Assembly: GCF_002259705.1 (NCBI RefSeq)
Contig: NZ_MWWT01000001.1
Span: forward strand, 186,001-250,000
Direction: 5' to 3'
Length of the DNA stretch: 64,000 nt
DNA from: Alloscardovia macacae
GTDB taxonomy: Bacteria > Actinomycetota > Actinomycetes > Actinomycetales > Bifidobacteriaceae
Positions 1 to 64,000 of this stretch are shown here, in pieces (positions within the stretch are counted from its first letter, which is position 1; each line of letters begins with the position of its first letter). The position numbers and the translations under genes are program-made. The notes beneath the pieces are model-generated. The model searched no databases, was not told the origin of the DNA, and was given only the letters and a program-made list of their open reading frames with translations.

Positions 1-1
1 T

Positions 2-499
2 ACGGACCGCTTCTGTTATGAAGGCTTCGTGCCACGTAAGCATGCGGACCGTGTGAAGAAGCTACGTATGCTCTCGGGCGAGATGAGGACTATCGTCCTC
101 TATGAGACGCCACATCGCATCGAAGAGACGATGCGCGACCTCGCGGAGGTTTTCGGAGAAAATCGCCTTATGGCTCTGGCTCGTGAGCTGACGAAAGACT
201 TCGAAGAAGTACGCCGCGGAAGCATAGGGGATATCCTCGAAGGCGTGGTGAATGATCCTCCTCGTGGCGAGATAGTCCTCGTCATCGCGGGAGCATCCGA
301 ACAGGAGGCGGTTCAAGCTGCGGGAGGGGCCGTTTTGAGTGTGGAAGAATTGGCAGAAAAAGCTCTCTCCATAGCTCGAAAAGAAGGCATGCGCATAAAG
401 GACGCCATCACACAGGTGGTATCCGAGCATCCGCTGCCCGACGGCTCACTCGTCTCGCGCAAAGACGTCTACGCGTGCGTGCTGAGCATGAAGGAGTAA
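2..499 (+). CDS. rsmI: 16S rRNA (cytidine1402-2'-O)-methyltransferase, C-terminal part (gene runs off the left edge)
   Basis: RsmI 2'-O-methylates C1402 of 16S rRNA with S-adenosylmethionine, fine-tuning the ribosomal P site. The reading frame is open to base 2, and the family signature TDRFCYEGFVPRK lies before the first possible internal start (GTG 29), so the true start is outside the window. The retained part has the ETPHRI segment, the LARELTKDFEE motif and the PRGEIVLVIAG strand of tetrapyrrole-methylase-fold enzymes, then a helical tail. It ends TAA at 497-499. The next gene in this direction is metG at 1953, with an opposing pair between. Identity is well supported; only the length is unknown. 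Confidence 0.93.
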   Translation, partial: TDRFCYEGFVPRKHADRVKKLRMLSGEMRTIVLYETPHRIEETMRDLAEVFGENRLMALARELTKDFEEVRRGSIGDILEGVVNDPPRGEIVLVIAGASEQEAVQAAGGAVLSVEELAEKALSIARKEGMRIKDAITQVVSEHPLPDGSLVSRKDVYACVLSMKE

Positions 500-504
500 G
501 CGGT

Positions 505-765
505 CTAGCCTTCTAGAGCGCTAAACAGAACATGGAATGCCTCCTTTACGCGTGGGCCACCGGCCTGGGATATATACTCGAGCAGCGCCGGACTCGCGCT
601 TTCGTTCGCCACGAGCCAGAAGCGTAGTTCGGGGATGTGGCGCGCTATAAACCACAGGACTTTCTCGCTCGTCGCAGGATCAGTAGCCACGCGAGGCGTG
701 AGTATAAGCGGGGGACGAGGCGGCGGACTGCCGGGGTAAAACCTAGGCAAGCGTGAGGCTGTCAT
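505..765 (-). CDS. Small LRV-like (variant leucine-rich repeat) protein
   Basis: A protein of about 86 residues starting at ATG 763-765; a longer start at 798 is possible but would deepen the overlap with the upstream gene. A proline-rich N-terminus (FYPGSPPPRPP) is followed by alpha-helical text (ATDPATSEKVLWFIARHIPE, then NESASPALLEYISQAGGP) with the spacing of variant leucine-rich repeats, where short helices carry hydrophobic residues at intervals. There is no signal peptide or membrane segment. The start overlaps the end of the 743-1738 gene by 23 bases, so the two are probably translationally coupled. It converges on rsmI with only five bases between. Function unknown. Confidence 0.6.
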   Translation of the reverse strand: MTASRLPRFYPGSPPPRPPLILTPRVATDPATSEKVLWFIARHIPELRFWLVANESASPALLEYISQAGGPRVKEAFHVLFSALEG

Positions 766-1738
766 GACTAAACTCCTTCGCTTCTGCTGTCGCCTCATCG
801 AGCGCAGACTGGGACGCGGTGGACTCCGCTCGCGTGGCGTGAGCGAGCGTCTCTCGCTGGATAGCAGCGAAAACGCGCAGAATAAGATTCATACCTCGCG
901 TATACCGTGGCTGACGCGTATTACTGCGCAGAAGCTCGAGACACTCATGCTCAGTAATGCGAAACTCCATAATGAGCTGGGATATGACTGCGCTGATGTG
1001 AGCGGGTGACGCGCGCGTATCCTCGCTACACGCGAGATCACAGACTGTGCGCAGAGGAGTCGTGGTGAGGAAGTGCGAAAAATCCACGAGGAATGAACTG
1101 TGGATTTGCCGCGTGGTCACGCGTACATCGCGTCCGAAGAGGATAGAGCGGTAGTGGTTATCCCGTGCTATGTCTATATGGTCCGGGAATGCTCCTCCGA
1201 GCCATATCCAGGCAGCGAGCATGCCGGATGCTATGGATCCGAAGGGGATAATCTCACGCACGACGCGTGCTCTCAGCTCTATCGTGTCATTAAAACGTGA
1301 GAGGTAGTAGGTGCCTTCTCCTAGCGGTGTGAGAATGTGTGCGAGAGCCAGATGCGTCAGACACATGGGGCCGGGGAAATCACACGCACGCACGAGTGGA
1401 CTGCGCTGTACGGGAGGCTCGAGGATATTCAGTACGTCGTCGCTCGTTACCTGATTCTGAGCGAAAGAGGCGGGTGTGGTGCTCGACTCGTCGAATTCCA
1501 CGATGCTCGTCGCATCACGTAGCCGTGCATCTTCCCTAGCCGTACGGATGTGCTGGCTTTCACTGAGGCGTGAGAGCTCGCCGAGCTGGCGGTACGTGTG
1601 CGCGCTCAGTGTGGTATTCGCAGCATGGTCTGGCTTTGGCTCTGTCTTTAGGCGGCTGGCATGTGCGTTTTCGCTTTCGAGTTCGAGAGCTGCTTGAGGC
1701 ATGGCTTCGCCCTGAGGAAGCATCAGTGATTCAGTCAT
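743..1738 (-). CDS. Conserved hypothetical protein, possibly AbiEi-like
   Basis: A 331-residue protein of unknown function. Residues 1-90 are low in complexity, polar and probably disordered. The middle (about 115-240) is structured: LTHLALAHILTPLGEGTYYL, then FGSIASGMLAAWIWLGGAFP, which recalls the 'accessible to all, familiar to a village' patch of AbiEi-type antitoxin or regulator proteins, then VRVTTRQIHSS and a helical C-terminus. The Ala/Glu-rich tail looks disordered. It heads a two-gene minus-strand unit with the LRV-like gene and is divergent from metG across a region with several DnaA boxes. The AbiEi relation is an impression from sequence feel only; no partner toxin is adjacent. 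Confidence 0.55.
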   Translation of the reverse strand: MTESLMLPQGEAMPQAALELESENAHASRLKTEPKPDHAANTTLSAHTYRQLGELSRLSESQHIRTAREDARLRDATSIVEFDESSTTPASFAQNQVTSDDVLNILEPPVQRSPLVRACDFPGPMCLTHLALAHILTPLGEGTYYLSRFNDTIELRARVVREIIPFGSIASGMLAAWIWLGGAFPDHIDIARDNHYRSILFGRDVRVTTRQIHSSFLVDFSHFLTTTPLRTVCDLACSEDTRASPAHISAVISQLIMEFRITEHECLELLRSNTRQPRYTRGMNLILRVFAAIQRETLAHATRAESTASQSALDEATAEAKEFSHDSLTLA

Positions 1739-1790
1739 GCGGATACCTTATCCCACTTCGACGGAGAGGGAAAATCGAGTGAAAGAGAGC

Positions 1791-1903
1791 TGTGGATAAC
1801 CGTGTCATTGTGGATAAGATGAGCACGTATCCACATCTGCTCACAAAGGGCTGATGTGGACGGATGTGCAAGGATGTGAAAAAACGCCGAGGCTCGTGGA
1901 TAA
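1791..1903. promoter_or_regulatory. Cluster of DnaA boxes between the divergent 1738 gene and metG
   Basis: Two exact consensus boxes (TTATCCACA read on the minus strand) lie at 1791-1799 and 1809-1817. A plus-strand GTATCCACA (one mismatch) lies at 1827-1835, a weak TGTGGACGG at 1855-1863, and CGTGGATAA (one mismatch) at 1895-1903. Four good boxes within 113 bases is far above chance. No AT-rich unwinding stretch typical of oriC and no dnaA or dnaN gene is next to it, so a DnaA-titration, reactivation or regulatory site is more likely than the origin. Confidence 0.7.
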
Positions 1904-1952
1904 CTTCCATATAAAGCCCTTAATGTCGGCTCGCTTAGGGATAATCGAGAGC

Positions 1953-3818
1953 ATGAGTCATGTATTAGTAGCAGTAGCTTGGCCTTATGCCAACGGTCCA
2001 CGCCACATCGGTCATGTGGCGGGTTTCGGTGTTCCTTCGGACGTGTATGCGCGCTATGAGCGCATGGCGGGGAACGATGTTCTCATGGTGTCCGGAACCG
2101 ATGAACACGGCACCCCTATCCTCGTGCAGGCGGATGCCGAGGGTGTGACGGCGCAGGAGCTGTCGAACCGCTATAACCGTGTCATCTCGAAGGATCTGTG
2201 TGATCTGGGCCTGAGCTATGACCTCTTTACGCGTACCACCACGAAGAACCATGAGCACGTGGTGCAGGATATGTTTACGCAGTGCCTGAAGAATGGATAC
2301 ATTTATAAGGGCACGCAGATGGTGGCCATCTCCCCGTCCACAGGCCGTACACTTCCAGACCGCTACATCGAAGGCACCTGCCCTATCTGCGGATATGACG
2401 GTGCTCGCGGTGACCAGTGCGATAACTGCGGTAACGAGCTGGATCCTATAGACCTGAAGAATCCAGTCTCGAAGATTAACGGTGAGACCCCACGCTTCGA
2501 AGAGACCGAGCACTTCTTCCTCGACCTTCCAGCTCTCGCTGAGGCGAACCTCGCGTGGCTGAAGAGCCGTGAGGGATGGCGCACGAACGTCATTAACTTC
2601 TCTATAGGCCTCTTTAACGAGGTGAAGCCACGCGCCATTACGCGTGACATCGACTGGGGTATCCCTGTGCCTGTGGATGGCTGGATAGATAATCCGAATA
2701 AGAAGCTCTATGTCTGGTTCGACGCTGTCATAGGATACTTGAGCGCATCCATCGAGTGGGCTCGCCGCAGTGGGGATGATGATGCGTGGCGCAAGTGGTG
2801 GAATGACCCTGAAGCTCTCAGCTACTACTTCATGGGTAAGGATAACATTACTTTCCACTCTCAGATCTGGCCTTCGGAGATGCTCGGATATAACGGTGCT
2901 GGGGATAAGTCCGGCCAGCCGGGAGACCTCGGCGCGCTGAACCTGCCTACGGAGGTCGTTTCCTCGGAGTTCCTGTCCATGGAAGGCCGCAAGTTCAGCT
3001 CGTCGCGTGGCATCGTCATCTATGTGAAGGACATCCTCGCGCGCTACCAGGTGGACGCCGTGCGCTACTACATTTCTGTGGCCGGCCCGGAGACCTCGGA
3101 TTCGGACTTCACCTGGGAGCAGTTCGTGCGTCATAATAACGACGAGCTGGTGTCCGGCTGGGGGAACCTCGTGAACCGCGTGGCCTCGCTTCTGCATAAG
3201 AACTTCGGCGAGATTCCTGCTGTTTCGGAAGGTCAATTCACCGATCGCGAGCGTGACCTCCTCGCCACGACTCAGGCGGGCTTCGAGACTGTGGGCACGC
3301 TTATTCATAACCACCGTCAGAAGGCTGGCCTGAATGAGGCTATGCGTCTGGCAGGTGAAGTGAATAAGTACATTTCGGATATGGAGCCATGGAAGATTAA
3401 GGATGACCCAGAGCGTCTCGGCGTCGTTCTCTACACGGCTGCTCAGGCAGTGATGGATATAAACGTCCTGCTGGCACCATACCTGCCACACTCTGCACAG
3501 AAGGTCTGGGAGACTCTCGGAGGCACGGGTACGTTCTCTCCACTTCCTCACATCGAAGAAGTGACGGATCTGGATGACCCAGACTTCTCGTACCCTATCA
3601 TCACGGGCACGTATACGCTCGGTGAGAATGTGCACCCATGGCAGCGCGAGCCACTCGTGGCAGGTACTGCCATAGCGAAGCCGACCCCTATCTTTGCGAA
3701 GATTCCAGTGGAGGCTGTTCAGGAAGAGCTCGAGCGCTTCCAGGCAGAGCTGGATGCGCGTAAGGCGAAGGAAAAAGCACGCTTTGAGGCAGAGAAGGCG
3801 AAGCTAGAAGAGAAGTAA
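1953..3818 (+). CDS. metG: Methionyl-tRNA synthetase
   Basis: Class I aminoacyl-tRNA synthetase charging tRNA-Met and initiator tRNA, 621 residues. The frame is open upstream to 1854, but ATG 1953 gives the canonical N-terminus ([20 protein letters not shown]) with the HIGH motif at about 18-21. A four-cysteine zinc knuckle (CPICGY...CDNCG) lies near 146-163, and the KMSKS equivalent is KFSSSRG near residue 346. The anticodon-binding helical domain follows. The end is a charged helix rich in Lys and Glu; the dimerising EMAP-like tRNA-binding domain of longer homologues is absent. No strong ribosome-binding site is visible. The upstream region carries DnaA boxes, and an intrinsic terminator follows at 3986. 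Confidence 0.97.
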
Positions 3819-3985
3819 AACGAGCGAAAGAGACGGGGCTTCACAAAACCTTTACAAAATCATCAGGTAATCCTCAGGTGTTTCGCATGGTTAGCCCAGT
3901 AAGGTGCGGTTATATAGTAACCATCAGCTTTTACAGAGCTGGCAGGTAACACTGATAATTGAACCCCTCTTCTCTTTCTCTCTTG

Positions 3986-4019
3986 AAGCCCGAGTTTCCC
4001 CTCGGGCTTTCTCTTTTTT
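3986..4019 (+). terminator. Intrinsic terminator after metG
   Basis: A perfect 9-bp stem (AAGCCCGAG / CTCGGGCTT) with loop TTTCCC, followed by CTCTTTTTT. It lies inside the open frame that precedes tatD, which argues that tatD starts downstream of it. Confidence 0.9.
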
Positions 4020-4045
4020 ATGCGCCAAACGAAGGAGAGGATGAA

Positions 4046-5032
4046 TTGGCTAAAAAACATAGAAGCAGAGCGTGGGCAGAAGCTCCAGAACGGCTTGCCG
4101 CGCCCATCATAGATAACCATACGCACATCGCATCTGTAGTGCAGTACGCCATGTCCATGAGCGCTCAGGCAGCCCAGCGCCACATGCCTGACGTACCCGT
4201 GTACGGGGTAGAAGGCCTCATTCAGCGCGCGCAGGCCGTAGGTGTGGCGCATATGGTGGATGTGGGCTGCGAGCTGCCGAATCTCGAGCGCGCAGTGAAT
4301 CTCGCGAAGCAGTATCCGGACGTTATGAAAGCAGCTATAGCCATCCATCCGAACGAAAGCGTGCTCCACGGTCACCGAGGCGCCAGCGGTCCAGACGGAC
4401 TCGACGTGCGCTATAAACCGTGGCATGACGTCAGTTTCGAGGATGCACTCGCACGCGTGCACGCGCTCGCTTCTCAGAGTCCAGACGACGTGGTGGCCAT
4501 AGGAGAGACGGGGCTGGATTACTTCCGTACGGGAGAGGAAGCTCGCGCAGCGCAGCGGGAGGCTTTCCGTGCGCATATCTCGCTTGCGAAAGAACTCGGC
4601 CTGGCTCTGCAGATTCATGACAGGGATGCGCACGAGGATGTCATCGATATTCTCCTCAAAGACGGTGCTCCCGAACGTACCGTTTTTCATTCCTTCTCTG
4701 CAGATGCGGCTGTGGCTGAGATAGCGAATGAGCACGGCTGGTACCTGAGCTTCTCTGGCACGCTCACCTATAAGGCGAATGAACGCCTGCGTGAAGCACT
4801 GCGCATCCTCGACAGGCGCCACATCCTCATAGAGACGGACGCGCCTTACCTCACTCCAGAGCCATACCGCGGGCGTACGAATGCCTCGTATCTGACTCCG
4901 TACACGCTCCGCGTGATGGCTGACGTGCTCGGTCTGAGCGAGGAGGAGACTGCACGCCTCACCTTCACGAATACGGTGGATGCATATGGCCTGCCGTATG
5001 TGCTGCCCCTCCACGGGCAGATGTGCGTGTAA
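4046..5032 (+). CDS. tatD: TatD-family metal-dependent DNase
   Basis: Amidohydrolase-fold TatD nuclease, probably two-metal, about 328 residues from a TTG start. TTG 4046 is preferred because GAAGGAGAGG (4031-4040) sits just before it and because the metG terminator occupies the earlier part of the frame. Metal ligands are visible in order: the DNHTH motif near the N-terminus, the glutamate of AIGETGLDY, the histidine of LQIHDRDAHED, the VFHSFS histidine, and the aspartate of ILIETDAPYL. The central part has a somewhat longer insertion (HGHRGASGPDGLD). metG-tatD is a common order; the ksgA-ispE genes that often follow in bifidobacteria are replaced here by kup. Confidence 0.92.
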   Translation: MAKKHRSRAWAEAPERLAAPIIDNHTHIASVVQYAMSMSAQAAQRHMPDVPVYGVEGLIQRAQAVGVAHMVDVGCELPNLERAVNLAKQYPDVMKAAIAIHPNESVLHGHRGASGPDGLDVRYKPWHDVSFEDALARVHALASQSPDDVVAIGETGLDYFRTGEEARAAQREAFRAHISLAKELGLALQIHDRDAHEDVIDILLKDGAPERTVFHSFSADAAVAEIANEHGWYLSFSGTLTYKANERLREALRILDRRHILIETDAPYLTPEPYRGRTNASYLTPYTLRVMADVLGLSEEETARLTFTNTVDAYGLPYVLPLHGQMCV

Positions 5033-5133
5033 AATAGAAACTTATGATTACCGGCACGTGGCACCCCACGCGCTGACGACAGCTTTCGGTGAGCTAGAGG
5101 GAAAGAAATCCTGGTACCAGGTGGAGATCATAT

Positions 5134-7680
5134 ATGGTGTCTGAATTAGGCGCAGATAATACTCAAGACTCTGGTCTTGCGGACTTAGCAAAGGGTGTGG
5201 CTGAGCAGCAGTCGAACGACGCGGCTGAGAGCCATCAGACCCCGCAGGACGCGACGCAGTCCTCGCAGGGCGAGTCCGCAGCGGCTGCGGGAGAATTGGC
5301 AGAAGCAGAAAAAGCCGAAAAAGTAAGCCAAACTGCGGAAATCCGCGTCACGACCACGGCTGATCAGATAGCGCTCGACCTCGCCCAGACCGGCGCCATT
5401 CTGCCGCCAGAAGGCATCACGAAAGCGCCGAAGATAGATAAGCATGCCGTCTCCGAGGAGGAGATAGAAGCCAAGCGCCTGGCGGAGGAAGAAGCGCGCC
5501 GCACAGCCGAGCTGCAGAGTAAGAAGGCATACACGCCGCTCGGACGGTGGTGGAGGAAGCTGCAGACGTCCCAAGATAAAATCTCGCTGGGCATGATGAT
5601 CGTGGCGCTCGGCGTGGTGTACGGGGACATCGGAACCTCGCCACTCTACCTCGCGCAGTCCTTCGTGAGCGGCCAGGGCGGCATCCAGAATGCAGACCGT
5701 CCGGCGGTGCTCGGCATGCTCAGCCTCTTGTTCTGGTCGGTCACGCTCATCACCACGGTGAAGTACGTGTTCATCGCCATGCGCATCGATAATAAGGGCG
5801 AAGGCGGCATCTTCGCGCTCTTCTCCCTCGTGAAGCGCTATGCGAAGTGGCTGTGGATTCCGGCCATGGTGGGCGGCGCGGCATTCCTCGCGGACTCTGT
5901 GCTTACGCCAGCCGTGTCCATCTCCTCGGCAGTCGAAGGTCTGAAGACGCTGGCGCCACTGGAGGGACTCTTCGAGGAGAACCAGTCGCTGACTCTCGTC
6001 ATTACCACCATCATCATCGTCATCCTCTTCCTTATTCAGTCACGCGGTACGGAAAGCATCGGTAAAGTCTTCGGGCTCGTGGTGCTCGTGTGGTTTACCT
6101 TCCTGGCGGTGACGGGCGTCATGGCCATCGGTGGCGACTGGACCATCTTCGAGGCTCTGAACCCGCTCTATGGCATCGAGTACCTCGTAGACCCGCATAA
6201 CCACGCGCATCTGGCCATTATGGGCACAGTGTTCCTGGCCACCACGGGTGCCGAGGCGCTGTACTCGGACATGGGACACGTGGGCCGGGGGAACATTTAT
6301 GCCACGTGGCCGTACATTAAGATTTGCCTCATGCTGAACTACTTCGGCCAGGGCCAGTGGATCATCCAGAACCAGACGAATGTATCCGTGCAGACCATCG
6401 AAAACCTGAACCCATTCTTCCAGATGATGCCAGAAACCGTGCGCTACGTGGCTGTGGTTCTGTCTGTGGTGGCGGGCATCATCGCCTCGCAGGCGCTCAT
6501 CACGGGCGCGTACACCATGGTGTCCGAGGCGACCGGTTTGAACTGGATGCCGCATCTGCAGGTACGCTACCCGAGCCGTACGCGCGGCCAGCTGTACATT
6601 CCTGTGGTGAACTGGGTGCTTATGTTCGCCACGCTCTCCGTGCTCTTCATCTTCCAGGATTCCGAGCGTATGACGGCCGCGTATGGACTGGCGCTGACGG
6701 TGACTATGATCACCACCACGGTGCTCCTCGCGGCATACATCTGGTGGGGAAAGAAGCAGCGCGTCGCTGCCATCATCTTCACCATCATCTTCCTGGCCAT
6801 CCAGATCCTCTTCTTCATCTCCTCTATGTCGAAGTTTATGACGGGCGGCTGGTTTACCACGCTCGTGACCATAGCCATCTTCGGCATTATGTACACGTGG
6901 GATACGGGGACGAAGGTGGAGCGCAGCCAGCGCCGCCACATGTCTCCGGAGGACTTCCTGCCGGCTTTGAACGTGCTACATAACGATGAGAAGATTCCGC
7001 TGTATGCGGATAACATCGTCTACCTCACTTCGGATACGGAGCTGCGCCGCCTGGATACGGACATCTTCTACTCCATTTTCGCGGACCATCAGAAGCGTGC
7101 GCGCGCTTGGTGGGCGGTGTCCGTCTTCGTGACGGATGACCCGTATACGCGCGAGTATTCCGTAGAAAACTTCGGCACGGACTTCCTCTTCCGCGTGCGC
7201 ATCCGTCTGGGCTTTAAGGTCAGCCAGAATGTGGCCACGTATCTGCATCAGATCATGCATGAGCTCATCGACGACGGCACACTGCAGCCGCAGACGAGCA
7301 TTTATCCGACGGTGGACGAGGATCCGGAGATAGGCTCCATACGGTACGTTCTCATCCATAAAGAGCTCATGCCGGAGTCGAAGATTACGACGTCTGGCGC
7401 GCTCGCGCTACGTATGAAGTACGCTATCCGTAAGGCGGCCGGTTCGCCTATTAAGTGGTTCGGCCTGTCCACATATAACCCGCTCGTGGAGGTGCAGCCG
7501 CTGTTCGTGTCTACCTCTCCTGTGGCGCCGCTCAGGAGGGTCAATCTTCGCAAGACTAAAAAACCTATCACCCTCGAAGCGGTTCTCGCGAAGAAGGCGG
7601 CGAAAGCGGGCATCCCGGTCGATGTGGCTGCCGCGGAAGCACTCGAAAACAGTACAGATGCTGAAAATACGCAGGGTTAG
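5134..7680 (+). CDS. kup: Kup-type potassium uptake protein with a long cytoplasmic N-terminal extension
   Basis: K+/H+ symporter of the KUP/HAK family, 848 residues against the usual 620-690. The diagnostic LGVVYGDIGTSPLY lies near residue 160, then about twelve hydrophobic segments up to about 590 and a soluble C-terminal domain. The first 145 residues are extra: Ala/Glu/Gln-rich, no hydrophobic segment, ending in a charged helix (SEEEIEAKRLAEEEARR). Start ATG 5134 has GGTGGAG (5120-5126) in front. About 100 bases separate it from tatD with no obvious terminator. A hairpin follows at 7704. No other K+ transport gene is nearby. Confidence 0.94.
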   Translation: MVSELGADNTQDSGLADLAKGVAEQQSNDAAESHQTPQDATQSSQGESAAAAGELAEAEKAEKVSQTAEIRVTTTADQIALDLAQTGAILPPEGITKAPKIDKHAVSEEEIEAKRLAEEEARRTAELQSKKAYTPLGRWWRKLQTSQDKISLGMMIVALGVVYGDIGTSPLYLAQSFVSGQGGIQNADRPAVLGMLSLLFWSVTLITTVKYVFIAMRIDNKGEGGIFALFSLVKRYAKWLWIPAMVGGAAFLADSVLTPAVSISSAVEGLKTLAPLEGLFEENQSLTLVITTIIIVILFLIQSRGTESIGKVFGLVVLVWFTFLAVTGVMAIGGDWTIFEALNPLYGIEYLVDPHNHAHLAIMGTVFLATTGAEALYSDMGHVGRGNIYATWPYIKICLMLNYFGQGQWIIQNQTNVSVQTIENLNPFFQMMPETVRYVAVVLSVVAGIIASQALITGAYTMVSEATGLNWMPHLQVRYPSRTRGQLYIPVVNWVLMFATLSVLFIFQDSERMTAAYGLALTVTMITTTVLLAAYIWWGKKQRVAAIIFTIIFLAIQILFFISSMSKFMTGGWFTTLVTIAIFGIMYTWDTGTKVERSQRRHMSPEDFLPALNVLHNDEKIPLYADNIVYLTSDTELRRLDTDIFYSIFADHQKRARAWWAVSVFVTDDPYTREYSVENFGTDFLFRVRIRLGFKVSQNVATYLHQIMHELIDDGTLQPQTSIYPTVDEDPEIGSIRYVLIHKELMPESKITTSGALALRMKYAIRKAAGSPIKWFGLSTYNPLVEVQPLFVSTSPVAPLRRVNLRKTKKPITLEAVLAKKAAKAGIPVDVAAAEALENSTDAENTQG

Positions 7681-7703
7681 TGGCGGTTATAAGTTTTCGC
7701 GAT

Positions 7704-7737
7704 AACGGGGCAGGCGTGTTCATGCGTCTGCCCCGTT
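7704..7737. terminator. Hairpin after kup
   Basis: A 13-bp stem (AACGGGGCAGGCG with CGTCTGCCCCGTT, one mismatch) and an eight-base loop, without a good T-run. Its 3' side abuts the AGGG ribosome-binding site of the next gene, so it could also influence translation. Confidence 0.6.
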
Positions 7738-7749
7738 AGGGTTATACAC

Positions 7750-8607
7750 ATGTGCAGATTACTCGGATATCTTTCAGCAGACTCAGACATCACGCTGCGT
7801 GATGCCATAGGCTCTGACCAGCTCGATGCGTTTAAGGAAGTCTCGCGCATCCATAACGACGGCTGGGGAGTGGATGGGATAAACACCACGCACCGCGCTG
7901 CACACGTAAAAGATGGCGGCGCCGAAAGTCCTGAAGTCTTCGAGAGTATCTACCGCACCACGGAGCCAGCATTCCTCGACCATAACTTCGAATCTCTGGC
8001 CTCCACTCCTGCGCGCAGTGCCATCTTCCACTTGCGTCTGGCATCCTCGAACCTTCCTCTCATCCCAGAAAACCAGCAGCCTTTTACGGCAGACGGTATC
8101 AGTTTCGCCCATAACGGAGATATTTCGTCCGAAGACGGCGTGAATCTGGTTCATAATGCGGACGTACTCGTTACGCCATATGAGATAGCGCAGACGGGTG
8201 GAAAGTCTGACTCCGCCATCTACTTCGCGCACATTCTGCACTTTACCCAGCTCGGCCATGCTCTCGACGTGGCTGTGGAAGAAGCCATCGCTGCTCTGCG
8301 CGAGCAGTATAAGGATTCCTCGTATAACTGCCTCGTGCAGACGAAGACCACGCTCGTGTGCGCGAATGCCGCCGGGCATGACTACCTCGCTGACCGCGTG
8401 GCAGAAGTCTACGACGCGTATGGTCAGCGCGAGAAGGCGAAAGACTACCGCGTCATCCGCTATAAGGCGATTCCCAGTGGTGTGGTGGTAGCGTCCTCTG
8501 GCTTCGACCAGAAGGAAGAAGACGGCTGGAAGGAACTTCCGAAGAACCATATCCTCGTGGCGGATAGCGCTACTGGTACATTCGAGATACGGCCACTGGC
8601 CGCATAA
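7750..8607 (+). CDS. Class II glutamine amidotransferase (Ntn hydrolase, EgtC/YafJ-like)
   Basis: A 285-residue protein beginning MCRLLGY, so Cys2 becomes the N-terminal nucleophile after methionine removal, as in GATase-II/Ntn amidohydrolases. Other family marks are HNDGWGV near residue 36, the FHLRLAS strand, and FAHNGD near residue 118. It is a stand-alone amidotransferase-2 domain. The glutamate-cysteine ligase gene follows after 28 bases. In mycobacteria the EgtC amidohydrolase neighbours the gamma-glutamylcysteine synthetase EgtA in ergothioneine synthesis, but EgtB and EgtD are not in this window. A role in trimming a gamma-glutamyl compound is inference. Confidence 0.85.
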   Translation: MCRLLGYLSADSDITLRDAIGSDQLDAFKEVSRIHNDGWGVDGINTTHRAAHVKDGGAESPEVFESIYRTTEPAFLDHNFESLASTPARSAIFHLRLASSNLPLIPENQQPFTADGISFAHNGDISSEDGVNLVHNADVLVTPYEIAQTGGKSDSAIYFAHILHFTQLGHALDVAVEEAIAALREQYKDSSYNCLVQTKTTLVCANAAGHDYLADRVAEVYDAYGQREKAKDYRVIRYKAIPSGVVVASSGFDQKEEDGWKELPKNHILVADSATGTFEIRPLAA

Positions 8608-8635
8608 CGCAGAGCCTCTCATCTAAGGTATTCTC

Positions 8636-9892
8636 ATGCATAATGATTTTCCGTATTACCACCTCGACCGCGCGGTAAACCCACGTCATGTCCAGTCTCT
8701 CGTGGAGTTCTACGAAGCAGGCTGTAAGCCACGAGACCAGTATGGTACGGGCGTAGAGATAGAACACCTTCCAGTACGCGAAGGAACGGATGAAGCGGTG
8801 ACCTATGCTGAGCCGCATGGCATCCGTGAGGTACTCGAGGAGCTGGCTGAGCTCTACGATGCGAGTAAAGAGTACCGCGATGGAGATGCGCTACTGGGAC
8901 TGGGCCGAGGAAAGATAGCGGTCTCTCTCGAGCCAGGTGGGCAGATAGAGTGCTCGCTGGGCGTGCTCGAGCAGCCGGATGAGCTGAATGACCTCTATGC
9001 ACAGTTCCGTGCAGACATCGACCCTATCCTCGCGCGCCATGGCATTCGCCTCGTGACCTACGGATACACTCCCGTGACTTCTGCGCGGGACATCACCATC
9101 ATCCCGAAGACGCGGTATGCAGCCATGAATGAGTACCTCGGGCGTGTGGGAAGCTACGGCTGGAATATGATGCGCTGCTCAGCATCCACGCAGGTGAGCT
9201 TCGACTTTTCGAGTGAAGCGGATGCCATAGAAAAAATGCGTATGGCTGTGGCTGTAGGGCCGCTGCTCGGCTACTTCTTTAGAAATACCCCGTACTTCGA
9301 GGGGCGGGAGAATGAGCTTCCTCTCCTGCGTCAGCACATGTGGGAAGGCATAGGAAGTGGACGTGCGGGGACGAACCCGGGGCTCTTCGATGCCCACTAT
9401 GGCTTCGAGCAGGCGGCCATAGACGCGCTGGCCACGCCGCTCATGGTGGCGGATACCACGCACAGTCCGGACGCTGCACGCCAGGGCGTGTGGACGGCTC
9501 CGTTCGAGAATGCGGCAGACGTCTACCCAGACCGCGCGCTTAACGAGTATGAGATAACGCACATTATCTCCACGCACTTTACGGATGTGCGTCTGAAAAA
9601 CTTCATCGAGATGCGTCACTGGGACTCGCTACCTCTCGACCGCGCGAGGATTCTGACGGACCTCGTGGTGAAGCTGTTCACGAATGAGGAAGAATTGGCC
9701 AGAATAAGCGGATACTTCGAGGGCGTACGCGCGCTCGACGTGAACGCCGCAAAGCTCGACCTGCAGGCGCACGGCGAGGACGCGCGGCCGTACGGGCAGA
9801 GTCTCGACTTCTGGCGCGAGTTCCTCCACGCGGAAAGCACGGGCGCGGATATCCCGGGTGACGCCGCGCATCCGGACGTCTTCCAGAAGTAA
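8636..9892 (+). CDS. gshA: Glutamate-cysteine ligase (GCS2/EgtA-like)
   Basis: Joins L-glutamate and L-cysteine through the gamma-carboxyl with ATP. 418 residues. Family features include VGIEIEHL-type text (GVEIEHLPV, metal/ATP-binding glutamates) near residue 40, a GGQIE segment (EPGGQIECS) near 100, TSARDITIIPKTRYAAMNEYL near 140-160, and CSASTQVSFDF near 180. The C-terminal half is helical and contains HWDSLPLDRA. The start has a weak TAAGG before it. It forms a likely operon with the amidotransferase upstream. No glutathione synthetase is seen here, so the end product could be gamma-glutamylcysteine or another thiol. Confidence 0.88.
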   Translation: MHNDFPYYHLDRAVNPRHVQSLVEFYEAGCKPRDQYGTGVEIEHLPVREGTDEAVTYAEPHGIREVLEELAELYDASKEYRDGDALLGLGRGKIAVSLEPGGQIECSLGVLEQPDELNDLYAQFRADIDPILARHGIRLVTYGYTPVTSARDITIIPKTRYAAMNEYLGRVGSYGWNMMRCSASTQVSFDFSSEADAIEKMRMAVAVGPLLGYFFRNTPYFEGRENELPLLRQHMWEGIGSGRAGTNPGLFDAHYGFEQAAIDALATPLMVADTTHSPDAARQGVWTAPFENAADVYPDRALNEYEITHIISTHFTDVRLKNFIEMRHWDSLPLDRARILTDLVVKLFTNEEELARISGYFEGVRALDVNAAKLDLQAHGEDARPYGQSLDFWREFLHAESTGADIPGDAAHPDVFQK

Positions 9893-10009
9893 CGGCGATA
9901 CTCGGACAGCGAAAAATCCGCACGCGCTTTCTACCGCCCCCAGTACACTAGGAGGCAGAAGAGTTTTCTCATCATCAGCAGATTTATCCGCAGAAGAAAG
10001 CGTGGAAAA

Positions 10010-11461
10010 ATGGCAGAAGCACAAGCAAACATCGGTGTCGTGGGCCTGGCCGTCATGGGCTCAAACCTCGCACGTAACCTCGCACGTCATGGGAACACCG
10101 TGGCCGTGTATAACCGTTCGTACGGCCGCACCGAGACGCTTATCCAGGAGCACGGCAGCGAAGGCACCTTCGTCCCAGCGAAGACCATCGAAGAGTTCGT
10201 GGGCAGCCTCGCGAAGCCTCGCACTGCCATCATCATGGTGAAGGCTGGCGAGCCTACGGACGCTATGATTAACGCGCTCGCAGACGCTATGGAGCCAGGC
10301 GACATCATCGTAGACGGTGGTAACGCATACTTCCCAGATACCATCCGCCGTGAAAAGGCCATCCGTGAGCGTGGACTGCACTTCGTGGGCTGCGGTATCT
10401 CCGGTGGCGAAGAGGGCGCTCTGAACGGCCCATCCATGATGCCTGGTGGCACGGATGAGTCCTGGAAGACCCTCGGACCTATCCTCGAGTCCATCGCTGC
10501 AGTGGCTGAAGGCGAGCCATGCGTGACGCACATCGGCCACGATGGTGCCGGCCACTTCGTAAAGATGGTGCATAACGGCATCGAGTATGCAGACATGCAG
10601 CTCATCGGCGAGTCCTACGACCTGCTGCGTCGCGGCCTGGGCATGAGCGCAGAGGAGATCGCCTCCACGTTCGACGAGTGGAATAAGGGCGAGCTGGACT
10701 CCTACCTCGTCGAGATCACGGCAGAAGTGCTCCACCACGTGGATGCGAAGACGGGTAAGCCATTCGTGGACGTGGTCGTGGACCACGCTGGCATGAAGGG
10801 CACGGGTACGTGGACTGTCCAGACTGCACTGTCTCTGGCCACCCCAGTAACCGGCATCGCCGAAGCAGTGTTCGCACGTGGCCTGTCCTCCATGGTGGCG
10901 CAGCGTGAAGAAGTAAAGAATAAGCCACTGGCAGGTCCTGACGGAAAGATAGCGTACGCTTCTGAAGAAGAAAAGGCTGCCTTCGTGGAGGCAGTGCGTC
11001 AGGCGCTCTATGCGTCGAAGATAGTGGCATACGCGCAGGGCTTCGATGAGATCCGCGCTGGTGCTGCAGAGCATGACTGGAGCATCGACCTCGGCGCAGT
11101 GGCACGCATCTGGCGTGGCGGCTGCATCATCCGTGCGAAGTTCCTGAACCGCATCTCGGATGCATTCGACTCCGGCGAAAAGTTCGAGTCCCTGCTGCAG
11201 GATGCATACTTTAAGGCTGCAGTGGAGAACGCACAGGACGCATGGCGTAACGTGGTGGCCACCGCTGCTCGCGTGGGCATCCCAGTGCCAGCATTCTCCA
11301 GCTCCCTGTCCTACTATGACGGTCTGCGTTCGGACCGCCTGCCAGCAGCCCTCATCCAGGGCCAGCGTGACTTCTTCGGTGCACACACCTACGGTCGCGT
11401 GGACATGCCTGGCACTTTCCACACTCTGTGGAGCGGAGACCGCAGCGAAGTCGAGGCGTAA
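10010..11461 (+). CDS. gnd: 6-phosphogluconate dehydrogenase, decarboxylating
   Basis: Oxidises 6-phosphogluconate to ribulose 5-phosphate and CO2 with NADP+. 483 residues, full length. The N-terminal Rossmann domain has VGLAVMGSNLARNLA and a YNRS patch after beta-2. VDGGNAYFPDT, GCGISGGEEGA and GHFVKMVHNGIEYADMQ are the substrate and catalytic motifs (catalytic Lys and Asn in VKMVHN). The all-helical C-terminal domain ends with GRVDMPGTFHTLWSGDR. Codon use is strongly biased, typical of a highly expressed gene. It stands alone here; the other oxidative pentose phosphate genes are at 39.5-42.9 kb. A long hairpin follows at 11592. Confidence 0.97.
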   Translation: MAEAQANIGVVGLAVMGSNLARNLARHGNTVAVYNRSYGRTETLIQEHGSEGTFVPAKTIEEFVGSLAKPRTAIIMVKAGEPTDAMINALADAMEPGDIIVDGGNAYFPDTIRREKAIRERGLHFVGCGISGGEEGALNGPSMMPGGTDESWKTLGPILESIAAVAEGEPCVTHIGHDGAGHFVKMVHNGIEYADMQLIGESYDLLRRGLGMSAEEIASTFDEWNKGELDSYLVEITAEVLHHVDAKTGKPFVDVVVDHAGMKGTGTWTVQTALSLATPVTGIAEAVFARGLSSMVAQREEVKNKPLAGPDGKIAYASEEEKAAFVEAVRQALYASKIVAYAQGFDEIRAGAAEHDWSIDLGAVARIWRGGCIIRAKFLNRISDAFDSGEKFESLLQDAYFKAAVENAQDAWRNVVATAARVGIPVPAFSSSLSYYDGLRSDRLPAALIQGQRDFFGAHTYGRVDMPGTFHTLWSGDRSEVEA

Positions 11462-11591
11462 GGTTTCTGAGAGGCGGCTTTGCGCTCTCGTTCGCTCTCG
11501 CTCGCTCCTGCTCGGAGCCCTGCTAGTGGATTGAGCTGACCGAGTGGTTCTCTGGGAATATACGATACGCTCAGCTGCCTGCCATCATTAC

Positions 11592-11646
11592 TATTATGAG
11601 AGGGGTGAGACTCGCACGATATGCGAGTCTCACCCCTCTCATAATA
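11592..11646. terminator. Perfect 25-bp inverted repeat, probable bidirectional terminator
   Basis: The two 25-base arms (5' arm starts TATTATGAGAGGGGTGAG) match perfectly around the loop CGATA. It lies between the convergent gnd and the 11703 gene. There is no clear T-run, but the outer arms are AT-rich. Confidence 0.65.
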
Positions 11647-11702
11647 ATAGAGTGTCGTGTGCTTAAGAGGTCTTCGCTAAATTCGGATGAAGACGATGTG
11701 GA

Positions 11703-11966
11703 TTAATCAGGATGACGACTTCTATACCAGTAGATGTAGGGTACGGTACATGCCATACCGACAGGATAAATCCATTCTGACCAGGAGAGCCATGACGAAT
11801 AATGGAAAAAGGCTTTGTATGTCCAGATGTCCGAAAGTATGCGCGCCAGCACGAGCGTAATAAGAGAATCTCGAACTATGTCGAAGATTAGGCGTGATTT
11901 TGCGTTCCGGTCATGATTCTTTCCATTATCCAGATGGAGTGATTTTTCTTCTTCGGAATCTATCAT
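11703..11966 (-). CDS. Small membrane protein, possible partner or immunity protein
   Basis: An 87-residue protein from ATG 11966, whose start overlaps the stop of the upstream secreted-protein gene (ATGA), so the two are translationally coupled. A charged N-terminus (MIDSEEEKSLHLDN) is followed by two hydrophobic aromatic-rich segments, around SLITLVLARILSDI and WIYPVGMACTVPYIYWY. No family recognised. A small two-segment membrane protein behind a secreted protein with a glycine-rich tail resembles a bacteriocin/immunity layout; that is inference. An upstream in-frame start at 12095 would extend it deep into the neighbouring gene and is unlikely. Confidence 0.6.
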   Translation of the reverse strand: MIDSEEEKSLHLDNGKNHDRNAKSRLIFDIVRDSLITLVLARILSDIWTYKAFFHYSSWLSWSEWIYPVGMACTVPYIYWYRSRHPD

Positions 11967-12562
11967 AGTGAACCTCGGCAGTTCCATGCTGCAGATGCGA
12001 GAGCGATACCTATTCCTACAGGTCCGCCTAGTGATTTCACGAGAGATGCTCCTAAGATACGAGCTACTGTGCGGGCGGTGAGTCCCCAATTCCATGCTTT
12101 TATGCCTGTTTTAATAGCATTAATGAGTCCGGAGGATATCTTTCCGCGAGGTAGGCCTATGCCATCCATGGCTACACAGAGTGCAAACTCGCCGATGCCC
12201 ATTGGCTTGATATGGCGCTGATGGGAAGTAATCAGAGAAGGTGTGGATGTATCATGCGGCAACCTATTTAGCGTATCTGCAAGGCGATGTAAGTCTGTAC
12301 TGCTCTGGTCGAAGCCGTCAGCACGAAGGTGGGTATCATTTACTATGAAGATGTCTTCTTCTGTGAGCTCGATGTATCGGGTGAAGAGTATCTCTACGTC
12401 TTTTTCTAGAGCGCTCTCCTCGCTATATGTGAGCGATGAAGAAGAAGGTTCAGCTCCCGTTGGGAGGGTGCTTGCATGGGACAGCACCATGGTGGAGAAG
12501 CATATAGCTAAAGCTGTGAGAGCTCCTATGAGTGCGTAATAGAATCGTTTCGTAGTAACCAC
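11963..12562 (-). CDS. Secreted protein with glycine-rich hydrophobic C-terminus
   Basis: 199 residues from a GTG start. Residues 1-32 are a signal peptide (basic TTKRFYY, hydrophobic core, cleavage after SHA). A polar, acidic region of about 90 residues follows. The C-terminal 70 residues are compact and basic to hydrophobic: ALCVAMDGIGLPRGKISSG, a WNWG patch, then VKSLGGPVGIGIALASAAWN and a terminal CRGSL. The only two cysteines of the mature part lie in this tail and could form a disulfide. The shape fits secreted Gram-positive proteins with a bacteriocin-like glycine-rich end, but no known bacteriocin was recognised. Lower GC than the housekeeping genes suggests an accessory origin. Confidence 0.7.
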   Translation of the reverse strand: MVTTKRFYYALIGALTALAICFSTMVLSHASTLPTGAEPSSSSLTYSEESALEKDVEILFTRYIELTEEDIFIVNDTHLRADGFDQSSTDLHRLADTLNRLPHDTSTPSLITSHQRHIKPMGIGEFALCVAMDGIGLPRGKISSGLINAIKTGIKAWNWGLTARTVARILGASLVKSLGGPVGIGIALASAAWNCRGSL

Positions 12563-13010
12563 TGTGTTTCTTCTTTCTCATAATCGACGGTGACGGTGAG
12601 GAATGATTTTCCTCTGTAGTGGCGTGTGTTCGCCGCTAGGATTCATACTATATTATTTAGAGAAAAGTCAATTAGTAATCTTTGCAAATATATACTCTCA
12701 AGTTAGTTAATCCGCTTTACTTAAGGGAAGTCAAACGTTTTACTTGTGTGGAAAATATAAAAAGTGGTATATCGACATTGTATATATTCTACAAAGAAGT
12801 TAATGTATGTACAGGTTCGCATAAGGAGAAAAATATTCTGTAAGAGTGTGAGTCGTCGGCGTGTCGTTCCCCCCCCGATAGAGATGAAAGGACTACGATG
12901 AGAGTAGCTTTCGGGTGTGGGGGGCATGATGCGTAGAGTGTGCGTCATGCAGAGGTACGGCTGCTGGAAAGACTGAGGTAGCGCCGAAAGTGTATGACGA
13001 GGTGGTAGAG
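12563..13010. other. AT-rich intergenic region with a C8 tract
   Basis: About 450 bases between divergent genes. 12640-12840 is markedly AT-rich against a GC-rich background and probably holds the promoters, although no clear -35/-10 pair was chosen. A run of eight C is at 12869-12876, upstream of the MFS gene. The short open frames here have no coding character. Confidence 0.5.
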
Positions 13011-14261
13011 ATGCTTTCAGTAAAAACGGCGAGAGAGCTCATGCGAACGCGATTTATCGATCGCTTCCCCTATAACTTCCGCCAGCTCATTTACGGAAAA
13101 AGCTTCCTGAACGTCGCGGACAGCTTTTACGCGGTGGCTGTATCCGTAGGCCTCGTGGCGGTGTATCACATCGACGCGGGCACGCTGTCCTCGTTTACGC
13201 TCGTATCCATGCTGCCGGCCATGTTCGGCTTCCTCTTCGGTCATATCATCGACCGTATCCGCGCGAAGAAGGCCTGGCTGGTGGTCTGCCAGAGCGTGTA
13301 CGTTCTGCTCGTGGCGCTCATCGCCGCCTGTTTATACTTCCGGCTTCCTGTTTTCGCGCTTTTTGCTGTCAATTTTCTCTTTTCCTGCGTTTCGACCCTC
13401 ATCGGAGCCATAGACACGAGCATCGTGCCGCAGGCGCTCGATGATGATGAAAAACTCATCGAACGCTCTGTAGATGTGCAGTACCTCACAGGAAACATCC
13501 TGAACATCGCCTCAAACTTCGTCGCCTCGCTCCTGCTCGGCGTAGTTACGTACGCCGTGGTGCTAAATGCGAGTATCCCGTTCTTCGTGGCAGGAGTATT
13601 CTTCTTCTGGAGGATGAAGATATCAGTGCGCGCCTCAAGCGAGAGCACTGAGGCAGAGCCTGTGAAGCCTGTGAAGCGGGAGAGCTTCACTCATGGTGTC
13701 GCAGACTCCGTCCGCTACTTCGCTCGCCAGCGCGTGCCCTCGTTCATCATCCTGTGTGAAGCATTCCTGAGCGGCGCTCTCGATGTACTACTCGCCCTCA
13801 TTCCGCTCTACCTCATCAGCATTCACGTGGATGTGGCATGGCTGGGGCTCGTTCTGGCCATTCAGCAGGGTGCGGATCTGGTGGGCTCGCTCATCGCGCC
13901 ATTCATTACCATAGAGTCCACGTGCTTCTTCTGCTGGGATTATATGACCTCAGGAACGGCTCTACTACTCGTCTTCCTCGTGCCGTGGATACCAGCGAAA
14001 GTGGCACTCTTCGCGCTCGCTTTCGTTATTATAGGTATCTCGGGAAATTACTTCAGTAAGATGCTGTTCAGCTCCTATGACCACACGCGTCTCGGGAGCG
14101 TAGATACCATCATCCGCGCACTCTATGCCATCTTCGGCATCGCCTTCCTGCTCGTACCGAACTTCTACAGTAATATTACGGTGCTGGGCATCGTCTTGAA
14201 TGCGCTGACCGTGGCGTTCGGCATCGCGCTGGCTGCGAGGATCTACCTGCGCGCTGCCTAA
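13011..14261 (+). CDS. MFS transporter
   Basis: A 416-residue integral membrane protein with about eleven to twelve hydrophobic segments. The loop HIIDRIRAKKAW, between segments 2 and 3, corresponds to the MFS motif A (GxxaDrxGrr). A hydrophilic central loop (residues about 205-225, ASSESTEAEPVKPVKRES) separates the two six-helix halves. Start ATG 13011 is preferred over 12990 because GAGGTGG (12997-13003) is well spaced before it. Substrate unknown; the text resembles enterobactin-exporter or MFS_3-like permeases. It is preceded by an AT-rich region with a C8 tract. It overlaps the next, opposing gene by four bases. Confidence 0.85.
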   Translation: MLSVKTARELMRTRFIDRFPYNFRQLIYGKSFLNVADSFYAVAVSVGLVAVYHIDAGTLSSFTLVSMLPAMFGFLFGHIIDRIRAKKAWLVVCQSVYVLLVALIAACLYFRLPVFALFAVNFLFSCVSTLIGAIDTSIVPQALDDDEKLIERSVDVQYLTGNILNIASNFVASLLLGVVTYAVVLNASIPFFVAGVFFFWRMKISVRASSESTEAEPVKPVKRESFTHGVADSVRYFARQRVPSFIILCEAFLSGALDVLLALIPLYLISIHVDVAWLGLVLAIQQGADLVGSLIAPFITIESTCFFCWDYMTSGTALLLVFLVPWIPAKVALFALAFVIIGISGNYFSKMLFSSYDHTRLGSVDTIIRALYAIFGIAFLLVPNFYSNITVLGIVLNALTVAFGIALAARIYLRAA

Positions 14262-14719
14262 GCTCGTATGCTTCGCCGTACGCTCGCCGCTATAGCTGCT
14301 GCAAAGAGCGGAACCATCGTCGCTGTGAACCAGGCGAAGAGCATGGGAGGATTGCCCTCGTGGAGGACACTCGAGACGGTAAACGGAAGAAGAAAGCCGA
14401 AACCAGCCTCAGCGAGTGCGCACCAGAAGGTGACGCGCAGATACGCGTCGAGAGAGCGCTTTTCAGGCCGCGCGAGCGAAAACTGCCAGACGGTGTACAG
14501 CACCCACGCGCCCGCCGGCACGAAAAGCAGGAAATACAGGATCATAATGGGCATGTACATCCACATATAGCGCGGTTCCTGGGCGAACTCGTCGGCGATG
14601 TAGAGGTATCCCACGAGCGCTACGGCTGCGCCGGCGAGGAGAGTGCACGGGCCGAGGAAGGCAGTGAGGGCTCGGGTAAGTGCGGATGGTGGACGTGTAG
14701 ATGACGTGAAGCGGTCCAT
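14258..14719 (-). CDS. Four-helix membrane protein, unknown function
   Basis: About 153 residues from ATG 14719. Four hydrophobic segments can be read: LGPCTLLAGAAVALVGYLYIA, MYMPIMILYFLLFVPAGAWVLY, FWCALAEAGFGFLLPF and LFAWFTATMVPLFAAAIAAS. The N-terminus (MDRFTSSTRPPSALTRA) and the C-terminus (SVRRSIRA) are basic. No conserved family motif was recognised. It is convergent with the MFS gene and lies downstream of, and on the same strand as, the Rrf2 operon, but about 100 bases separate it, so an independent promoter is likely. Confidence 0.65.
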   Translation of the reverse strand: MDRFTSSTRPPSALTRALTAFLGPCTLLAGAAVALVGYLYIADEFAQEPRYMWMYMPIMILYFLLFVPAGAWVLYTVWQFSLARPEKRSLDAYLRVTFWCALAEAGFGFLLPFTVSSVLHEGNPPMLFAWFTATMVPLFAAAIAASVRRSIRA

Positions 14720-14828
14720 GGCGCGAACTCCTTCTGAAGAAAGTATCGACGGTGACACTTCTCAGTCTAGAGACCGCCAGAAGGAGGATATGTGAATTCA
14801 CCGCACTTTCACGCTTTTTCACCGTGCG

Positions 14829-15302
14829 CTACACATCTGCCTCCGCCCGAGCATTCCAGTCGATAACGCCCTCCTCATACACGTCGTCGCGCAGTAGATC
14901 AGAAATCTTCAGCGTATCGAGGCGTGCGTAGAAATCGTTCAGCCCGCCTTCGAGAGTCTCGCGCACGCGCTGCTCCACGAGGGCCACGTGCGCGGCGTCA
15001 TCATAGATCTGATGCGCCATATGCTTAAACTCCACTACGTCCGCATGCAGCTCGAGGGCGAAAAAGACGTCCTTGAGGCTGATGTCTTCCACGCTTTTTG
15101 CGAGCTGATATCCGCCCGTTTTGCTCGCGCTGGAGGCCACGAGTCCGGCCTTCGAGAGCTTCATGAGGATTTTTTTCAGGTACGAGTCCGAGACGTCGAG
15201 CACGCTGCTGAGCACCTGGCTTTTGACCGGCGTGTGACCTTCCTGCAGTGCGAGCATGGTCAGGACGTATGTGGCCTGCTCGAAGCTTTTGTTTAGTTTC
15301 AT
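14829..15302 (-). CDS. Rrf2-family transcriptional regulator without cysteines
   Basis: 157 residues. The N-terminal winged helix reads KLNKSFEQATYVLTMLAL, then VLDVSDSYLKKILMKLSKAGLV (recognition helix) and SKTGGYQLAKS (wing), typical Rrf2. The iron-sulfur Cys cluster of IscR/NsrR/RsrR is missing: there is no cysteine in the protein, so it resembles the cofactor-free CymR/YwnA branch. It is the last gene of a three-gene operon with an NAD(P)-binding protein and an SRPBCC protein. The operon promoter holds a near-palindrome in its spacer (16356-16369), a plausible operator for this regulator. Confidence 0.85.
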   Translation of the reverse strand: MKLNKSFEQATYVLTMLALQEGHTPVKSQVLSSVLDVSDSYLKKILMKLSKAGLVASSASKTGGYQLAKSVEDISLKDVFFALELHADVVEFKHMAHQIYDDAAHVALVEQRVRETLEGGLNDFYARLDTLKISDLLRDDVYEEGVIDWNARAEADV

Positions 15303-15305
15303 TTC

Positions 15306-15743
15306 TTATTCCAATTCTTTCTTACCCTGCCGCAGGATACTTCTATAGAGTAGTCTCGCCATCGTACCAGCTGCTTGACTCAGCGCGGTCTGCTTCCATG
15401 GGGTGGGAACGTCCACTTCTATGGTCCACGTCACGCGCGTGATGTCCTCGCAGATGCTTTCGAAAAGTACCTCGGTAAAGTCCTGGCGCACACTGGGGAA
15501 AGACTTCGTGACGCGGTAGTGGATGGTGTGGCCGGGGTCTACCGCGGTGATTTCTTCGTGGTACCAGCCTGCCACCATGAGGATGTCGCGCTCGGAGCCA
15601 GCCTCATGCTGGGTGTCTGTGGCCCAGGTGGAGCGGAAAACGAGGGGAGCGTGGGCGAAGTTCTCCGAGTGGTAGAACCACGTGAAGACCTCCTCGCGCG
15701 GGGTGCAGATGTCGTCTTGGATGGCCACGGTGACGGCAGTCAT
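15306..15743 (-). CDS. SRPBCC (START-like) ligand-binding domain protein
   Basis: 145 residues, a single-domain helix-grip protein. It begins MTAVTVAIQDDICTPREEVFTWFYHSENFA, the usual first strand and helix of polyketide-cyclase/SRPBCC proteins (TPREEVFTWFYHSEN). Strands ERDILMVAGWYHEEITAVDPGH and ITRVTWTIEVDVP follow, then the long C-terminal helix. No catalytic residues can be assigned; such proteins bind hydrophobic ligands. Its start directly follows the stop of the SDR gene and its stop is four bases before the Rrf2 start, so all three are co-transcribed. Confidence 0.75.
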   Translation of the reverse strand: MTAVTVAIQDDICTPREEVFTWFYHSENFAHAPLVFRSTWATDTQHEAGSERDILMVAGWYHEEITAVDPGHTIHYRVTKSFPSVRQDFTEVLFESICEDITRVTWTIEVDVPTPWKQTALSQAAGTMARLLYRSILRQGKKELE

Positions 15744-16313
15744 TTAGCGTACCAGCTTCGAGACGAGCTCATGAGCCACGTCGCTGACGAGGACTGGCTT
15801 CATATTCGCTGTGAACATGCCGAAGAACTTGAAGACAGGAACCATCTTCGCCAGAGCATCGCTGCGGCCGCCACCGTAGACCACAGTAGGCTCCACTACT
15901 TCCGTGCGGATGCCGCTGGCCTTGAGGGTCTCTGCTATGCGCTTCTTTCCTTCGAGGAAGGACTTCGGGCCGAGCTTTCCGCCGATGAAGCCCATGGCTT
16001 TCACCTGCTTTTCGCGAGCGAGAGTGAGCATGACGTCTGCTGGCTTATCGTTCACGAGGGCGAAGGTGGATGCATCACTTTCTGGACGTCCCACGAAGTC
16101 CACGATGTAGTCCACCTGCTCAGGAAGCAGAGCGCGGACTGACTCGACGGAGGTCACATCTGCAGTGAGAGTATGAATGCGTGGGCCAGTGAGCGTGCTC
16201 TGGCCGGAGCGGGAGATGACATAAAACTGTGCTGTAGGATCCACGCGCATCCATTCTTCTGTGGTCGCGCGACCGATGTATCCATTACCGCCGAGGAGGA
16301 CGATGTTTGTCAT
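15744..16313 (-). CDS. NAD(P)-binding SDR-like protein
   Basis: 189 residues. The N-terminal nucleotide-binding motif GGNGYIGRATTEEW lies at about 8-21. The body has YVISRSG after beta-2, LTADVTS, VDYIVDFVG, KAMGFIGG, and VVEPTVVYGGGRSDA near the C-terminus, as in atypical SDR / NmrA-like sugar epimerase relatives. It is short and lacks a YxxxK catalytic pair, so it may sense or reduce rather than epimerise. First gene of the operon with SRPBCC and Rrf2 genes; Rrf2 regulators are often encoded beside an NAD(P)-binding protein. Confidence 0.8.
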   Translation of the reverse strand: MTNIVLLGGNGYIGRATTEEWMRVDPTAQFYVISRSGQSTLTGPRIHTLTADVTSVESVRALLPEQVDYIVDFVGRPESDASTFALVNDKPADVMLTLAREKQVKAMGFIGGKLGPKSFLEGKKRIAETLKASGIRTEVVEPTVVYGGGRSDALAKMVPVFKFFGMFTANMKPVLVSDVAHELVSKLVR

Positions 16314-16351
16314 GAGAATCTTCTTTCTAGGAGAATTAATATCGTAAGATA

Positions 16352-16380
16352 AGTGTATAACCTAGGATAAAAATTGTCAA
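16352..16380 (-). promoter_or_regulatory. Promoter and candidate Rrf2 operator of the SDR operon
   Basis: On the minus strand TTGACA (16375-16380) and TACACT (16352-16357) are 17 bases apart. The spacer contains TATCCTAGGTTATA (16356-16369), nearly symmetrical about CCTAGG. Assignment to the Rrf2 protein of this operon is inference. Confidence 0.55.
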
Positions 16381-16408
16381 AAGAAGAAAAATGAAGCACA
16401 GAACGCAA

Positions 16409-16447
16409 CAGGCCGTACGCCCGGAAAATCACGGGGGATACGGCCTG
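16409..16447 (-). terminator. Hairpin downstream of the hydrolase remnant
   Basis: A 9-bp outer stem CAGGCCGTA / TACGGCCTG, with further G-C pairing inside. On the minus strand it is followed by a T-rich stretch, fitting transcription coming from the 16500 side. Confidence 0.5.
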
Positions 16448-16499
16448 CTATCAGCGACGACTCGCGCGTGTCGCGGCGAGGTTCAGCGCGGTGCGGTGT

Positions 16500-16775
16500 T
16501 TACAGGTTCGCGCCGAAGAACTCCTTCACCTTCGCGTTCACAGCCTTCTTGAAGGCGGCGTCGCTCATGTAACGTGTGTCCGCGTGCTCGCCGGCTATCA
16601 TGAGCAGAGGCTGATCGATGAGATTCATGTGATTCTCATCGTCGAAAGCCATGAGGTGAGCGAGGTTTTCGGTGGTGTAGCGCATGTGTGGCAGTCCAGA
16701 TGAGCGCCCACATACTTCACTTCACCAGTCTGTACGTATGCCGTACGAGCCTCAGCGGCACCATAGAGTACCAGA
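16500..16775 (-). pseudogene. Remnant of an alpha/beta hydrolase (YcjY/dienelactone-hydrolase-like)
   Basis: Pieces of one protein lie in different frames. Upstream (about 16685-16775) one frame reads AAEARTAYVQTGEVKYV, as in the cap region of YcjY-like hydrolases. In another frame, 16500-16685 reads MRYTTENLAHLMAFDDENHM, then IDQPLLMIAGEHADTRYMSD, the strand carrying the acid residue of the triad, then a short VKEFFGANL tail. The N-terminal nucleophile half is gone, the two parts are joined by a frame change with loss of sequence, and the segment with the catalytic histidine is also missing. It cannot encode an active enzyme. It lies between the SDR operon and metI. Confidence 0.65.
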
Positions 16776-16851
16776 GTAACCTGCAGTAAGCGAGTGAGGA
16801 GACTGCGAGGGGCCTGTGAGGGGCCTGTGAGGGCGGGGAAGCCCCTCACGC

Positions 16852-17538
16852 TTACTTCGTGTGGTGGTCTATGGCCTTCGCACTCGCATCTCCCACGCTC
16901 TGCACCACTTGGACGAGGATGATGCACAGAATGACTGCCACAGTCATGACGTCATACTGGTAGCGCTGGTATCCGTAGCGGATAGCGATGTCACCCAGAC
17001 CTCCCGCGCCTACGGTGCCAGCCATGGCAGAGAAGCCGAAAAGGGTGACGAAGGTGAGTGCTGCTCCTCGGATAAGCGATGGCAAGCTTTCGGTAAGAAG
17101 CACTTTAAAGATGATCTGCAGTGAGCTCGCTCCGAAGCTCTGCGCGGCTTCTATGAGACTTCCATCTACCTCAGCCAGAGACTGCTCCACTACGCGGGCT
17201 ACGAAAGGAGCGGCTGTGATGACGAGCGGAACCACAGCTCCGGGAACGCCGAGGGATGTGCCCACGATGAGACGGGTGAAAGGAATAAGCGCGACGAGCA
17301 GGATGATGAATGGCACAGAGCGCACGAGATTTACTATGCCACTGAGTACTGCATGCACAGCAGCATTCGGGCGAATGCCTGTCTTCGCTGAAGTGATAAG
17401 CAGTACTCCTGCAGGAAGACCCAGAACATAGGCGAGGAGGGTAGACGCAGCGGTCATCACCATGGTATCGATGACGCCCTGTGTGAGCAGTTCACCGTAT
17501 TCAGAGAGGAATGCGGATGCGAAAGAAAGGAAACTCAT
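16852..17538 (-). CDS. metI: Methionine ABC transporter permease MetI
   Basis: 228 residues, five to six membrane segments. It starts with a short periplasmic helix and segment 1 (GVIDTMVMTAASTLLAYVLGLPAG). The EAA loop, which contacts the MetN ATPase, reads EAAQSFGASSLQIIFKVLLTESLPSLIRG near residue 135-165, cut to the family consensus. The C-terminal segments read FVTLFGFSAMAGTVGAGGLG and MTVAVILCIILVQVVQ. Last gene of metQ-metN-metI, three bases behind metN, so translationally linked. Length is normal for MetI (215-230). Confidence 0.95.
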   Translation of the reverse strand: MSFLSFASAFLSEYGELLTQGVIDTMVMTAASTLLAYVLGLPAGVLLITSAKTGIRPNAAVHAVLSGIVNLVRSVPFIILLVALIPFTRLIVGTSLGVPGAVVPLVITAAPFVARVVEQSLAEVDGSLIEAAQSFGASSLQIIFKVLLTESLPSLIRGAALTFVTLFGFSAMAGTVGAGGLGDIAIRYGYQRYQYDVMTVAVILCIILVQVVQSVGDASAKAIDHHTK

Positions 17539-17541
17539 GGG

Positions 17542-18378
17542 TTACTTCACCGCCTGTTCTGCTGTGAGCGTGGACGCTGCTGCTGAGGGCGCTGCTGCCG
17601 AAGCTCCAGTACCGTGCGCATGATGGTTCGCATTCGCGATGAGTGTGCGCAGAATGTCGCTCTGAGGATTTTCGAAAAGCTCTTCTGTCTCGCCGAGCTC
17701 TACGATGCGACCACCATCTATCATGGCCACGCGGTCGCAGATGTTCCGCGCTACGGACAGGGAGTGGGTGATGAGCACGAGAGTGACGCCCAGCTCTTTA
17801 TTAATCTTATGAAGAAGCTCGAGGATCTGTACAGTGGTGGTCGTATCCAGCGCGCTGGTCGCTTCGTCGCACAGCATGATGGATGGTTTATTCGCCAGAG
17901 CGCGCGCTATGGCCACACGCTGCTGCTGTCCGCCAGAGAGCTGACTCGGGTAGCGCTTTTCGAAGCCGGCCAGTCCCACGAGGTCGAGCAGATAGCGCGC
18001 TCGCTCCTCGCGCTCTGCGCGGCTCAGACGCTCGGAACGGGGGACTATCTCGAGAGGAAAGGTGACGTTCTGCAGGATGGTGCGCTGCTGGAACAGGCTA
18101 AAATTCTGGAAGATCATGCCTATTCCCGTGCGCAGCTGCGCCAGCTCGCGTCCGCGCACATGCGTCACATCGCGTCCATCGATAAGCAGACGTCCCGAGG
18201 ACAGTGGCTCGAGAAGATTGATACAGCGCACGAGCGTGGATTTTCCCGCTCCGGAAGAGCCGAGAATGCCGAAGACCTCGCCGGACTCGATGGTCAGCGA
18301 GATGTTATGGAGTACCTCGCGCGAGGCGGAGCCATCCGCCCCCGGATAGCTCTTATGGAGATGTTCTATCTGAATCAT
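17542..18378 (-). CDS. metN: Methionine ABC transporter ATP-binding protein MetN
   Basis: 278 residues from ATG 18378 (an upstream open frame to 18471 crosses the metQ-metN hairpin and is not used). Walker [11 protein letters not shown]-loop [13 protein letters not shown], signature [15 protein letters not shown], Walker [14 protein letters not shown]-loop VLITHS. The C-terminal part is short: after the ABC domain there is only an Ala-rich tail, and the ACT-like C2 methionine-sensing domain of E. coli MetN is absent, so transinhibition by methionine is not expected. It couples ATP hydrolysis to MetI. A hairpin in the 115 bases before it should lower its expression relative to metQ. Confidence 0.95.
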
Positions 18379-18417
18379 GAAAAAGTTCTTTCGTCTGTAG
18401 AGAGTTTCGCCCGAAAG

Positions 18418-18463
18418 TGGGGCGCTTCCTCTCGCCTTCGAAGAGAAGAGAGGAAACGCCCCA
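18418..18463 (-). terminator. Attenuating hairpin between metQ and metN
   Basis: A 16-bp stem with one mismatch (TGGGGCGCTTCCTCTC with GAGAGGAAACGCCCCA). Inside the operon it probably stabilises the metQ message or stops part of the transcripts, giving more binding protein than transporter. Confidence 0.7.
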
Positions 18464-18493
18464 CAGTACACTCGTCATCGTCGGCTCAGAGCC

Positions 18494-19336
18494 TTAGAAC
18501 ACTGGCACCACAGCGCCCTTATAGGTGGAGTTAATGTAGTCGCGTACAGCGTCCGACTTCAGTGCCTTCGCGAGCTCCTTTGTCTTTGCGGAGTTCTGGT
18601 TACCATCCTTTACCACGAGGATGTTCTCGTAGGTTTTCGCAGCGAGGTCGCCTGCCTTCTCGGTGGCCAGAGTATCCTTCGTCGGGTCGAAGCCAGCCTG
18701 AATAGCATAGTTACCGTTCAGCGCGGCGATGTCCACATCCTTAATCACCGTCGGCACCACGGCCGCTTCGAGTTCCTTAAACTGCAGGTTCTTCGGATTC
18801 GAGGTGATGTCCTTCGGCGTTGCATTAATGTCCTGCGGATCCTTCAGCTTGATGAGGCCTGCAGACTGCAGAAGCAGCAGTGCGCGCGCTTCGTTCGTGG
18901 CATCGTTTGGTACGGCCACGGTCGCACCATCTGGCAGAGCGTCGAGCGAGGCCGTCTTTCCTGGGTACAGGCCGAATGGCTCGAAGTGGACGCCCTCGAC
19001 GGAGACGAGGTGTGTGCCCTTTTCCTTATTAAAATTATCCAGATATGGCTTGTGCTGGTAGTAGTTCGCGTCCACTTCGCCGTCCTCGGTCGCGGTGTTC
19101 GGCTGGACATAGTCCGTGAATTCCTTAACGACGAGCTTATAGCCGTCCTTCTCCACGATGGACTTCACGGCCTTGTTCAGGATTTCGGCGTGTGGCGTCG
19201 GGCTGGCAGCCACGGTGATGGTCTTGTCATCCGTCTTCGATGCGGCACCCGCGTTCGTGCAGGCGGCCAGGCCGAAGGAGACGAGTGCGGTGGCGGCTAC
19301 GAGCGCGCCGAGTGCCTTGATGCGTGTGGTCTTCAT
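18494..19336 (-). CDS. metQ: Methionine-binding lipoprotein MetQ
   Basis: 280 residues. The lipoprotein signal peptide has the lipobox LAAC (Cys26), so the mature protein is anchored to the outer face of the membrane. The mature sequence shows the NlpA/MetQ pattern: VAASPTPHAEILN, the helix EKDGYKLVVKEFTDYVQPN, EVDANYYQHKPYLDNF, YPGKTASLDALPDGATVAVP and NDATNEARALLLLQ, then ENILVVKDGNQNSAKTKELA. First gene of metQNI. The upstream 150 bases contain a parS-like palindrome and a TATAAT-like box on the minus strand, but I see no SAM riboswitch. Confidence 0.95.
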   Translation of the reverse strand: MKTTRIKALGALVAATALVSFGLAACTNAGAASKTDDKTITVAASPTPHAEILNKAVKSIVEKDGYKLVVKEFTDYVQPNTATEDGEVDANYYQHKPYLDNFNKEKGTHLVSVEGVHFEPFGLYPGKTASLDALPDGATVAVPNDATNEARALLLLQSAGLIKLKDPQDINATPKDITSNPKNLQFKELEAAVVPTVIKDVDIAALNGNYAIQAGFDPTKDTLATEKAGDLAAKTYENILVVKDGNQNSAKTKELAKALKSDAVRDYINSTYKGAVVPVF

Positions 19337-19356
19337 ATCTATCTCTTTTCTCGCTA

Positions 19357-19372
19357 TGTTTCACGTGAAACG
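19357..19372. promoter_or_regulatory. parS-like ParB binding site
   Basis: TGTTTCACGTGAAACG contains the exact 14-base palindrome GTTTCACGTGAAAC, the parS core described in actinobacteria, and matches the Bacillus-type 16-mer at 15 of 16 positions. It lies upstream of metQ. A second copy of the core is at 60452. Confidence 0.8.
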
Positions 19373-19488
19373 TGTATGCGCTCCACTATAGACCGCTTTT
19401 TCGCGCTGAGAGAGCGGTTTATTATAGGTGTTCTTTATAGTGGGTAGAAGACCCGCGTTTTTGCGCGGATAAAGGGAGTTTTTTCGTT

Positions 19489-20190
19489 ATGTCAATTTTT
19501 CATTTCGCTCCGCGTGCTCACCATGCGAAGCGCGCTCTGACCGTCGTGGCAGTGGTGGCGTGGTTCGGCGTCATCCTTACGAACCTCGGGAACGTCTTTG
19601 ACATCTACCCACGAGAATCGGGCAACTGGCCTGGCTTATATGGCCATTCAGCACACGGCTGGCCAGGAGCTGCGCAGCGCTTCATCGAAGGCATCAGCTA
19701 CTTCACCATGATTTCGAATATCCTCGTAGCGGTGGTCTTTACGCTGCTCGCCATATCGTTTAAGCGCACTTTCTGGCGTGTGGTCTTCGTGGATACTGCT
19801 CTGCTTATGATTACCGTCACATCGCTCGTTTTTCTCACAGCTATCCTTCCATTCCTGAACCTCAACGGGCTGGCCCTTCTCACTTCGCCGTGGCAGCACG
19901 TCATCGTCCCGGTCAGTGTCTGGGTGGTCTGGCTACTCTGGGGGCCGCGCGGTTTTAGTGAAGGGTACTCACGCTGGCGCGTGATGCTCAGCACGCTCAT
20001 CATTCCAGCACTCTGGTCCGTGTGGATGCTCACCTATGGAGCTCTGACGAGTTACTATCCCTATGGCTTTGTGAATGTAAACCAGCTGGGCTACGGGGGA
20101 GTGGTAATCTCGCTGCTCGTCGTCATGGCTCTGGGACTCGTTCTCGAGGGGATTTTTATCTGGCTCGACCGGATCCTCATGCGCCGCTAA
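19489..20190 (+). CDS. Pr6Pr-family integral membrane protein
   Basis: 233 residues with about six membrane segments: VVAVVAWFGVILTNLG, FTMISNILVAVVFTLLAIS, VFVDTALLMITVTSLVFLTA, HVIVPVSVWVVWLLWGP, VMLSTLIIPALWSVWMLTYG and GVVISLLVVMALGLVLEG. The motifs YFTMISN after segment 1 and SYYPYGFVNVNQLGY near the end are characteristic of the Pr6Pr family (FAR-17a/AIG1-like fold). Biochemical role unknown; related proteins in eukaryotes are serine hydrolases with membrane-embedded Thr/His. The start has AAAGGGAG upstream. It is divergent from metQ. Confidence 0.75.
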   Translation: MSIFHFAPRAHHAKRALTVVAVVAWFGVILTNLGNVFDIYPRESGNWPGLYGHSAHGWPGAAQRFIEGISYFTMISNILVAVVFTLLAISFKRTFWRVVFVDTALLMITVTSLVFLTAILPFLNLNGLALLTSPWQHVIVPVSVWVVWLLWGPRGFSEGYSRWRVMLSTLIIPALWSVWMLTYGALTSYYPYGFVNVNQLGYGGVVISLLVVMALGLVLEGIFIWLDRILMRR

Positions 20191-20236
20191 AACTTGTATA
20201 CTGATACTGGATATTCGTCGCTCTAAGGGAGGAGAC

Positions 20237-22165
20237 GTGGATATAGCACAGTTCCTCGCATATGCGCAGGAGATGTATGGCATCGAAGCTGAGCCGAAGC
20301 TGGTAGGTGCGCAGCATCAGTGGGTGCTGTGTCATCCCGATACAGGAGCATGGCTTGCTCTCCTTCTGCAGCAGTGGGATGAGACGACTGGCGAGTACCG
20401 CGAGTGTATGGACGTCAAGTGCGGAACTCTTACTCCTCTCCTGGCTGCGAAGCCGTATATGACGTCAGCCATACGTATGCGGAGCTCACAGTGGGTGGGA
20501 GTCTTCTTCGGTGATGATGCTCCTGCATACGAAGTCTCGCGGCTCCTCGATATGGCTATGGAGCTGGAAGACCGTAAGACTGCCACATTCATCCTCGATG
20601 AGAAGCCTCACACGCCACAGTACGAGGATAGTGCTCTGCCTTTCGCGCGGCTGAATGCGCCGAACTCGGGGCATGTGTGGGGGTCGCGTCACCAGCTGCA
20701 GATGCCTGAAAAGATTCGTGACATGATGCAGCTCTATGATTTTGCGGATACCTCTCCAGCAGCGAAAGCGAAAAACTTCGTACGGCAGGGGCGTTTCATG
20801 GCTGCATATGAGGATCGCACCTCCTGGGATTTTGATGTCTCGAAGCGCTATACGACATATCATGACCTGAATTTGCGCGAACTGCGAGGATACTTTTCCT
20901 GGCGTACAGCATTACGCCGCGGTTCCGTGTCTCCCGTCTCGCGCTCGCTGGCATATATGTACGTCTCTGAGCTGCTGTGTGGCATAGGTGCGAACTCTCC
21001 GAAAGATGTTCTGCACCAGCTCGGACGCTTCGAGAAAAACTATGCGACCATGTGGGGTGGGTCTGCCATGCTGAACTTCATCCGCACGTGTCAGAAGGAC
21101 TATGCTATCCTTCATGGCTTCGGTGCGGAGGTGGCGAAAAAGTACCTCACAGATAAGCAGACATACTATGACGGGGTACTGAGCGTGCTGAAAAATGCTG
21201 CGTCCCATACGGATAAAGATGTTTTCCAAGCATTGTGCGCTTTTGAGGAGGAACGTCTGTGGAGCACTCCCGTGTTTAAAGAAGACCATCAGCGTGGAGA
21301 ATATCTTTTCGCACAGCTATGGAGAAGGCTTCTTGCACAGGAATCAGAAGAATCAGAGAGCTTCTTCGAAAAGTGCTTCGGCCACCAGGAGACCCGTGTG
21401 TGGTATCCTTTGCGCGAGGCTGTGTACTGGGAAGAGCTCGAGGCTACAGATACAGATGTGGTTCTTCACCCTTTGCGGTCCTACCACTTACGCTCAGGGC
21501 ACTGGAGTGCGAGAGAATATGATCCGGAAGAATTCCATAGGGATGTCATCGAGCAGATGGTCCACGGTGCAGACAGAATCTGGCGCAAGCAGCTCAAAGT
21601 ACGCGGACGCCTGCAGGCGCGCTCGTATGAAGCCTGGGTGGAGCCACATGCTCAGGCTGTCCTGGATGAGTACGTGGCTCAGCAGCGGCGTGCCGAAGAA
21701 GAAGCGCGCCGAGAAAGTGTTAAGATAGACTTCACTGAATTAGATACGATTCGTCACGATGCACACGTGACGCAGGAGAGCTTACTGACGCAGGAGGAGC
21801 GCGAGAGCGCTGAGTATTCAGAACCTCGAGAAAGTTCAGTAAGCACAGAGAGTATACAGAGCGATCGTGCACAGGGTGCCCGCGCTGAAGAGACTGAAGA
21901 GATACAGAATACGCCAGATACGTATGGCTTAGATGCCCAGACACTACATATCCTCGACGCTCTTCTCGCCGGGGACGATGTACGCGGACAGCTTGAGCAG
22001 ATGCATGCCATGGCGTCGCTGGTCGCAGAGCAGATTAATGAAGCATTCTTTGAGGAGATAGGGGATATGGTCGTGGACAGTGACGGCCAGACCATCACCC
22101 TCGTCGAGGATTACAGAGACGATGTGAGAGAACGTAGAGGAGAAAAAATTGGCAGAAACGACTAA
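20237..22165 (+). CDS. TerB-N domain protein (first gene of a putative DNA-processing or defence operon)
   Basis: 642 residues from GTG 20237, with GGGAGGAG just upstream. Residues about 1-130 form a small alpha/beta domain. About 150-380 match the TerB-N pattern: MPEKIRDMMQLYDFADTS, then QGRFMAAYEDR...YHDLNLRELRGYFSWRTALRRG and SLAYMYVSELLCGIG, where the YxxLxxxQLRGYFxWR core is diagnostic. The C-terminal third contains a charged coiled-coil-prone helix (QQRRAEEEARRES), an acidic low-complexity linker and a final helical part. It overlaps the ATPase gene by 17 bases. TerB-N proteins with a P-loop ATPase and a superfamily II helicase have been predicted (Aravind group) to act in DNA-processing stress or antiviral complexes. 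Confidence 0.8.
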   Translation: MDIAQFLAYAQEMYGIEAEPKLVGAQHQWVLCHPDTGAWLALLLQQWDETTGEYRECMDVKCGTLTPLLAAKPYMTSAIRMRSSQWVGVFFGDDAPAYEVSRLLDMAMELEDRKTATFILDEKPHTPQYEDSALPFARLNAPNSGHVWGSRHQLQMPEKIRDMMQLYDFADTSPAAKAKNFVRQGRFMAAYEDRTSWDFDVSKRYTTYHDLNLRELRGYFSWRTALRRGSVSPVSRSLAYMYVSELLCGIGANSPKDVLHQLGRFEKNYATMWGGSAMLNFIRTCQKDYAILHGFGAEVAKKYLTDKQTYYDGVLSVLKNAASHTDKDVFQALCAFEEERLWSTPVFKEDHQRGEYLFAQLWRRLLAQESEESESFFEKCFGHQETRVWYPLREAVYWEELEATDTDVVLHPLRSYHLRSGHWSAREYDPEEFHRDVIEQMVHGADRIWRKQLKVRGRLQARSYEAWVEPHAQAVLDEYVAQQRRAEEEARRESVKIDFTELDTIRHDAHVTQESLLTQEERESAEYSEPRESSVSTESIQSDRAQGARAEETEEIQNTPDTYGLDAQTLHILDALLAGDDVRGQLEQMHAMASLVAEQINEAFFEEIGDMVVDSDGQTITLVEDYRDDVRERRGEKIGRND

Positions 22166-23522
22166 AAAAGTCCCGCGCCGTATCGCGCAGACGGTGCTGA
22201 ACTCGCTGAAGGGCGGTGTGGTGCCGCGCATAGGCCTGCCGTACATCGCGGTGGGGCGGAAAAACGAGGTGGAAGCGCTGCTGCACGACGTGGATATTAT
22301 CTCGGAGGGCGGCGCGTCCTTCCGCTTTATCGTGGGGCGGTACGGGTCTGGAAAAAGCTTCCTCATCCAGACCATCCGGAACTATGTTATGGATAAAGGG
22401 TTTATCGTGGCAGACGCGGATCTCTCGCCAGAGCGCCGGCTGCAGGGCTCGCGCGGGCAGGGTCTGGCCACATACCGCGAGCTCATCTCGAATTTGTCTA
22501 CGAAGTATAAGCCGGAGGGGAACGCGCTCACCCTTATCCTGGACAGGTGGATAAGTACTGTGCAGTCGGAAGCGCTGCAGGAGACGGGCGCTGCCCTGGG
22601 CGACCCTGTGCTCACGCAGGCGGTGGATCAGAAGATTTACGCGGTGACTTCGTCGGTCAGCGAGCTCGTGCATGGATTTGAGTTCGCTACGCTGCTTTCG
22701 CGCTACTACCACGCGTATGTGGAGGGCGACGATGAGACGAAGATGAAGGTGGTGCGCTGGTTCAGAGGCGAGTATGCGCTCAAACGGGAGGCGAAGTCCG
22801 AGCTGGGTGTGAACATCATCATTTCGGATGATGATTGGTACGACTACATCAAGCTTTTCGCCATCTTCTTCCGTAAGGCGGGATATGCCGGGATGATGAT
22901 TATGATCGACGAGCTGGTGAACATCTATAAGATTCCGCATTCCGTGACGCGGCAGTATAACTACGAGAAGATGCTCACCATGTATAACGACACACTGCAG
23001 GGGAAGGCGCAGTACCTCGGCATTATCATGGGCTCGACGCCGCAGGCCATCGAGGATAAGCGGCGCGGCGTGTACAGTTACGAGGCGCTGCGCTCCAGGC
23101 TTGCCGAAGGGAAATTCTCCCGCCCCGGAGCACGCGATCTTCTCGCTCCCGTCATTCGCCTCGACCCCCTGAATCCGGAAGAGATGCTGGTTCTGTGCGA
23201 AAAGCTGGCGGATATGCACGCGGGGCTGTACGGCTACGAGCGGCACATCAGCGAGCAGGAGCTCGGCGGCTTCATTCAGCTCGAGTACTCGCGCATCGGA
23301 GCCGACCAGAACATCACGCCGCGCGAAGTGATACGAGACTTCATCGAGCTGCTGGACATCGTGTACCAGAATCCGTCTGTGAAGATAAACGAGCTGCTGA
23401 GCTCGGGGGAGTTCCAGTATGCGCAGTCGCAGGCTATCCCTGGGGATAGCGCGGGGGTCGCGGGAGCTGAGCCGGGCGCAGCGGGATCGGTAGATGCGCA
23501 GTTCGCGGAGTTCACGCTGTGA
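22149..23522 (+). CDS. BrxD-like P-loop ATPase (DUF2791, BREX ATP-binding family)
   Basis: 457 residues from a TTG start at 22149, with AGGAGAAAA before it and an overlap with the terB-N gene. Walker A GRYGSGKS is at 63-70, Walker B MIMIDELVN near 250-256, followed by a sensor-like LGIIMGSTPQAIEDK and an arginine-rich region. The N-terminal ARRIAQTVLNSLKGGVVPRIGLPYIAVGR-type segment is typical of the DUF2791/BrxD family found in type 2 BREX (Pgl) loci. The C-terminal 50 residues are a low-complexity Gly/Ala tail. It stands between a TerB-N gene and a helicase with GTGA-type overlap, so the three products are probably made in fixed proportion. Confidence 0.82.
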   Translation: MAETTKKVPRRIAQTVLNSLKGGVVPRIGLPYIAVGRKNEVEALLHDVDIISEGGASFRFIVGRYGSGKSFLIQTIRNYVMDKGFIVADADLSPERRLQGSRGQGLATYRELISNLSTKYKPEGNALTLILDRWISTVQSEALQETGAALGDPVLTQAVDQKIYAVTSSVSELVHGFEFATLLSRYYHAYVEGDDETKMKVVRWFRGEYALKREAKSELGVNIIISDDDWYDYIKLFAIFFRKAGYAGMMIMIDELVNIYKIPHSVTRQYNYEKMLTMYNDTLQGKAQYLGIIMGSTPQAIEDKRRGVYSYEALRSRLAEGKFSRPGARDLLAPVIRLDPLNPEEMLVLCEKLADMHAGLYGYERHISEQELGGFIQLEYSRIGADQNITPREVIRDFIELLDIVYQNPSVKINELLSSGEFQYAQSQAIPGDSAGVAGAEPGAAGSVDAQFAEFTL

Positions 23523-25837
23523 GTGAGGCAGGATTCAGCGCCTTCGAACGCTACGCGCCCTTCATCCAGGATTACATCTACGAGTCGGGATGGCAGATGC
23601 TACGTGGCGTGCAGAACGCCGCAGCAGATGCCATCTTTACCACTGAGGAGAACGTGCTGCTCACCGCCTCCACAGCCTCGGGAAAGACGGAAGCGGCCTT
23701 CTTTCCCATTCTCACTCTGCTGGATGAAGAGCCGCCGTCGAGCGTGGGTGCGCTGTACATCGCACCCCTGAAAGCGCTTATTAATGACCAGTTCGAGCGG
23801 CTAAATGACTTGTGCGAGCAGGCGCATATTCCTGTGACGAAATGGCATGGAGATGCCTCCCAGGCTCAGAAGCGTAAGCTCCTGCGCACTCCTGCAGGAA
23901 TCCTCCAGATTACCCCGGAGTCTCTCGAATCACTGCTGCTGAACAAGCATATGGAGATCCCGTCGCTCTTCCATGACCTGCGCTTCATCGTCATCGACGA
24001 AGTGCATTCGCTCCTGCGCGGTGACCGCGGCCTGCAGACGTTCAGTCTCATCGAGCGCCTGTGCGCGCTCGCCGGATGCCAGCCGAGGCGCGTGGGCTTG
24101 TCTGCCACCATAGGAGACCCTGAGGCTGCTGGCCGCTTTATCTCTGCGGGAAGTGGGAGCGGATGCATTATTCCGAGCGTCGAAGGCGGTAAGGATGTGT
24201 GGCGTCTGTCCATGGAGCATTTTTATACGAGTGGGCCTCAGGCAGGGGAGGGTGAATTGGCCTCGGGAACGGACGTCCAGCAGCGCACGCGGGACGTCGC
24301 GCTGCTCGACGAGCCGACGGACAGCGCGCCGGCTGCCGCGGATCCGGGCGCGGGCTACATCTTCGAGCATACGCGCGGGAAAAAATGCCTCATCTTCACG
24401 AACTCGCGCGAAGAATGTGAGGCCGTCTGCCAGCAGCTACGCCAGTACTGTGAGGCGCGCGGCGAGGCGGACCGTTTCCTCATCCATCACGGAAATCTGT
24501 CCGCGTCGTACCGCGAAAGTGCGGAAGAGGAGATGAAAGACGACTCCTCGCTGCAGTCCATCTGCGCCACGGCCACGCTCGAACTGGGCATAGACGTGGG
24601 TCGGCTCGAGCGCGCCTTCCAGCTGGACGCACCGTTTACCGTCTCTGGATTCCTGCAGCGCATGGGCCGCACCGGCCGGCGCGGTGACCCGTCCGAGATG
24701 TGGTTCGTCATGCGTGAAGACCATCAGCTGTCGCGCGCCATGCTGCCCGAGCTCATCCCGTGGTATCTGCTCCAGGGCATCGCTCTCGTGCAGCTCTACG
24801 TGGAGGAGCGTTTCGTGGAGCCGCCGCGCCTCGACCGCCTGCCGTACAGTCTGCTCTACCATCAGACCATGAGCACGCTGGCCTCGTCGGGTGAGATGAC
24901 GCCGGCGCAGCTCGCCTCGCGGGTGCTCACGCTGTCGTGCTTTGCGCGCATTACGCAGGATGATTTCCGCGTGTTGCTGCGCCATTTGGTGGAGATAGAC
25001 CACATTATGGTCACTGAGAATGGTGGGCTCATCGTGGGTCTGGCCGGAGAGCGCGTGGTGAATAATTATAAGTTTTACGCGGTGTTCCAGGAGAATGTGG
25101 AGTATTCTGTGCGCTCGGGGTCCGAAGAGCTCGGCACCATCGTGAAGCCGCCTCCTGTGGGAGATAAGATAGCCATCGCTGGACGCGTGTGGGCTGTGGA
25201 TGAGCTGGACCATGAGCGGCACATCGTGTACTGCACGCTCGTAAAAGGCCGCGTTCCGGCATACTTCGGTGATACGCCGGGGGACATCCATACGCGCATT
25301 CTCGAGAAGATGTACGAGGTTTTACGCGAGGACAGCAGCTACCCGTACCTCATGCGTCATGCGGGGTACCGTCTGGCTGAGGCGCGCACCACGTTCGACA
25401 TGTCCGGTATGGAGCGCTCCCCGCTCATAAACCTCGGCGGGAAGATGTGGGTGCTCTTCCCGTGGCTCGGCAGCTACGCGTTCCTCGCTTTAGAGCGTTT
25501 TCTGAAGGTGAAGTGCGGGGAGCGGCTGGGCTTGCGCGGCCTGACTGCCTCGCGCCCGTATTATATCCAATTCACCATGGAAGCTTCCCGCGATGAGTTC
25601 TTCCGCGTCGTAACTGAGGAGGCCGCGAAGACGTTCGATCCGCTCGACCTCGTGGACGAGAAGGAGAATCCGGTCTTCGAGAAGTACGACCCGTATGTGC
25701 CTGCTGAGCTCGTGCGCAAGGGCTTTGCGTACGGTGTACTGGACGTGGATGGCATGCGTGCGCGCGTGGCTGGCTGGGCTGAGGGCCATTCTTCCGCAGT
25801 CGTCGCTAGTAACGACTGGACAGAGGCACTCTCGTAA
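23519..25837 (+). CDS. Lhr/BrxHI-like DEAD/DEAH-box helicase
   Basis: 772 residues from GTG 23519, overlapping the ATPase stop by four bases. Helicase motifs in order: motif I TASTASGKTEAA (49-60), Ia APLKALINDQ, Ib ITPESLESLL, motif II DEVH (about 160), motif III GLSATIGDPE, then the second RecA domain with IFTNSREECEAVCQQL, motif V ATLELGIDVG and motif VI QRMGRTGRRG. A winged-helix and C-terminal region of about 350 residues follows, as in Lhr-like helicases; BrxHI of type 2 BREX is of this type. The ATP-driven role would be on DNA or RNA-DNA hybrid. It ends in the 29-bp inverted repeat. Confidence 0.88.
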   Translation: MSEAGFSAFERYAPFIQDYIYESGWQMLRGVQNAAADAIFTTEENVLLTASTASGKTEAAFFPILTLLDEEPPSSVGALYIAPLKALINDQFERLNDLCEQAHIPVTKWHGDASQAQKRKLLRTPAGILQITPESLESLLLNKHMEIPSLFHDLRFIVIDEVHSLLRGDRGLQTFSLIERLCALAGCQPRRVGLSATIGDPEAAGRFISAGSGSGCIIPSVEGGKDVWRLSMEHFYTSGPQAGEGELASGTDVQQRTRDVALLDEPTDSAPAAADPGAGYIFEHTRGKKCLIFTNSREECEAVCQQLRQYCEARGEADRFLIHHGNLSASYRESAEEEMKDDSSLQSICATATLELGIDVGRLERAFQLDAPFTVSGFLQRMGRTGRRGDPSEMWFVMREDHQLSRAMLPELIPWYLLQGIALVQLYVEERFVEPPRLDRLPYSLLYHQTMSTLASSGEMTPAQLASRVLTLSCFARITQDDFRVLLRHLVEIDHIMVTENGGLIVGLAGERVVNNYKFYAVFQENVEYSVRSGSEELGTIVKPPPVGDKIAIAGRVWAVDELDHERHIVYCTLVKGRVPAYFGDTPGDIHTRILEKMYEVLREDSSYPYLMRHAGYRLAEARTTFDMSGMERSPLINLGGKMWVLFPWLGSYAFLALERFLKVKCGERLGLRGLTASRPYYIQFTMEASRDEFFRVVTEEAAKTFDPLDLVDEKENPVFEKYDPYVPAELVRKGFAYGVLDVDGMRARVAGWAEGHSSAVVASNDWTEALS

Positions 25838-25909
25838 ACTTACGCTAAAGATGTAGCCATTTTTCACCTTCCTCTACGCTAAAAATGGCTACATCTTTAG
25901 CGTAAGTTT
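25836..25909. terminator. Perfect 29-bp inverted repeat between convergent genes
   Basis: The arms (25836-25864 and 25881-25909, beginning AAACTTACGCTAAAG) match perfectly around a 16-base loop. The arms end or begin with A5/T5, so it can terminate both the helicase and the traX transcripts. The 5' arm includes the helicase stop codon. Confidence 0.8.
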
Positions 25910-25913
25910 TTCA

Positions 25914-26639
25914 TTACATCACAGCCGCGCGCACGCCGGCGAAGATGAGCAGCATGATGGGGTAGAAAACGTAGAAGAACCACTTCTGCCACGCGTGGGT
26001 CATACCGCGCGAGCCGTTACGGTAGTGCAGGAGTGCCACGCCCATGCTCGGAAGAATAAAGAAGCAGGCGCTGAGGATGGCGGCGCTCATCATCATCGTA
26101 TTCTCGTGACGAGCCAGGGTATGGAAGATGATGGTGAGCAGCAGGAGCAGGATGCCAGCCTGCATGACCTGCTGGCGCACGCCTGCATGCAGGAGGAAAA
26201 TCCACAGAGCTCCGGCAGCCATCAGACCCAGTATGCGCGCCCAGCGCCAGGCTGCGCCTTCGGGGGCATAGACGTCCACGAGAGCCAGTGTGGCCAGGCA
26301 GATGACGAGGGCGAAGAGTGGATTCTGCGAGGTCCAGTCCATCACACGCCCTGAGGTGACGAGGTCATAGGGGACTTCGGAGACGAGAGCCAGACCGAGG
26401 AGGCGCAGGCCATACGCCCAGCGGCTGCGCGTATGCGTGTAGCCCTCCACTAGTAGCCATGCGTACAGGGGGATGGCCATCCAGGAGAGTGCTTCGCACA
26501 GGACTGCTATGGTGAGATTCGCAAAGTCGGGATCTGTAGGAGAGACGAGGGACCCGAGTAAGGAGAGAACGATAAGGACACTGCCCACTACTTTCAGAGT
26601 GCGTGAGCTGAGCCCGCGCTGCTTGCGAGAATCTGGCAT
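25914..26639 (-). CDS. TraX-family membrane protein
   Basis: 241 residues from ATG 26639; the open frame upstream is rejected because it reads through the mal terminator hairpin. About eight hydrophobic segments. Family features: SRTLKVVGSVLIVLSLLG at the N-terminus, MAIPLYAWLLVEGYTHTRSR near residue 65-85, GLALVSEVPYDLVTSG (the conserved ISEIPFD-like loop), and QNPLFALVICL. TraX proteins were first named for F-pilin acetylation, but chromosomal homologues in Gram-positives are of unknown role, perhaps acyl transfer to surface polymers. No conjugation genes are nearby. Confidence 0.85.
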   Translation of the reverse strand: MPDSRKQRGLSSRTLKVVGSVLIVLSLLGSLVSPTDPDFANLTIAVLCEALSWMAIPLYAWLLVEGYTHTRSRWAYGLRLLGLALVSEVPYDLVTSGRVMDWTSQNPLFALVICLATLALVDVYAPEGAAWRWARILGLMAAGALWIFLLHAGVRQQVMQAGILLLLLTIIFHTLARHENTMMMSAAILSACFFILPSMGVALLHYRNGSRGMTHAWQKWFFYVFYPIMLLIFAGVRAAVM

Positions 26640-26686
26640 GAAGGCTCCTTCCCGAGAATGACCGAGGGTAACTGAGAGTGAATACT

Positions 26687-26724
26687 CATGAGGGGATATG
26701 TCTGAGTATACATATCCCCTCATG
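26687..26724. terminator. Terminator after malG
   Basis: A 15-bp perfect stem (CATGAGGGGATATGT / ACATATCCCCTCATG) with an eight-base loop, 35 bases beyond the malG stop and 48 bases before traX. Confidence 0.7.
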
Positions 26725-26758
26725 AAGATGAAATGCGAAGGTGAAGGAAGAATTGGCC

Positions 26759-27697
26759 TTAGCCCTTCACCGCGCCGGACATGGACTCCTGGTAGAAGCG
26801 CTGCATAATGATGAACAGCACAGCTATAGGAATGGAGATGATCACAGCAGCAGCAGCGAAACGCGAGAACCAATCATTCAGATACTCGCGCGACAGCATC
26901 TGGTATAAGCCCAGCGCCACCGTGTAGTTATCCTGCGTACGGCTGATAGCGCGCGCCATAACGAAGTCCAGCCACGGTCCGAGGAAGGACGTGAGCGCCT
27001 GGAAGACGAGCATAGGCTTACAAATAGGCAGAATAATCTTCGTAAAGACCTGCCAGCGCGTGCAGCCATCGAGGTACGCAGCCTCGTCGAGGGACAGCGG
27101 AATCGTATCCATGTATCCCTTCATGACGTAGAAGCCCGCGCCCGCACCCGCCGAGTAGACGAGGATCAGCGCGATGGTCACGCCGATGCCCTGCGTCAAG
27201 CCCAGAGACTTCAGAATGAAGTAGATAACGACCACAGACATGATGCCTGGGAACATGCCCAGCACGAGCACGATGTTCATGAACGCCTTACGGAAGCGGA
27301 AGCGCAGACGGCTCATGCAGAAAGCCACGCTCAGCACGAAGAACGTGCTGATAGAGCACACGATGATGGAGATGACCAGCGTGCGCAGGAACATGCTCGG
27401 GAAGTTCAGGATGTGCGTATCCGTGAAGAGCTTCACATAGTTATCGAAGGTGTAGCTCGTCGGGAAGAAGGTCTCGTTATACGGGCCAGGATTCGTGTTA
27501 AAGCTCTCGAGAACCACCCAGACTATAGGCAGAATCCAGATGATAGTGAGAACGCTGAGCAGGACGTAGCTCAGGACGTCGCCGAGGATGCGGCGGGCGC
27601 GCTGGTTCTTCCAGAACGGCAGGCGTGTGCTGGCGGACTCGGCCTGCGCCGAGCGTGCGCTTTTTTCCATGACGGACTGTGACTGTACAGAACTCAT
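26759..27697 (-). CDS. Maltose-type ABC transporter permease MalG
   Basis: 312 residues, six membrane segments. The N-terminal 40 residues are polar and cytoplasmic. The EAA motif, docking site for the ATPase, reads SLDEAAYLDGCTRWQVFTKI. The C-terminus reads MQRFYQESMSGAVKG, the classic MalG-type ending. It overlaps malF by four bases. No ATPase gene is in the operon, so it probably uses a shared MsmK-like ATPase encoded elsewhere, as is usual in bifidobacteria and streptococci. Substrate (maltose, maltodextrin) is inferred from family similarity to MalFG. Confidence 0.9.
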   Translation of the reverse strand: MSSVQSQSVMEKSARSAQAESASTRLPFWKNQRARRILGDVLSYVLLSVLTIIWILPIVWVVLESFNTNPGPYNETFFPTSYTFDNYVKLFTDTHILNFPSMFLRTLVISIIVCSISTFFVLSVAFCMSRLRFRFRKAFMNIVLVLGMFPGIMSVVVIYFILKSLGLTQGIGVTIALILVYSAGAGAGFYVMKGYMDTIPLSLDEAAYLDGCTRWQVFTKIILPICKPMLVFQALTSFLGPWLDFVMARAISRTQDNYTVALGLYQMLSREYLNDWFSRFAAAAVIISIPIAVLFIIMQRFYQESMSGAVKG

Positions 27698-29115
27698 CTG
27701 AAGCCTCCTTCATCCTTATAGGATGCGCTGTTACGGTACGTGATGAGGGATACGACCGCCAGAGTGATGAACGTAAAGATACCGATGACTGCACCGAGGT
27801 TATAGTCCCCACGGTCCACGGTGAGCTTATAGAGCCACGTGATGAGCAGGTCAGTCTGGCCGGCTGTGTCGCCCACTGGAGTAGGGCTGCCACCGGAGAG
27901 CAAGTAGATGACGTTAAAGTTATTCACATTACCCGTGAAGGTGGTGATGAGGTATGGCGTCAGCACGAAGATGAGGTACGGCATGGTGATCTTCGTGAAG
28001 GTCTGCCACCAGTTCGCACCGTCGAGGCGTGCGGCCTCGTACTGCTCGGCTGGCAGATTCTGCAGAATACCAGTAATCTGCATGATGGTGAATGGAATAC
28101 CCACCCACAGGTTCACGAGGATGACAGTGACGCGCGCCCACGTAGCATCCGTGAAGAATGGCAGCGGTCCGCTGATCCAGCCCCAGGACTCGAGCAGACG
28201 GTTCACCGCGCCTTCTGGCTGAAGCATCTGGTTAATGACGAGAAGTGAGACGAACTGCGGCACGGCGATGGACAGCGAGAATGCTGCACGCCAGAAGTTC
28301 TTCAGGCGTGTGGTGCGGCGGTTTATGACCATGGCCAGGAACATGCCGAAGAAGAAGTTCAGGAAGGTGGCGAAGAATGCCCAGACCAGCGTCCAGATGA
28401 GCACGCTGACGAACTGGTTCGCGGTGACGGCGCCCGTGGCTGCGAAGAGCTGTCCGAAGTTCTGGAAGCCCACCCAGTCGAAGAGCAGCACGTGGTCGGA
28501 ATCATAATTCGTGAAGGCGATGACCATCATGATGACCGTAGGCAGCACGGTGAAGGTGAGAATGCCCACCACCGGCAGACTCATGAGAGCCACCTGCGCG
28601 TTATCGTTCGTGATCATGCGGATGTCGTCCGCGAAGGTAGGAACTGTCCCGTCGCCCGCGAGACCGCGTCCGCGCTCGCTTCCGCCGTTCGCCGTGCTCG
28701 CAGCTGCCAGCACCTGCACCTTATACGCACTGCGGACAGCATATGTCCAGAAGAGGATAAAGAGCACGGTGAGGAAGAGCGCGCTGATGCCTGCGACGAG
28801 CAGGAGCACCGAGTTATCGCCCGGATTATAGTGCCAGTATCCGTCTATCTTCTGTTTGCTTTGCGTGCGCCATCCGAGCGAGACGAGCATGGCGAGTGCC
28901 TGGCCGCCGCTGAGGATCATGTACGCGATGTATGCGACTTCTACCGCGAGGAAGAGCAGGCCTTTCGTGATCTGCTTGTGTGCGAGGTTCCCCGCGCCGA
29001 GCACGAGAAAGCTCAGGCGCGTGAAGACGTCGCCCCGCGCTGCTGCCGCGCGTACTGTATACGCGGATGGCGGGATGTAGTCCGCGCTGTGGCGGTTTTT
29101 CCGTATGTTTTTCAT
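27694..29115 (-). CDS. Maltose-type ABC transporter permease MalF
   Basis: About 473 residues from ATG 29115 (GGGAAG eight bases ahead; the alternative ATG 29139 has no ribosome-binding site). Eight membrane segments, with an N-terminal extension: two segments (FLVLGAGNLAHKQITKGLLFLAVEVAYIA split around a basic loop), then a third, and a 60-residue soluble loop with ASTANGGSERGRGLAGD. The core has the EAA motif YEAARLDGANWWQTFTKITMP. The extra N-terminal segments match the MalF type seen in Gram-positive maltodextrin importers. It forms the transmembrane pore with MalG. Confidence 0.9.
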   Translation of the reverse strand: MKNIRKNRHSADYIPPSAYTVRAAAARGDVFTRLSFLVLGAGNLAHKQITKGLLFLAVEVAYIAYMILSGGQALAMLVSLGWRTQSKQKIDGYWHYNPGDNSVLLLVAGISALFLTVLFILFWTYAVRSAYKVQVLAAASTANGGSERGRGLAGDGTVPTFADDIRMITNDNAQVALMSLPVVGILTFTVLPTVIMMVIAFTNYDSDHVLLFDWVGFQNFGQLFAATGAVTANQFVSVLIWTLVWAFFATFLNFFFGMFLAMVINRRTTRLKNFWRAAFSLSIAVPQFVSLLVINQMLQPEGAVNRLLESWGWISGPLPFFTDATWARVTVILVNLWVGIPFTIMQITGILQNLPAEQYEAARLDGANWWQTFTKITMPYLIFVLTPYLITTFTGNVNNFNVIYLLSGGSPTPVGDTAGQTDLLITWLYKLTVDRGDYNLGAVIGIFTFITLAVVSLITYRNSASYKDEGGFR

Positions 29116-29173
29116 CTTTTTTCTTCCCAATTTTCCCATATCTGATTTTTCGCGCTCTTTACACGCCGTCTCA

Positions 29174-30412
29174 CTACATGAGACTCTTATACGACTGCAT
29201 CCACTTTTCGGTCAGCTCTGCAGCGTTCGTATGGGTGACTTCCTTGTTATAGAGGGACTTTCCGAAGTTCTCACATGGTGACCAGAAGTTATTCATTTCT
29301 GGGATGGATGGCTGAACTACGGAGGTCTGTGCGATGGTCTCCATCTGAGCTGCAGCCACGGGATCTTTCGCTACCTGTGCGTCACTGCTCAGCTCGGTGT
29401 CCGACGGAATGACCGAACGCATGGTGTAGTGCGCCTTCTGAGAGTACGTGCTGCTGAGGAATGCAGCGAACTGATCGGCTGCCACAGGGTGCTTCGTATA
29501 TGGATTCCAGCCGTAGACCGTGGAGCCAGCGAAGGACTTCATCTGCACCTGCTTACCGTTCAGGGTGAAGCTCGGTAGCTTCGCCACACCCCAGTCATCT
29601 CCGAGGTTTTCGCGCACGGTGGCTGCATCCCAGTTACCCGTGAAGACCACGTCCGTCTTTCCAGACTTCAGTCCTGCCAGGCCCGAGCCATCCGTATCGT
29701 TCACGAAGTTCGGGTTCGCGCGCAGGTCCACGAGGTAGTTCGTCACTGCAGCACCGGTCTCGCCGCCGAACTGCACGCCAGACTTCGCATCTGTGCCATT
29801 CGGTCCGAAGAGCGTACCGCCAGCGCCGAGGTAGAAGGAGGCGAGGTACCACGAGTTCGTCAGAGGGAAGGAGACTTTACCTTTCGCGAGCATCGCGTCG
29901 AGGGAGGTGAGATCCTGCTCGGTGAACTTACTCTTGCGGTAGTACATGAACCACGTATTACCGGCCAGCGGCATGCCGTACACGTTCCCGTCCGAAGCGG
30001 TGACGGTATCCACCATGGTAGGGTTTCCGGCGGTCTGTTTTTTCAGCTGTGCCATGGCGTCATCACTCATCTGTCCCACGGCGCCTGCCTGCACGAGCGT
30101 GCCGAGCTGGTCGCTGGCGAAAGTGTACACGTCTGCGGCCACGGTAGGGTCCTGCTTTGCGATGGTGGCGGCATCTGCCGAGGCGACTACCTGGTTCTGC
30201 CATGTGATGGCATATTCTGGGTGGCGCTTCTGGAACTCGGCTTCCATGGTCTGCAGCCACGAGTTCTGGTCTGCCTGGTCTTCCTGTGAGGCCCAGACAG
30301 TGAGCGTCATTTTTTCGCTACTGGAGCTGCTCGGTCTGCATGCTGCCAGTCCGGCGAGAGCTAGGAGTCCCGCGCAGGCTGCTGCTGTGGCTTTCCTCCA
30401 CTGAGCAATCAT
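29174..30412 (-). CDS. Maltose/maltodextrin-type solute-binding lipoprotein
   Basis: 412 residues from ATG 30412; the longer frame runs through the promoter. Lipobox LAAC at about 21-24. The mature protein reads MTLTVWASQEDQADQNSWLQ, the start of a MalE fold, with AKQDPTVAADVYTFASDQLGTLV, GNVYGMPLAGNTWFMYYRKS (ligand cleft aromatic residues) and FAGSTVYGWNPYTKHP further on. First gene of malE-malF-malG. Its promoter has two 14-base palindromes (see 30498 and 30581) that link it to sucP. Specificity for maltose/maltodextrin is inferred. Confidence 0.92.
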   Translation of the reverse strand: MIAQWRKATAAACAGLLALAGLAACRPSSSSSEKMTLTVWASQEDQADQNSWLQTMEAEFQKRHPEYAITWQNQVVASADAATIAKQDPTVAADVYTFASDQLGTLVQAGAVGQMSDDAMAQLKKQTAGNPTMVDTVTASDGNVYGMPLAGNTWFMYYRKSKFTEQDLTSLDAMLAKGKVSFPLTNSWYLASFYLGAGGTLFGPNGTDAKSGVQFGGETGAAVTNYLVDLRANPNFVNDTDGSGLAGLKSGKTDVVFTGNWDAATVRENLGDDWGVAKLPSFTLNGKQVQMKSFAGSTVYGWNPYTKHPVAADQFAAFLSSTYSQKAHYTMRSVIPSDTELSSDAQVAKDPVAAAQMETIAQTSVVQPSIPEMNNFWSPCENFGKSLYNKEVTHTNAAELTEKWMQSYKSLM

Positions 30413-30497
30413 CCTTGATTCCTTTCTATCCTCCTCGTGTAGGGAGGTGAGATGCTGTGGTGCTTCTGCTTTCCCTTCTTCCCTACTTCTGTACGTT

Positions 30498-30525
30498 AGC
30501 GTAGCACGTTCTGCAAACGTATGCA
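30498..30525 (-). promoter_or_regulatory. Promoter and operator of the mal importer
   Basis: On the minus strand TTGCAT (-35) and TACGCT (-10, 30498-30503) are 17 bases apart. The near-palindrome TGCAAACGTATGCA at 30512-30525 covers the -35, a LacI-type operator position. Confidence 0.65.
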
Positions 30526-30580
30526 AGAGGACGTTTTGTGTGTTTTATGTCAATTTCTGTCTTGTCTACGTGCTGTTCTG

Positions 30581-30594
30581 TGCATACGTATGCA
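30581..30594. promoter_or_regulatory. Upstream operator TGCATACGTATGCA
   Basis: A perfect 14-base palindrome, 69 bases from the promoter-overlapping site, allowing repression by looping. The identical sequence is in front of sucP at 56422. The rest of 30413-30716 shows only a small hairpin (CGAGGG / CCCTCG) near 30674 before the next gene. Confidence 0.7.
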
Positions 30595-30716
30595 GTGGTG
30601 AGTGAAAATTTTTTCGTGCCGACCGTCCGAATTCGTGCTGTCAGGTGGCTTATAGCGTAGCGAGGTGACGAACCGAGGGAAAGGCCCTCGAACCGCGCTG
30701 CAGAAAGAAGGTCATC

Positions 30717-32933
30717 ATGACTGACGTGATGGTACAGGAAACGCAAAAGTGGCTGAATGCTACGTACCGTGGAAAGCAGGGATATTCTGTGATTCGCGAG
30801 GACGGACAGACGGGATGGACTACCATCTATGCTCTGCTTCATGCTCTTCAGATAGAGCTCGGTATTACTGCTACTGCGGATGCTTTCGGTCCAGGTACGC
30901 AGTCCCGCTTTATGCAGCGCTGGCCTGGTGGCATCGTGGAGCAGAATCAGGGAGCTGCTACCACGAATAACGTCTATGGAATTATCCAGGGTGCTCTGTG
31001 GTGTAAGGGATACTCGACAGGGGCATCTACTATCACTCGGCACTTCTATGGTGGTACCGGTGATGCCATCCGCGCACTGAAGAATGATATGGGTATAGGT
31101 GGTGACTCAAAGGTCACTCTGGATGTCATGAAGGCTCTGCTGAGTATGGACCAGTACACACTCCTCATTCGTAATGGCGGTAAGGCTTCTATTCGTTCCA
31201 TCCAGCAGCAGATAAATAAGCAGTATCATGCGTATACGGGCATTATTCCTGCTGATGGTCGTTATGGGCGTGAGATGAATACGGCTCTCATCCAGGTACT
31301 TCAGTCTCTCGAAGGGTACACGCCAGAAGATGCTACCGGTAACTTCGGTGATGGAACTACAGCGAATCTTCGTGTTATTACTCCGAATAATGCTGGAGCG
31401 TATCCTCAGTGGCTCTGGCTTATAACCGCGGCTCTGACCTGCAATGGGTATGACGTGAAGTCTCAGGGTGTATGGACGTGTGTGAAGGCTTTCCAGCGTG
31501 ACTACGCTCTCCCGGTGACCGGCATCGTGGATAAGAGCACGTGGATGAGTCTTCTGATATCCTGCGGTGATCCAAATCGTTCTGCTAAGGCATGTGACTG
31601 TGCTACTGTGCTGAATGCACAGCAGGCGAATGATTTGCGCAGGGCAGGATTTACGCATGTGGGTCGCTACCTTACGGGGACTGTGGGCGTAGGCGCAAAC
31701 CGTAAGTCTAAAGCACTGACTCGTGAAGAGGTAGCGAACATACGCCAGGCGAATCTTTCGGTATTCCCTATCTATCAGGATGGTGGATACTATCCAGAGT
31801 ATTTCAGCTCTGCGCGGCAGGGAGCTGTCGATGCCTATACGGCTATGGCAGCAGCACAGAAGATGGGATTCCCTAAGGGAACTATCATTTACTTCGCTGT
31901 GGACTTCGATGCATATGGATATCAGATCGATGATTTGATTATCCCATACTTCGAGCAAGTGAGCATGGCTTTTAAGAATTCTGCGAATAAGCAGTCTTAT
32001 AGGGTAGGTGTGTATGCGCCACGCCTTGTGTGTGAAAAGCTTGATCAGCTGAAATATGCTCAGAGTTCTTTCGTAGCGGATATGTCTCGTGGATTCGCGG
32101 GTAATCTCGGATACTCTATTCCGAAGAACTGGGCTTTCGACCAGTTCCATGAGTATACGTTTGGGTCTTCCCCTAGCTTCGCTATAGATAAGGATGCATA
32201 TTCTGGGCGTGATACTGGAACGAAAACTCTGATTCCTGTGGATGAGAAGACGGAGAAGGAGATTTCTCAGAGTTCGATGAATTCTATACGTATGGCAGCT
32301 ACTGATGCTTTTGCTAGAGAAGTCATTCAGCCGCTTGGTATATTTACGTCATTGATTTCCATAGATTGGGGATATGAGAGAACGATGCAGGTGCAGCATA
32401 TTACGACTCCGGATTATGATGTAGATGTGGAGCTAAAAGTGTCCTCATCTGTACAGAGTAATGCGAGTGAAGATGCACTAATCCATGTGAAAACTGATTC
32501 TTCTGGAAAATTGGATGTATCGACAGAGAACGAAATTCGTGACCTTAAGGCATCGTTTGATGTTCCTGGGGTCGGATCAGATTTTGATTTTAGGAAGCTT
32601 ATCTCCTCTATTGGTACATCAGTGAAGTCTGGAAATATTTCATTCACCACGACGTTTAGCTCTCCTGCAGAATTCAGTTTTGATATAAGTGTTACATCGG
32701 AGAATCTACTTCCCGATGGTACTGACGGCGCGCTTTATGCTGAGGTAGTCGTATCGTATTCGTTTACGCTCCATCCACAGAGTCATTATCATTTCCAGCT
32801 TCCGGACATTTCTCTTCAGCCGATGGATAATACTCTTGTCAGCAGTTTAGTCGGTGCACTGATGATAATCATTGCTGCAGGATCGATAGCGGCTTTTCCA
32901 CAACTGCTTCCTCTCTTTGGAGTTCTAGTGTGA
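30717..32933 (+). CDS. DUF1906 (GH25-like) protein with peptidoglycan-binding repeats and C-terminal membrane segment
   Basis: 738 residues. Residues 1-290 carry three PG_binding_1-like repeats, each with a helix and a D-G-x-x-G turn (AFGPGTQSRFMQRW, PADGRYGREMNTALIQ, VWTCVKAFQRDYALPVTG). About 295-490 is a DUF1906/Rv2525c-like domain, a TIM-barrel fold related to GH25 lysozymes, with FTHVGRYLTG, IIYFAVDFDAYG and YRVGVYAPR. A polar region of about 200 residues rich in beta strands follows. The last 30 residues are hydrophobic (SLVGALMIIIAAGS). There is no signal peptide, unusual for a wall-acting protein. Lower GC than surroundings. The next gene, 50 bases on, encodes a membrane-anchored protein. 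Confidence 0.8.
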   Translation: MTDVMVQETQKWLNATYRGKQGYSVIREDGQTGWTTIYALLHALQIELGITATADAFGPGTQSRFMQRWPGGIVEQNQGAATTNNVYGIIQGALWCKGYSTGASTITRHFYGGTGDAIRALKNDMGIGGDSKVTLDVMKALLSMDQYTLLIRNGGKASIRSIQQQINKQYHAYTGIIPADGRYGREMNTALIQVLQSLEGYTPEDATGNFGDGTTANLRVITPNNAGAYPQWLWLITAALTCNGYDVKSQGVWTCVKAFQRDYALPVTGIVDKSTWMSLLISCGDPNRSAKACDCATVLNAQQANDLRRAGFTHVGRYLTGTVGVGANRKSKALTREEVANIRQANLSVFPIYQDGGYYPEYFSSARQGAVDAYTAMAAAQKMGFPKGTIIYFAVDFDAYGYQIDDLIIPYFEQVSMAFKNSANKQSYRVGVYAPRLVCEKLDQLKYAQSSFVADMSRGFAGNLGYSIPKNWAFDQFHEYTFGSSPSFAIDKDAYSGRDTGTKTLIPVDEKTEKEISQSSMNSIRMAATDAFAREVIQPLGIFTSLISIDWGYERTMQVQHITTPDYDVDVELKVSSSVQSNASEDALIHVKTDSSGKLDVSTENEIRDLKASFDVPGVGSDFDFRKLISSIGTSVKSGNISFTTTFSSPAEFSFDISVTSENLLPDGTDGALYAEVVVSYSFTLHPQSHYHFQLPDISLQPMDNTLVSSLVGALMIIIAAGSIAAFPQLLPLFGVLV

Positions 32934-32982
32934 GCATAATATACTAGAGTAAAGTTATAAGGTTAAAGAAGGAGGAGCTCCT

Positions 32983-33513
32983 GTGGAGCACATGCATGGT
33001 AAAAAGCGGGTGCGGAAACTTTTGCTTGTATGTGTGGTTACAGTGCTCCTCCTTTTTTCTCAGTTCGGTATATATCTTCCTACAGATATCCATGAAATCC
33101 CAGATTTGGGCGATATCCCAGGTGATATTCCGCTTATTACACAGCGAAATTCGTTATTAGTCGAAGTCTATGTATCGCAAGATATGCGTGATAATACTTT
33201 GTATGTGGAGATGGGAGGGGATAGGCTCTGGCAACCGCTGGATGTAAGGCGCAGATTTAAGATTCCTTTTGGACGTCGTGCTACTCGCGATGATGTGAAA
33301 GTAATATGGTATAGCAAAGAGAATGGCACAGAGGAAGTAGGAGAACCTGATAGAGTGAATGATCTATCAGCTCGTGTAATAGTCTCAGATGGAAAGAAAG
33401 AGATTTTTAATCACCTTGAATCATTTGTAGAGAAAAAATACACGATTGAGGGATGGCTGATTATGCATTGTGATGTCTTTAATGCGTGTATCCAGTATAT
33501 GCCGGGCATATAG
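32983..33513 (+). CDS. Membrane-anchored or secreted protein of unknown function
   Basis: 176 residues from GTG 32983, with AGGAGG ten bases ahead. A basic N-terminus (GKKRVRKLL) and one hydrophobic segment (LLVCVVTVLLLFSQFGIYL) form a signal anchor. The remaining 140 residues are extracellular by the positive-inside rule and look beta-rich (SLLVEVYVSQDMRDNTLYVE, VIWYSKENG). Two cysteines are near the end. No family recognised. It probably works with the DUF1906 protein encoded just before it. Confidence 0.65.
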   Translation: MEHMHGKKRVRKLLLVCVVTVLLLFSQFGIYLPTDIHEIPDLGDIPGDIPLITQRNSLLVEVYVSQDMRDNTLYVEMGGDRLWQPLDVRRRFKIPFGRRATRDDVKVIWYSKENGTEEVGEPDRVNDLSARVIVSDGKKEIFNHLESFVEKKYTIEGWLIMHCDVFNACIQYMPGI

Positions 33514-33574
33514 CCATAAGATTCATATAATACCTGGGCTAAAGTGCCTACTGGCTCTAGTTATTCTTAGAGTA

Positions 33575-33614
33575 ATGCTTGGGAGATGAAGTATATATCC
33601 ATCTTCCCAAGCAT
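33575..33614. terminator. Terminator between convergent accessory operons
   Basis: ATGCTTGGGAGATG pairs with CATCTTCCCAAGCAT (one bulge), followed on the plus strand by AGTTTTAT. It lies between the 32983 gene and the end of the ABC-3C ATPase gene. Confidence 0.65.
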
Positions 33615-33628
33615 AGTTTTATATGTTT

Positions 33629-35494
33629 TCATTGCGGATGAGAAGCGGAGAAATTGCTTTCTATATTCACTAAGAATCCGTGGTGTCCATGACCAGTTAT
33701 CTCTTTATCAAAATAGATAAAATTAGCCTTCTCTCGGAGTTGCGAGATATCTGGCATGAATTTAGTATTATCAGCTATAATGATTTGCCCCTCATTCTGG
33801 TGAGAGATGAGGAATGCATAAACTGCTTCAGGAATGACATCTATAGGCTTCATACTTTCTGGGTCGCTCTGTGAATTATCCAGCCCCAGAAGTGGTGTGT
33901 CGATGAGCGTGACACTAGGCGAGGAATAGGCTTCTTTTGAAGCGAGATAACTCCTAAAAGTAAGCATAACCGCAGTATTAATGAGGGATCGGTAGCCCTG
34001 TCCCTCGCCGTCTTTACTTTGTCCATTCACGATGGCATCGAATTTCTCTTTATTCATGTGCGCATCAGATAAATGAGGAAACTTGAGCTCAGTGAGGACA
34101 TCGAGTAAACGGGCACTCATCTCATCCCAGAAGTTCTCGGGGAAGTAGCTTTCCATAGAGGGTGAAGAAGCTACAAAAGTGAGTGTTTTTCTTCTCGATA
34201 TCTCTTCCATGGACTTGTCGTATGAGGCTTGTAGCTCGTCCCTGTGAGAGATGATACGTGAGATGGACGTATATTCGTGTATCAGCGATTCGAGATTATC
34301 GAGCTGCGGGGCGAAATCCTGAGAAAGGGAATCAGATATTTTCTGAGTGCGGCTAAGGAGCGAAGCCTCGTTCTCAGCTAATTGATGGCGTTCACTTTGA
34401 ATAGACTCTATGGTGTGCTCTAAGTCTTCGAGACGTGAGTATGCTTCTGCTCGTTCTTCGGATATTGATACCGTCCGTTCATTTTCGAGTGAGGCAGGAA
34501 CAGGCTGATCGCATACGGGGCAGAGTAAAGCATTTGGATATGTATCGATAAGAGACTGTCCTTCAGAGATGAACTCGAAACGTTCTATCTTCGCACGGTA
34601 GATAGAAGCGAGCTCAGAGTAACGAGCCAAGGTGACATCATCGTTCGTGAGCTGTTCTCTTACATGTGCGAGATTACTCGCTAGTTCTGCACCTTCTGAC
34701 GAAAGGAGTTCCATGGTTTCCCGGATATGGTGAGAGCGCGTGACGAGTTCTGATATCGTCGTGTCGAGAACCGAAGAGTCGTACTCGTCTACGAGAGCAT
34801 TTGCTTCTGTGAGAGCAGCCTCATACTGCTGAGCGTTTTCTTCGAGATAACTGAGTATGGCAGCGTTTTTAGCTTTCTGAACTTTCTGGCTCTCGTGGTT
34901 CTTATACTCCGAGAAATCCTTTCCCGTAATCAAAGTAGAAAGTGCTGCCTTTGAACTCGTCTGGGCTGTAGTTGTATCTGGCAAGAGTATAGAAGCGCTT
35001 TTACTTATGGCATTCTCTTCCGCGTAGAATGCATGCCAGAAAGACCTCCATGTAAACGTCTGAAGGCCATAGTCTTTATTCTTGAGTATGCGAAGGGAAT
35101 CGGAGTCTGGAAAGCCTATGAGTCGGAGCCAGAAAGAAGAGAGAGAAGGGCGTTTCGAAGAATTTACGGAATAATTTCCGGAAGAAATATCTGGGTGAAA
35201 GCTACGAATAGTTACAGTGCTGTCTCCTTTCCCTATAGAACGTTCTAGCGTAATGTCTTGAGACTCAAAGGAGATAGTCATACGCACGAATGCGTATCCG
35301 ACAGATTCGTTTACTCGGAGGCTGCTGGATGATGCACCGAACATATAATCGATGCAGTTAAGTACCCAGGACTTTCCGGTGTTAGAAGGACCATAGATGA
35401 CATTAAGCCCTTCTTTAAAATCGATGTATGAGTCCGGGCTGGTAGGATGTCCGTAGACTCCTATGCGTTTAATCCAGAAGTGAGGCTTCATCAC
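33629..35494 (-). CDS. ABC-3C system ATPase (RecN/Rad50-like, with zinc hook)
   Basis: 621 residues. Walker A GPSNTGKSW is at 35-43 after a short N-terminal strand pair. Long coiled coils (about 190-320 and 340-440) flank a zinc-hook-like LLCPVCDQP near 325. The C-terminal half-domain has LINTAVMLTFRSYLA, Walker B VTLIDTPLLGLD near 530 and GQIIIADN near 590. This split ATPase with a Cys-x-x-Cys hook is the arrangement of SMC/Rad50 relatives used in ABC-three-component (ABC-3C) conflict systems. It overlaps the middle-component gene by four bases. Predicted to sense foreign or damaged nucleic acid; this has not been shown for this protein. Confidence 0.85.
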   Translation of the reverse strand: MMKPHFWIKRIGVYGHPTSPDSYIDFKEGLNVIYGPSNTGKSWVLNCIDYMFGASSSSLRVNESVGYAFVRMTISFESQDITLERSIGKGDSTVTIRSFHPDISSGNYSVNSSKRPSLSSFWLRLIGFPDSDSLRILKNKDYGLQTFTWRSFWHAFYAEENAISKSASILLPDTTTAQTSSKAALSTLITGKDFSEYKNHESQKVQKAKNAAILSYLEENAQQYEAALTEANALVDEYDSSVLDTTISELVTRSHHIRETMELLSSEGAELASNLAHVREQLTNDDVTLARYSELASIYRAKIERFEFISEGQSLIDTYPNALLCPVCDQPVPASLENERTVSISEERAEAYSRLEDLEHTIESIQSERHQLAENEASLLSRTQKISDSLSQDFAPQLDNLESLIHEYTSISRIISHRDELQASYDKSMEEISRRKTLTFVASSPSMESYFPENFWDEMSARLLDVLTELKFPHLSDAHMNKEKFDAIVNGQSKDGEGQGYRSLINTAVMLTFRSYLASKEAYSSPSVTLIDTPLLGLDNSQSDPESMKPIDVIPEAVYAFLISHQNEGQIIIADNTKFMPDISQLREKANFIYFDKEITGHGHHGFLVNIESNFSASHPQ

Positions 35495-35949
35495 TCTTCT
35501 CCTTTCGTCGAAGTGGATAAAATGTAGGAGATGATTTCTGCTTCAGAGCGTCCTGATATCGTGTGAAGTACGTCTTGTATGGATTCGTACAAGCGCTTCG
35601 CATAAGCAGTGTGGAATTCGTTTGCAGCATTGCGCCCTAAGCGTGTGAGTGTATAGCATGAAACGTGCTTAGGCACTGTAATGGTGACGAGGTCTTTAAG
35701 AACGAGCTGGCGTATCCCACGACTAATAAGCCGTGTACGAGTGGGAAGCTCAGTGGAGGCGAATCTATGAGTTCCATTCATATCGTAGCGGCCGACGTTC
35801 AGAGTAGCTGCGTTCACTGATAAGGTATCTATCGCCGCCAGGTAGTCGATGGACACAGGAGTACCGATAGCTTTCATCAGAAGCAGAATACGTAGCATAG
35901 CTTCGTATTCTGTATCGAGGATTCTGGCTTTATGCATTATGCTGACCAT
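35491..35949 (-). CDS. ABC-3C system middle component (winged-helix)
   Basis: 152 residues from ATG 35949 (GGAAG six bases ahead). The text fits the small middle component of ABC-3C systems: an N-terminal helix (DTEYEAMLRILLLMKAIGTPVS), IDYLAAIDTLSVNA, a helix-turn-helix-like region with STELPTRTRLISRGIRQLV, and VTITVPKHVSCYTLTRLGRNA as the wing, then a helical tail. It overlaps both neighbours (13 bases with the CTD gene, 4 with the ATPase gene), so the three proteins are likely made in fixed stoichiometry. Role in bridging ATPase and C-terminal component is known only as prediction. Confidence 0.8.
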   Translation of the reverse strand: MVSIMHKARILDTEYEAMLRILLLMKAIGTPVSIDYLAAIDTLSVNAATLNVGRYDMNGTHRFASTELPTRTRLISRGIRQLVLKDLVTITVPKHVSCYTLTRLGRNAANEFHTAYAKRLYESIQDVLHTISGRSEAEIISYILSTSTKGEE

Positions 35950-36902
35950 GACAGTCTTCCTTCGTTAACAAGTTCGTGGCATGCACCCTTTTCGCATCGT
36001 GGAGAGATAAGACTGCGAATCTGAGAGAGCTTGACGTTATCGAGTACTACGTGCGTAGCCTGACCGAGAGTGCTCAGCAAACGTTCTTGTTCTGAGTCAT
36101 AGGGGAGCAGATTAATGTCTATAACCCCTTGCTCTATGGCCTCGAGAAACATCTCGAAAAGAGGCGCTTCAGTATCATTATCGAGAGAACTCCATGATGT
36201 TTCTTTGACCCATTCAGCATCATAGAATGCTTGGCGCTGCTGTTCAAAATGAGACCTCATACGCTGAGGTATATCGGCTACCGTAGGATTCTTTACCGTA
36301 GGAAGATTTTCACAGTAGGCATGAAGCAACGCATGAACGTAGACAGCTTCAGTATCTTTAATATCTTCTGGTACTGGAATCTTCGCTGGTATATCGATGA
36401 CATCATCTGCTAAGTGAAGCTTATGAGTTTCGGGGTCTATGAAAGGTGTCCTAGACCGAGTAGGCTGCGTAGCAGGAGGAATAATCTTTGTTTGTGAGTG
36501 GGCCGTAGCAGCTTCTCTAAAAATCTCTAAGAAGAGTACTCCTACTTCTTCTGCTACATTTCCTTTGTTAATAGAAGGGTACTGATAGTGGAGATCGCGT
36601 GCGAGGAAGTTCAGCGCATCTTCTTCCACATTGGACATGAAATTTGTTCTGAAGGCGTCGATGTCCCATCTGTTGCAGAGCTCTTTTGCGAGCTTTGTAC
36701 TGATATGATCTGACCCGTTCGCATAGTTCTTCCAAGTACGTAGTGCACGAAGCTCCTGAGCGCTCTCGCCAGAGCCGGTAAGTCCACATTCTATGAGGTT
36801 TGCTAAGAATTCTCCCTTATTATGTGACTGCTGAGCATAGGGAGCAAGGATGTCGATGAGAGCTTTGAGGGCTGTATCTTTTTTACGAAGTCGTTTTCCC
36901 AT
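35937..36902 (-). CDS. ABC-3C system C-terminal-domain component with novel N-terminal region
   Basis: 321 residues. The C-terminal 120 residues carry the conserved ABC-3C CTD pattern: IPQRMRSHFEQQRQAFYDAEWVKETS, then FEMFLEAIEQGVIDI and a YDSEQERLLSTLGQA helix, ending with CEKGACHELVNEGRLSW. In ABC-3C systems the N-terminal part varies and is thought to be the effector or sensor. Here residues 1-170 are helical (KKDTALKALIDILAPYAQQ, TWKNYANGSDHISTKLAKEL, WDIDAFRTNFMSNVEEDALN), with no recognised nuclease motif. First gene of the operon, reading away from the 36-bp palindrome at 37197. Confidence 0.8.
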   Translation of the reverse strand: MGKRLRKKDTALKALIDILAPYAQQSHNKGEFLANLIECGLTGSGESAQELRALRTWKNYANGSDHISTKLAKELCNRWDIDAFRTNFMSNVEEDALNFLARDLHYQYPSINKGNVAEEVGVLFLEIFREAATAHSQTKIIPPATQPTRSRTPFIDPETHKLHLADDVIDIPAKIPVPEDIKDTEAVYVHALLHAYCENLPTVKNPTVADIPQRMRSHFEQQRQAFYDAEWVKETSWSSLDNDTEAPLFEMFLEAIEQGVIDINLLPYDSEQERLLSTLGQATHVVLDNVKLSQIRSLISPRCEKGACHELVNEGRLSWSA

Positions 36903-37196
36903 CGTTTTCCATCCTTTCCCATCTTTTCTCGGTCACTTCTCCAGACCCGGTGAGGCATTCTAGAAGAAGCAGAACGTACCAGTAGTTCCTTCCTTCTAAG
37001 GATACGCCGAATAGCGCGAAAAAGACCGTATGTTCTGCACTGTAAACACGCAAAATGATGGCCGTAAGGAGATGGAGAAAGATGTAAAACGATGGGTCGA
37101 TGAATGATCGTGACTCATCCTGCCGGTGAGGGTGAGTTATGAAGTAAGTACAGATGACTGCGCAGTCTTCATAATCTGGAATCTCGTGATGTGCAC

Positions 37197-37232
37197 ATGG
37201 AGTGGCTTTACGTATACGTAAAGCCACTCCAT
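37197..37232. promoter_or_regulatory. Perfect 36-bp palindrome without loop
   Basis: Each 18-base half (ATGGAGTGGCTTTACGTA and its exact complement) meets at TA|TA with no spacer. It lies in the 400-base region between the ABC-3C operon (starting at 36902, leftward) and the sigma-like gene (37305, rightward). It could be an operator for a dimer or tetramer, or an extrudable cruciform. A 120-residue open frame crossing it looks spurious. Otherwise 36903-37304 shows nothing recognisable. Confidence 0.7.
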
Positions 37233-37304
37233 AACGTTCCTTCATGACAGATTCCTGCTAAAAGCACACGGTGAGATTCCTCGCATAATGAGGAAGACTC
37301 CACG

Positions 37305-37661
37305 ATGGATGAATTAGACATAGAACAGTCACTTGCACAGTTTGATAGGGAATGGGAGAAAAACGACCGGGCAAATACGAGAGGTGACCGACATACTCAG
37401 CTTTCACTGTTTACATGGGAAGATAGCCATTTTGCTACTTCGGGAGACATAGAAGCAGAAACTATGGAGAGGCAGCTGATGGATGTAGTTTTTTCATCGT
37501 TATCACCGCGGCAGAGAAAATTACTCTGGCAGGTGGCGGTAGAGGGGTATACCTTTACCGAGATAGCACGTGTAGAAGAGAAGAGCGAATCTGCTATCAG
37601 AAAAGCATATAATCGCGCTGTGGTAACCGCTCGAAAAGTGTGTGAGCGGATAGATAGATAA
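37305..37661 (+). CDS. Sigma-factor region-4-like DNA-binding protein
   Basis: 118 residues. The N-terminal 60 are polar. The C-terminal 55 read QLMDVVFSSLSPRQRKLLWQ, then FTEIARVEEKSESAIRKAYN and RAVVTARKVCERI, matching the helix-turn-helix of sigma-70 region 4 (ExxLSPRQRxLL...GYTFTEIA...SESAIRKAYNRA). No region 2 is present, so it is not a full sigma factor; similar short proteins occur in phages and integrated elements. It is divergent from the ABC-3C operon and may control it. A hairpin follows at 37678. Confidence 0.75.
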   Translation: MDELDIEQSLAQFDREWEKNDRANTRGDRHTQLSLFTWEDSHFATSGDIEAETMERQLMDVVFSSLSPRQRKLLWQVAVEGYTFTEIARVEEKSESAIRKAYNRAVVTARKVCERIDR

Positions 37662-37677
37662 AATCCATGCAGTAGGT

Positions 37678-37716
37678 CACGTGTAGGGGAGAAAACGGGA
37701 ACCTTCTCTACACGTG
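37678..37716. terminator. Hairpin after the sigma-like gene
   Basis: CACGTGTAGGGGAGAA pairs with TTCTCTACACGTG, with a two-base bulge. No T-run follows, so its strength is uncertain. Confidence 0.5.
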
Positions 37717-37821
37717 GCATATCCGCGCCCACTCGGTTATCAGCTGGGTTCATCCTGTAAGACGTAGCTTTATTCTGCTGGGCGACGAGCGTAGTCTTCT
37801 CTTCTAGAGAAGCGAAAGTGA

Positions 37822-39063
37822 ATGAGTATGCGCAGTAGAAAGTATGTGTCTGTATCGGCTGATTATCTCACCACGAATCTCGCGTATAGTGCGCTATTAT
37901 CTGTACTTCCTCTTATCATCACGCAGCAGATAGGATCGGCGAGTATCATCTCAGGAATCATGCTGGGAGTATTATCTGCAGCTGCGCGGGGCAGTACCCT
38001 TTTCCTCGGTCGCGTTATCGAAAGGGTATCCACATTCTATCTCATGCAGTGCGGTTTAGGCATGACCGTCCTCGGATTACTCGTTTTTTCGTGGATGGTA
38101 GAAGCGCTTCCTATCGCTTCTGTGGTCGGGCTCATTCTGCTGGGTGTGGGAGTATCCGTAGTGAATTTTACTCTTCGCGGGCATATCATAGCCACCACTG
38201 CTGATGCGAAAGAACAGACGTCGTTTTTCTCCCTCGTGTCCTTGTGTGCGAGTGGAGGTGCAGCCATCGGTCCCATCGTCGCATCCTTTATGCAGAAGGA
38301 ATTCGGTCTTCTGCCTTTCGTTCTCCTTCTTACGGGTATTTATGTAGTCGCATTCCTGTGCACGGGAGTTTTCTTCGACCGTCGAGTGTATATCCGTACT
38401 GCAGAGGAGGCATCTGAGAAAAGCAGGTCTTCTGTCCTCGTCACTCTTCGAGGACTGCTCAGTAGTCGCACCACGATGCCCGTCGTAGTCATCGTGGTCA
38501 TCGGCAGCGTCATGAATGGTCAGCTTTTTTCTGGTATGGCGTTCGAATTTCAGGAGTTTTCATCCAGTCTGCTGCCAGCGGGAGTATTTTTCACCGTAGA
38601 TGCTGTGGCAGTCATCTGTCTTCAGCTTCCTGTGAATATGCTCATCCTGCGCATTATGAGTTCGGGGAAAACATCGTCATACTGCATGGGCGTAAGTCTA
38701 GCGTGGTATAGTACGGCTTTTCTCCTCTTTGCTGCAGGCACCTTGAGTCATACTGTAGGGATTATATGTGCTGCGCTTATCCTGTTCTCGGCTGGCGAGT
38801 GTATGTATGCACCGCTGACGAATGTGGCTATGGTGGAATCAGGGGAGAGCATGCCTCTCGTCGATGTGCTGAACTGTCGGCTTCTCTTAACGGCTGTAGG
38901 AGAGTCGCTTGGTTCTTTCTGCGGAGGATTCCTCGTTCCGCTTTTTATAGCTCAATTCCATACTGCAGCGCCGTACTGGGCAGCTCTCGCCCTTATCGCA
39001 GCATGTACGCTGGGGAGTCTTCTCTATCCCACGTCTTCATCTCGAAGATATAACCTACGATAA
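37822..39063 (+). CDS. MFS transporter
   Basis: 413 residues, twelve hydrophobic segments in two halves around a soluble loop (RTAEEASEKSRSS, about 190-205). The N-terminal half has GRVIERVSTFYLM where motif A lies and GVGVSVVNFTLRGHIIATTA in segment 4 to loop 5, resembling motif C drug exporters. No gene-specific substrate motif. Lower expression codon use. Its last 71 bases overlap the opposing 38993 gene; both frames look real. Confidence 0.85.
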   Translation: MSMRSRKYVSVSADYLTTNLAYSALLSVLPLIITQQIGSASIISGIMLGVLSAAARGSTLFLGRVIERVSTFYLMQCGLGMTVLGLLVFSWMVEALPIASVVGLILLGVGVSVVNFTLRGHIIATTADAKEQTSFFSLVSLCASGGAAIGPIVASFMQKEFGLLPFVLLLTGIYVVAFLCTGVFFDRRVYIRTAEEASEKSRSSVLVTLRGLLSSRTTMPVVVIVVIGSVMNGQLFSGMAFEFQEFSSSLLPAGVFFTVDAVAVICLQLPVNMLILRIMSSGKTSSYCMGVSLAWYSTAFLLFAAGTLSHTVGIICAALILFSAGECMYAPLTNVAMVESGESMPLVDVLNCRLLLTAVGESLGSFCGGFLVPLFIAQFHTAAPYWAALALIAACTLGSLLYPTSSSRRYNLR

Positions 39064-39337
39064 GCAGTAGCACAGGTATGAGAAAACGGGTGAAGACAGC
39101 ATTCGTATAAAAACCGAGCATGAGCGCTGTGGTAGCGAGCACGGGGATAACTGCTTCTACGAGGGTGCGTAGGCTTCTCCGGCCATACAGGTGTATGTTC
39201 GTGGTGAGCATAGTCACGTATACATAACAGGTGATGCCCACATAGAGGAGGATAACTGCTGGATGTGGAGCGCCCCACGCTCCCGAGAGATAGTCAGGTA
39301 TGCTCACCAGCCATGCGGTAAAGAGGAACATACTCAT
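38993..39337 (-). CDS. Small membrane protein, unknown function
   Basis: About 114 residues from ATG 39337, preferred because GGAGG is eight bases ahead; a GTG at 39346 overlaps that site. Four hydrophobic segments: FLFTAWLVSIPDYLSG, AVILLYVGITCYVYVTML, LVEAVIPVLATTALMLGFY and FLIPVLLLIVGYIFEM. The pattern resembles small DUF-type proteins related to YoaI/DUF2512-like membrane proteins, but I cannot name a family. It overlaps the convergent MFS gene by 71 bases. On its coding strand a G8 run precedes it by about 45 bases. Confidence 0.6.
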   Translation of the reverse strand: MSMFLFTAWLVSIPDYLSGAWGAPHPAVILLYVGITCYVYVTMLTTNIHLYGRRSLRTLVEAVIPVLATTALMLGFYTNAVFTRFLIPVLLLIVGYIFEMKTWDREDSPAYMLR

Positions 39338-39379
39338 AGCAGGCACCTCCGTGAAGTGGATAAATTGCCCTCTATTCTA

Positions 39380-39387
39380 CCCCCCCC
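39380..39387. repeat. C8/G8 homopolymer tract
   Basis: Eight C on the plus strand, about 45 bases upstream of the 39337 start. Identical-length tracts occur at 12869-12876 and 60492-60499. Confidence 0.6.
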
Positions 39388-39406
39388 GAAAGCAGAAAAG
39401 CAAAAC

Positions 39407-39443
39407 GCGCCGGCATGTGCCGAAAAGGTACACGTGCCGGCGC
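39407..39443 (-). terminator. Terminator of the zwf-opcA-pgl operon
   Basis: GCGCCGGCATGTGCC pairs with GGTACACGTGCCGGCGC around GAAAA. On the minus strand it is followed by GTTTTGCTTTT. The stem sequence closely resembles the one after upp at 50996. Confidence 0.8.
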
Positions 39444-39468
39444 ATCTGAAGAAAAGGAAGCGGAACGT

Positions 39469-40266
39469 CTACGCGAGATTCGCCGCAGCAGCGCGGTCTA
39501 TCATCCACAGGCTCTCTTCCTTACCGCGCGCATACGAGCTCGGTACATTCGCGTGGTCGGCCTCGTAGAGTGCACGACCCACGGCATCGCTCTTCCGCTC
39601 GCCCGAGGCGAAGACCCATACGAAGTCGGTGCTTTGGATGAACGGAACCGTGAGAGTCACGCGCAGTGGAGGCATCTTCGGGGAGTGCGCCACGCCCAGG
39701 CTCTTCACAGCCGGGTCGCTGGACAGCACTTCGTCATGGCCTGGGAAGAGGGATGCGAAGTGACCGTCGGGGCCCACGCCGAAGAGGGCGATGTCCAGCG
39801 TGCCTTCAGGACCGAGCTCGCGTTCGAGCTCAGCCTGGTACTCGCGTGCAGCAGCCAGGAGGACAGCGTCATTCTCGGCGTCACTCGCGCTCGCGGCAGC
39901 CTCAGCAGTGCGCGTCTCAGCAGGCATCTCATGAATATTCTCCTCAGGAAGCTCGCCCGAGGCTACGAGCGCATCCAGCCAGGCTTCGCGCGCCTGCAGA
40001 GCGTTACGGTCTGCATGGTCAGCAGGAACGAAGCGCTCGTCTCCCCACCAGAAGTGGACGCGGGAGAAGTCCACGGCCGCGCACAGCGGACTCTGAGCAG
40101 CCGCTGCGAGCACGGCTATGCCATCCGTGCCGCCGGTGAGCGCCACATCCACGCGCTCCTGCGCGGTCAGCAGGTCCGAGATGCGTAGCAGCAGACGCGC
40201 TGCCACTGTCTGGATGAGAGTCTCTTCAGTGTCATAAACGAGAACGTTACGCTGTACAGAATCCAT
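39469..40266 (-). CDS. pgl: 6-phosphogluconolactonase
   Basis: 265 residues, DevB/NagB-like fold. Hydrolyses 6-phosphogluconolactone to 6-phosphogluconate. Visible motifs: VDVALTGGTDGIAVL (phosphate loop) near 40-55, VHFWWGDERFVPADHADRN near 70-90, and FGVGPDGHFASLFPGHD near 160-177, with the catalytic aspartate and histidine in GPDGHFASLFP. An Ala/Glu-rich loop (TRTAEAAASASDAEND) is inserted in the middle. Third gene of zwf-opcA-pgl, 32 bases behind opcA. gnd, the next enzyme, is 28 kb away. Confidence 0.94.
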   Translation of the reverse strand: MDSVQRNVLVYDTEETLIQTVAARLLLRISDLLTAQERVDVALTGGTDGIAVLAAAAQSPLCAAVDFSRVHFWWGDERFVPADHADRNALQAREAWLDALVASGELPEENIHEMPAETRTAEAAASASDAENDAVLLAAAREYQAELERELGPEGTLDIALFGVGPDGHFASLFPGHDEVLSSDPAVKSLGVAHSPKMPPLRVTLTVPFIQSTDFVWVFASGERKSDAVGRALYEADHANVPSSYARGKEESLWMIDRAAAANLA

Positions 40267-40298
40267 GTGTGCTCCTTGCTTACGTCGTCGGTGCTCAG

Positions 40299-41282
40299 TT
40301 AGCGCTGTGTGGTCCAGTGGTCGTGACTAATCATATCCCACCCCTCGGTAAGAACGGCGTTATAGATCTCGTCAGGATCGAGGCGGCGCAGCTCTTCGGT
40401 CATGCAGTCGCCCAGGGTGCGGTGTGGCACGGAGATAGTCTGCTTCATCTGGCCAGGCTTCGTGATGAAAAGGTCTGAGGAAGCGTCGCTCGGGCGCTCG
40501 ATGACGGAGTCTCCATCCGTGCGGTGGAAGACCACGCCACGCACAGCCGAGACGTGCTCGTCCACTTCGAAGGAGACAGGAACCTTCAGAGCCCAGGCGA
40601 GCCAGGCACCGAGCAGGTCTACGGACAGCGAGTGGCTGTTCCCGCGTACAGTCACCGACTGGATCTCGGTGTGTGGTGGCTCGTCCACGAGAGCGGCCAG
40701 TAGGCCACGCCAGACGGTCAGACGCGTCCACGCGAGATCGGTTTCTTCCACAGTGTGGTGCTCTCGCAGCGTGAGGAATGTGGCCATAGGGTCAGCAGTC
40801 ATCTGCGCATCGGTGATGCGGCTGCGCGTCATGCTGCCGAGCAGAGAGGTGGATGGGGATGCTGGCGTGCTGCTGCTCCACCAGGCCACCACAGGAGCGT
40901 CAGGAACGAGCAGTGGCAGGACGAGAGTATCGAGGTGGCGCAGCAGGCTTTCTGCTGGGCGCAGCACGATGACTTCGCCAGCGCCGCCGTCTGACCCGAG
41001 GCGGATTTCCGCATCCAGTGGAGCCACGGTACCTACGGCTACTGCAGGAAGCGTGGTCATGTCTGGAGCCTCAGTGCGGTCGGTCACGATGGCTATGACG
41101 CGGCTCGGATGCTCCTGGCTCGCCTGAATGGCAGTGGCTAGAACGTTTTCGAGTTCGCGTTCGCTCGTGGACACGAGCAGGGTGAGCACACGGCCCTGCG
41201 AGGCTTCGCCGCGCTCAGCGTGAGCCTGGGCGAGCTTCGAGGATATCTGTGAAGTGGTGCTCGAAGGAAGGATTTCTATCAT
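40299..41282 (-). CDS. opcA: Glucose-6-phosphate dehydrogenase assembly protein OpcA
   Basis: 327 residues. OpcA is needed for assembly and full activity of Zwf in cyanobacteria and actinobacteria. Family features include TLLVSTSERELENVLATAIQ near the start, VLRPAESLLRHLDTLVLPLLVPDAPVVAWW near 105-135, and the C-terminal SVPHRTLGDCMTEELRRLDPDE. It sits between zwf and pgl, its usual place. It begins 77 bases after the zwf stop. Confidence 0.93.
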   Translation of the reverse strand: MIEILPSSTTSQISSKLAQAHAERGEASQGRVLTLLVSTSERELENVLATAIQASQEHPSRVIAIVTDRTEAPDMTTLPAVAVGTVAPLDAEIRLGSDGGAGEVIVLRPAESLLRHLDTLVLPLLVPDAPVVAWWSSSTPASPSTSLLGSMTRSRITDAQMTADPMATFLTLREHHTVEETDLAWTRLTVWRGLLAALVDEPPHTEIQSVTVRGNSHSLSVDLLGAWLAWALKVPVSFEVDEHVSAVRGVVFHRTDGDSVIERPSDASSDLFITKPGQMKQTISVPHRTLGDCMTEELRRLDPDEIYNAVLTEGWDMISHDHWTTQR

Positions 41283-41359
41283 GAGAGTGTTCTTTCGTCA
41301 GGTGGAGGGAAAATGGACCATTCGCGCGTAAAAAACGAGCATACGCTTACGGCACACGC

Positions 41360-42925
41360 TTACGGCAGACGCCATGAGCGGCCGTCACGAGCCAGCATCT
41401 CGTCAGCCTCCTGCGGTCCCCACGTACCCGAGCGGTACGCCTGCGGCTGTGGCTGCGTGGCCCAGAACTTCTCTATAGGGTCGAGGATCTCCCAGCTGAG
41501 CTCCACCTCACGCGTGGTCGGGAAGAGAGGAGGCTCGCCGAGCAGCACGTCGAGGATGAGACGCTCGTAGGCTTCCGGAGACTGCTCGGTAAAAGCGTTT
41601 CCGTAGTTAAAGTCCATGTTCACGTCGCGCACTTCCATAGCGGTCCCCGGCACCTTCGAGCCGAAACGCATGGTGATGCCCTCGTCTGGCTGCACGCGGA
41701 TGACGATGGCGTTATTCCCCAGTTCGGAGGTAGCAGTGTCCTGGAATGGCAGGTGTGGAGCGTGCTTAAAGACCACAGCTATCTCCGTGACGCGCTTACC
41801 CAGGCGCTTGCCCGAGCGCAGGTAGAACGGCACGCCAGCCCAGCGGCGGGTGTCGATGTCCAGGCGGATGGCCGCGTAGGTCTCCGTGGTGTCATCCTTT
41901 TCGATGCCCTGCTCGTCGAGGAAGCCGTTCACCTTTTCAGCACCCTGCCAGCCTTCGGCGTACTGGCCTCGGGCGGTGTGTGCGCCGAGGTCTTCCGGCA
42001 GGCGCACTGCGGAGAGCACCTTAATCTTTTCTGCCACGAGGTCCTTCGCGGAGAAGCTCACCGGCTCTTCCATGGCGGTGAGAGCCATGAGCTGCAGGAG
42101 GTGGTTCTGGATGACGTCGCGCGCGATGCCGATGCCGGAGAAGTATCCCGCACGCGTACCGATGCCGATGTCTTCTGCCATGGTGATCTGCACGTGATCC
42201 ACGTAATTCGAATTCCACACCGGCTCGAACATCATGTTCGCGAAGCGCAGAGCGAGCAGATTCTGCACGGTCTCCTTACCGAGGTAGTGGTCGATGCGGA
42301 AGACCGACTGCGGGTCGAAGACTTCCGAGACCACGCGGTCGAGCTCGCGTGCGCTTTCGAGGTCATGGCCGAATGGCTTTTCGATGATGACGCGACGCCA
42401 CGCGCCCTCGTCCGACTTCGCCAGGCCCGAGTCTGCCAGCTGGCGTGAGACGGTAGGGAAGTCGCGTGGAGGAATGGACATGTAGAAGGCGTGGTTCCCC
42501 TGAGTGCCGCGCACCTCGTCCAGCTCGGAGACGGTGTCCGAGAGGCGCTTAAAGGAGTCTGCGTCGTCGAAGGTCCCCTGCACGAAGCGGATGCCGCCCT
42601 TCAAGTACTCCCACGTAGACTCGTTAAATGGCGTGCGTGCGTGAGCGAGGATGTTCTCCTTAATGAAGTCCGCGAAATCCTCGTGACTCCATCCGCGGCG
42701 TCCGAAGCCCACGAGTCCGAAACCGGCTGGTAAGAGACCGCGGTTTGCGAGGTCGTACACGGCTGGGATGAGCTTCTTCTTACTGAGGTCTCCCGTGACG
42801 CCGAAGATGACGAGCGAGCATGGTCCGGCTATGCGTGGAAGGCGCATATCGCGCGGATCGCGTAGCGGATTCGTCCAGTTTTCATCGCGCTCGAGCGGGT
42901 TCTGCGCGGATGCTGATGTAGTCAT
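41360..42925 (-). CDS. zwf: Glucose-6-phosphate 1-dehydrogenase
   Basis: 521 residues from ATG 42925; the open frame continues to 42994 but lacks a ribosome-binding site. N-terminal GVTGDLSKKKLIPAVYDL is the NADP-binding loop; RVIIEKPFGHDLESA (EKPFG), RIDHYLGKETVQNLL (catalytic RIDHYLGKE with the active-site His) follow, and AWRxxTP-like text is replaced at the end by SWEILDPIEKFWA. First enzyme of the oxidative pentose phosphate pathway and NADPH source. Upstream 240 bases are AT-rich near the start. Confidence 0.96.
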   Translation of the reverse strand: MTTSASAQNPLERDENWTNPLRDPRDMRLPRIAGPCSLVIFGVTGDLSKKKLIPAVYDLANRGLLPAGFGLVGFGRRGWSHEDFADFIKENILAHARTPFNESTWEYLKGGIRFVQGTFDDADSFKRLSDTVSELDEVRGTQGNHAFYMSIPPRDFPTVSRQLADSGLAKSDEGAWRRVIIEKPFGHDLESARELDRVVSEVFDPQSVFRIDHYLGKETVQNLLALRFANMMFEPVWNSNYVDHVQITMAEDIGIGTRAGYFSGIGIARDVIQNHLLQLMALTAMEEPVSFSAKDLVAEKIKVLSAVRLPEDLGAHTARGQYAEGWQGAEKVNGFLDEQGIEKDDTTETYAAIRLDIDTRRWAGVPFYLRSGKRLGKRVTEIAVVFKHAPHLPFQDTATSELGNNAIVIRVQPDEGITMRFGSKVPGTAMEVRDVNMDFNYGNAFTEQSPEAYERLILDVLLGEPPLFPTTREVELSWEILDPIEKFWATQPQPQAYRSGTWGPQEADEMLARDGRSWRLP

Positions 42926-43125
42926 ACTAACTCCTCTAATAAAACTACTTTTAGTGTACTGAGGACGCGTTACGTTTCGCCCGGCTTTCGGCATCTGTAC
43001 GCGAGGCGCGAAACTTTTCTTTATTTTATTTTTTCGGGGAGCGCAGGGGTGGGAACGCGATGTTTCGCGCGCTAGGCGCGCGAAGTCGGGTCCTGCGGTG
43101 TGGGGCTGGTCTGCGCGTGCTGGGC

Positions 43126-43176
43126 GACGCTTACAAGCGCGAGACGCTTATAGACGTGAGACGCTTACAGGCGCGA
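43126..43176. repeat. Three tandem 17-bp repeats at the 3' end of the DtxR-type gene
   Basis: Units GACGCTTACAAGCGCGA, GACGCTTATAGACGTGA and GACGCTTACAGGCGCGA run in tandem. The third unit contains the stop codon of the minus-strand gene, so the end of that gene seems to have been duplicated downstream. Confidence 0.7.
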
Positions 43177-43944
43177 GACGCGGATGTAGTCTGCGCTCGA
43201 CTGGCTGACCGCGAAAGGCTCGCTGAGCGCAGCGCCATCACTGGACACAGCCTGCAGGGTGATGGTGCTGTCCTCTTCCTGAAAGGACACCACGCGGATG
43301 ATGCTATCCACGTGCACGCCATGCTGGTCGAGAGTGCGGAGCAAATCCTCTTCGTCATCGTTCACGCGGGAGAGGACTGCGCTCGCACCCACAGGAACGA
43401 GGTTTACATTCATCGTGGTGAAGATGGGAAGAATACCTGCGCGGTCGGGGATAGGGTCACCATGAGGGTCGCGGTCGGGGAAACCGAGCCTCTCTTCCAT
43501 GCGTTCTATCATCATGTCACTGGCCGCATGCTCGAGGCGTTCTGCTTCTTCGTGAACCTGATCCCACGTGTAACTGAGCTCCCGTACGAGATACGTCTCG
43601 ATGATGCGATGACGCCTGAGCATGTGAATGGCGAGGTCTCGGCCTTTTTCCGTCAGCTGGATGCCGCCATAAGGAGCGTGCATGACATATCCCTGATCTG
43701 TCATGCGAGCCAGAGCGCCCGAGACTGTGGAGGCGCGCATGCCTGTCTCCTGCGCGAGGTCGCGAGGGGAGATGACGCACTGAGGGAGTGCGGTGGAGGT
43801 CGCTGAGGCGGTGAGTGCGGTGGAGGTCGCTGAGGCGGTGGGCGCGGTGGAGTCCGCTCCGTCCTTATCTTCGAGGGCGGAGTGCCATTCGTGCAGCTTC
43901 CAAATGGCCTTCACATAGTCTTGAGTGCTCGCAGATGTGGTCAT
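43165..43944 (-). CDS. DtxR/MntR-family metal-dependent repressor with a repeat insert in the winged helix
   Basis: 259 residues. N-terminal helix 1 TQDYVKAIWKLHEW is followed by an insert (about residues 25-52) with the repeat TASATSTAL twice, then the rest of the winged helix: VISPRDLAQETGMRASTVSGALARMTDQGYV. The dimerisation and metal-binding domain follows (HRIIETYLVRELSYTWDQVHEEAERLEHAAS, with Glu and His ligands), then a C-terminal SH3/FeoA-like domain. The class represses iron or manganese uptake when metal is bound. Target genes are not in view. The repeat is encoded by a tandem DNA repeat near 43793-43850. Confidence 0.88.
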   Translation of the reverse strand: MTTSASTQDYVKAIWKLHEWHSALEDKDGADSTAPTASATSTALTASATSTALPQCVISPRDLAQETGMRASTVSGALARMTDQGYVMHAPYGGIQLTEKGRDLAIHMLRRHRIIETYLVRELSYTWDQVHEEAERLEHAASDMMIERMEERLGFPDRDPHGDPIPDRAGILPIFTTMNVNLVPVGASAVLSRVNDDEEDLLRTLDQHGVHVDSIIRVVSFQEEDSTITLQAVSSDGAALSEPFAVSQSSADYIRVSRL

Positions 43945-43951
43945 AATGCTT

Positions 43952-45604
43952 CTATTCTACTGGGGTAATGTACCTGTATTTTGCGTAGCGCCCGCGGGAT
44001 ACGGCTTCGAGCTTTCCATCGTCTACGAGTGAGCGGATAAGGCGATATGCTTTAGGACCATCCACATGGAGGAGTTCTATGACATCAGCTCGAGATATAT
44101 ACGTGCTCTGTTGCGCGAGATGAAGAATGAGCGCAGCGTAACGAGTATCATCTATGTTTTTCTGGAGCACATAGCCTATGCGCTTATCGTGTGTTCCATA
44201 AACACGAGATGAAAGCATGTACTCCTTATGCGGATTTCTGCCATATGCTTCGACGAGGCCACGGTCTACACAGAATTCCACGGTGTTCTTCACTGCAACG
44301 AGGGGAAGATGCGTCGCTTCTGCAAGGAACTGTGCGGAGGAACGTGGAGCGTCACGGAGGGCATTCAGTAGGAAGAGCGTGTGGAGAGGCAGTGGCCGTC
44401 CGAGTGCATTCTGCTCGTCTGCTACGAGCTTTGTCATTTGTGGATCTGGGGTACTTCTCGGTATAAAGAGGGATACGTGGGCACTTGTGGACTTGGTATA
44501 GTCTGGCAGGGAGCTTCCATAGATGAGAGAGCTCTCGAATATACGGTCTATGCCACGCCCCGTACGCTCAGCGAGGCCTATGCGTTTGAGCACGTCAGAC
44601 AGGAGAGGATTTCGCCCGTGAGGCTCTGCATCTAAGAGATTATCGAGCTGTATTCCTTCGATGAAGCCTCCTGGGTTTGCTATGGTCAGTCCATCATCGG
44701 TGAGAGCTATGCGTACGCGTCCCATCTTTGAGTAGTCGCGGTGACTGTACGCATTTACTATCGCTTCGCGTACGGCTCGTGGATGGAAGGCATATGCGGA
44801 CATTTGGAATAATCCTACTTCTACCTCTTGTTTCGTGTTCTGTACCTCCATATAGGAATTCACTTTTTCTATGGAGCTGAGCAGAGGGAGGGAAAAGTCA
44901 TCATTGACGGTGACATCCGTTCCTACGAGAACTTGGAAGGAGGTGCTATGCGTAGGAATATGCTGTGCAAGGGAAGCTTGTGTCCCGAGAAGGAGAATAC
45001 CGGTAACAGTAGGAATCAGCTCACCCTGAATATCGCGGACTAACCCGAGAGCCTTAAAGAGGTCGGTGTCAGGAAGCTCGAGGAGCGAGCGGTCTCCGTT
45101 ATACGAAAGAATGAGCGTCTTCAGATGGTCTATCTCGCTAGGGGAGAAGTCTGTTAGAGACGATTCGTACAGAGGCATAGAGGAGTAGTCTAAAGTACGC
45201 AGGTCAGATAACCTCGTGGCAAATTCAGATGGATACAGCGGGATATTTTCTGGAGTTCCATCTATCTTTAAGCGACGGTGTGTTACCTTTCCCGACAGAG
45301 TGGCCACTATACCTGAGGAAGACTTCGGCACGGATATGCGGAGTACGGGCTGTTCTGCCTCGATAATCTCCGTGCGTACTGCGACGGGTGGAATGGTGTT
45401 ATTCGCTATATATGCTGCCAGTGTAAAGGTGTTCTTATGACTAGGGTGAACTCCGGTTATGGAACCGTCATCTTCTATTCCTAAGTACAGGTCTCCACCT
45501 TCGGTATTTGCGAATGCGACGACGGCATCGAAGATGTCTGAATCTGGATAGCGCTTCACGTCGCTTTTAAACTCGACAGTGAGGTTTTCCTTATTCGGAA
45601 GCAT
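43952..45604 (-). CDS. AlbA_2/Schlafen-type DNA-binding protein with HATPase_c_4 domain
   Basis: 550 residues. The N-terminal AlbA_2 domain has NLTVEFKSDVKRYPDSDIFDAVVAFANTEGGDLYLGIEDDG, residues 8-48, the standard pattern. Near 285-370 a HATPase_c_4-like part reads HPRAVREAIVNAYSHRDYS, IANPGGFIEG and NPLLSDVLKRIGLAERTGRGIDRI. Two winged helices end the protein (ALRDAPRSSAQFLAEATHLPL; QQSTYISRADVIELLHVDGPKAYRLIRSLVDDGKL). Proteins of this type are usually regulators or associated with defence and toxin-antitoxin loci. The gene is preceded by a dense array of palindromic repeats (45626-45845) and then by an AbiEi-like gene on the same strand. Confidence 0.82.
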   Translation of the reverse strand: MLPNKENLTVEFKSDVKRYPDSDIFDAVVAFANTEGGDLYLGIEDDGSITGVHPSHKNTFTLAAYIANNTIPPVAVRTEIIEAEQPVLRISVPKSSSGIVATLSGKVTHRRLKIDGTPENIPLYPSEFATRLSDLRTLDYSSMPLYESSLTDFSPSEIDHLKTLILSYNGDRSLLELPDTDLFKALGLVRDIQGELIPTVTGILLLGTQASLAQHIPTHSTSFQVLVGTDVTVNDDFSLPLLSSIEKVNSYMEVQNTKQEVEVGLFQMSAYAFHPRAVREAIVNAYSHRDYSKMGRVRIALTDDGLTIANPGGFIEGIQLDNLLDAEPHGRNPLLSDVLKRIGLAERTGRGIDRIFESSLIYGSSLPDYTKSTSAHVSLFIPRSTPDPQMTKLVADEQNALGRPLPLHTLFLLNALRDAPRSSAQFLAEATHLPLVAVKNTVEFCVDRGLVEAYGRNPHKEYMLSSRVYGTHDKRIGYVLQKNIDDTRYAALILHLAQQSTYISRADVIELLHVDGPKAYRLIRSLVDDGKLEAVSRGRYAKYRYITPVE

Positions 45605-45625
45605 GACAGTCCCTTCTCGTAGTCG

Positions 45626-45845
45626 TTTTTTTAACGCACGCGTGTATGAGATATTCTTATTTTAACGCACGCGTGCGTTAAAAGTGTATTAAACGTGCGT
45701 TAAAAATGTGTATTAAAAGTTAAAATGGTGGAAAAGCCTTGAAGAATAAGGGATTTAATGGAGTAACATTTTTAACGCACGCGTGCGTTAAAAGCGTATT
45801 AAACGTGCGTTAGAGTCTTAAAAAGATGGTAAACGTGTGTTAAAA
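45626..45845. repeat. Array of palindromic repeats upstream of the AlbA-type gene
   Basis: A 24-bp perfect palindrome with the core TAACGCACGCGTGCGTTA occurs at 45660-45683 and 45770-45793. Each is the start of a 43-bp direct repeat (45660-45702; 45770-45812) that differs at one base and ends in another half-site, GTATTAAACGTGCGTTA. More half-sites lie near 45628 (TAACGCACGCGTGT) and 45830 (AAACGTGTGTTAAAAG). The elements fill the whole intergenic space between the AbiEi-like stop and the AlbA-type start. Confidence 0.9.
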
Positions 45846-45865
45846 GTGCTGAATCGATAGGTGAC

Positions 45866-46459
45866 TCATAGCAGCACCTCGAGGTAGTGGCGCAGAGCGT
45901 TCTGCACGCCGAGCTCTTTTCCCATCCGAGAGAGGAGTGGAATATTACGCTCAGGAAGGCGCATATACCGTTTAAAGGCTTCGGCTCTCGTGAAAGGGTC
46001 TGTGTGGTTTATAGGGCGAAGCACATCACAGAGGGTGCGTTCTTTACTATAGGCCTTCACTGTGTGGCCGGCAGGCGTGCGAACGTCACTGACTTCGAGA
46101 GAATACAGTCTCTCCACGAGAGCATGGCACTGGAGACCTTCCTGCTTGGCTGATGTCATGTTATAGGTGGCAGGGAAACTGACAGAGTACCGTGCAGGGG
46201 TGGTATCGGTCAGATCATGAAGGTAGAGAGCTGTCTCTAAAGAAAAAATGGCGCGTGAAAAGCGAGACTGGATAGTCAGAAAGTCATCATCCCACGTAGA
46301 CGGAAGACTGTACACTCCTCGAGAGGTACGTTCGAGCTTTCCTGAGTGGACGAGATAGCTGAGTGTGCCGCGAGATAGGCCAGCGCGTGTAATGGCTCGC
46401 GTGGTAATGATGCCATGATGAGCTTTCGTCAGCTGAAGAATTTTTTCTGTTTCTTTCAT
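45866..46459 (-). CDS. AbiEi-like type IV antitoxin / regulator, no toxin partner
   Basis: 197 residues from ATG 46459. The N-terminal winged helix AbiEi_4 type reads ILQLTKAHHGIITTRAITRAGLSRGTLSYLVHSGKLERTSRGVYSLPST in overall layout. The effector part has SRFSRAIFSLETALYLHDLTDTTP and YSVSFPAT, then VKAYSKERTLCDVLRP and a C-terminal helical bundle. In AbiE systems the antitoxin gene is followed by the nucleotidyltransferase toxin AbiEii; here the next gene is the AlbA/HATPase protein instead, separated by the repeat array. An inverted repeat in front (46473-46505) may be its own operator. Confidence 0.85.
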   Translation of the reverse strand: MKETEKILQLTKAHHGIITTRAITRAGLSRGTLSYLVHSGKLERTSRGVYSLPSTWDDDFLTIQSRFSRAIFSLETALYLHDLTDTTPARYSVSFPATYNMTSAKQEGLQCHALVERLYSLEVSDVRTPAGHTVKAYSKERTLCDVLRPINHTDPFTRAEAFKRYMRLPERNIPLLSRMGKELGVQNALRHYLEVLL

Positions 46460-46472
46460 GCTACCCCACTTC

Positions 46473-46505
46473 TCTGTATAACTTATATGCATAAAAGTAT
46501 ACAGA
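46473..46505. promoter_or_regulatory. Inverted repeat in front of the AbiEi-like gene
   Basis: TCTGTATA (46473-46480) and TATACAGA (46498-46505) form an 8-bp inverted repeat 14 bases upstream of the start codon, with an internal GCATAAAAG that recurs just after. AbiEi proteins are known to autorepress from inverted repeats; assignment is inference. Confidence 0.5.
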
Positions 46506-46563
46506 AATTAAGCATAAAAGTCAAGATTTACCCCAGTAGCCCACCCTCGCTAGACTAGAACGC

Positions 46564-47280
46564 ATGACATGGGATGGCTGGGGCAGAACGCAGACCACGC
46601 GCACACTGTATGAACTTCATCAGCAGTGCGCGCAGACTGCATGCCCGAAGCACCCCGACCTCGCGTATGATCTCATCGGCACGCATAGTGAGATAGTGGC
46701 TCAGATAGCGGTCGCGCTCAGTGAGTTCGAGGGAGAATTGGCAGAAGATGACGCGAATCTTCTCGTCGAAGGCGCGCTCGCACACGACATCGGCACCTAC
46801 AGCGTGCTGCGTGCGAACGCGTTCGACGACTCGGCAGAAGGTCACGTCTTCCAGCGCGAGACGTACATTCAGCACGGTCTGCGCGGCTACCAGCTGCTGC
46901 TCGAGCGCGGTCTGAGCCAGGACGTGGCGCTCTTCGCGCGGAACCATACTGGCGTCGGGCTCACGCGCGCGGACTGTACGCGGCAGAATTTACCCATTCC
47001 GTGCGACGACTACGTGCCGGTCACGCGCTTGCAGGAGCTCGTCACTCTCGCAGATAAGTTTCATACGAAATCCGTGCCAGCGCAGTTCGTCAGCCCGCAG
47101 ACCGCGCGCTCACGATGCGAGAAATTCGGCGAGCAGAATCTCGCGAGATGGGACGCTCTTAGCTCGCGCTGCTGCTCGTCTCACGCGGGAACGGACCGCG
47201 CGGACCGCACGAGCCGCACGGAAGCCATCGAGCGCAGCATAAGCCGTCTCGCACAGCAGTACGGCATGTCCATCCTGTAA
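46564..47280 (+). CDS. HD-domain phosphohydrolase
   Basis: 238 residues. HD-domain metal ligands can be placed: His41 in IGTHSEIVAQIAVAL, the HD pair in GALAHDIGTYSVL near 73-74, a later histidine in ARNHTGVGL near 127, and an aspartate in VTLADKFHTKS near 164. The substrate could be a nucleotide or phosphate ester; the SILEHQ-type details do not point to (p)ppGpp or cyclic dinucleotides. The C-terminal 50 residues are polar and end QQYGMSIL. It is divergent from the AbiEi-like gene and 24 bases ahead of an MFS gene. Confidence 0.8.
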   Translation: MTWDGWGRTQTTRTLYELHQQCAQTACPKHPDLAYDLIGTHSEIVAQIAVALSEFEGELAEDDANLLVEGALAHDIGTYSVLRANAFDDSAEGHVFQRETYIQHGLRGYQLLLERGLSQDVALFARNHTGVGLTRADCTRQNLPIPCDDYVPVTRLQELVTLADKFHTKSVPAQFVSPQTARSRCEKFGEQNLARWDALSSRCCSSHAGTDRADRTSRTEAIERSISRLAQQYGMSIL

Positions 47281-47303
47281 GAACATTCCAGAAGAAAGTA
47301 AGC

Positions 47304-48485
47304 ATGAAAAAAAGTATCCTCGCGCTCGCATCCGGAGCATTCGCTCTCGGCGCGGCAGAATTCGTCATGATGGGCGTGCTGCCGAAAGCCGCGGCAGACA
47401 CGGCCGTGAGCATCCCTACGGCGGGCCACTACGTCTCCGCGTATGCCATCGGCGTGTGCTTCGGCGCGCTTATCCTCATCTTCGGCCGGCGCATCAAGCC
47501 GCGAAACCTCATCATCGCCTTCATGGTCATCACCATCGTGGGGAACCTGATGGCCGCGCTCGCTCCGAATTTCGGCATTCTGCTCACCGCGCGTTTCATC
47601 TCCGGTCTGCCGCACGGCGCGTTCTTCGGCACGGCCACCATTATGGCGAAAGCTCTGGCAGACCCTGGTCAGGAAGGCACGGCCGTCTCGCAGATGGTCG
47701 TGGGGCAGACCGTGGCGAACATGGTGGGCGTTCCGTTCGGTACGTGGCTGGGTAGCGCCATGAGCTGGCGTCTCGCGTTCGGTTTCCTCGCGCTCTGGGC
47801 GGCCATGACCATCGTACTCGTGCTGAGTTTCGTGCCGCAGATCGACGCGATTAAGGATGCGGGCATGGCTGGCCAGTTCGTCTTCCTCAAATCCGCGAAG
47901 CCATGGTACGTCATCATGGCCGTCTTCCTCGGGAATACCGGCATTTTCTGCTGGTGGAGTTACGTGTCCCCGTGGCTGCAGAAGGTGGGCGGCTGGAGTG
48001 AGCCGGTCGTGCCACTGCTTATGACGCTCGCCGGCTTCGGTATGGTCGTGGGTGGTCTCATCGGCGGGCGCATGACGGATAAATTCGTGCCGGGCGCTGT
48101 GGCAGGCTTCGGTCAGCTCATTTCGGTTCTGGCTATGATCTTCATCTTCCTCGATCCGGGCTCGCAGCCCACGTCCGCGCTTCTCACGTTCGTGTGCGCA
48201 TTCGGCATGTTCTTCATTTCGTCCCCGCAGCAGCTGCTTATGGTGCAGCTGGGTGAGGGTGGCGGCGAGATGCTGGCTGGGGCGCTCGTCCAGATAGCAT
48301 TTAACGCGGGCAATTCTGCCGGATCCATACTCGGCGGTATGGCGCTTGAGGCCACCTCTATGGATTATCATGCATCCGCGCTGACGGGTGTTCCGTTTAC
48401 ACTCGTAGCCGCTGCGCTGCTCTTTGTTTTTTACGGGCTGTATGAGAGGCGAAAAGTACGTAATATAGGGGGCTTAGAAGATTAG
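47304..48485 (+). CDS. MFS transporter of the sugar-efflux / NepI-AraJ type
   Basis: 393 residues, twelve hydrophobic segments. ALASGAFALGAAEFVMMGVLP at segment 1 is the hallmark of the AraJ/NepI/YdhP group (FALGTAEFVxxGLLP). The motif A-like loop is FGRRIKPRN, motif B/C-like LLTARFISGLPHGAFFGTA in segment 4. Members export arabinose, purine ribonucleosides or drugs; the substrate here is unknown. Start ATG 47304 follows the HD gene after 24 bases, so co-transcription is likely. A long hairpin ends it. Confidence 0.88.
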   Translation: MKKSILALASGAFALGAAEFVMMGVLPKAAADTAVSIPTAGHYVSAYAIGVCFGALILIFGRRIKPRNLIIAFMVITIVGNLMAALAPNFGILLTARFISGLPHGAFFGTATIMAKALADPGQEGTAVSQMVVGQTVANMVGVPFGTWLGSAMSWRLAFGFLALWAAMTIVLVLSFVPQIDAIKDAGMAGQFVFLKSAKPWYVIMAVFLGNTGIFCWWSYVSPWLQKVGGWSEPVVPLLMTLAGFGMVVGGLIGGRMTDKFVPGAVAGFGQLISVLAMIFIFLDPGSQPTSALLTFVCAFGMFFISSPQQLLMVQLGEGGGEMLAGALVQIAFNAGNSAGSILGGMALEATSMDYHASALTGVPFTLVAAALLFVFYGLYERRKVRNIGGLED

Positions 48486-48506
48486 CGGTTCTTCTCATTT
48501 CGTGCT

Positions 48507-48557
48507 ATTATTTTAGGTAATTTTCACACGTAGCGTGTGAAAATTACCTAAAATAAT
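48507..48557. terminator. Perfect 24-bp hairpin after the MFS gene
   Basis: The arms (starting ATTATTTTAGGTAATTTT) are perfectly complementary with a three-base loop TAG. It stops only 17 bases before the start of the 48575 gene, so it may also shape that gene's leader. Confidence 0.75.
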
Positions 48558-48574
48558 GAAAGAAGGGCAGAAAG

Positions 48575-49237
48575 ATGAAGACGACGAAGTCTTACCGTGC
48601 TGTGGCTATGACGCTCTGTGCGGTTTTAATGTTCATTATAGTTCCGTTACATCAAGCGAAAGCTGAAACGGTGTCGGCTATGAGTGGGCTAATCTCATTC
48701 GTTAACTCGTCTATAGATACGTCGAAAGGGCGAATCGAGGTAACTCGTCATCAGATAGAAGAGTACGTTTTCGCACACAAAGAGGGGCTTCTTGCGGAGA
48801 GTAATCAGAGTAATCTCACTGTGTCTTCTCTTACGGAAAGTATCTATAGCTTAGTACAGAGTGCTAATGCAGATGCGTCGGCAGGCAAGAGCGTTATTAT
48901 GCCTGACGGACGTACAGTATCGTTCCCTCGTGATTTTTCTACTCGGGGTAATGATATTAAAGAAGAATTCTTCTGGTGGGGTGTACGGCGCACATATCTG
49001 ACCGATGCTGCTGCTCTTGCTTATGTGGCTGAACTACGGAGAGCTCGTAACGCAAGCGAAGTTATTGAATCAATTACGAGGTATATTCATCCTGCGGCTC
49101 ATGTACTGGCAAAGTTGAATACATGGTATGCGAAGACTTTAGGTGACAGTATCGAGTGGGCTGCTAAGCAACCTGGTAATGGTGTTGTTGTAGAAATGAC
49201 ATATGTATTGACATATACCGCTGTTCCAAGGAAGTAA
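48575..49237 (+). CDS. Secreted protein of unknown function
   Basis: 220 residues. A signal peptide is clear (KTTKSYRAVAMTLCAVLMFIIVPLHQAKA, cleavage after AKA, about residue 30). The mature protein is polar and mainly helical: ISFVNSSIDTSKGRIEVTRH, then EFFWWGVRRTYLTDAAALAY near residue 130-150, and a C-terminus that turns hydrophobic (VVVEMTYVLTYTAV). No cysteine in the mature part. Not recognised. AGAAGG precedes the start. Its codon use is less GC-rich than neighbours. It forms a pair with a tiny membrane protein four bases downstream, as at 11703-12562. Confidence 0.65.
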   Translation: MKTTKSYRAVAMTLCAVLMFIIVPLHQAKAETVSAMSGLISFVNSSIDTSKGRIEVTRHQIEEYVFAHKEGLLAESNQSNLTVSSLTESIYSLVQSANADASAGKSVIMPDGRTVSFPRDFSTRGNDIKEEFFWWGVRRTYLTDAAALAYVAELRRARNASEVIESITRYIHPAAHVLAKLNTWYAKTLGDSIEWAAKQPGNGVVVEMTYVLTYTAVPRK

Positions 49238-49241
49238 TATT

Positions 49242-49430
49242 ATGTCCACAAATATTATTATCTCATGGTTGGGAGAGATGGCATTTATGATTAATGGTGG
49301 TATAGCATGGACTCTGTACTTTCATGCGAAGCATCGTAAAAAGCAAGTGATTATTACTGTTGTAGGAACTATTCTACTCTCTATAATTTACATAGCAATG
49401 ATTATTAATCATGTGATGTCAGGAAGCTGA
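49242..49430 (+). CDS. Tiny two-segment membrane protein
   Basis: 62 residues. Two hydrophobic segments, IIISWLGEMAFMINGGIAWTL and VIITVVGTILLSIIYIAMI, are joined by a basic loop FHAKHRKKQ. AAGGAAG, which overlaps the upstream stop, is a good ribosome-binding site, so it is coupled to the secreted-protein gene. It has the size and shape of many immunity proteins, but no family match is claimed. A terminator follows. Confidence 0.6.
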   Translation: MSTNIIISWLGEMAFMINGGIAWTLYFHAKHRKKQVIITVVGTILLSIIYIAMIINHVMSGS

Positions 49431-49446
49431 ATGTGGTGAACTCTCT

Positions 49447-49486
49447 AGTAGGGGTGGGGGATGATGAGTTATCTCCCACCCCTACT
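49447..49486. terminator. Terminator between the convergent 49430 gene and sdaA
   Basis: AGTAGGGGTGGGGGAT pairs with ATCTCCCACCCCTACT (one mismatch), with an eight-base loop. It serves transcripts from both sides. Confidence 0.75.
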
Positions 49487-49504
49487 CATATCCAGAGCTC
49501 ATTG

Positions 49505-50953
49505 CTAGCACTCCACCACGTTCACTGCGAGGCCACCCTGCGACGTCTCCTTATACTTGCTGAGCATGTCTGCTCCGGTGGCCTTCATGGTGCGGATGGC
49601 ATCGTCGAGAGAGACGATATGCGAACCGTCCGAAAGCATGGCCATACGTGCTGCGTTAATGGCGGTATTCGATGCCAGAGCGTTCCGCTCGATGCACGGA
49701 ATCTGCACGAGTCCGGCTATAGGATCACACGTCAGGCCGAGGTGGTGCTCGATGCCTATCTCGGCTGCATTTTCCACCTGAGCCGGCGTGCCACCGAGTA
49801 CTTCACACAGGCCAGCGGAAGCCATGGAGCTGGCCGATCCCACTTCGCCCTGACAGCCCACTTCTGCGCCGGAGATAGAGGCATTACGCTTAAAGAGGTA
49901 TCCCACAGCGCTGGCAGCGAGGAGGAACTTCATAATGCCCTCTTCGTTCGCGCCATCCACGAACCACCAGTAGTAGCTGAGTACTGCAGGGACTATGCCT
50001 GCAGCGCCATTCGTCGGCGCCGTGACGATGCGCCCACCGCCAGCATTCTCTTCATTTACAGCGAGGGCGAAGAGATCCACCCACGAGCTTTTATCATGCT
50101 TTGGCGCCGAGTGTGGACGGTGCGAGTCCGCATCGTTCCCGAACATGTCGAAGTCTGTGCGGGCGAATTCCTGGTAGAGCTTCGGCGCGCGCCGGCGCAC
50201 GTTCAGGCCTCCCGGCAGGATGAGCTCTCCAGAGGTGCAGCCTGCGTGGATGCAGCCTTTCATAGTCTCCCAGATCTTCAGCAGATACGCGCGCAGTTCG
50301 TCCTCAGAATGCATGGCCAGTTCATTCTGCCACATAAGCTCCGAGACGCTTAAGCCGGACTCTTCGCACATCTGTACGAGCTCAGCGCCGGAAGTGAAAG
50401 GATACGGCACGGGGGGCTCGTCGGTTTCGGCCGAGCTATCCGCAGAATCCGTAGAATCCGCAGGCTCCGCAGCACTATCAGAAATCTCGCTCTCATGCAC
50501 CACGAATCCGCCGCCCACGGAATATGCAGTGTCGGACAAGAGCTCATCATCCGAAGCGTCGAAAGCCCAGAGCTTCATGCCATTCGGATGGTAGTCCAGG
50601 CTCTTCCACCGCTCGAACTCGATGTCTTCACGGGCGAAGAAGATCTCTTTCTCGCCAGCCAGCAGCATGTTCCCCGCGCGGGCAGCATCATCCAGAGCGT
50701 GGAGGACGAGGTGGGGATCCACACTTTCTGGCTGGTAGCCGAGGAGCCCTGCGGCCACCGCGCGGTCGGTGCCATGGCCGAGACCAGTCTGGGAGAGTGA
50801 GCCATACAGTGTCACGTGGATACGCTCCACGCGGCTGAGCAGGTCGCGCTCGCGCAGCTGTGTGATGAAATCAGACGCAGCGCGCATAGGGCCCACGGTG
50901 TGGGAGGAGGATGGGCCGATTCCGATGGAAAACATGTCGAAGACACTCAGCAT
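49505..50953 (-). CDS. sdaA: L-serine ammonia-lyase (iron-sulfur L-serine dehydratase)
   Basis: 482 residues; deaminates L-serine to pyruvate using a [4Fe-4S] cluster. The N-terminal part begins [23 protein letters not shown], conserved. Cluster and active-site residues lie in [41 protein letters not shown] (two Cys) and the C-terminal VNVVEC, whose last residue is the conserved terminal Cys thought to sit in the active site. Between about 160 and 190 there is an unusual acidic insert (repeats of Ala/Asp/Ser such as [14 protein letters not shown]). Single-chain form, fused alpha and beta parts. Confidence 0.95.
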
Positions 50954-50973
50954 GAGGGCAGCTTTCAGGAGAA

Positions 50974-50986
50974 GGAAGAATTGACA
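50974..50986 (+). repeat. Copy of the plus-strand motif GGRAGAATTGRCM
   Basis: GGAAGAATTGACA in the noncoding strip between sdaA and upp. One of eight copies in the window (343, 5289, 9688, 26746, 46731, 50974, 52805, 54792), all in this orientation. Confidence 0.6.
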
Positions 50987-50995
50987 GTATGAAAA

Positions 50996-51032
50996 GCGCC
51001 GGCACGAGCCGAAAAGCTCTGCGTGCCGGCGC
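50996..51032 (-). terminator. Terminator after upp
   Basis: GCGCCGGCACG pairs perfectly with CGTGCCGGCGC, with further pairing around GAAAA. On the minus strand TTTTCATA follows. Stem almost identical to the pgl terminator at 39407. Confidence 0.85.
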
Positions 51033-51046
51033 CGAAAAAACTAAGC

Positions 51047-51691
51047 CTAGTCCACGAGGCCGTACAGGCGGTCTCCCGCGTCACCCAGGCCAGGAACGAT
51101 GTATGCCTTCTCGTTCAGCTTCTCGTCCTGAGCGCAGACCACGAGCTTAAAGTCGATGGACGGGTCCACGTCCTTCTCGAGGCGCTCGAGGCCTTCCGGA
51201 GCGGCGAGGATGCAGATGGCCGTCACATCCTTCGCGCCGAGCTTCTTCAAGTACTCGATAGCAGCCACGAGCGTGCCACCAGTGGCCAGCATAGGGTCGA
51301 TGACGAAGACCTGGCGGCCCGTGAGATCATCTGGCAGGCGGTTCGCATAGGTGACGATGTCCAGCGTGTTCTCGTCACGCTTCATGCCGAGGAAGCCCAC
51401 TTCTGCGGTAGGAATGAGGCGCGTCATGCCGTCCAGCATGCCCAGACCTGCGCGCAGGATAGGCACCACCATAGGGCGTGGCTTCGCGAGCTTCTTCCCC
51501 ACCATAGGCGCTACAGGAGTCTCGATAGGCGCGTCTTCTACGGCCAGCTCGCGCGTGGCTTCGTACGCTTCGAGCATGACGAGCTCGGAGACCAGCTCGC
51601 GGAACGTGTTCGACGGAGTGTTCTTATCGCGCAGAACGGTGAGCTTGTGGTCCACGAGTGGGTGGTCTAAAACAGTCAAATGCATAGTCAT
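51047..51691 (-). CDS. upp: Uracil phosphoribosyltransferase
   Basis: 214 residues; salvages uracil to UMP using PRPP. Motifs: [29 protein letters not shown] at the start of the protein in standard layout, [14 protein letters not shown] near 80, [21 protein letters not shown] (PRPP-binding loop) near 125-145, and the C-terminal [16 protein letters not shown], which binds uracil. Start is at 51691 or two codons later. Divergent from tadA with about 45 bases between. Confidence 0.96.
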
Positions 51692-51734
51692 ACTTTCATT
51701 TTAATCTGAGGGTATGAATTCGAGGGGAGGCGAC

Positions 51735-52277
51735 ATGCCGAGTGGGACGCCGAGTGAAGCGCCGAAGAACGTGAGTGCGCATACCGCGCCGCATGCGCAC
51801 ACCACACTGCGCGAGCGGCACCGCGCAGCCATGGGCCAGGCGCTGGATGCGGCGCGCGAGGCTGCATCTGCCGGCGAGGTGCCGGTGGGCGCGGTGGTGC
51901 TGGATGCGCGCGGCCAGGTCCTCGCCATCGCGCGCAATCGCCGTGAGGAGCTTACCGACCCGCTCTCCCACGCCGAGGTGGAAGCCATGCGTGCGGCGGC
52001 GCGCGTGCGTGGGGACTGGAAGCTGGAGGACTGCACGCTCGTGGTGACGCTCGAGCCGTGTCCCATGTGCGCGGGTGCTGCGGTGAGCGCGCACATGGGC
52101 CGCGTGGTTTTCGGCGCGTGGGATGAGAAGATGGGGGCGCTCGGCTCGGTCTGGGACATCGCCCGCGACCCGCATGACGGTTTTTCTCCTGAGGTGTACG
52201 GCGGTGTGCGTGCTGAGGAGTGCGCGCAGCTGCTGCGAGAGTTTTTCGCTCCTCGCCGAGGTCAATCCTCCCTCTAG
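51735..52277 (+). CDS. tadA: tRNA-specific adenosine deaminase
   Basis: 180 residues from ATG 51735, chosen because GAGGGGAGG lies just ahead; ATG 51714 would put the start too near upp. Converts A34 to inosine in tRNA-Arg(ACG). Zinc deaminase motifs: LSHAEVEAM (His and catalytic Glu) near 77-82 and LEPCPMCAGA (two Cys) near 107-113. GAWDEKMGALGSVWDIARD is the TadA-specific region following. The N-terminal 30 residues are a low-complexity extension of His/Thr/Ala. GC-rich and gene-dense location next to upp, a common order in actinobacteria. Confidence 0.94.
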   Translation: MPSGTPSEAPKNVSAHTAPHAHTTLRERHRAAMGQALDAAREAASAGEVPVGAVVLDARGQVLAIARNRREELTDPLSHAEVEAMRAAARVRGDWKLEDCTLVVTLEPCPMCAGAAVSAHMGRVVFGAWDEKMGALGSVWDIARDPHDGFSPEVYGGVRAEECAQLLREFFAPRRGQSSL

Positions 52278-52370
52278 CGTGGCTGGCCGATGTGCGTTTC
52301 GGAGCGCGCGACACGCCGAAATGCTCATAAATGCACAGAAGAACACACATTCTCACATAATATAGAACGC

Positions 52371-52392
52371 GTTCGCTATACTAGAGGTATAT
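52371..52392 (+). promoter_or_regulatory. Promoter and LacI-type operator of aga
   Basis: Palindrome-like TATAGAACGCGTTCGCTATA (52371-52390) overlaps a -10 TATACT (52387-52392). No good -35 was seen. The GAAC...GTTC half-sites match the operators in front of sucP and the importer. The wider 52278-52451 region holds nothing else I can name. Confidence 0.6.
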
Positions 52393-52451
52393 CGTAAACG
52401 AGCGAAGCGAGCGACGGCGCGATGGCGCCCTGAGCGCGCAGATAAGGACCG

Positions 52452-54734
52452 ATGATGACCGTATATACATCTGATTCTGGCATAGTCACTCTGGAAAATG
52501 GTGGAGTGGCAGTGACGCTGTCTCTGAAGAATAACGAGCTTCCACGCATCGTGTACTGGGGGCGTGCGCTCGGAGATGACCAAGGCACGGCACAGCTGTA
52601 TGAGGCTCTGCGTCCGCAGCGCGTCTCCGGTGGTCTGGATGACACGAACTTCCCTACAGTTCTGCCTACACAGGCAGAAGGCTGGACAGGTGCTCCTCGC
52701 TTCGTGGTCACGCGCGATGGCCATGAGATTTTCTGTGCCTTCACAGTGACGTCGGTGGAGACGAGCGAAGCGGCACCGGTCGCTGCGGGGACGTCTGCGC
52801 TCGCGGAAGAATTGGCCGGAGTGAAGGGCGAAAACCGGGCAGATGCTCCACGCGCAGCCAGCCTCACCGTCACAGCCGAGGACGCGGCGCAGGGCGTGCA
52901 GCTCACGTGGCAGATGCAGGTGCTCGAAGGCGGTCTCGTACGTCAGCAGGCCAGAGTGCAGAACACCGCGGAGTGGGACGCTGCTCACGAGGGCTCAGTG
53001 CTCAGCGTGCAGACTCTCGAGCTGAGCTACCCAGTACCAGCCACAGCGCGTGAGGTCCTCACCACGGCGGGCCATCATCTGCGCGAGCGCCATCCACAGC
53101 GCCAGGAGCTGACCATGGGTCGCTTCGAGCGCGTGGTGGAGATAGGGCGCCCAGACTTTGACGCCACGCTGCTGCTGAATGTGGGGCCGCGCGGCTTTGA
53201 CTTCGAGCACGGAGAAGTGTACTCCACGCACGTGGGATGGTCGGGGAATTCCATCACGTCCGTAGAGCAGACGGTGTACACGCTGCCGCTCATCGGCGGA
53301 GGCGAGCACCTCTACGCGGGCGAAGCGGAGCTCATCGCTGGCGAGGGCGCGTCCTACACCTCGCCATGGGTCTATGGTTCGTATGGTGAGGGCCTGAATG
53401 AAGTGTCCCAGCGCTTCCACTCCTTCGTACGCTCGCTGCACCCGAACCTCGCGACGAAGCCTCGCCCAGTAATCCTGAACACGTGGGAAGCTGTGTACTT
53501 CGAGCACGATTTCGACACCTTAAAGCAGCTGGCAGATAAGGCTGCTGCGGCAGGCGTGGAACGCTTCGTGGTGGATGATGGCTGGTTCGGAAGCCGTCGT
53601 GATGACACCTCGGGACTGGGAGACTGGACCGTCTCGCAGGAGGTCTGGCCAGATGGTCCGAAGAGCCTGAAGGCTCTGGCAGACTATGTGCATGGCCTCG
53701 GCATGGAGTTCGGACTGTGGTTCGAGCCAGAGATGGCGAACATCGTCTCCGAGCTGAACGAGCAGCATCCAGACTGGCTGCTCGCGCCTCACGCGGGACG
53801 CCTGCCGCTGCAGGGACGCTTCCAGCAGGTGGTGGACCTGTCGAATCCGGAGGCATGCCGCTACGTCTTTGATGCTATGGATGCGCTCGTGGGTGAGCTC
53901 GGCATCGATTACATTAAGTGGGATCATAATAAGCTCGTCACTGAGCCAGGGTCGGCCTGCCATGGCTACGCTGCCACCCAGCATGCACAGGTGGAGGCCG
54001 TGTATGCCATCTTCGAAGGTTTGAAGCTGAAGCATGAGGGTCTCGAGATCGAGTCCTGCTCGTCCGGCGGTGGCCGTGTGGACCTCGGCATTCTCGAGCG
54101 CGCGGACCGCGTCTGGACGTCCGACTGCGTGGATCCAGTAGAGCGTGCAGAGATCCAGCGCTACACCTCGCTGCTCGTACCAGAAGTCATGATGGGCGAG
54201 CACGTGGGAGCATCCCCGGCGCATTCCACGCAGCGTGCCACATCTCTGACCATGCGTACAGCCATGGCACTGTTCGGACACTTCGGCATCGAGTGGGATC
54301 TGAACCACCAGCCACAGGAAGACCTCGACGAGCTCGCGCAATGGGTGGCGCTCTACAAGCAGGTGCGCCCATGGGCGAGCCAGGGGGTCAGCGTCCACGG
54401 AGACATCGCGGATGACTCCGTGCGTCTCGACGGCGTCGTAGCAGCAGATGGCTCGAAGGCGCTGTACCGCTTCGCGCAGGTGCGTACATCCGTGCACTAT
54501 CCAGCACTGCCTGTGCGCCTTCCGGGACTCGATAAGGATGCGCTCTACCGTGTACGCCCAGTGGACATCCAGCGCGAGCTGGACGTGCACCACATGAATG
54601 GTCAGTCTGACTTGCTGTGGTGGACCGAGGAGGGCATCGAGATATCCGGCGCAGCACTGCAGAACTTCGGCATCCGTCCACCGCAGCTGCACCCAGCGCA
54701 GGCTGTGGTCTTCGTAGTCGAGCGCATAGCGTAG
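52452..54734 (+). CDS. aga: Alpha-galactosidase, GH36
   Basis: 760 residues, cytoplasmic (no signal). Hydrolyses terminal alpha-1,6-galactose from raffinose-family sugars or melibiose. The N-terminal beta-sandwich runs to about residue 340; an alternative start is the next codon. The (beta/alpha)8 barrel begins PVILNTWEAVYFEHDF and has VERFVVDDGWF; the nucleophile Asp lies in YIKWDHNK near 491 and the acid/base Asp in RVWTSDCVDPVER near 557, with CSSGGGRVDLGIL between. A short Ala/Glu-rich insert is at about residue 110-135. Operator-controlled promoter upstream; lacI follows. Confidence 0.95.
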   Translation: MMTVYTSDSGIVTLENGGVAVTLSLKNNELPRIVYWGRALGDDQGTAQLYEALRPQRVSGGLDDTNFPTVLPTQAEGWTGAPRFVVTRDGHEIFCAFTVTSVETSEAAPVAAGTSALAEELAGVKGENRADAPRAASLTVTAEDAAQGVQLTWQMQVLEGGLVRQQARVQNTAEWDAAHEGSVLSVQTLELSYPVPATAREVLTTAGHHLRERHPQRQELTMGRFERVVEIGRPDFDATLLLNVGPRGFDFEHGEVYSTHVGWSGNSITSVEQTVYTLPLIGGGEHLYAGEAELIAGEGASYTSPWVYGSYGEGLNEVSQRFHSFVRSLHPNLATKPRPVILNTWEAVYFEHDFDTLKQLADKAAAAGVERFVVDDGWFGSRRDDTSGLGDWTVSQEVWPDGPKSLKALADYVHGLGMEFGLWFEPEMANIVSELNEQHPDWLLAPHAGRLPLQGRFQQVVDLSNPEACRYVFDAMDALVGELGIDYIKWDHNKLVTEPGSACHGYAATQHAQVEAVYAIFEGLKLKHEGLEIESCSSGGGRVDLGILERADRVWTSDCVDPVERAEIQRYTSLLVPEVMMGEHVGASPAHSTQRATSLTMRTAMALFGHFGIEWDLNHQPQEDLDELAQWVALYKQVRPWASQGVSVHGDIADDSVRLDGVVAADGSKALYRFAQVRTSVHYPALPVRLPGLDKDALYRVRPVDIQRELDVHHMNGQSDLLWWTEEGIEISGAALQNFGIRPPQLHPAQAVVFVVERIA

Positions 54735-54791
54735 AACGAAGAGAAGAACATCGTCGCGGCTGAAGGCAGTGCTGAAGGCACATCCGCTTGA

Positions 54792-54804
54792 GGAAGAATT
54801 GACC
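54792..54804 (+). repeat. Copy of the plus-strand motif GGRAGAATTGRCM
   Basis: GGAAGAATTGACC in the noncoding gap between aga and lacI. See the copy at 50974 for the series. Confidence 0.6.
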
Positions 54805-54891
54805 TTCAGCCGCACGAGCGACTAGAGGGGGTCGCGCGAGAACACAGGCATAAGCGAAAGCCAGAAGAGCCAGAAGAAAAAGGAACGGAAC

Positions 54892-56061
54892 ATGGTGGGA
54901 ATTCGTGACGTCGCGAAAAAAGCGGGCGTGTCCACGAGCACAGTCTCGCTCGTCATTAATAACAGCGGCTACGTCTCGCAGAAAATGCGCGACCGCGTCT
55001 CCGCAGCCATGGCCGAGCTGAACTACATTCCGAACGACCTCGCGAAAAACCTGTATAAAGGCCGCACGGACACGGTGGGCGTCATCATGCCTACTATCCA
55101 GCACCCGTTCTTCGCCTCACTCGTCGCGCGCATCCAGCACTATCTCGACGTGCAGGGCATGCGCGCGCTGCTGTGCTCCACGGCCGACCAGCACGCGGCG
55201 GAAATGCAGTACGTGGACATGCTTCAGCGCCACACGCTCGACGCGCTTATCGTCGGCTCGCACTCCCAGCTCAGTCAGGAGTACTGGGAGGGGATAAACC
55301 GCCCCGTCGTGGCGTTCGACCGCTACCTGTGCGACTCTATCCCGACCGTCGGCGCCGACCACGTCTCTGGCGGGCGTACCGTGGCGCAGGCGCTCATCGC
55401 ATCCGGCGCGCAGCACGTGGTGAACATCGGCGGCCCGCGCTCGCGATTCCATGACCGTGACCGCGGTGTGGCGCTGCTGAACTCGCGCGAGATGAGCTCG
55501 CGTCCGGACAGTTCCTTCCCGACCGTGCGTTACCAGCTCGTGATGGAAGATGAGCTGCTGACCGCGGGCATAGAGACGGAGTACGTGCCGGTGGAAGATC
55601 TGTCCGACATGGCACTGTTCCTACGCGCTGCCGAGCGTGCGCTGGACGATTTTGAGGACGTGGATGCCATCGTGGCGCCGGATCTCGCGGCTGCGGCCGT
55701 GGTGCAGGAGGCTCTCGCGCGCGGGATACGCATTCCAGACGACCTGCAGGTCATCGCGTACGACGGCACGTATGTGAGTGCTTTCGCGGGCATTCCGGTG
55801 ACGTCCATGACGCAGGACGTGGATGAGACTGCGCGGCGCCTCGTGGTGCATGCCATGCAGGAGATAGAGCGCTATGCGCAGGCGGAAAAGTCCGCGGAAG
55901 GTACGAGTGCGGCGCTGGCTGCTGCGCGCGAGGCGGCGTCGGGCGAGATGACGTCGAGCGAGCATAAGCGGTACGTGTCCGTGCAGGAGAACGCGCAGGG
56001 CGTGCCGTACCGTTTCGACGCGGTGAAGCTGTCGTACGTACAGCGCGGGACGACGCGCTAA
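54892..56061 (+). CDS. LacI-family transcriptional repressor of the alpha-galactoside/sucrose regulon
   Basis: 389 residues. The helix-turn-helix MVGIRDVAKKAGVSTSTVSLVINNSGYVSQ is at 1-30 with the hinge helix NDLAKNLYKGRT near 50. The periplasmic-binding-protein-like sensor domain starts DTVGVIMPTIQHPFFASLV and ends near 330; the last 60 residues are an Ala/Glu-rich extension not usual in LacI proteins. It sits between aga and sucP. Operators with a CGAAC-CGGTT core at the aga, sucP and importer promoters are the likely targets (inferred from location and symmetry). Confidence 0.9.
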   Translation: MVGIRDVAKKAGVSTSTVSLVINNSGYVSQKMRDRVSAAMAELNYIPNDLAKNLYKGRTDTVGVIMPTIQHPFFASLVARIQHYLDVQGMRALLCSTADQHAAEMQYVDMLQRHTLDALIVGSHSQLSQEYWEGINRPVVAFDRYLCDSIPTVGADHVSGGRTVAQALIASGAQHVVNIGGPRSRFHDRDRGVALLNSREMSSRPDSSFPTVRYQLVMEDELLTAGIETEYVPVEDLSDMALFLRAAERALDDFEDVDAIVAPDLAAAAVVQEALARGIRIPDDLQVIAYDGTYVSAFAGIPVTSMTQDVDETARRLVVHAMQEIERYAQAEKSAEGTSAALAAAREAASGEMTSSEHKRYVSVQENAQGVPYRFDAVKLSYVQRGTTR

Positions 56062-56157
56062 AGGTCAATTTTTCCTCGTCTAGCGGGGCTGGGCAGGGGC
56101 GAGCTGGGCTGGGGCGAGCGTGCTTGTGACGGGCAGAGGCATCTGCGTGTGATAGGG

Positions 56158-56248
56158 CAGTTGTGTGTAAATCGTCTCACAGGTGCACCGATTTTTTGAG
56201 ATTTTGCCTTTCTGAACCGGTAAAAGTGAGATGATTTACACACAACTG
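56158..56248. repeat. 91-bp palindromic element, family A, copy 1
   Basis: Terminal inverted repeats of 23 bp (beginning CAGTTGTGTGTAAATCGTCT) with two mismatches between arms surround a 45-base centre. Copy 2 at 56326-56416 is the same element in the opposite orientation: read in reverse its centre also begins GGTGCA and has a T6 run. Confidence 0.85.
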
Positions 56249-56325
56249 TTTCCACACTTGCTACATCGCAGACGGTTAGTGCCTCGCGTACCCCTATGCG
56301 CTCCTCTCTCTGTGATCGTGCTGGG

Positions 56326-56416
56326 CAGTTGTTTGTAAATCGTCTCACTTCTGCCGCCTTACGGCATCAGAGTCTAAGAAAAAAGATGCACCAGTGAGAC
56401 GATATGCAAACAACTG
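56326..56416. repeat. 91-bp palindromic element, family A, copy 2 (inverted)
   Basis: Terminal inverted repeats (beginning CAGTTGTTTGTAAATCGTCT) of 23 bp. Same length as copy 1. The two copies with 77 bases between fill most of the lacI-sucP gap, ending just before the sucP operator; the remaining 56062-56157 shows only GC-rich direct repeats (GGGGCGAGC). Confidence 0.85.
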
Positions 56417-56421
56417 CTTTT

Positions 56422-56435
56422 TGCATACGTATGCA
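56422..56435. promoter_or_regulatory. Operator TGCATACGTATGCA upstream of sucP
   Basis: A perfect 14-base palindrome identical to the one at 30581 in front of the malE operon, suggesting that one regulator controls both. Confidence 0.7.
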
Positions 56436-56444
56436 GAAAGGGAC

Positions 56445-56473
56445 TTGCACTTATCAAACGGGTTCGATATACT
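56445..56473 (+). promoter_or_regulatory. sucP promoter with LacI-type operator in the spacer
   Basis: TTGCAC (56445-56450) and TATACT (56468-56473) with a 17-base spacer. TATCAAACGGGTTCGATA (56452-56469) fills the spacer; its complement recurs at 58887 on the importer promoter. Confidence 0.85.
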
Positions 56474-56520
56474 GGAGGAGATAACGAAACACCGCCCCAT
56501 TTATCAGCCATGGAGGCCTG

Positions 56521-58029
56521 ATGAAGAATAAAGTTCAGCTCATTACGTACGCCGACCGCCTCGGCGACGGTACTATCGAGTCGATGACTCAGACTCTGCG
56601 CACGCAGTTCGATGGCGTGTATGAAGGCGTACATATCCTGCCATTCTTTACTCCTTTCGACGGAGCAGATGCTGGCTTCGACCCAGTGGATCACACGAAG
56701 GTAGACCCACGCCTGGGAAGCTGGGATGATGTGGCCGAGCTCGCGAAGACGCATGACATTATGGTGGACACTATCGTAAACCACATGTCCTGGGAGTCCG
56801 AGCAGTTCCAGGACGTGATGAAGAAGGGTGAGGACTCGGAGTATTATCCTATGTTCCTCACGATGTCCTCCATCTTCCCTGATGGCGTGACGGAAGAAGA
56901 CCTTACGGCCATCTACCGCCCTCGTCCAGGTCTGCCATTCACGCATTACACCTGGGGTGGTAAGACCCGCCTCGTGTGGACCACCTTCACTCCTCAGCAG
57001 GTGGACATCGACACGGATTCGGAGATGGGCTGGAACTACCTGCTCACCATCCTCGACCAGCTGGCAGCCTCGCACGTATCCCAGATTCGTCTGGATGCAG
57101 TGGGATACGGTGCGAAGGAAAAGAACTCCTCGTGCTTCATGACCCCGAAGACTTTTAAGCTCATCGAGCGCATTAAGGCAGAAGGTGAGAAGCGCGGTCT
57201 GGAGACCCTCATCGAAGTGCATTCGTACTATAAGAAGCAGGTGGAGATAGCCTCGAAGGTGGACCGTGTCTACGACTTCGCTATTCCTGGCCTGCTCCTC
57301 CATGCTCTCGAGTTCGGTAAGACGGATTCGCTGGCGAAGTGGATCGATGTGCGCCCGAATAACGCGGTAAACGTGCTCGATACGCATGATGGCATCGGCG
57401 TCATCGACATCGGCTCGGACCAGATGGACCGCTCCCTGGTAGGCCTCGTGCCAGACGAAGAAGTGGATGCCCTCGTGGAATCCATTCATCGTAACTCGCA
57501 CGGTGAGTCCCAGGAAGCCACCGGCGCTGCGGCATCGAACCTGGACCTGTACCAGGTGAATTGCACATACTATGCTGCTCTCGGATCCGACGACCAGAAG
57601 TACATCGCCGCACGCGCAGTCCAGTTCTTCATGCCGGGCGTTCCACAGGTCTACTACGTGGGCGCGCTCGCCGGCGGAAACGACATGGAGCTGCTCAAGC
57701 GCACGAACGTGGGCCGCGATATTAACCGCCATTACTACTCTGCAGCAGAAGTAGCTGAGCAGGTCGAGCGCCCAGTGGTGAAGGCGCTGAACGCACTCGC
57801 GCGCTTCCGTAACACGCTGCCAGCCTTCGACGGCGAGTTCTCCTTCGCGGATGCAGACGGCGTGCTGACCATGACCTGGGCAGACGCGGCCAGCTCCACG
57901 AGCGCCACGCTCACCTTCGCTCCACAGGCAGGAGCTACGGGCGTATCCGTCGCGAAGCTCGCATGGACGGATGCAGCAGGCGAGCACGAGACTGCAGACC
58001 TCATCGCCGAGCCACCAGTGGCAGCGTAG
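56521..58029 (+). CDS. sucP: Sucrose phosphorylase
   Basis: 502 residues, GH13_18, cytoplasmic. Converts sucrose and phosphate to alpha-glucose 1-phosphate and fructose, feeding the bifid shunt. The catalytic residues are Asp192 (IRLDAVGYGAKE), Glu232 (LIEVHSYY) and Asp290 (LDTHDGIGV), the same numbers as the characterised B. adolescentis enzyme. The N-terminus MKNKVQLITYADRLGDG and the loop with NRHYYSAAEV are typical. GGAGG is seven bases ahead. Strong promoter with two operator types. A hairpin follows at 58057. Confidence 0.97.
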   Translation: MKNKVQLITYADRLGDGTIESMTQTLRTQFDGVYEGVHILPFFTPFDGADAGFDPVDHTKVDPRLGSWDDVAELAKTHDIMVDTIVNHMSWESEQFQDVMKKGEDSEYYPMFLTMSSIFPDGVTEEDLTAIYRPRPGLPFTHYTWGGKTRLVWTTFTPQQVDIDTDSEMGWNYLLTILDQLAASHVSQIRLDAVGYGAKEKNSSCFMTPKTFKLIERIKAEGEKRGLETLIEVHSYYKKQVEIASKVDRVYDFAIPGLLLHALEFGKTDSLAKWIDVRPNNAVNVLDTHDGIGVIDIGSDQMDRSLVGLVPDEEVDALVESIHRNSHGESQEATGAAASNLDLYQVNCTYYAALGSDDQKYIAARAVQFFMPGVPQVYYVGALAGGNDMELLKRTNVGRDINRHYYSAAEVAEQVERPVVKALNALARFRNTLPAFDGEFSFADADGVLTMTWADAASSTSATLTFAPQAGATGVSVAKLAWTDAAGEHETADLIAEPPVAA

Positions 58030-58056
58030 GGGAGAGATATCCTCACTGTGAGATGC

Positions 58057-58092
58057 GAGGGGTGTGTGGAGTAGAGACTCCATACACCCCTC
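58057..58092 (+). terminator. Terminator after sucP
   Basis: GAGGGGTGTGTGGAGT pairs with ACTCCATACACCCCTC (one mismatch), loop AGAG, followed by TTATGCTTT. Confidence 0.8.
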
Positions 58093-58151
58093 TTATGCTT
58101 TCGTCGATGTGTGCGAGACACGCGTTCGCGCCCTTTCGCTAGGCTGGCAGT

Positions 58152-58784
58152 ATGGACGGCTTTTTTAATCAGAATAATTGGTTCTATAAGCTCATGGGGC
58201 TCATAGCAGACCTCGTGGTGCTGAATGTCATCACACTCATCATCTCCCTTCCGCTTATCACTGCGGGTTCGGCACTCAGCGCTCTGCATTACAGCCTGTG
58301 GCGGCTCGTGCGAGATGAAGAGGGCGGACTGGTGAAGATGTACTTTACGGCCTTTCGGGAAAACTTCCGCCAGGTGACGCCCGTGTGGCTGGCTGTCCTG
58401 GTGGCTGCTGGCGTGGGCGGGGTGGACCTCTACTTTGCGCTCCACATGAGTGAGATAGCGCCAGGGCTCGGGGAGGGTATGCGCATGGCGCTGCTCGTCT
58501 CACTGGCAGTGCTCACCGTGCTCGTCACTGCAGTAGTGCAGTGGTACACCGTGCTCGTCTCGCGTTATACGAATACGAATCGCATGCACCTGAAGAATGC
58601 TGTGCTGGCAGCTGTGGGATTCTTCCCCCAGACTCTCGCTATGCTCGTGCTCATTCTGGGCTCTCTCGTAGCCACGGTGGTGTTCTACGGGTATGCAGTG
58701 CCGCTTTTCCTGCTCGTGGGCATATCTCTGCCACAGTACTGCTGCGCGCTCATGTACAGTGAGCTATTTAAAAAATTGGACTAA
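58152..58784 (+). CDS. YesL-like DUF624 membrane protein
   Basis: 210 residues, five hydrophobic segments. The N-terminal signature reads FFNQNNWFYKLMGLIADLVVLN, then SLPLITAGSALSALHYSLWRLVRDEEGG near 40-60, the DUF624 hallmark (iPivTiGaalaALyytl...R). YesL-type proteins are encoded beside sugar ABC importers and are of unknown role, perhaps transporter assembly or quality control. It sits between sucP and the importer. No strong ribosome-binding site is visible. Confidence 0.85.
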   Translation: MDGFFNQNNWFYKLMGLIADLVVLNVITLIISLPLITAGSALSALHYSLWRLVRDEEGGLVKMYFTAFRENFRQVTPVWLAVLVAAGVGGVDLYFALHMSEIAPGLGEGMRMALLVSLAVLTVLVTAVVQWYTVLVSRYTNTNRMHLKNAVLAAVGFFPQTLAMLVLILGSLVATVVFYGYAVPLFLLVGISLPQYCCALMYSELFKKLD

Positions 58785-58873
58785 AAAGCAGAGCCGCGCA
58801 GGGCAAAAAGCCGCACGTACAGCGCCGTACGACACGCCGAACAGAACCTAGAAATAAAACGTTTGACGTCGGC

Positions 58874-58940
58874 GTTCGCGAACACGTATCGAACCCGTTT
58901 GACACACGTTCGCAAATCAGGTAATATCGAACCGGTTGCA
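58874..58940 (+). promoter_or_regulatory. Importer promoter with three operators
   Basis: Promoter TTGACA (58899-58904), 17 bases, TAATAT (58922-58927). TATCGAACCCGTTTGACA (58887-58904) covers the -35 and is the reverse of the sucP operator; TATCGAACCGGTTGCA (58925-58940) overlaps the -10; GTTCGCGAAC (58874-58883) lies just upstream. Such promoter-wide cover implies tight repression by the LacI protein. Confidence 0.85.
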
Positions 58941-59016
58941 GAAAACAACGGTAACCCGCAAGGAAGCAATACTAGCTTGCTTTTTAAGGACGGAAAGCAA
59001 CGCAAAGGAGAGAAAA

Positions 59017-60306
59017 ATGGTGAAAGATTGGAAGCGCTGGACAGCAGCAGCCGCGGCCACGGTCGTAGCACTCGGAGCGCTCGCAGCATGCGGAGCGAAC
59101 TCGGGTTCGGACGACGGTGACGGCACTAAGATCACTATCTTTAATTCTAAGTCCGAGATTCAGTCTCAGCTCGAAGAGCTCGCAGAGTCGTACGGCGAAA
59201 GCCACGGCGTGGACGTCGAGGTCTACTACTCGAACGACACCGTAGCAGCACACATGGCTACGAAGTACGCAGCAAACCAGCCATACACCATCTCCATGGT
59301 GGACGCTAAGGACGTGTACAGCCTCGGTGCTGAGCACGCCATCGACCTCAGCGGCGAAAAGTGGGTCAGCGACACCGACCAGGCTATCTCCGTAAACGGT
59401 AAGGTGCTCGGCTTCCCAGTGTCCGTGGAAGCACGCGGCCTCATCTATAATGCAGACGCTATTAAGAAGGTTACGGGTAAGGACTTCGACCCAAGCACCA
59501 TTAAGACCACCGATGACTTCAAGCAGATCATCTCTGACCTGAAGGCTGGCGGTATGGAGAACCCAGTGGGTGTTATGAAGGAAGACTGGTCCCTGGCCGC
59601 TCACTACCTGCCACAGGTCTACGAAGAGCAGTCCGACCCAGCAGCATTCATCAAGTCCCTGCACGACGGTGCTGACCTGAACGCAGACGCACGCTGGACC
59701 TCCCTCATGGACACCTTCGATGTCCTCAAGGATAATAACTACGCACAGGGCGACAAGGCTATCTCCGCAGAGCGCGAAGTGACCGAGCAGAAGCTCGCGA
59801 AGGGCGAGATAGCCTTCATGTTCGGTGGTAACTGGGACTGGGCAGTACTGAACCAGTACGAGCCAAGCAAGAACATGGGCATGATGCCAGTACCTCAGAA
59901 CGATAACTCCATGGACGTGCAGGATAAGCTCGTGGGTGGCGGTTCGAAGTACTTCTTCATCGATAACTCGAAGAACACCTCCGAAGCTCAGCAGAAGGCT
60001 GCTAAGGCATTCCTGAACTGGCTCTCTGAAGAGAAGGACGGTCAGGAGTGGGTCGTGAACACTGCTCACCTCGTCTCCCCATTCAAGAGCAACAAGCTCG
60101 AAGTAGCTGATCCACTGGGTAAGTCCGTGAAGAAGTTCGCTGACGCAAACAAGCTCATTAATAACTACAACTACCTCCCAGATGATCACTACTCGGTCCT
60201 CGGCGCTAACTTCCAGAAGTACCTCGCAGGTCAGGAAGACCGCGCAGCTCTGGCTGGCCAGATCGTGGATTACTGGAAGGCGAACGACATGAAGACCATC
60301 CAGTAG
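59017..60306 (+). CDS. Sugar ABC transporter solute-binding lipoprotein
   Basis: 429 residues from ATG 59017 (AAAGGAG just ahead; upstream in-frame codons lie in the promoter). Lipobox LAAC with Cys near residue 24. The mature sequence begins SGSDDGDGTKITIFNSKSEIQ and has the MsmE/family 1 pattern: TVAAHMATKYAANQPYTISMVDAKDVY, then FMFGGNWDWAVLNQYE and FLNWLSEEKDGQEWVVN. It should bind alpha-galactosides such as raffinose, or sucrose, by genetic context. Strongly biased codons suggest high expression. A terminator lies between it and the permeases, giving excess binding protein. Confidence 0.92.
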   Translation: MVKDWKRWTAAAAATVVALGALAACGANSGSDDGDGTKITIFNSKSEIQSQLEELAESYGESHGVDVEVYYSNDTVAAHMATKYAANQPYTISMVDAKDVYSLGAEHAIDLSGEKWVSDTDQAISVNGKVLGFPVSVEARGLIYNADAIKKVTGKDFDPSTIKTTDDFKQIISDLKAGGMENPVGVMKEDWSLAAHYLPQVYEEQSDPAAFIKSLHDGADLNADARWTSLMDTFDVLKDNNYAQGDKAISAEREVTEQKLAKGEIAFMFGGNWDWAVLNQYEPSKNMGMMPVPQNDNSMDVQDKLVGGGSKYFFIDNSKNTSEAQQKAAKAFLNWLSEEKDGQEWVVNTAHLVSPFKSNKLEVADPLGKSVKKFADANKLINNYNYLPDDHYSVLGANFQKYLAGQEDRAALAGQIVDYWKANDMKTIQ

Positions 60307-60343
60307 GTCCTCTCTCGTTCTAGACTCCTTCGAAAACTAAACA

Positions 60344-60394
60344 GTGGCGCATTCTCAGGCTTCGCCAGAAGCGCGAGGATGCGCCACATTTTTT
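60344..60394 (+). terminator. Attenuating terminator between binding protein and permeases
   Basis: GTGGCGCATTCTC pairs with GCGAGGATGCGCCAC, followed by ATTTTTT (60388-60394). It should keep permease levels below those of the binding protein. Confidence 0.85.
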
Positions 60395-60451
60395 ATCTGT
60401 CGCGTGAGATGCGTCGGCGGTTCGTTCCTCCTGAGGCGTTCCTCCTGAGAC

Positions 60452-60465
60452 GTTTCACGTGAAAC
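60452..60465. promoter_or_regulatory. Second parS-like core
   Basis: GTTTCACGTGAAAC, the same 14-base palindrome as at 19358, flanked here by C and G instead of T and A. It lies in the noncoding gap before the permease genes. Confidence 0.75.
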
Positions 60466-60491
60466 GCGAGCGTCGTGTATAAGCTCGCCCT

Positions 60492-60499
60492 CCCCCCCC
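60492..60499. repeat. C8 tract followed by (AC)4
   Basis: Eight C followed by ACACACAC, 40 bases upstream of the first permease gene. Such tracts may slip during replication. Confidence 0.55.
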
Positions 60500-60539
60500 A
60501 CACACACAGCCCATTACCCAAAAACTAATGGTGAGAGAA

Positions 60540-61418
60540 ATGAAGCAAAATAAACTTTCCTATAAGGTCGGACAGTTCCTCATGTTCGCCGGCCCAGCAG
60601 TGGTTCTTTTCGCTGCTGTGGTTATAGTGCCATTCTTCTATGGCCTGTATCTTACTTTTACGAGCTGGGATGGCGTCGCGAAGACGAAGCCATTCGTCGG
60701 CTTCCAGAACTACGCAGACGCGTTCGCTGATACCGCGTACTGGGATGCGCTCGGCCGCACTGTGGTCTACTCGGTTATCTCCGTAGTCCTCGTGAATGTG
60801 GTCGCGTTCTTCCTCGCGTACCTCGTGACGTCCGGCCTGAAGGGCCAGAACTTCTTCCGCGCCGGCTTCTTCATTCCGAACCTCATCGGCGGCATCGTCC
60901 TCGGTTACGTCTGGAAGTTTGTGTTCAATCGTGCGTTCGTGGCCATCGGTACCGCTCTGACCGGCCAGGAAGGCGCTTCTCTGCTGGGTACGACGAATGG
61001 CGCTCTGTTTGCGCTCATCCTCGTGTCCGTCTGGCAGTACGCCGGCTACATGATGCTCATTTACGTGGCGGGCTTCATGGGCGTGGACGACTCGCTGAAG
61101 GAGGCCGCGCTCATCGACGGCTGCACGAACGGTCAGGCGATGCGGAACGTCATCATTCCGCTTATGCGTTCCTCGTTCGTTCAGTGCATCTTCCTGTCCA
61201 CGACGCGCTGCTTCATGGTATATGACCTGAACCTCTCTTTGACGAAGGGTGAGCCGTTCAATACTTCCGTTATGGCGGCTATGCACGTCTATAACAAGGC
61301 GTTTGTCTATAAGAATTATGGCGTAGGCCAGGCAGAAGCACTGATCTTGTTCATCATCTGCGCTGTCATCGGCATGATCCAGGTGTACGTCGGTAAGAAG
61401 GGTGAGGTGGAAGCATAA
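60540..61418 (+). CDS. Sugar ABC transporter permease (MsmF/MalF type)
   Basis: 292 residues from ATG 60540 (GGTGAG just ahead). Six membrane segments; FYGLYLTFTSWDGVAKTKPFVGFQNY at the N-terminus is typical. The EAA motif in the cytoplasmic loop reads SLKEAALIDGCTNGQAMRNVIIPLM. The last segment ends VGKKGEVEA. It pairs with the next gene, whose start follows directly, and needs an ATPase encoded elsewhere. Substrate as for the binding protein. Confidence 0.92.
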   Translation: MKQNKLSYKVGQFLMFAGPAVVLFAAVVIVPFFYGLYLTFTSWDGVAKTKPFVGFQNYADAFADTAYWDALGRTVVYSVISVVLVNVVAFFLAYLVTSGLKGQNFFRAGFFIPNLIGGIVLGYVWKFVFNRAFVAIGTALTGQEGASLLGTTNGALFALILVSVWQYAGYMMLIYVAGFMGVDDSLKEAALIDGCTNGQAMRNVIIPLMRSSFVQCIFLSTTRCFMVYDLNLSLTKGEPFNTSVMAAMHVYNKAFVYKNYGVGQAEALILFIICAVIGMIQVYVGKKGEVEA

Positions 61419-61419
61419 C

Positions 61420-62310
61420 ATGGCTACTCAGACTGTACGTGATAACTCTCAGGAGAACCGCAAAGCCGTCATCCGCCAGCGCCTCGCGCACGGTGGCATG
61501 ATTACCGCTCTCAGCCTCCTCCTGCTGGCCTTCATCTGGCCATTCTTCCTCGTTCTGACGAACGCATTCAAGTCCATGAGCGACATCACGGGCGAACCGC
61601 TGAGCATCATCGGCTCTCATGGCTTCAGCCTGAAGAACTTCACGAGTGCCATGAAGAAGATGCACTTCTGGCGCGTCTTCGGTAACTCGGCCGTCATCAC
61701 GGTCTCCGCTACCGTCCTGACCATCCTCGTGTCTGCCATGGCTGCGTACGTCATCGTGCGTAACCCGAAGTGGACGGCGTCGAAGCTCGCCTTCTCCGCC
61801 ATGGTGGCATCCATGGTTATCCCATTCCAGGTGCTCATGGTGCCTTTGGTTTCGGTCTACGGTGGCTACCTCGGTGTGCTGAACTCGCGCATCACCCTCA
61901 TCCTCATGCACGTGGGCTTCTCCGTGTCCCTGGCAGTCTTCATGTTCCACGGCGCTATTAAGACGAATGTGCCGGTAGAGCTGGAAGAAGCTGCGGAGAT
62001 CGATGGCGCAGGCAAGTGGCGCACGTTCTGGACAGTGGTCTTCCCACTGCTGAAGCCTACTGCGGCTACAGTAGCCATTATCGACGCCATGGCATTCTGG
62101 AACGACTACCTCCTGCCGTCCCTGGTTCTGACGAATAAGAAGCTGTATACCATTCCTATCGCTACGCAGGTCTTCTACGGAACCTACTCCACGGATATCG
62201 GCCTGGTCATGGCTGCTCTGCTGCTGGCCATGCTGCCTATCCTCATCCTTTACTTGGCTCTGCAGCGCTTCATCGTGGCCGGCGTCACTGCCGGTGCGGT
62301 GAAGGGCTAA
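61420..62310 (+). CDS. Sugar ABC transporter permease (MsmG/MalG type)
   Basis: 296 residues from ATG 61420, immediately after the upstream stop; GGTGAGGTGG lies before it. Six membrane segments. The EAA motif reads PVELEEAAEIDGAGKWRTFWTVVFPLL. The C-terminus reads FIVAGVTAGAVKG, the classic CUT1 MalG-type end. Forms the pore together with the preceding gene product. Terminator at 62357. Confidence 0.93.
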   Translation: MATQTVRDNSQENRKAVIRQRLAHGGMITALSLLLLAFIWPFFLVLTNAFKSMSDITGEPLSIIGSHGFSLKNFTSAMKKMHFWRVFGNSAVITVSATVLTILVSAMAAYVIVRNPKWTASKLAFSAMVASMVIPFQVLMVPLVSVYGGYLGVLNSRITLILMHVGFSVSLAVFMFHGAIKTNVPVELEEAAEIDGAGKWRTFWTVVFPLLKPTAATVAIIDAMAFWNDYLLPSLVLTNKKLYTIPIATQVFYGTYSTDIGLVMAALLLAMLPILILYLALQRFIVAGVTAGAVKG

Positions 62311-62356
62311 AGTAGCAGAGTGAAGCGCTAGGCACGTTACGCCTATCATTTCTCTC

Positions 62357-62397
62357 AAGTCCCTCGTCTTCTTTTTGTTCGGGAAGGCGGGGGACTT
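62357..62397 (+). terminator. Terminator of the sugar importer operon
   Basis: AAGTCCCTCGTCTTC pairs with GAAGGCGGGGGACTT through mismatches; the loop is T-rich and C-T follows. The region 62398-62482 holds a GC-rich stretch with no gene. Confidence 0.6.
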
Positions 62398-62482
62398 CTG
62401 TATGCGGGGCGGGGGCAGAGGCTGTCGGGGGCGGCCGGGAAGACCTCCCCGAGCAATGAGGAAATTCTACGCAAAACAGGCC

Positions 62483-62572
62483 ATTTGTAGTCACGAATGA
62501 CCGTTGACTTCGCGAATCGAACGCAAGAATGGCTTAACCTCGTCATTTCGCGTGTCATTCGTGACTACAAAT
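62483..62572. repeat. 90-bp palindromic element, family B, copy 1
   Basis: Terminal inverted repeats of 19 bp, ATTTGTAGTCACGAATGAC and its exact complement, surround a 52-base centre. Copy 2 at 63910-63997 is the reverse complement of this element, including the centre segment TTGACTTCGCGAATCGAAC. The two bracket the AbiEi-like gene. Confidence 0.9.
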
Positions 62573-62581
62573 GCGTCCCCA

Positions 62582-62590
62582 TGTGGATAA
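62582..62590 (-). promoter_or_regulatory. Consensus DnaA box
   Basis: TGTGGATAA, the complement of TTATCCACA. Isolated, ten bases beyond the palindromic element; may be chance. Confidence 0.4.
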
Positions 62591-62676
62591 CTACCCTCGG
62601 CGACACACATATTCACATCTGCTAACAATCCCTCTCTGAGCGTGACATCCCACTCGGAATCCTCGACAATAGAACC

Positions 62677-63888
62677 ATGAGAATCTATGCTCCGAGCTTC
62701 GCACTGACGCATGCGAAGAATCATGAGGAACAGCGTCATTTTAAACGCGCAGTCGCGCGCGGCGAGTATGTCGAGCCGATGCGCGGATTCTTCGCGCGAA
62801 CGCTCGACTGGAATGCGCTGAAGTGGGATGAGCGGAAATTGGAAGAAATCTATGCTCTCGCGCGCGTCCACCCGAACTGGACGTTCACGGGGCTGACGGC
62901 CGCCGCGATCTGCGGTATTATGCTGCCGCACGAGTGGCTCTACGAGGAGCTGCACGTCGCTGTCGAACGCGGCACGAGGATCCGCCATGCCAGCCTGAAC
63001 ATCCGCGTGCACGAGATAACCGGTTCGAGCCGAGGTCTTCCACCGCCTGACGAGGAATTGAGCGAGGACGAACGCGAACTCCAGGAGCTGCAGCCCTCCA
63101 TTATCTTCAGTCCGGACGATCTCGCGCGCAGTTACGAACCGCTCACAGACACGGTGGCGCTCGTGAACGGTGTGCGCGTGCTCGTGCCGGAACACATCAT
63201 CTGCGAATGCCTACGCGCGGCGGATTTCGTGCATGCGCTAGCCGTCGCGGACATGCTGGCACAGCAGTTTCCGGGAGCGAGTGCGAAGCTCGCTCAGGTC
63301 ATCCGCGAACGATCCGGCGACCACGGGATGGCGAAGGTCGCGTTACGTGCGCGGTTTATCGACGAAAAATCCGGTTCGATAGAGGAGTCGATGCTGCGTG
63401 CACGCTTGATTCAGGCCGGTTTTCCGGCGCCGCGCGTGCAGGTGGACTACATGCCGTCTTTTCGGCACGCGCCCGATGGCGAAAGGCTGCGCGCGAGCGT
63501 GGGACGGACGTTACGTGCGGCGTACACGTGGGAGCGACCGCGGCCGGGGCTGCGCGAAGTGAAGGAGCTCGGCCGGCGCACCCGTGCTCGTGCGACGGGA
63601 CACGTGGCTGCGCCGGACCGCGTAGACCGCGTCGTCGTTCTGCTCGACGACCTGCATCCGGGCGCTGGACTCGCGCCGCCCGGCATGCTCCGTTCGGAAT
63701 TCGAAGCGCTTCGTAGACTCGAGAACGAGCGGCTGCTCGCCCGCGTTCTTGCTCTGAAAAGCATCGGCTGTGACGTCATCCACGTGTCTGCTGAGGACAA
63801 TTTTCGCACTGTCTGCGAGAAGATCGACGCGGCGGGAGTGAAGCGTGTGAGCTTTCAGGAGCAGCGGAAGCGCGGACGGTATTTGTGA
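62677..63888 (+). CDS. AbiEi-like (type IV antitoxin-domain) protein with degenerate C-terminal domain
   Basis: 403 residues. The N-terminal half has the layout of long actinobacterial AbiEi-like proteins: RAVARGEYVEPMRGFFARTLDW (wing), then HPNWTFTGLTAAAICGIMLPHEW (FS-xx-SAA-x-L-G pattern), RIRHASLNIRVHEI and RVLVPEHIICECLRAADFVHALAVADML. These proteins usually end in a DUF559-type (Vsr-like) domain; here GSIEESMLRARLIQAGFPAPRVQVDY starts that region, but the acidic catalytic pattern is not obvious and the strand VVVLLDDLHPG differs, so the nuclease part is probably inactive or replaced. It is flanked by inverted palindromic elements. No partner toxin is seen. Confidence 0.75.
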   Translation: MRIYAPSFALTHAKNHEEQRHFKRAVARGEYVEPMRGFFARTLDWNALKWDERKLEEIYALARVHPNWTFTGLTAAAICGIMLPHEWLYEELHVAVERGTRIRHASLNIRVHEITGSSRGLPPPDEELSEDERELQELQPSIIFSPDDLARSYEPLTDTVALVNGVRVLVPEHIICECLRAADFVHALAVADMLAQQFPGASAKLAQVIRERSGDHGMAKVALRARFIDEKSGSIEESMLRARLIQAGFPAPRVQVDYMPSFRHAPDGERLRASVGRTLRAAYTWERPRPGLREVKELGRRTRARATGHVAAPDRVDRVVVLLDDLHPGAGLAPPGMLRSEFEALRRLENERLLARVLALKSIGCDVIHVSAEDNFRTVCEKIDAAGVKRVSFQEQRKRGRYL

Positions 63889-63909
63889 AGCTGACGTGTG
63901 TTTCTAACG

Positions 63910-63997
63910 TTTGTAGTCACGAATGACACAGGGCGCGACGAGATGAAGCCATTCTTGTGTTCGATTCGCGAAGTCAACGGTCATTCGTGACTACAAA
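63910..63997. repeat. 88-bp palindromic element, family B, copy 2 (inverted)
   Basis: Terminal repeats TTTGTAGTCACGAATGAC and GTCATTCGTGACTACAAA. It matches copy 1 at 62483 in reverse over nearly the whole length, with a less conserved stretch of about 15 bases on one side of the centre. Confidence 0.9.
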
Positions 63998-64000
63998 ATA

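Follow-up and report, generated by a model that had tools for sequence, protein, structure and literature searches.

The window analysed here is a stretch of 64,000 nucleotides from the Alloscardovia macacae genome, in which two minus-strand genes, an AbiEi-like gene and an albA-type gene, are separated by a dense array of palindromes and half-sites, so that the order is AbiEi, array, albA. All three lie within an insert between a DtxR-type gene and an HD-domain gene. The features are as follows (a dot marks features without a strand).

43953–46555, strand., insert between the DtxR-type and HD-domain genes (approximate extent)
43952–45604, strand −, albA-type gene, 550 aa (Pfam, AlphaFold model, fold match to 3lmm and SLFN13)
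45626–45847, strand., palindrome and half-site array between AbiEi and albA (from the sequence)
45629–45652, strand., proximal imperfect dyad, centre 45640.5, −36.5 from the ATG, next dyad 31 bp off
45659–45688, strand −, weak promoter-like match TACACT-18-TAAAAT spanning palindrome 1 (8/12 positions, below the scan threshold; a candidate only)
45660–45683, strand., perfect 24-bp palindrome 1, centre −67.5 from the ATG
45694–45705, strand −, exact half-site, 22 bp from palindrome 1
45770–45793, strand., perfect 24-bp palindrome 2, within the second copy of a 43-bp repeat
45804–45815, strand −, half-site with 2 mismatches, 22 bp from palindrome 2
45834–45845, strand −, half-site with 1 mismatch
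45866–46492, strand −, AbiEi-like gene without AbiEii
46496–46524, strand −, promoter-like site of the AbiEi gene, TTGACT-17-TATACT, adjoined by a different imperfect inverted repeat

Both perfect palindromes read TTTTAACGCACGCGTGCGTTAAAA, and each is held within one copy of the 43-bp direct repeat, the copies of which are 98% identical and 110 bp apart. The half-site at 45629–45640 is an exact match as well, and the dyad centres at 45640.5, 45671.5, 45693.5, 45781.5, 45803.5 and 45833.5 follow one another in steps of 31, 22, 88, 22 and 30 bp. The best gene-proximal dyad stands well above dinucleotide shuffles (z = 7.2). Furthermore, with up to three mismatches allowed, the 20-bp palindrome core occurs only at these two sites in the 1.89-Mb assembly, and the 10-bp half-site has six copies in the array and one elsewhere. 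The palindromes, direct repeats and half-sites had been recognized in the initial annotation and are borne out at 45629–45845; the interval given for them there, 45604–46505, is mostly the AbiEi gene, although their position upstream of albA holds for the array itself at about 45626–45847. A search for the repeat elsewhere in the genome, proposed in the same annotation, finds the palindrome confined to the array and excludes a generic scattered repeat. The suggestion that these sites are iterons is unlikely, as no replication gene is involved and the dyads of homologs sit on the albA-type gene's own promoter.

The albA-type protein contains an SLFN_AlbA_2 domain (residues 6–111; 59.9 bits, Pfam cut-off 25.3) and a HATPase_c_4 domain (residues 296–373; 58.7 bits, cut-off 26), with no recombinase or transposase domain among its Pfam matches. 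An AlphaFold model built from 52 sequences (pLDDT 87), which superseded a poor six-sequence version (pLDDT 52), adds two C-terminal winged-helix segments at about 388–464 and 486–545. By sequence profile and by fold, the best match is 3lmm, a structure of unknown function (DIP2311 of Corynebacterium diphtheriae) that covers the HATPase domain and the winged helices, although identity is about 18–20% and the Schlafen-type E..E motif is not aligned there. The AlbA_2 part matches Schlafen N domains in both profile and model. Specifically, E6, E11 and E44 are invariant across 52 homologs; in the alignment with the SLFN chain, E6 and E11 fall on its E....E and E44 on its D, so that the third site holds E instead of D. 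The catalytic triad of SLFN13 consists of E205, E210 and D248 (PMC5862951), and the alignment thus gives the albA-type protein a carboxylate triad of the Schlafen type. By analogy, its N domain is probably a growth-arresting RNase of the tRNA-cutting type.

It is informative to examine the two genes in light of how they may have reached this site. The DtxR-type and HD-domain genes are adjacent in all four congeners, and the window has 2.6 kb between them, with a G+C content below that of the flanking genes. The AlbA protein of the window is about 64% identical to homologs from Lachnospiraceae and at most 49% identical to those within its own family, and it falls inside a mainly Bacillota clade (tree support 99/98). 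The insertion, the lower G+C, the closer Lachnospiraceae homologs and the Bacillota clade together make horizontal arrival of the window albA gene likely. AlbA homologs are patchily spread over phyla; a search for close relatives on plasmids gave no match at E ≤ 1e-60, and phage matches were distant (24–29% identity), with none confirmed in viral contigs by a pattern scan. The two ends of the insert (43957–43968 and 46528–46539) carry a perfect 12-bp inverted repeat, CTACTGGGGTAA / TTACCCCAGTAG, with its left copy at the 3′ end of the AlbA gene; these may be terminal repeats or a chance occurrence. Outside the insert, a long near-perfect inverted repeat, ATTTTAGGTAATTTTCACACG / CGTGTGAAAATTACCTAAAAT, is found at about 48510–48557, between an MFS gene and the gene at 48575.

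The AbiEi-like gene has no AbiEii gene beside it in the window, where an AbiE toxin–antitoxin system would carry one, and PF08843 has no match in the assembly (about 95% complete), in agreement with the earlier description of AbiEi without its usual toxin. An ATG shares bases with its stop codon (ATGA) and opens a frame that runs for 9 codons; in several AbiEi relatives the corresponding ATGA leads into a toxin gene of about 280 codons. This overlap with an early-closing frame suggests a remnant of an AbiEi–AbiEii pair, and the gene looks like a toxin-less relic within the same insert as albA. Another AbiEi homolog (L066, in genome G101) also has an overlapping AbiEii frame that closes early, after 43 codons.

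The array was compared across 56 non-redundant AlbA loci, the window and 55 others from several phyla, the homologs being a non-exhaustive sample obtained with sequence patterns and with draws at family, genus or phylum level. An upstream dyad score of at least 8 was reached by 34 of the 56 family loci versus 7 of 157 neighbouring genes, and the two sets of scores differ strongly for homologs that are not independent of one another (Mann–Whitney p = 2e-16). In most of the 55 other loci, dyads lie around positions −32 and −63 relative to the start codon, in many cases with a 31-bp spacing; the best dyad pair lies above the 95th percentile of shuffles in 37 of the 55, and the best related pair is spaced 30–32 bp in 18, compared with 8% in shuffles. 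One clade of the window's own family favours a spacing of about 21 bp, and in about ten homologs no upstream dyad stands out clearly. Many Bacillota loci have the proximal dyad occupying the spacer between −35 and −10 of a promoter of the TTGACT-17-TAAAAT type. The operator word is clade-specific between lineages, yet its copies agree inside one locus, and in three other genomes it is present only beside AlbA genes. Operator similarity has a partial Mantel correlation of 0.24 with the AlbA domain and of 0.13 and 0.10 with the recognition helices, so that the AlbA domain ranks highest and the test does not favour the winged helices as the part that reads the operator. The flanks of the AlbA homologs contain neither a conserved neighbour gene nor AbiEi. 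What recurs across the homologs is a conserved cognate operator on the gene's own promoter, the arrangement expected of autoregulation.

In many homologs the operator word also recurs directly behind the stop codon, some copies lying about 10 bases behind it, and the front and rear words are alike and found in direct and inverted orientation. Direct repeats bracket the gene over 78 bp at 99% identity in L037, where the rear copy takes in the whole promoter region, over 70 bp in L049 and L051, and over 66 bp in L134. Since related genes in many bacteria have matching arrays in front and often behind, the array appears to travel with the gene. The albA gene of the window has two array copies upstream and none downstream because its 3′ end abuts native sequence. 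One occupied site could be set against an empty one: G117 (locus L049) reads array–gene–array, and G115 (L106), which is not among the genomes with an AlbA match, has a single array between the flanks. The left flanks are 99.5% identical over 1,430 bp, array included, the right flanks 94% over 373 bp; the shared array measures 77 bp, and one unit of 1,758 bp makes up the difference. In this one pair, then, the sites differ by exactly one array-bounded unit, as would be expected of a mobile cassette; no such difference is seen for the window copy. Here the gene and its array act together as a 1.76-kb unit that is acquired or lost where arrays lie. The event may have been a loss by homologous recombination or a gain at a pre-existing array.

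Several further observations concern the surroundings of AlbA genes. In L021, 51-bp direct repeats, 183 bases before and 78 bases after the gene, look like a tRNA 3′ end with its terminator and resemble attachment-site duplications. Other AlbA genes are near tRNA or tmRNA genes or a ppc 3′ end (L012, L016, L047 and L094; ppc 3′ flank in G056, G094 and G078), as if these ends were insertion hot spots. Behind the AlbA gene of L049 lies a duplicated piece resembling a ppc 3′ end, with the full ppc about 10 kb away, which suggests a larger island in between. Unrelated palindromic arrays, for example TGGTGAAGTCCGGTGGACTTCACCA, occur behind ppc in several related genomes (L112, L113, L114, L122 and L132).

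Judging from sequence comparison, the array is quite likely the operator that lets a Schlafen-like gene, itself moving horizontally, silence its own promoter. We assign it to the AlbA gene alone because AlbA homologs carry arrays without AbiEi beside them. The AlbA_2/HATPase/winged-helix protein, as a dimer or larger oligomer, would bind the palindromes, with the C-terminal winged helices as the most likely contact, fill sites two or three helical turns apart and thereby cover its own promoter, a spacing that would fit cooperative binding on one face of the DNA. Production of the Schlafen-like N domain would thus stay low until repression is lifted by a signal, for which the HATPase domain may be the sensor. 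Gene and array would together form a small, self-regulating, horizontally moving unit; the gene with one array may be gained or lost at arrays, consistent with the many relatives that keep a second array just behind the gene. The cooperative operator proposed in the initial annotation is well supported as a phased array by the dyads of the homologs and their spacing, although as an operator of the AlbA/HATPase gene alone and not one shared with AbiEi.

Known systems offer partial parallels. TrlG, from the temperature restriction locus of Photorhabdus, causes growth arrest at raised temperature, is patchily distributed among bacteria and shares the Alba_2 and HATPase_c_4 core domains with the window protein; it differs in belonging to an operon of three genes, with trlR, a small gene of its own, as the putative regulator, and inverted repeats go unmentioned (PMC7554251). 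Schlafen-HATPase-winged-helix proteins with the same domain order as the window protein (Schlafen/AlbA_2, HATPase, winged helix) are listed as backup effectors in BREX loci, in passages that describe no operators (PMC12839542), whereas the window gene stands alone with no BREX neighbour seen. It is on the strength of TrlG growth arrest and of these BREX-locus proteins that we propose a self-repressed, growth-arresting RNase, a model in which binding, repression, nuclease activity, toxicity and signal are all predictions.

Other readings of the array deserve consideration. One, raised in the initial annotation as a two-gene toxin–antitoxin or defence unit, is that the AbiEi-like protein, as antitoxin to the AlbA gene, occupies the array and keeps that gene under control. 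The genes are adjacent and inside the same insert, and in the AbiE type IV toxin–antitoxin system AbiEi regulates its own promoter by binding inverted repeats there (PMC7319586, PMC3985639); however, the window genome lacks AbiEii, the window array lies behind and not before the AbiEi gene, the arrays of AlbA homologs occur without AbiEi, and the AbiEi gene is served by a separate promoter-like site beside another repeat. With the ATGA overlap pointing to a lost AbiEii partner, and no array-like element among the best upstream dyads of AbiEi relatives, we regard such a pair as very improbable, and the two-gene unit is not upheld. Even less credible is the idea that the palindromes act as RNA hairpins, in a terminator or attenuator. 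Perfect palindromes can fold, and the copies just behind stop codons would be suitably placed, but a high A+T content marks several words (TTCTTACATGTAAGAA), the copies before and behind the gene match in sequence and not in fold alone, and an Rfam search gave no match; in many Bacillota homologs, moreover, transcription would not include the proximal dyad, which is placed between −35 and −10.

The copies behind the gene invite two further explanations. The more plausible of them, which we would still hold only tentatively, is that through downstream copies the protein loops or blocks the DNA surrounding its gene, or regulates the gene that follows, with mobility secondary. The recurrence of the same words before and after the gene in either orientation, and the inclusion of a whole promoter region in the L037 copy, would fit; against this, the genes that follow show no conservation and in several loci are convergent, and the window has no downstream copy. 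Somewhat less probable is that the arrays mark off a single-gene mobile cassette and are acted on by the encoded protein itself in excision or integration, besides regulation. Direct array repeats on both sides of the gene, the 1,758-bp difference between an array–gene–array site and the single-array site of a close relative, the patchy distribution across phyla, the loci beside tRNA or tmRNA genes and the lack of conserved neighbours all speak for it. However, the protein has no recombinase or transposase domain, 77-bp direct repeats permit RecA-dependent loss, no array follows the gene in the window, and the occupied/empty comparison is a single pair. RAYT genes are single genes bracketed by matched REP palindromes. 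The AlbA loci likewise have one gene flanked by palindromes matched to it, but they have no HUH domain, and their palindromes stay with the gene instead of being dispersed genome-wide. We give a similarly low likelihood to a RAYT/REP-like pairing built on a Schlafen-like protein, in which one cognate array would be both operator and cassette boundary and protein and array would co-diversify by lineage.

Bacterial Schlafen-like ATPase proteins are widespread and have been linked to phage defence and growth arrest, and the papers found do not say how they stay silent; nor did our literature search find a report on operators of the SLFN_AlbA_2/HATPase protein family. Self-repression through a conserved, clade-specific operator over the gene's own promoter would provide a testable control switch, and the arrays offer ready-made predicted binding sites for finding the domain that reads them and the signal. 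If the arrays also bound a mobile unit, this would help to explain the spread of single genes across phyla without a transposase. One genome (G675) contains two AlbA paralogs (L092 and L094) with operator words of the AACTC type and the AACACACG type, a natural test of specificity.
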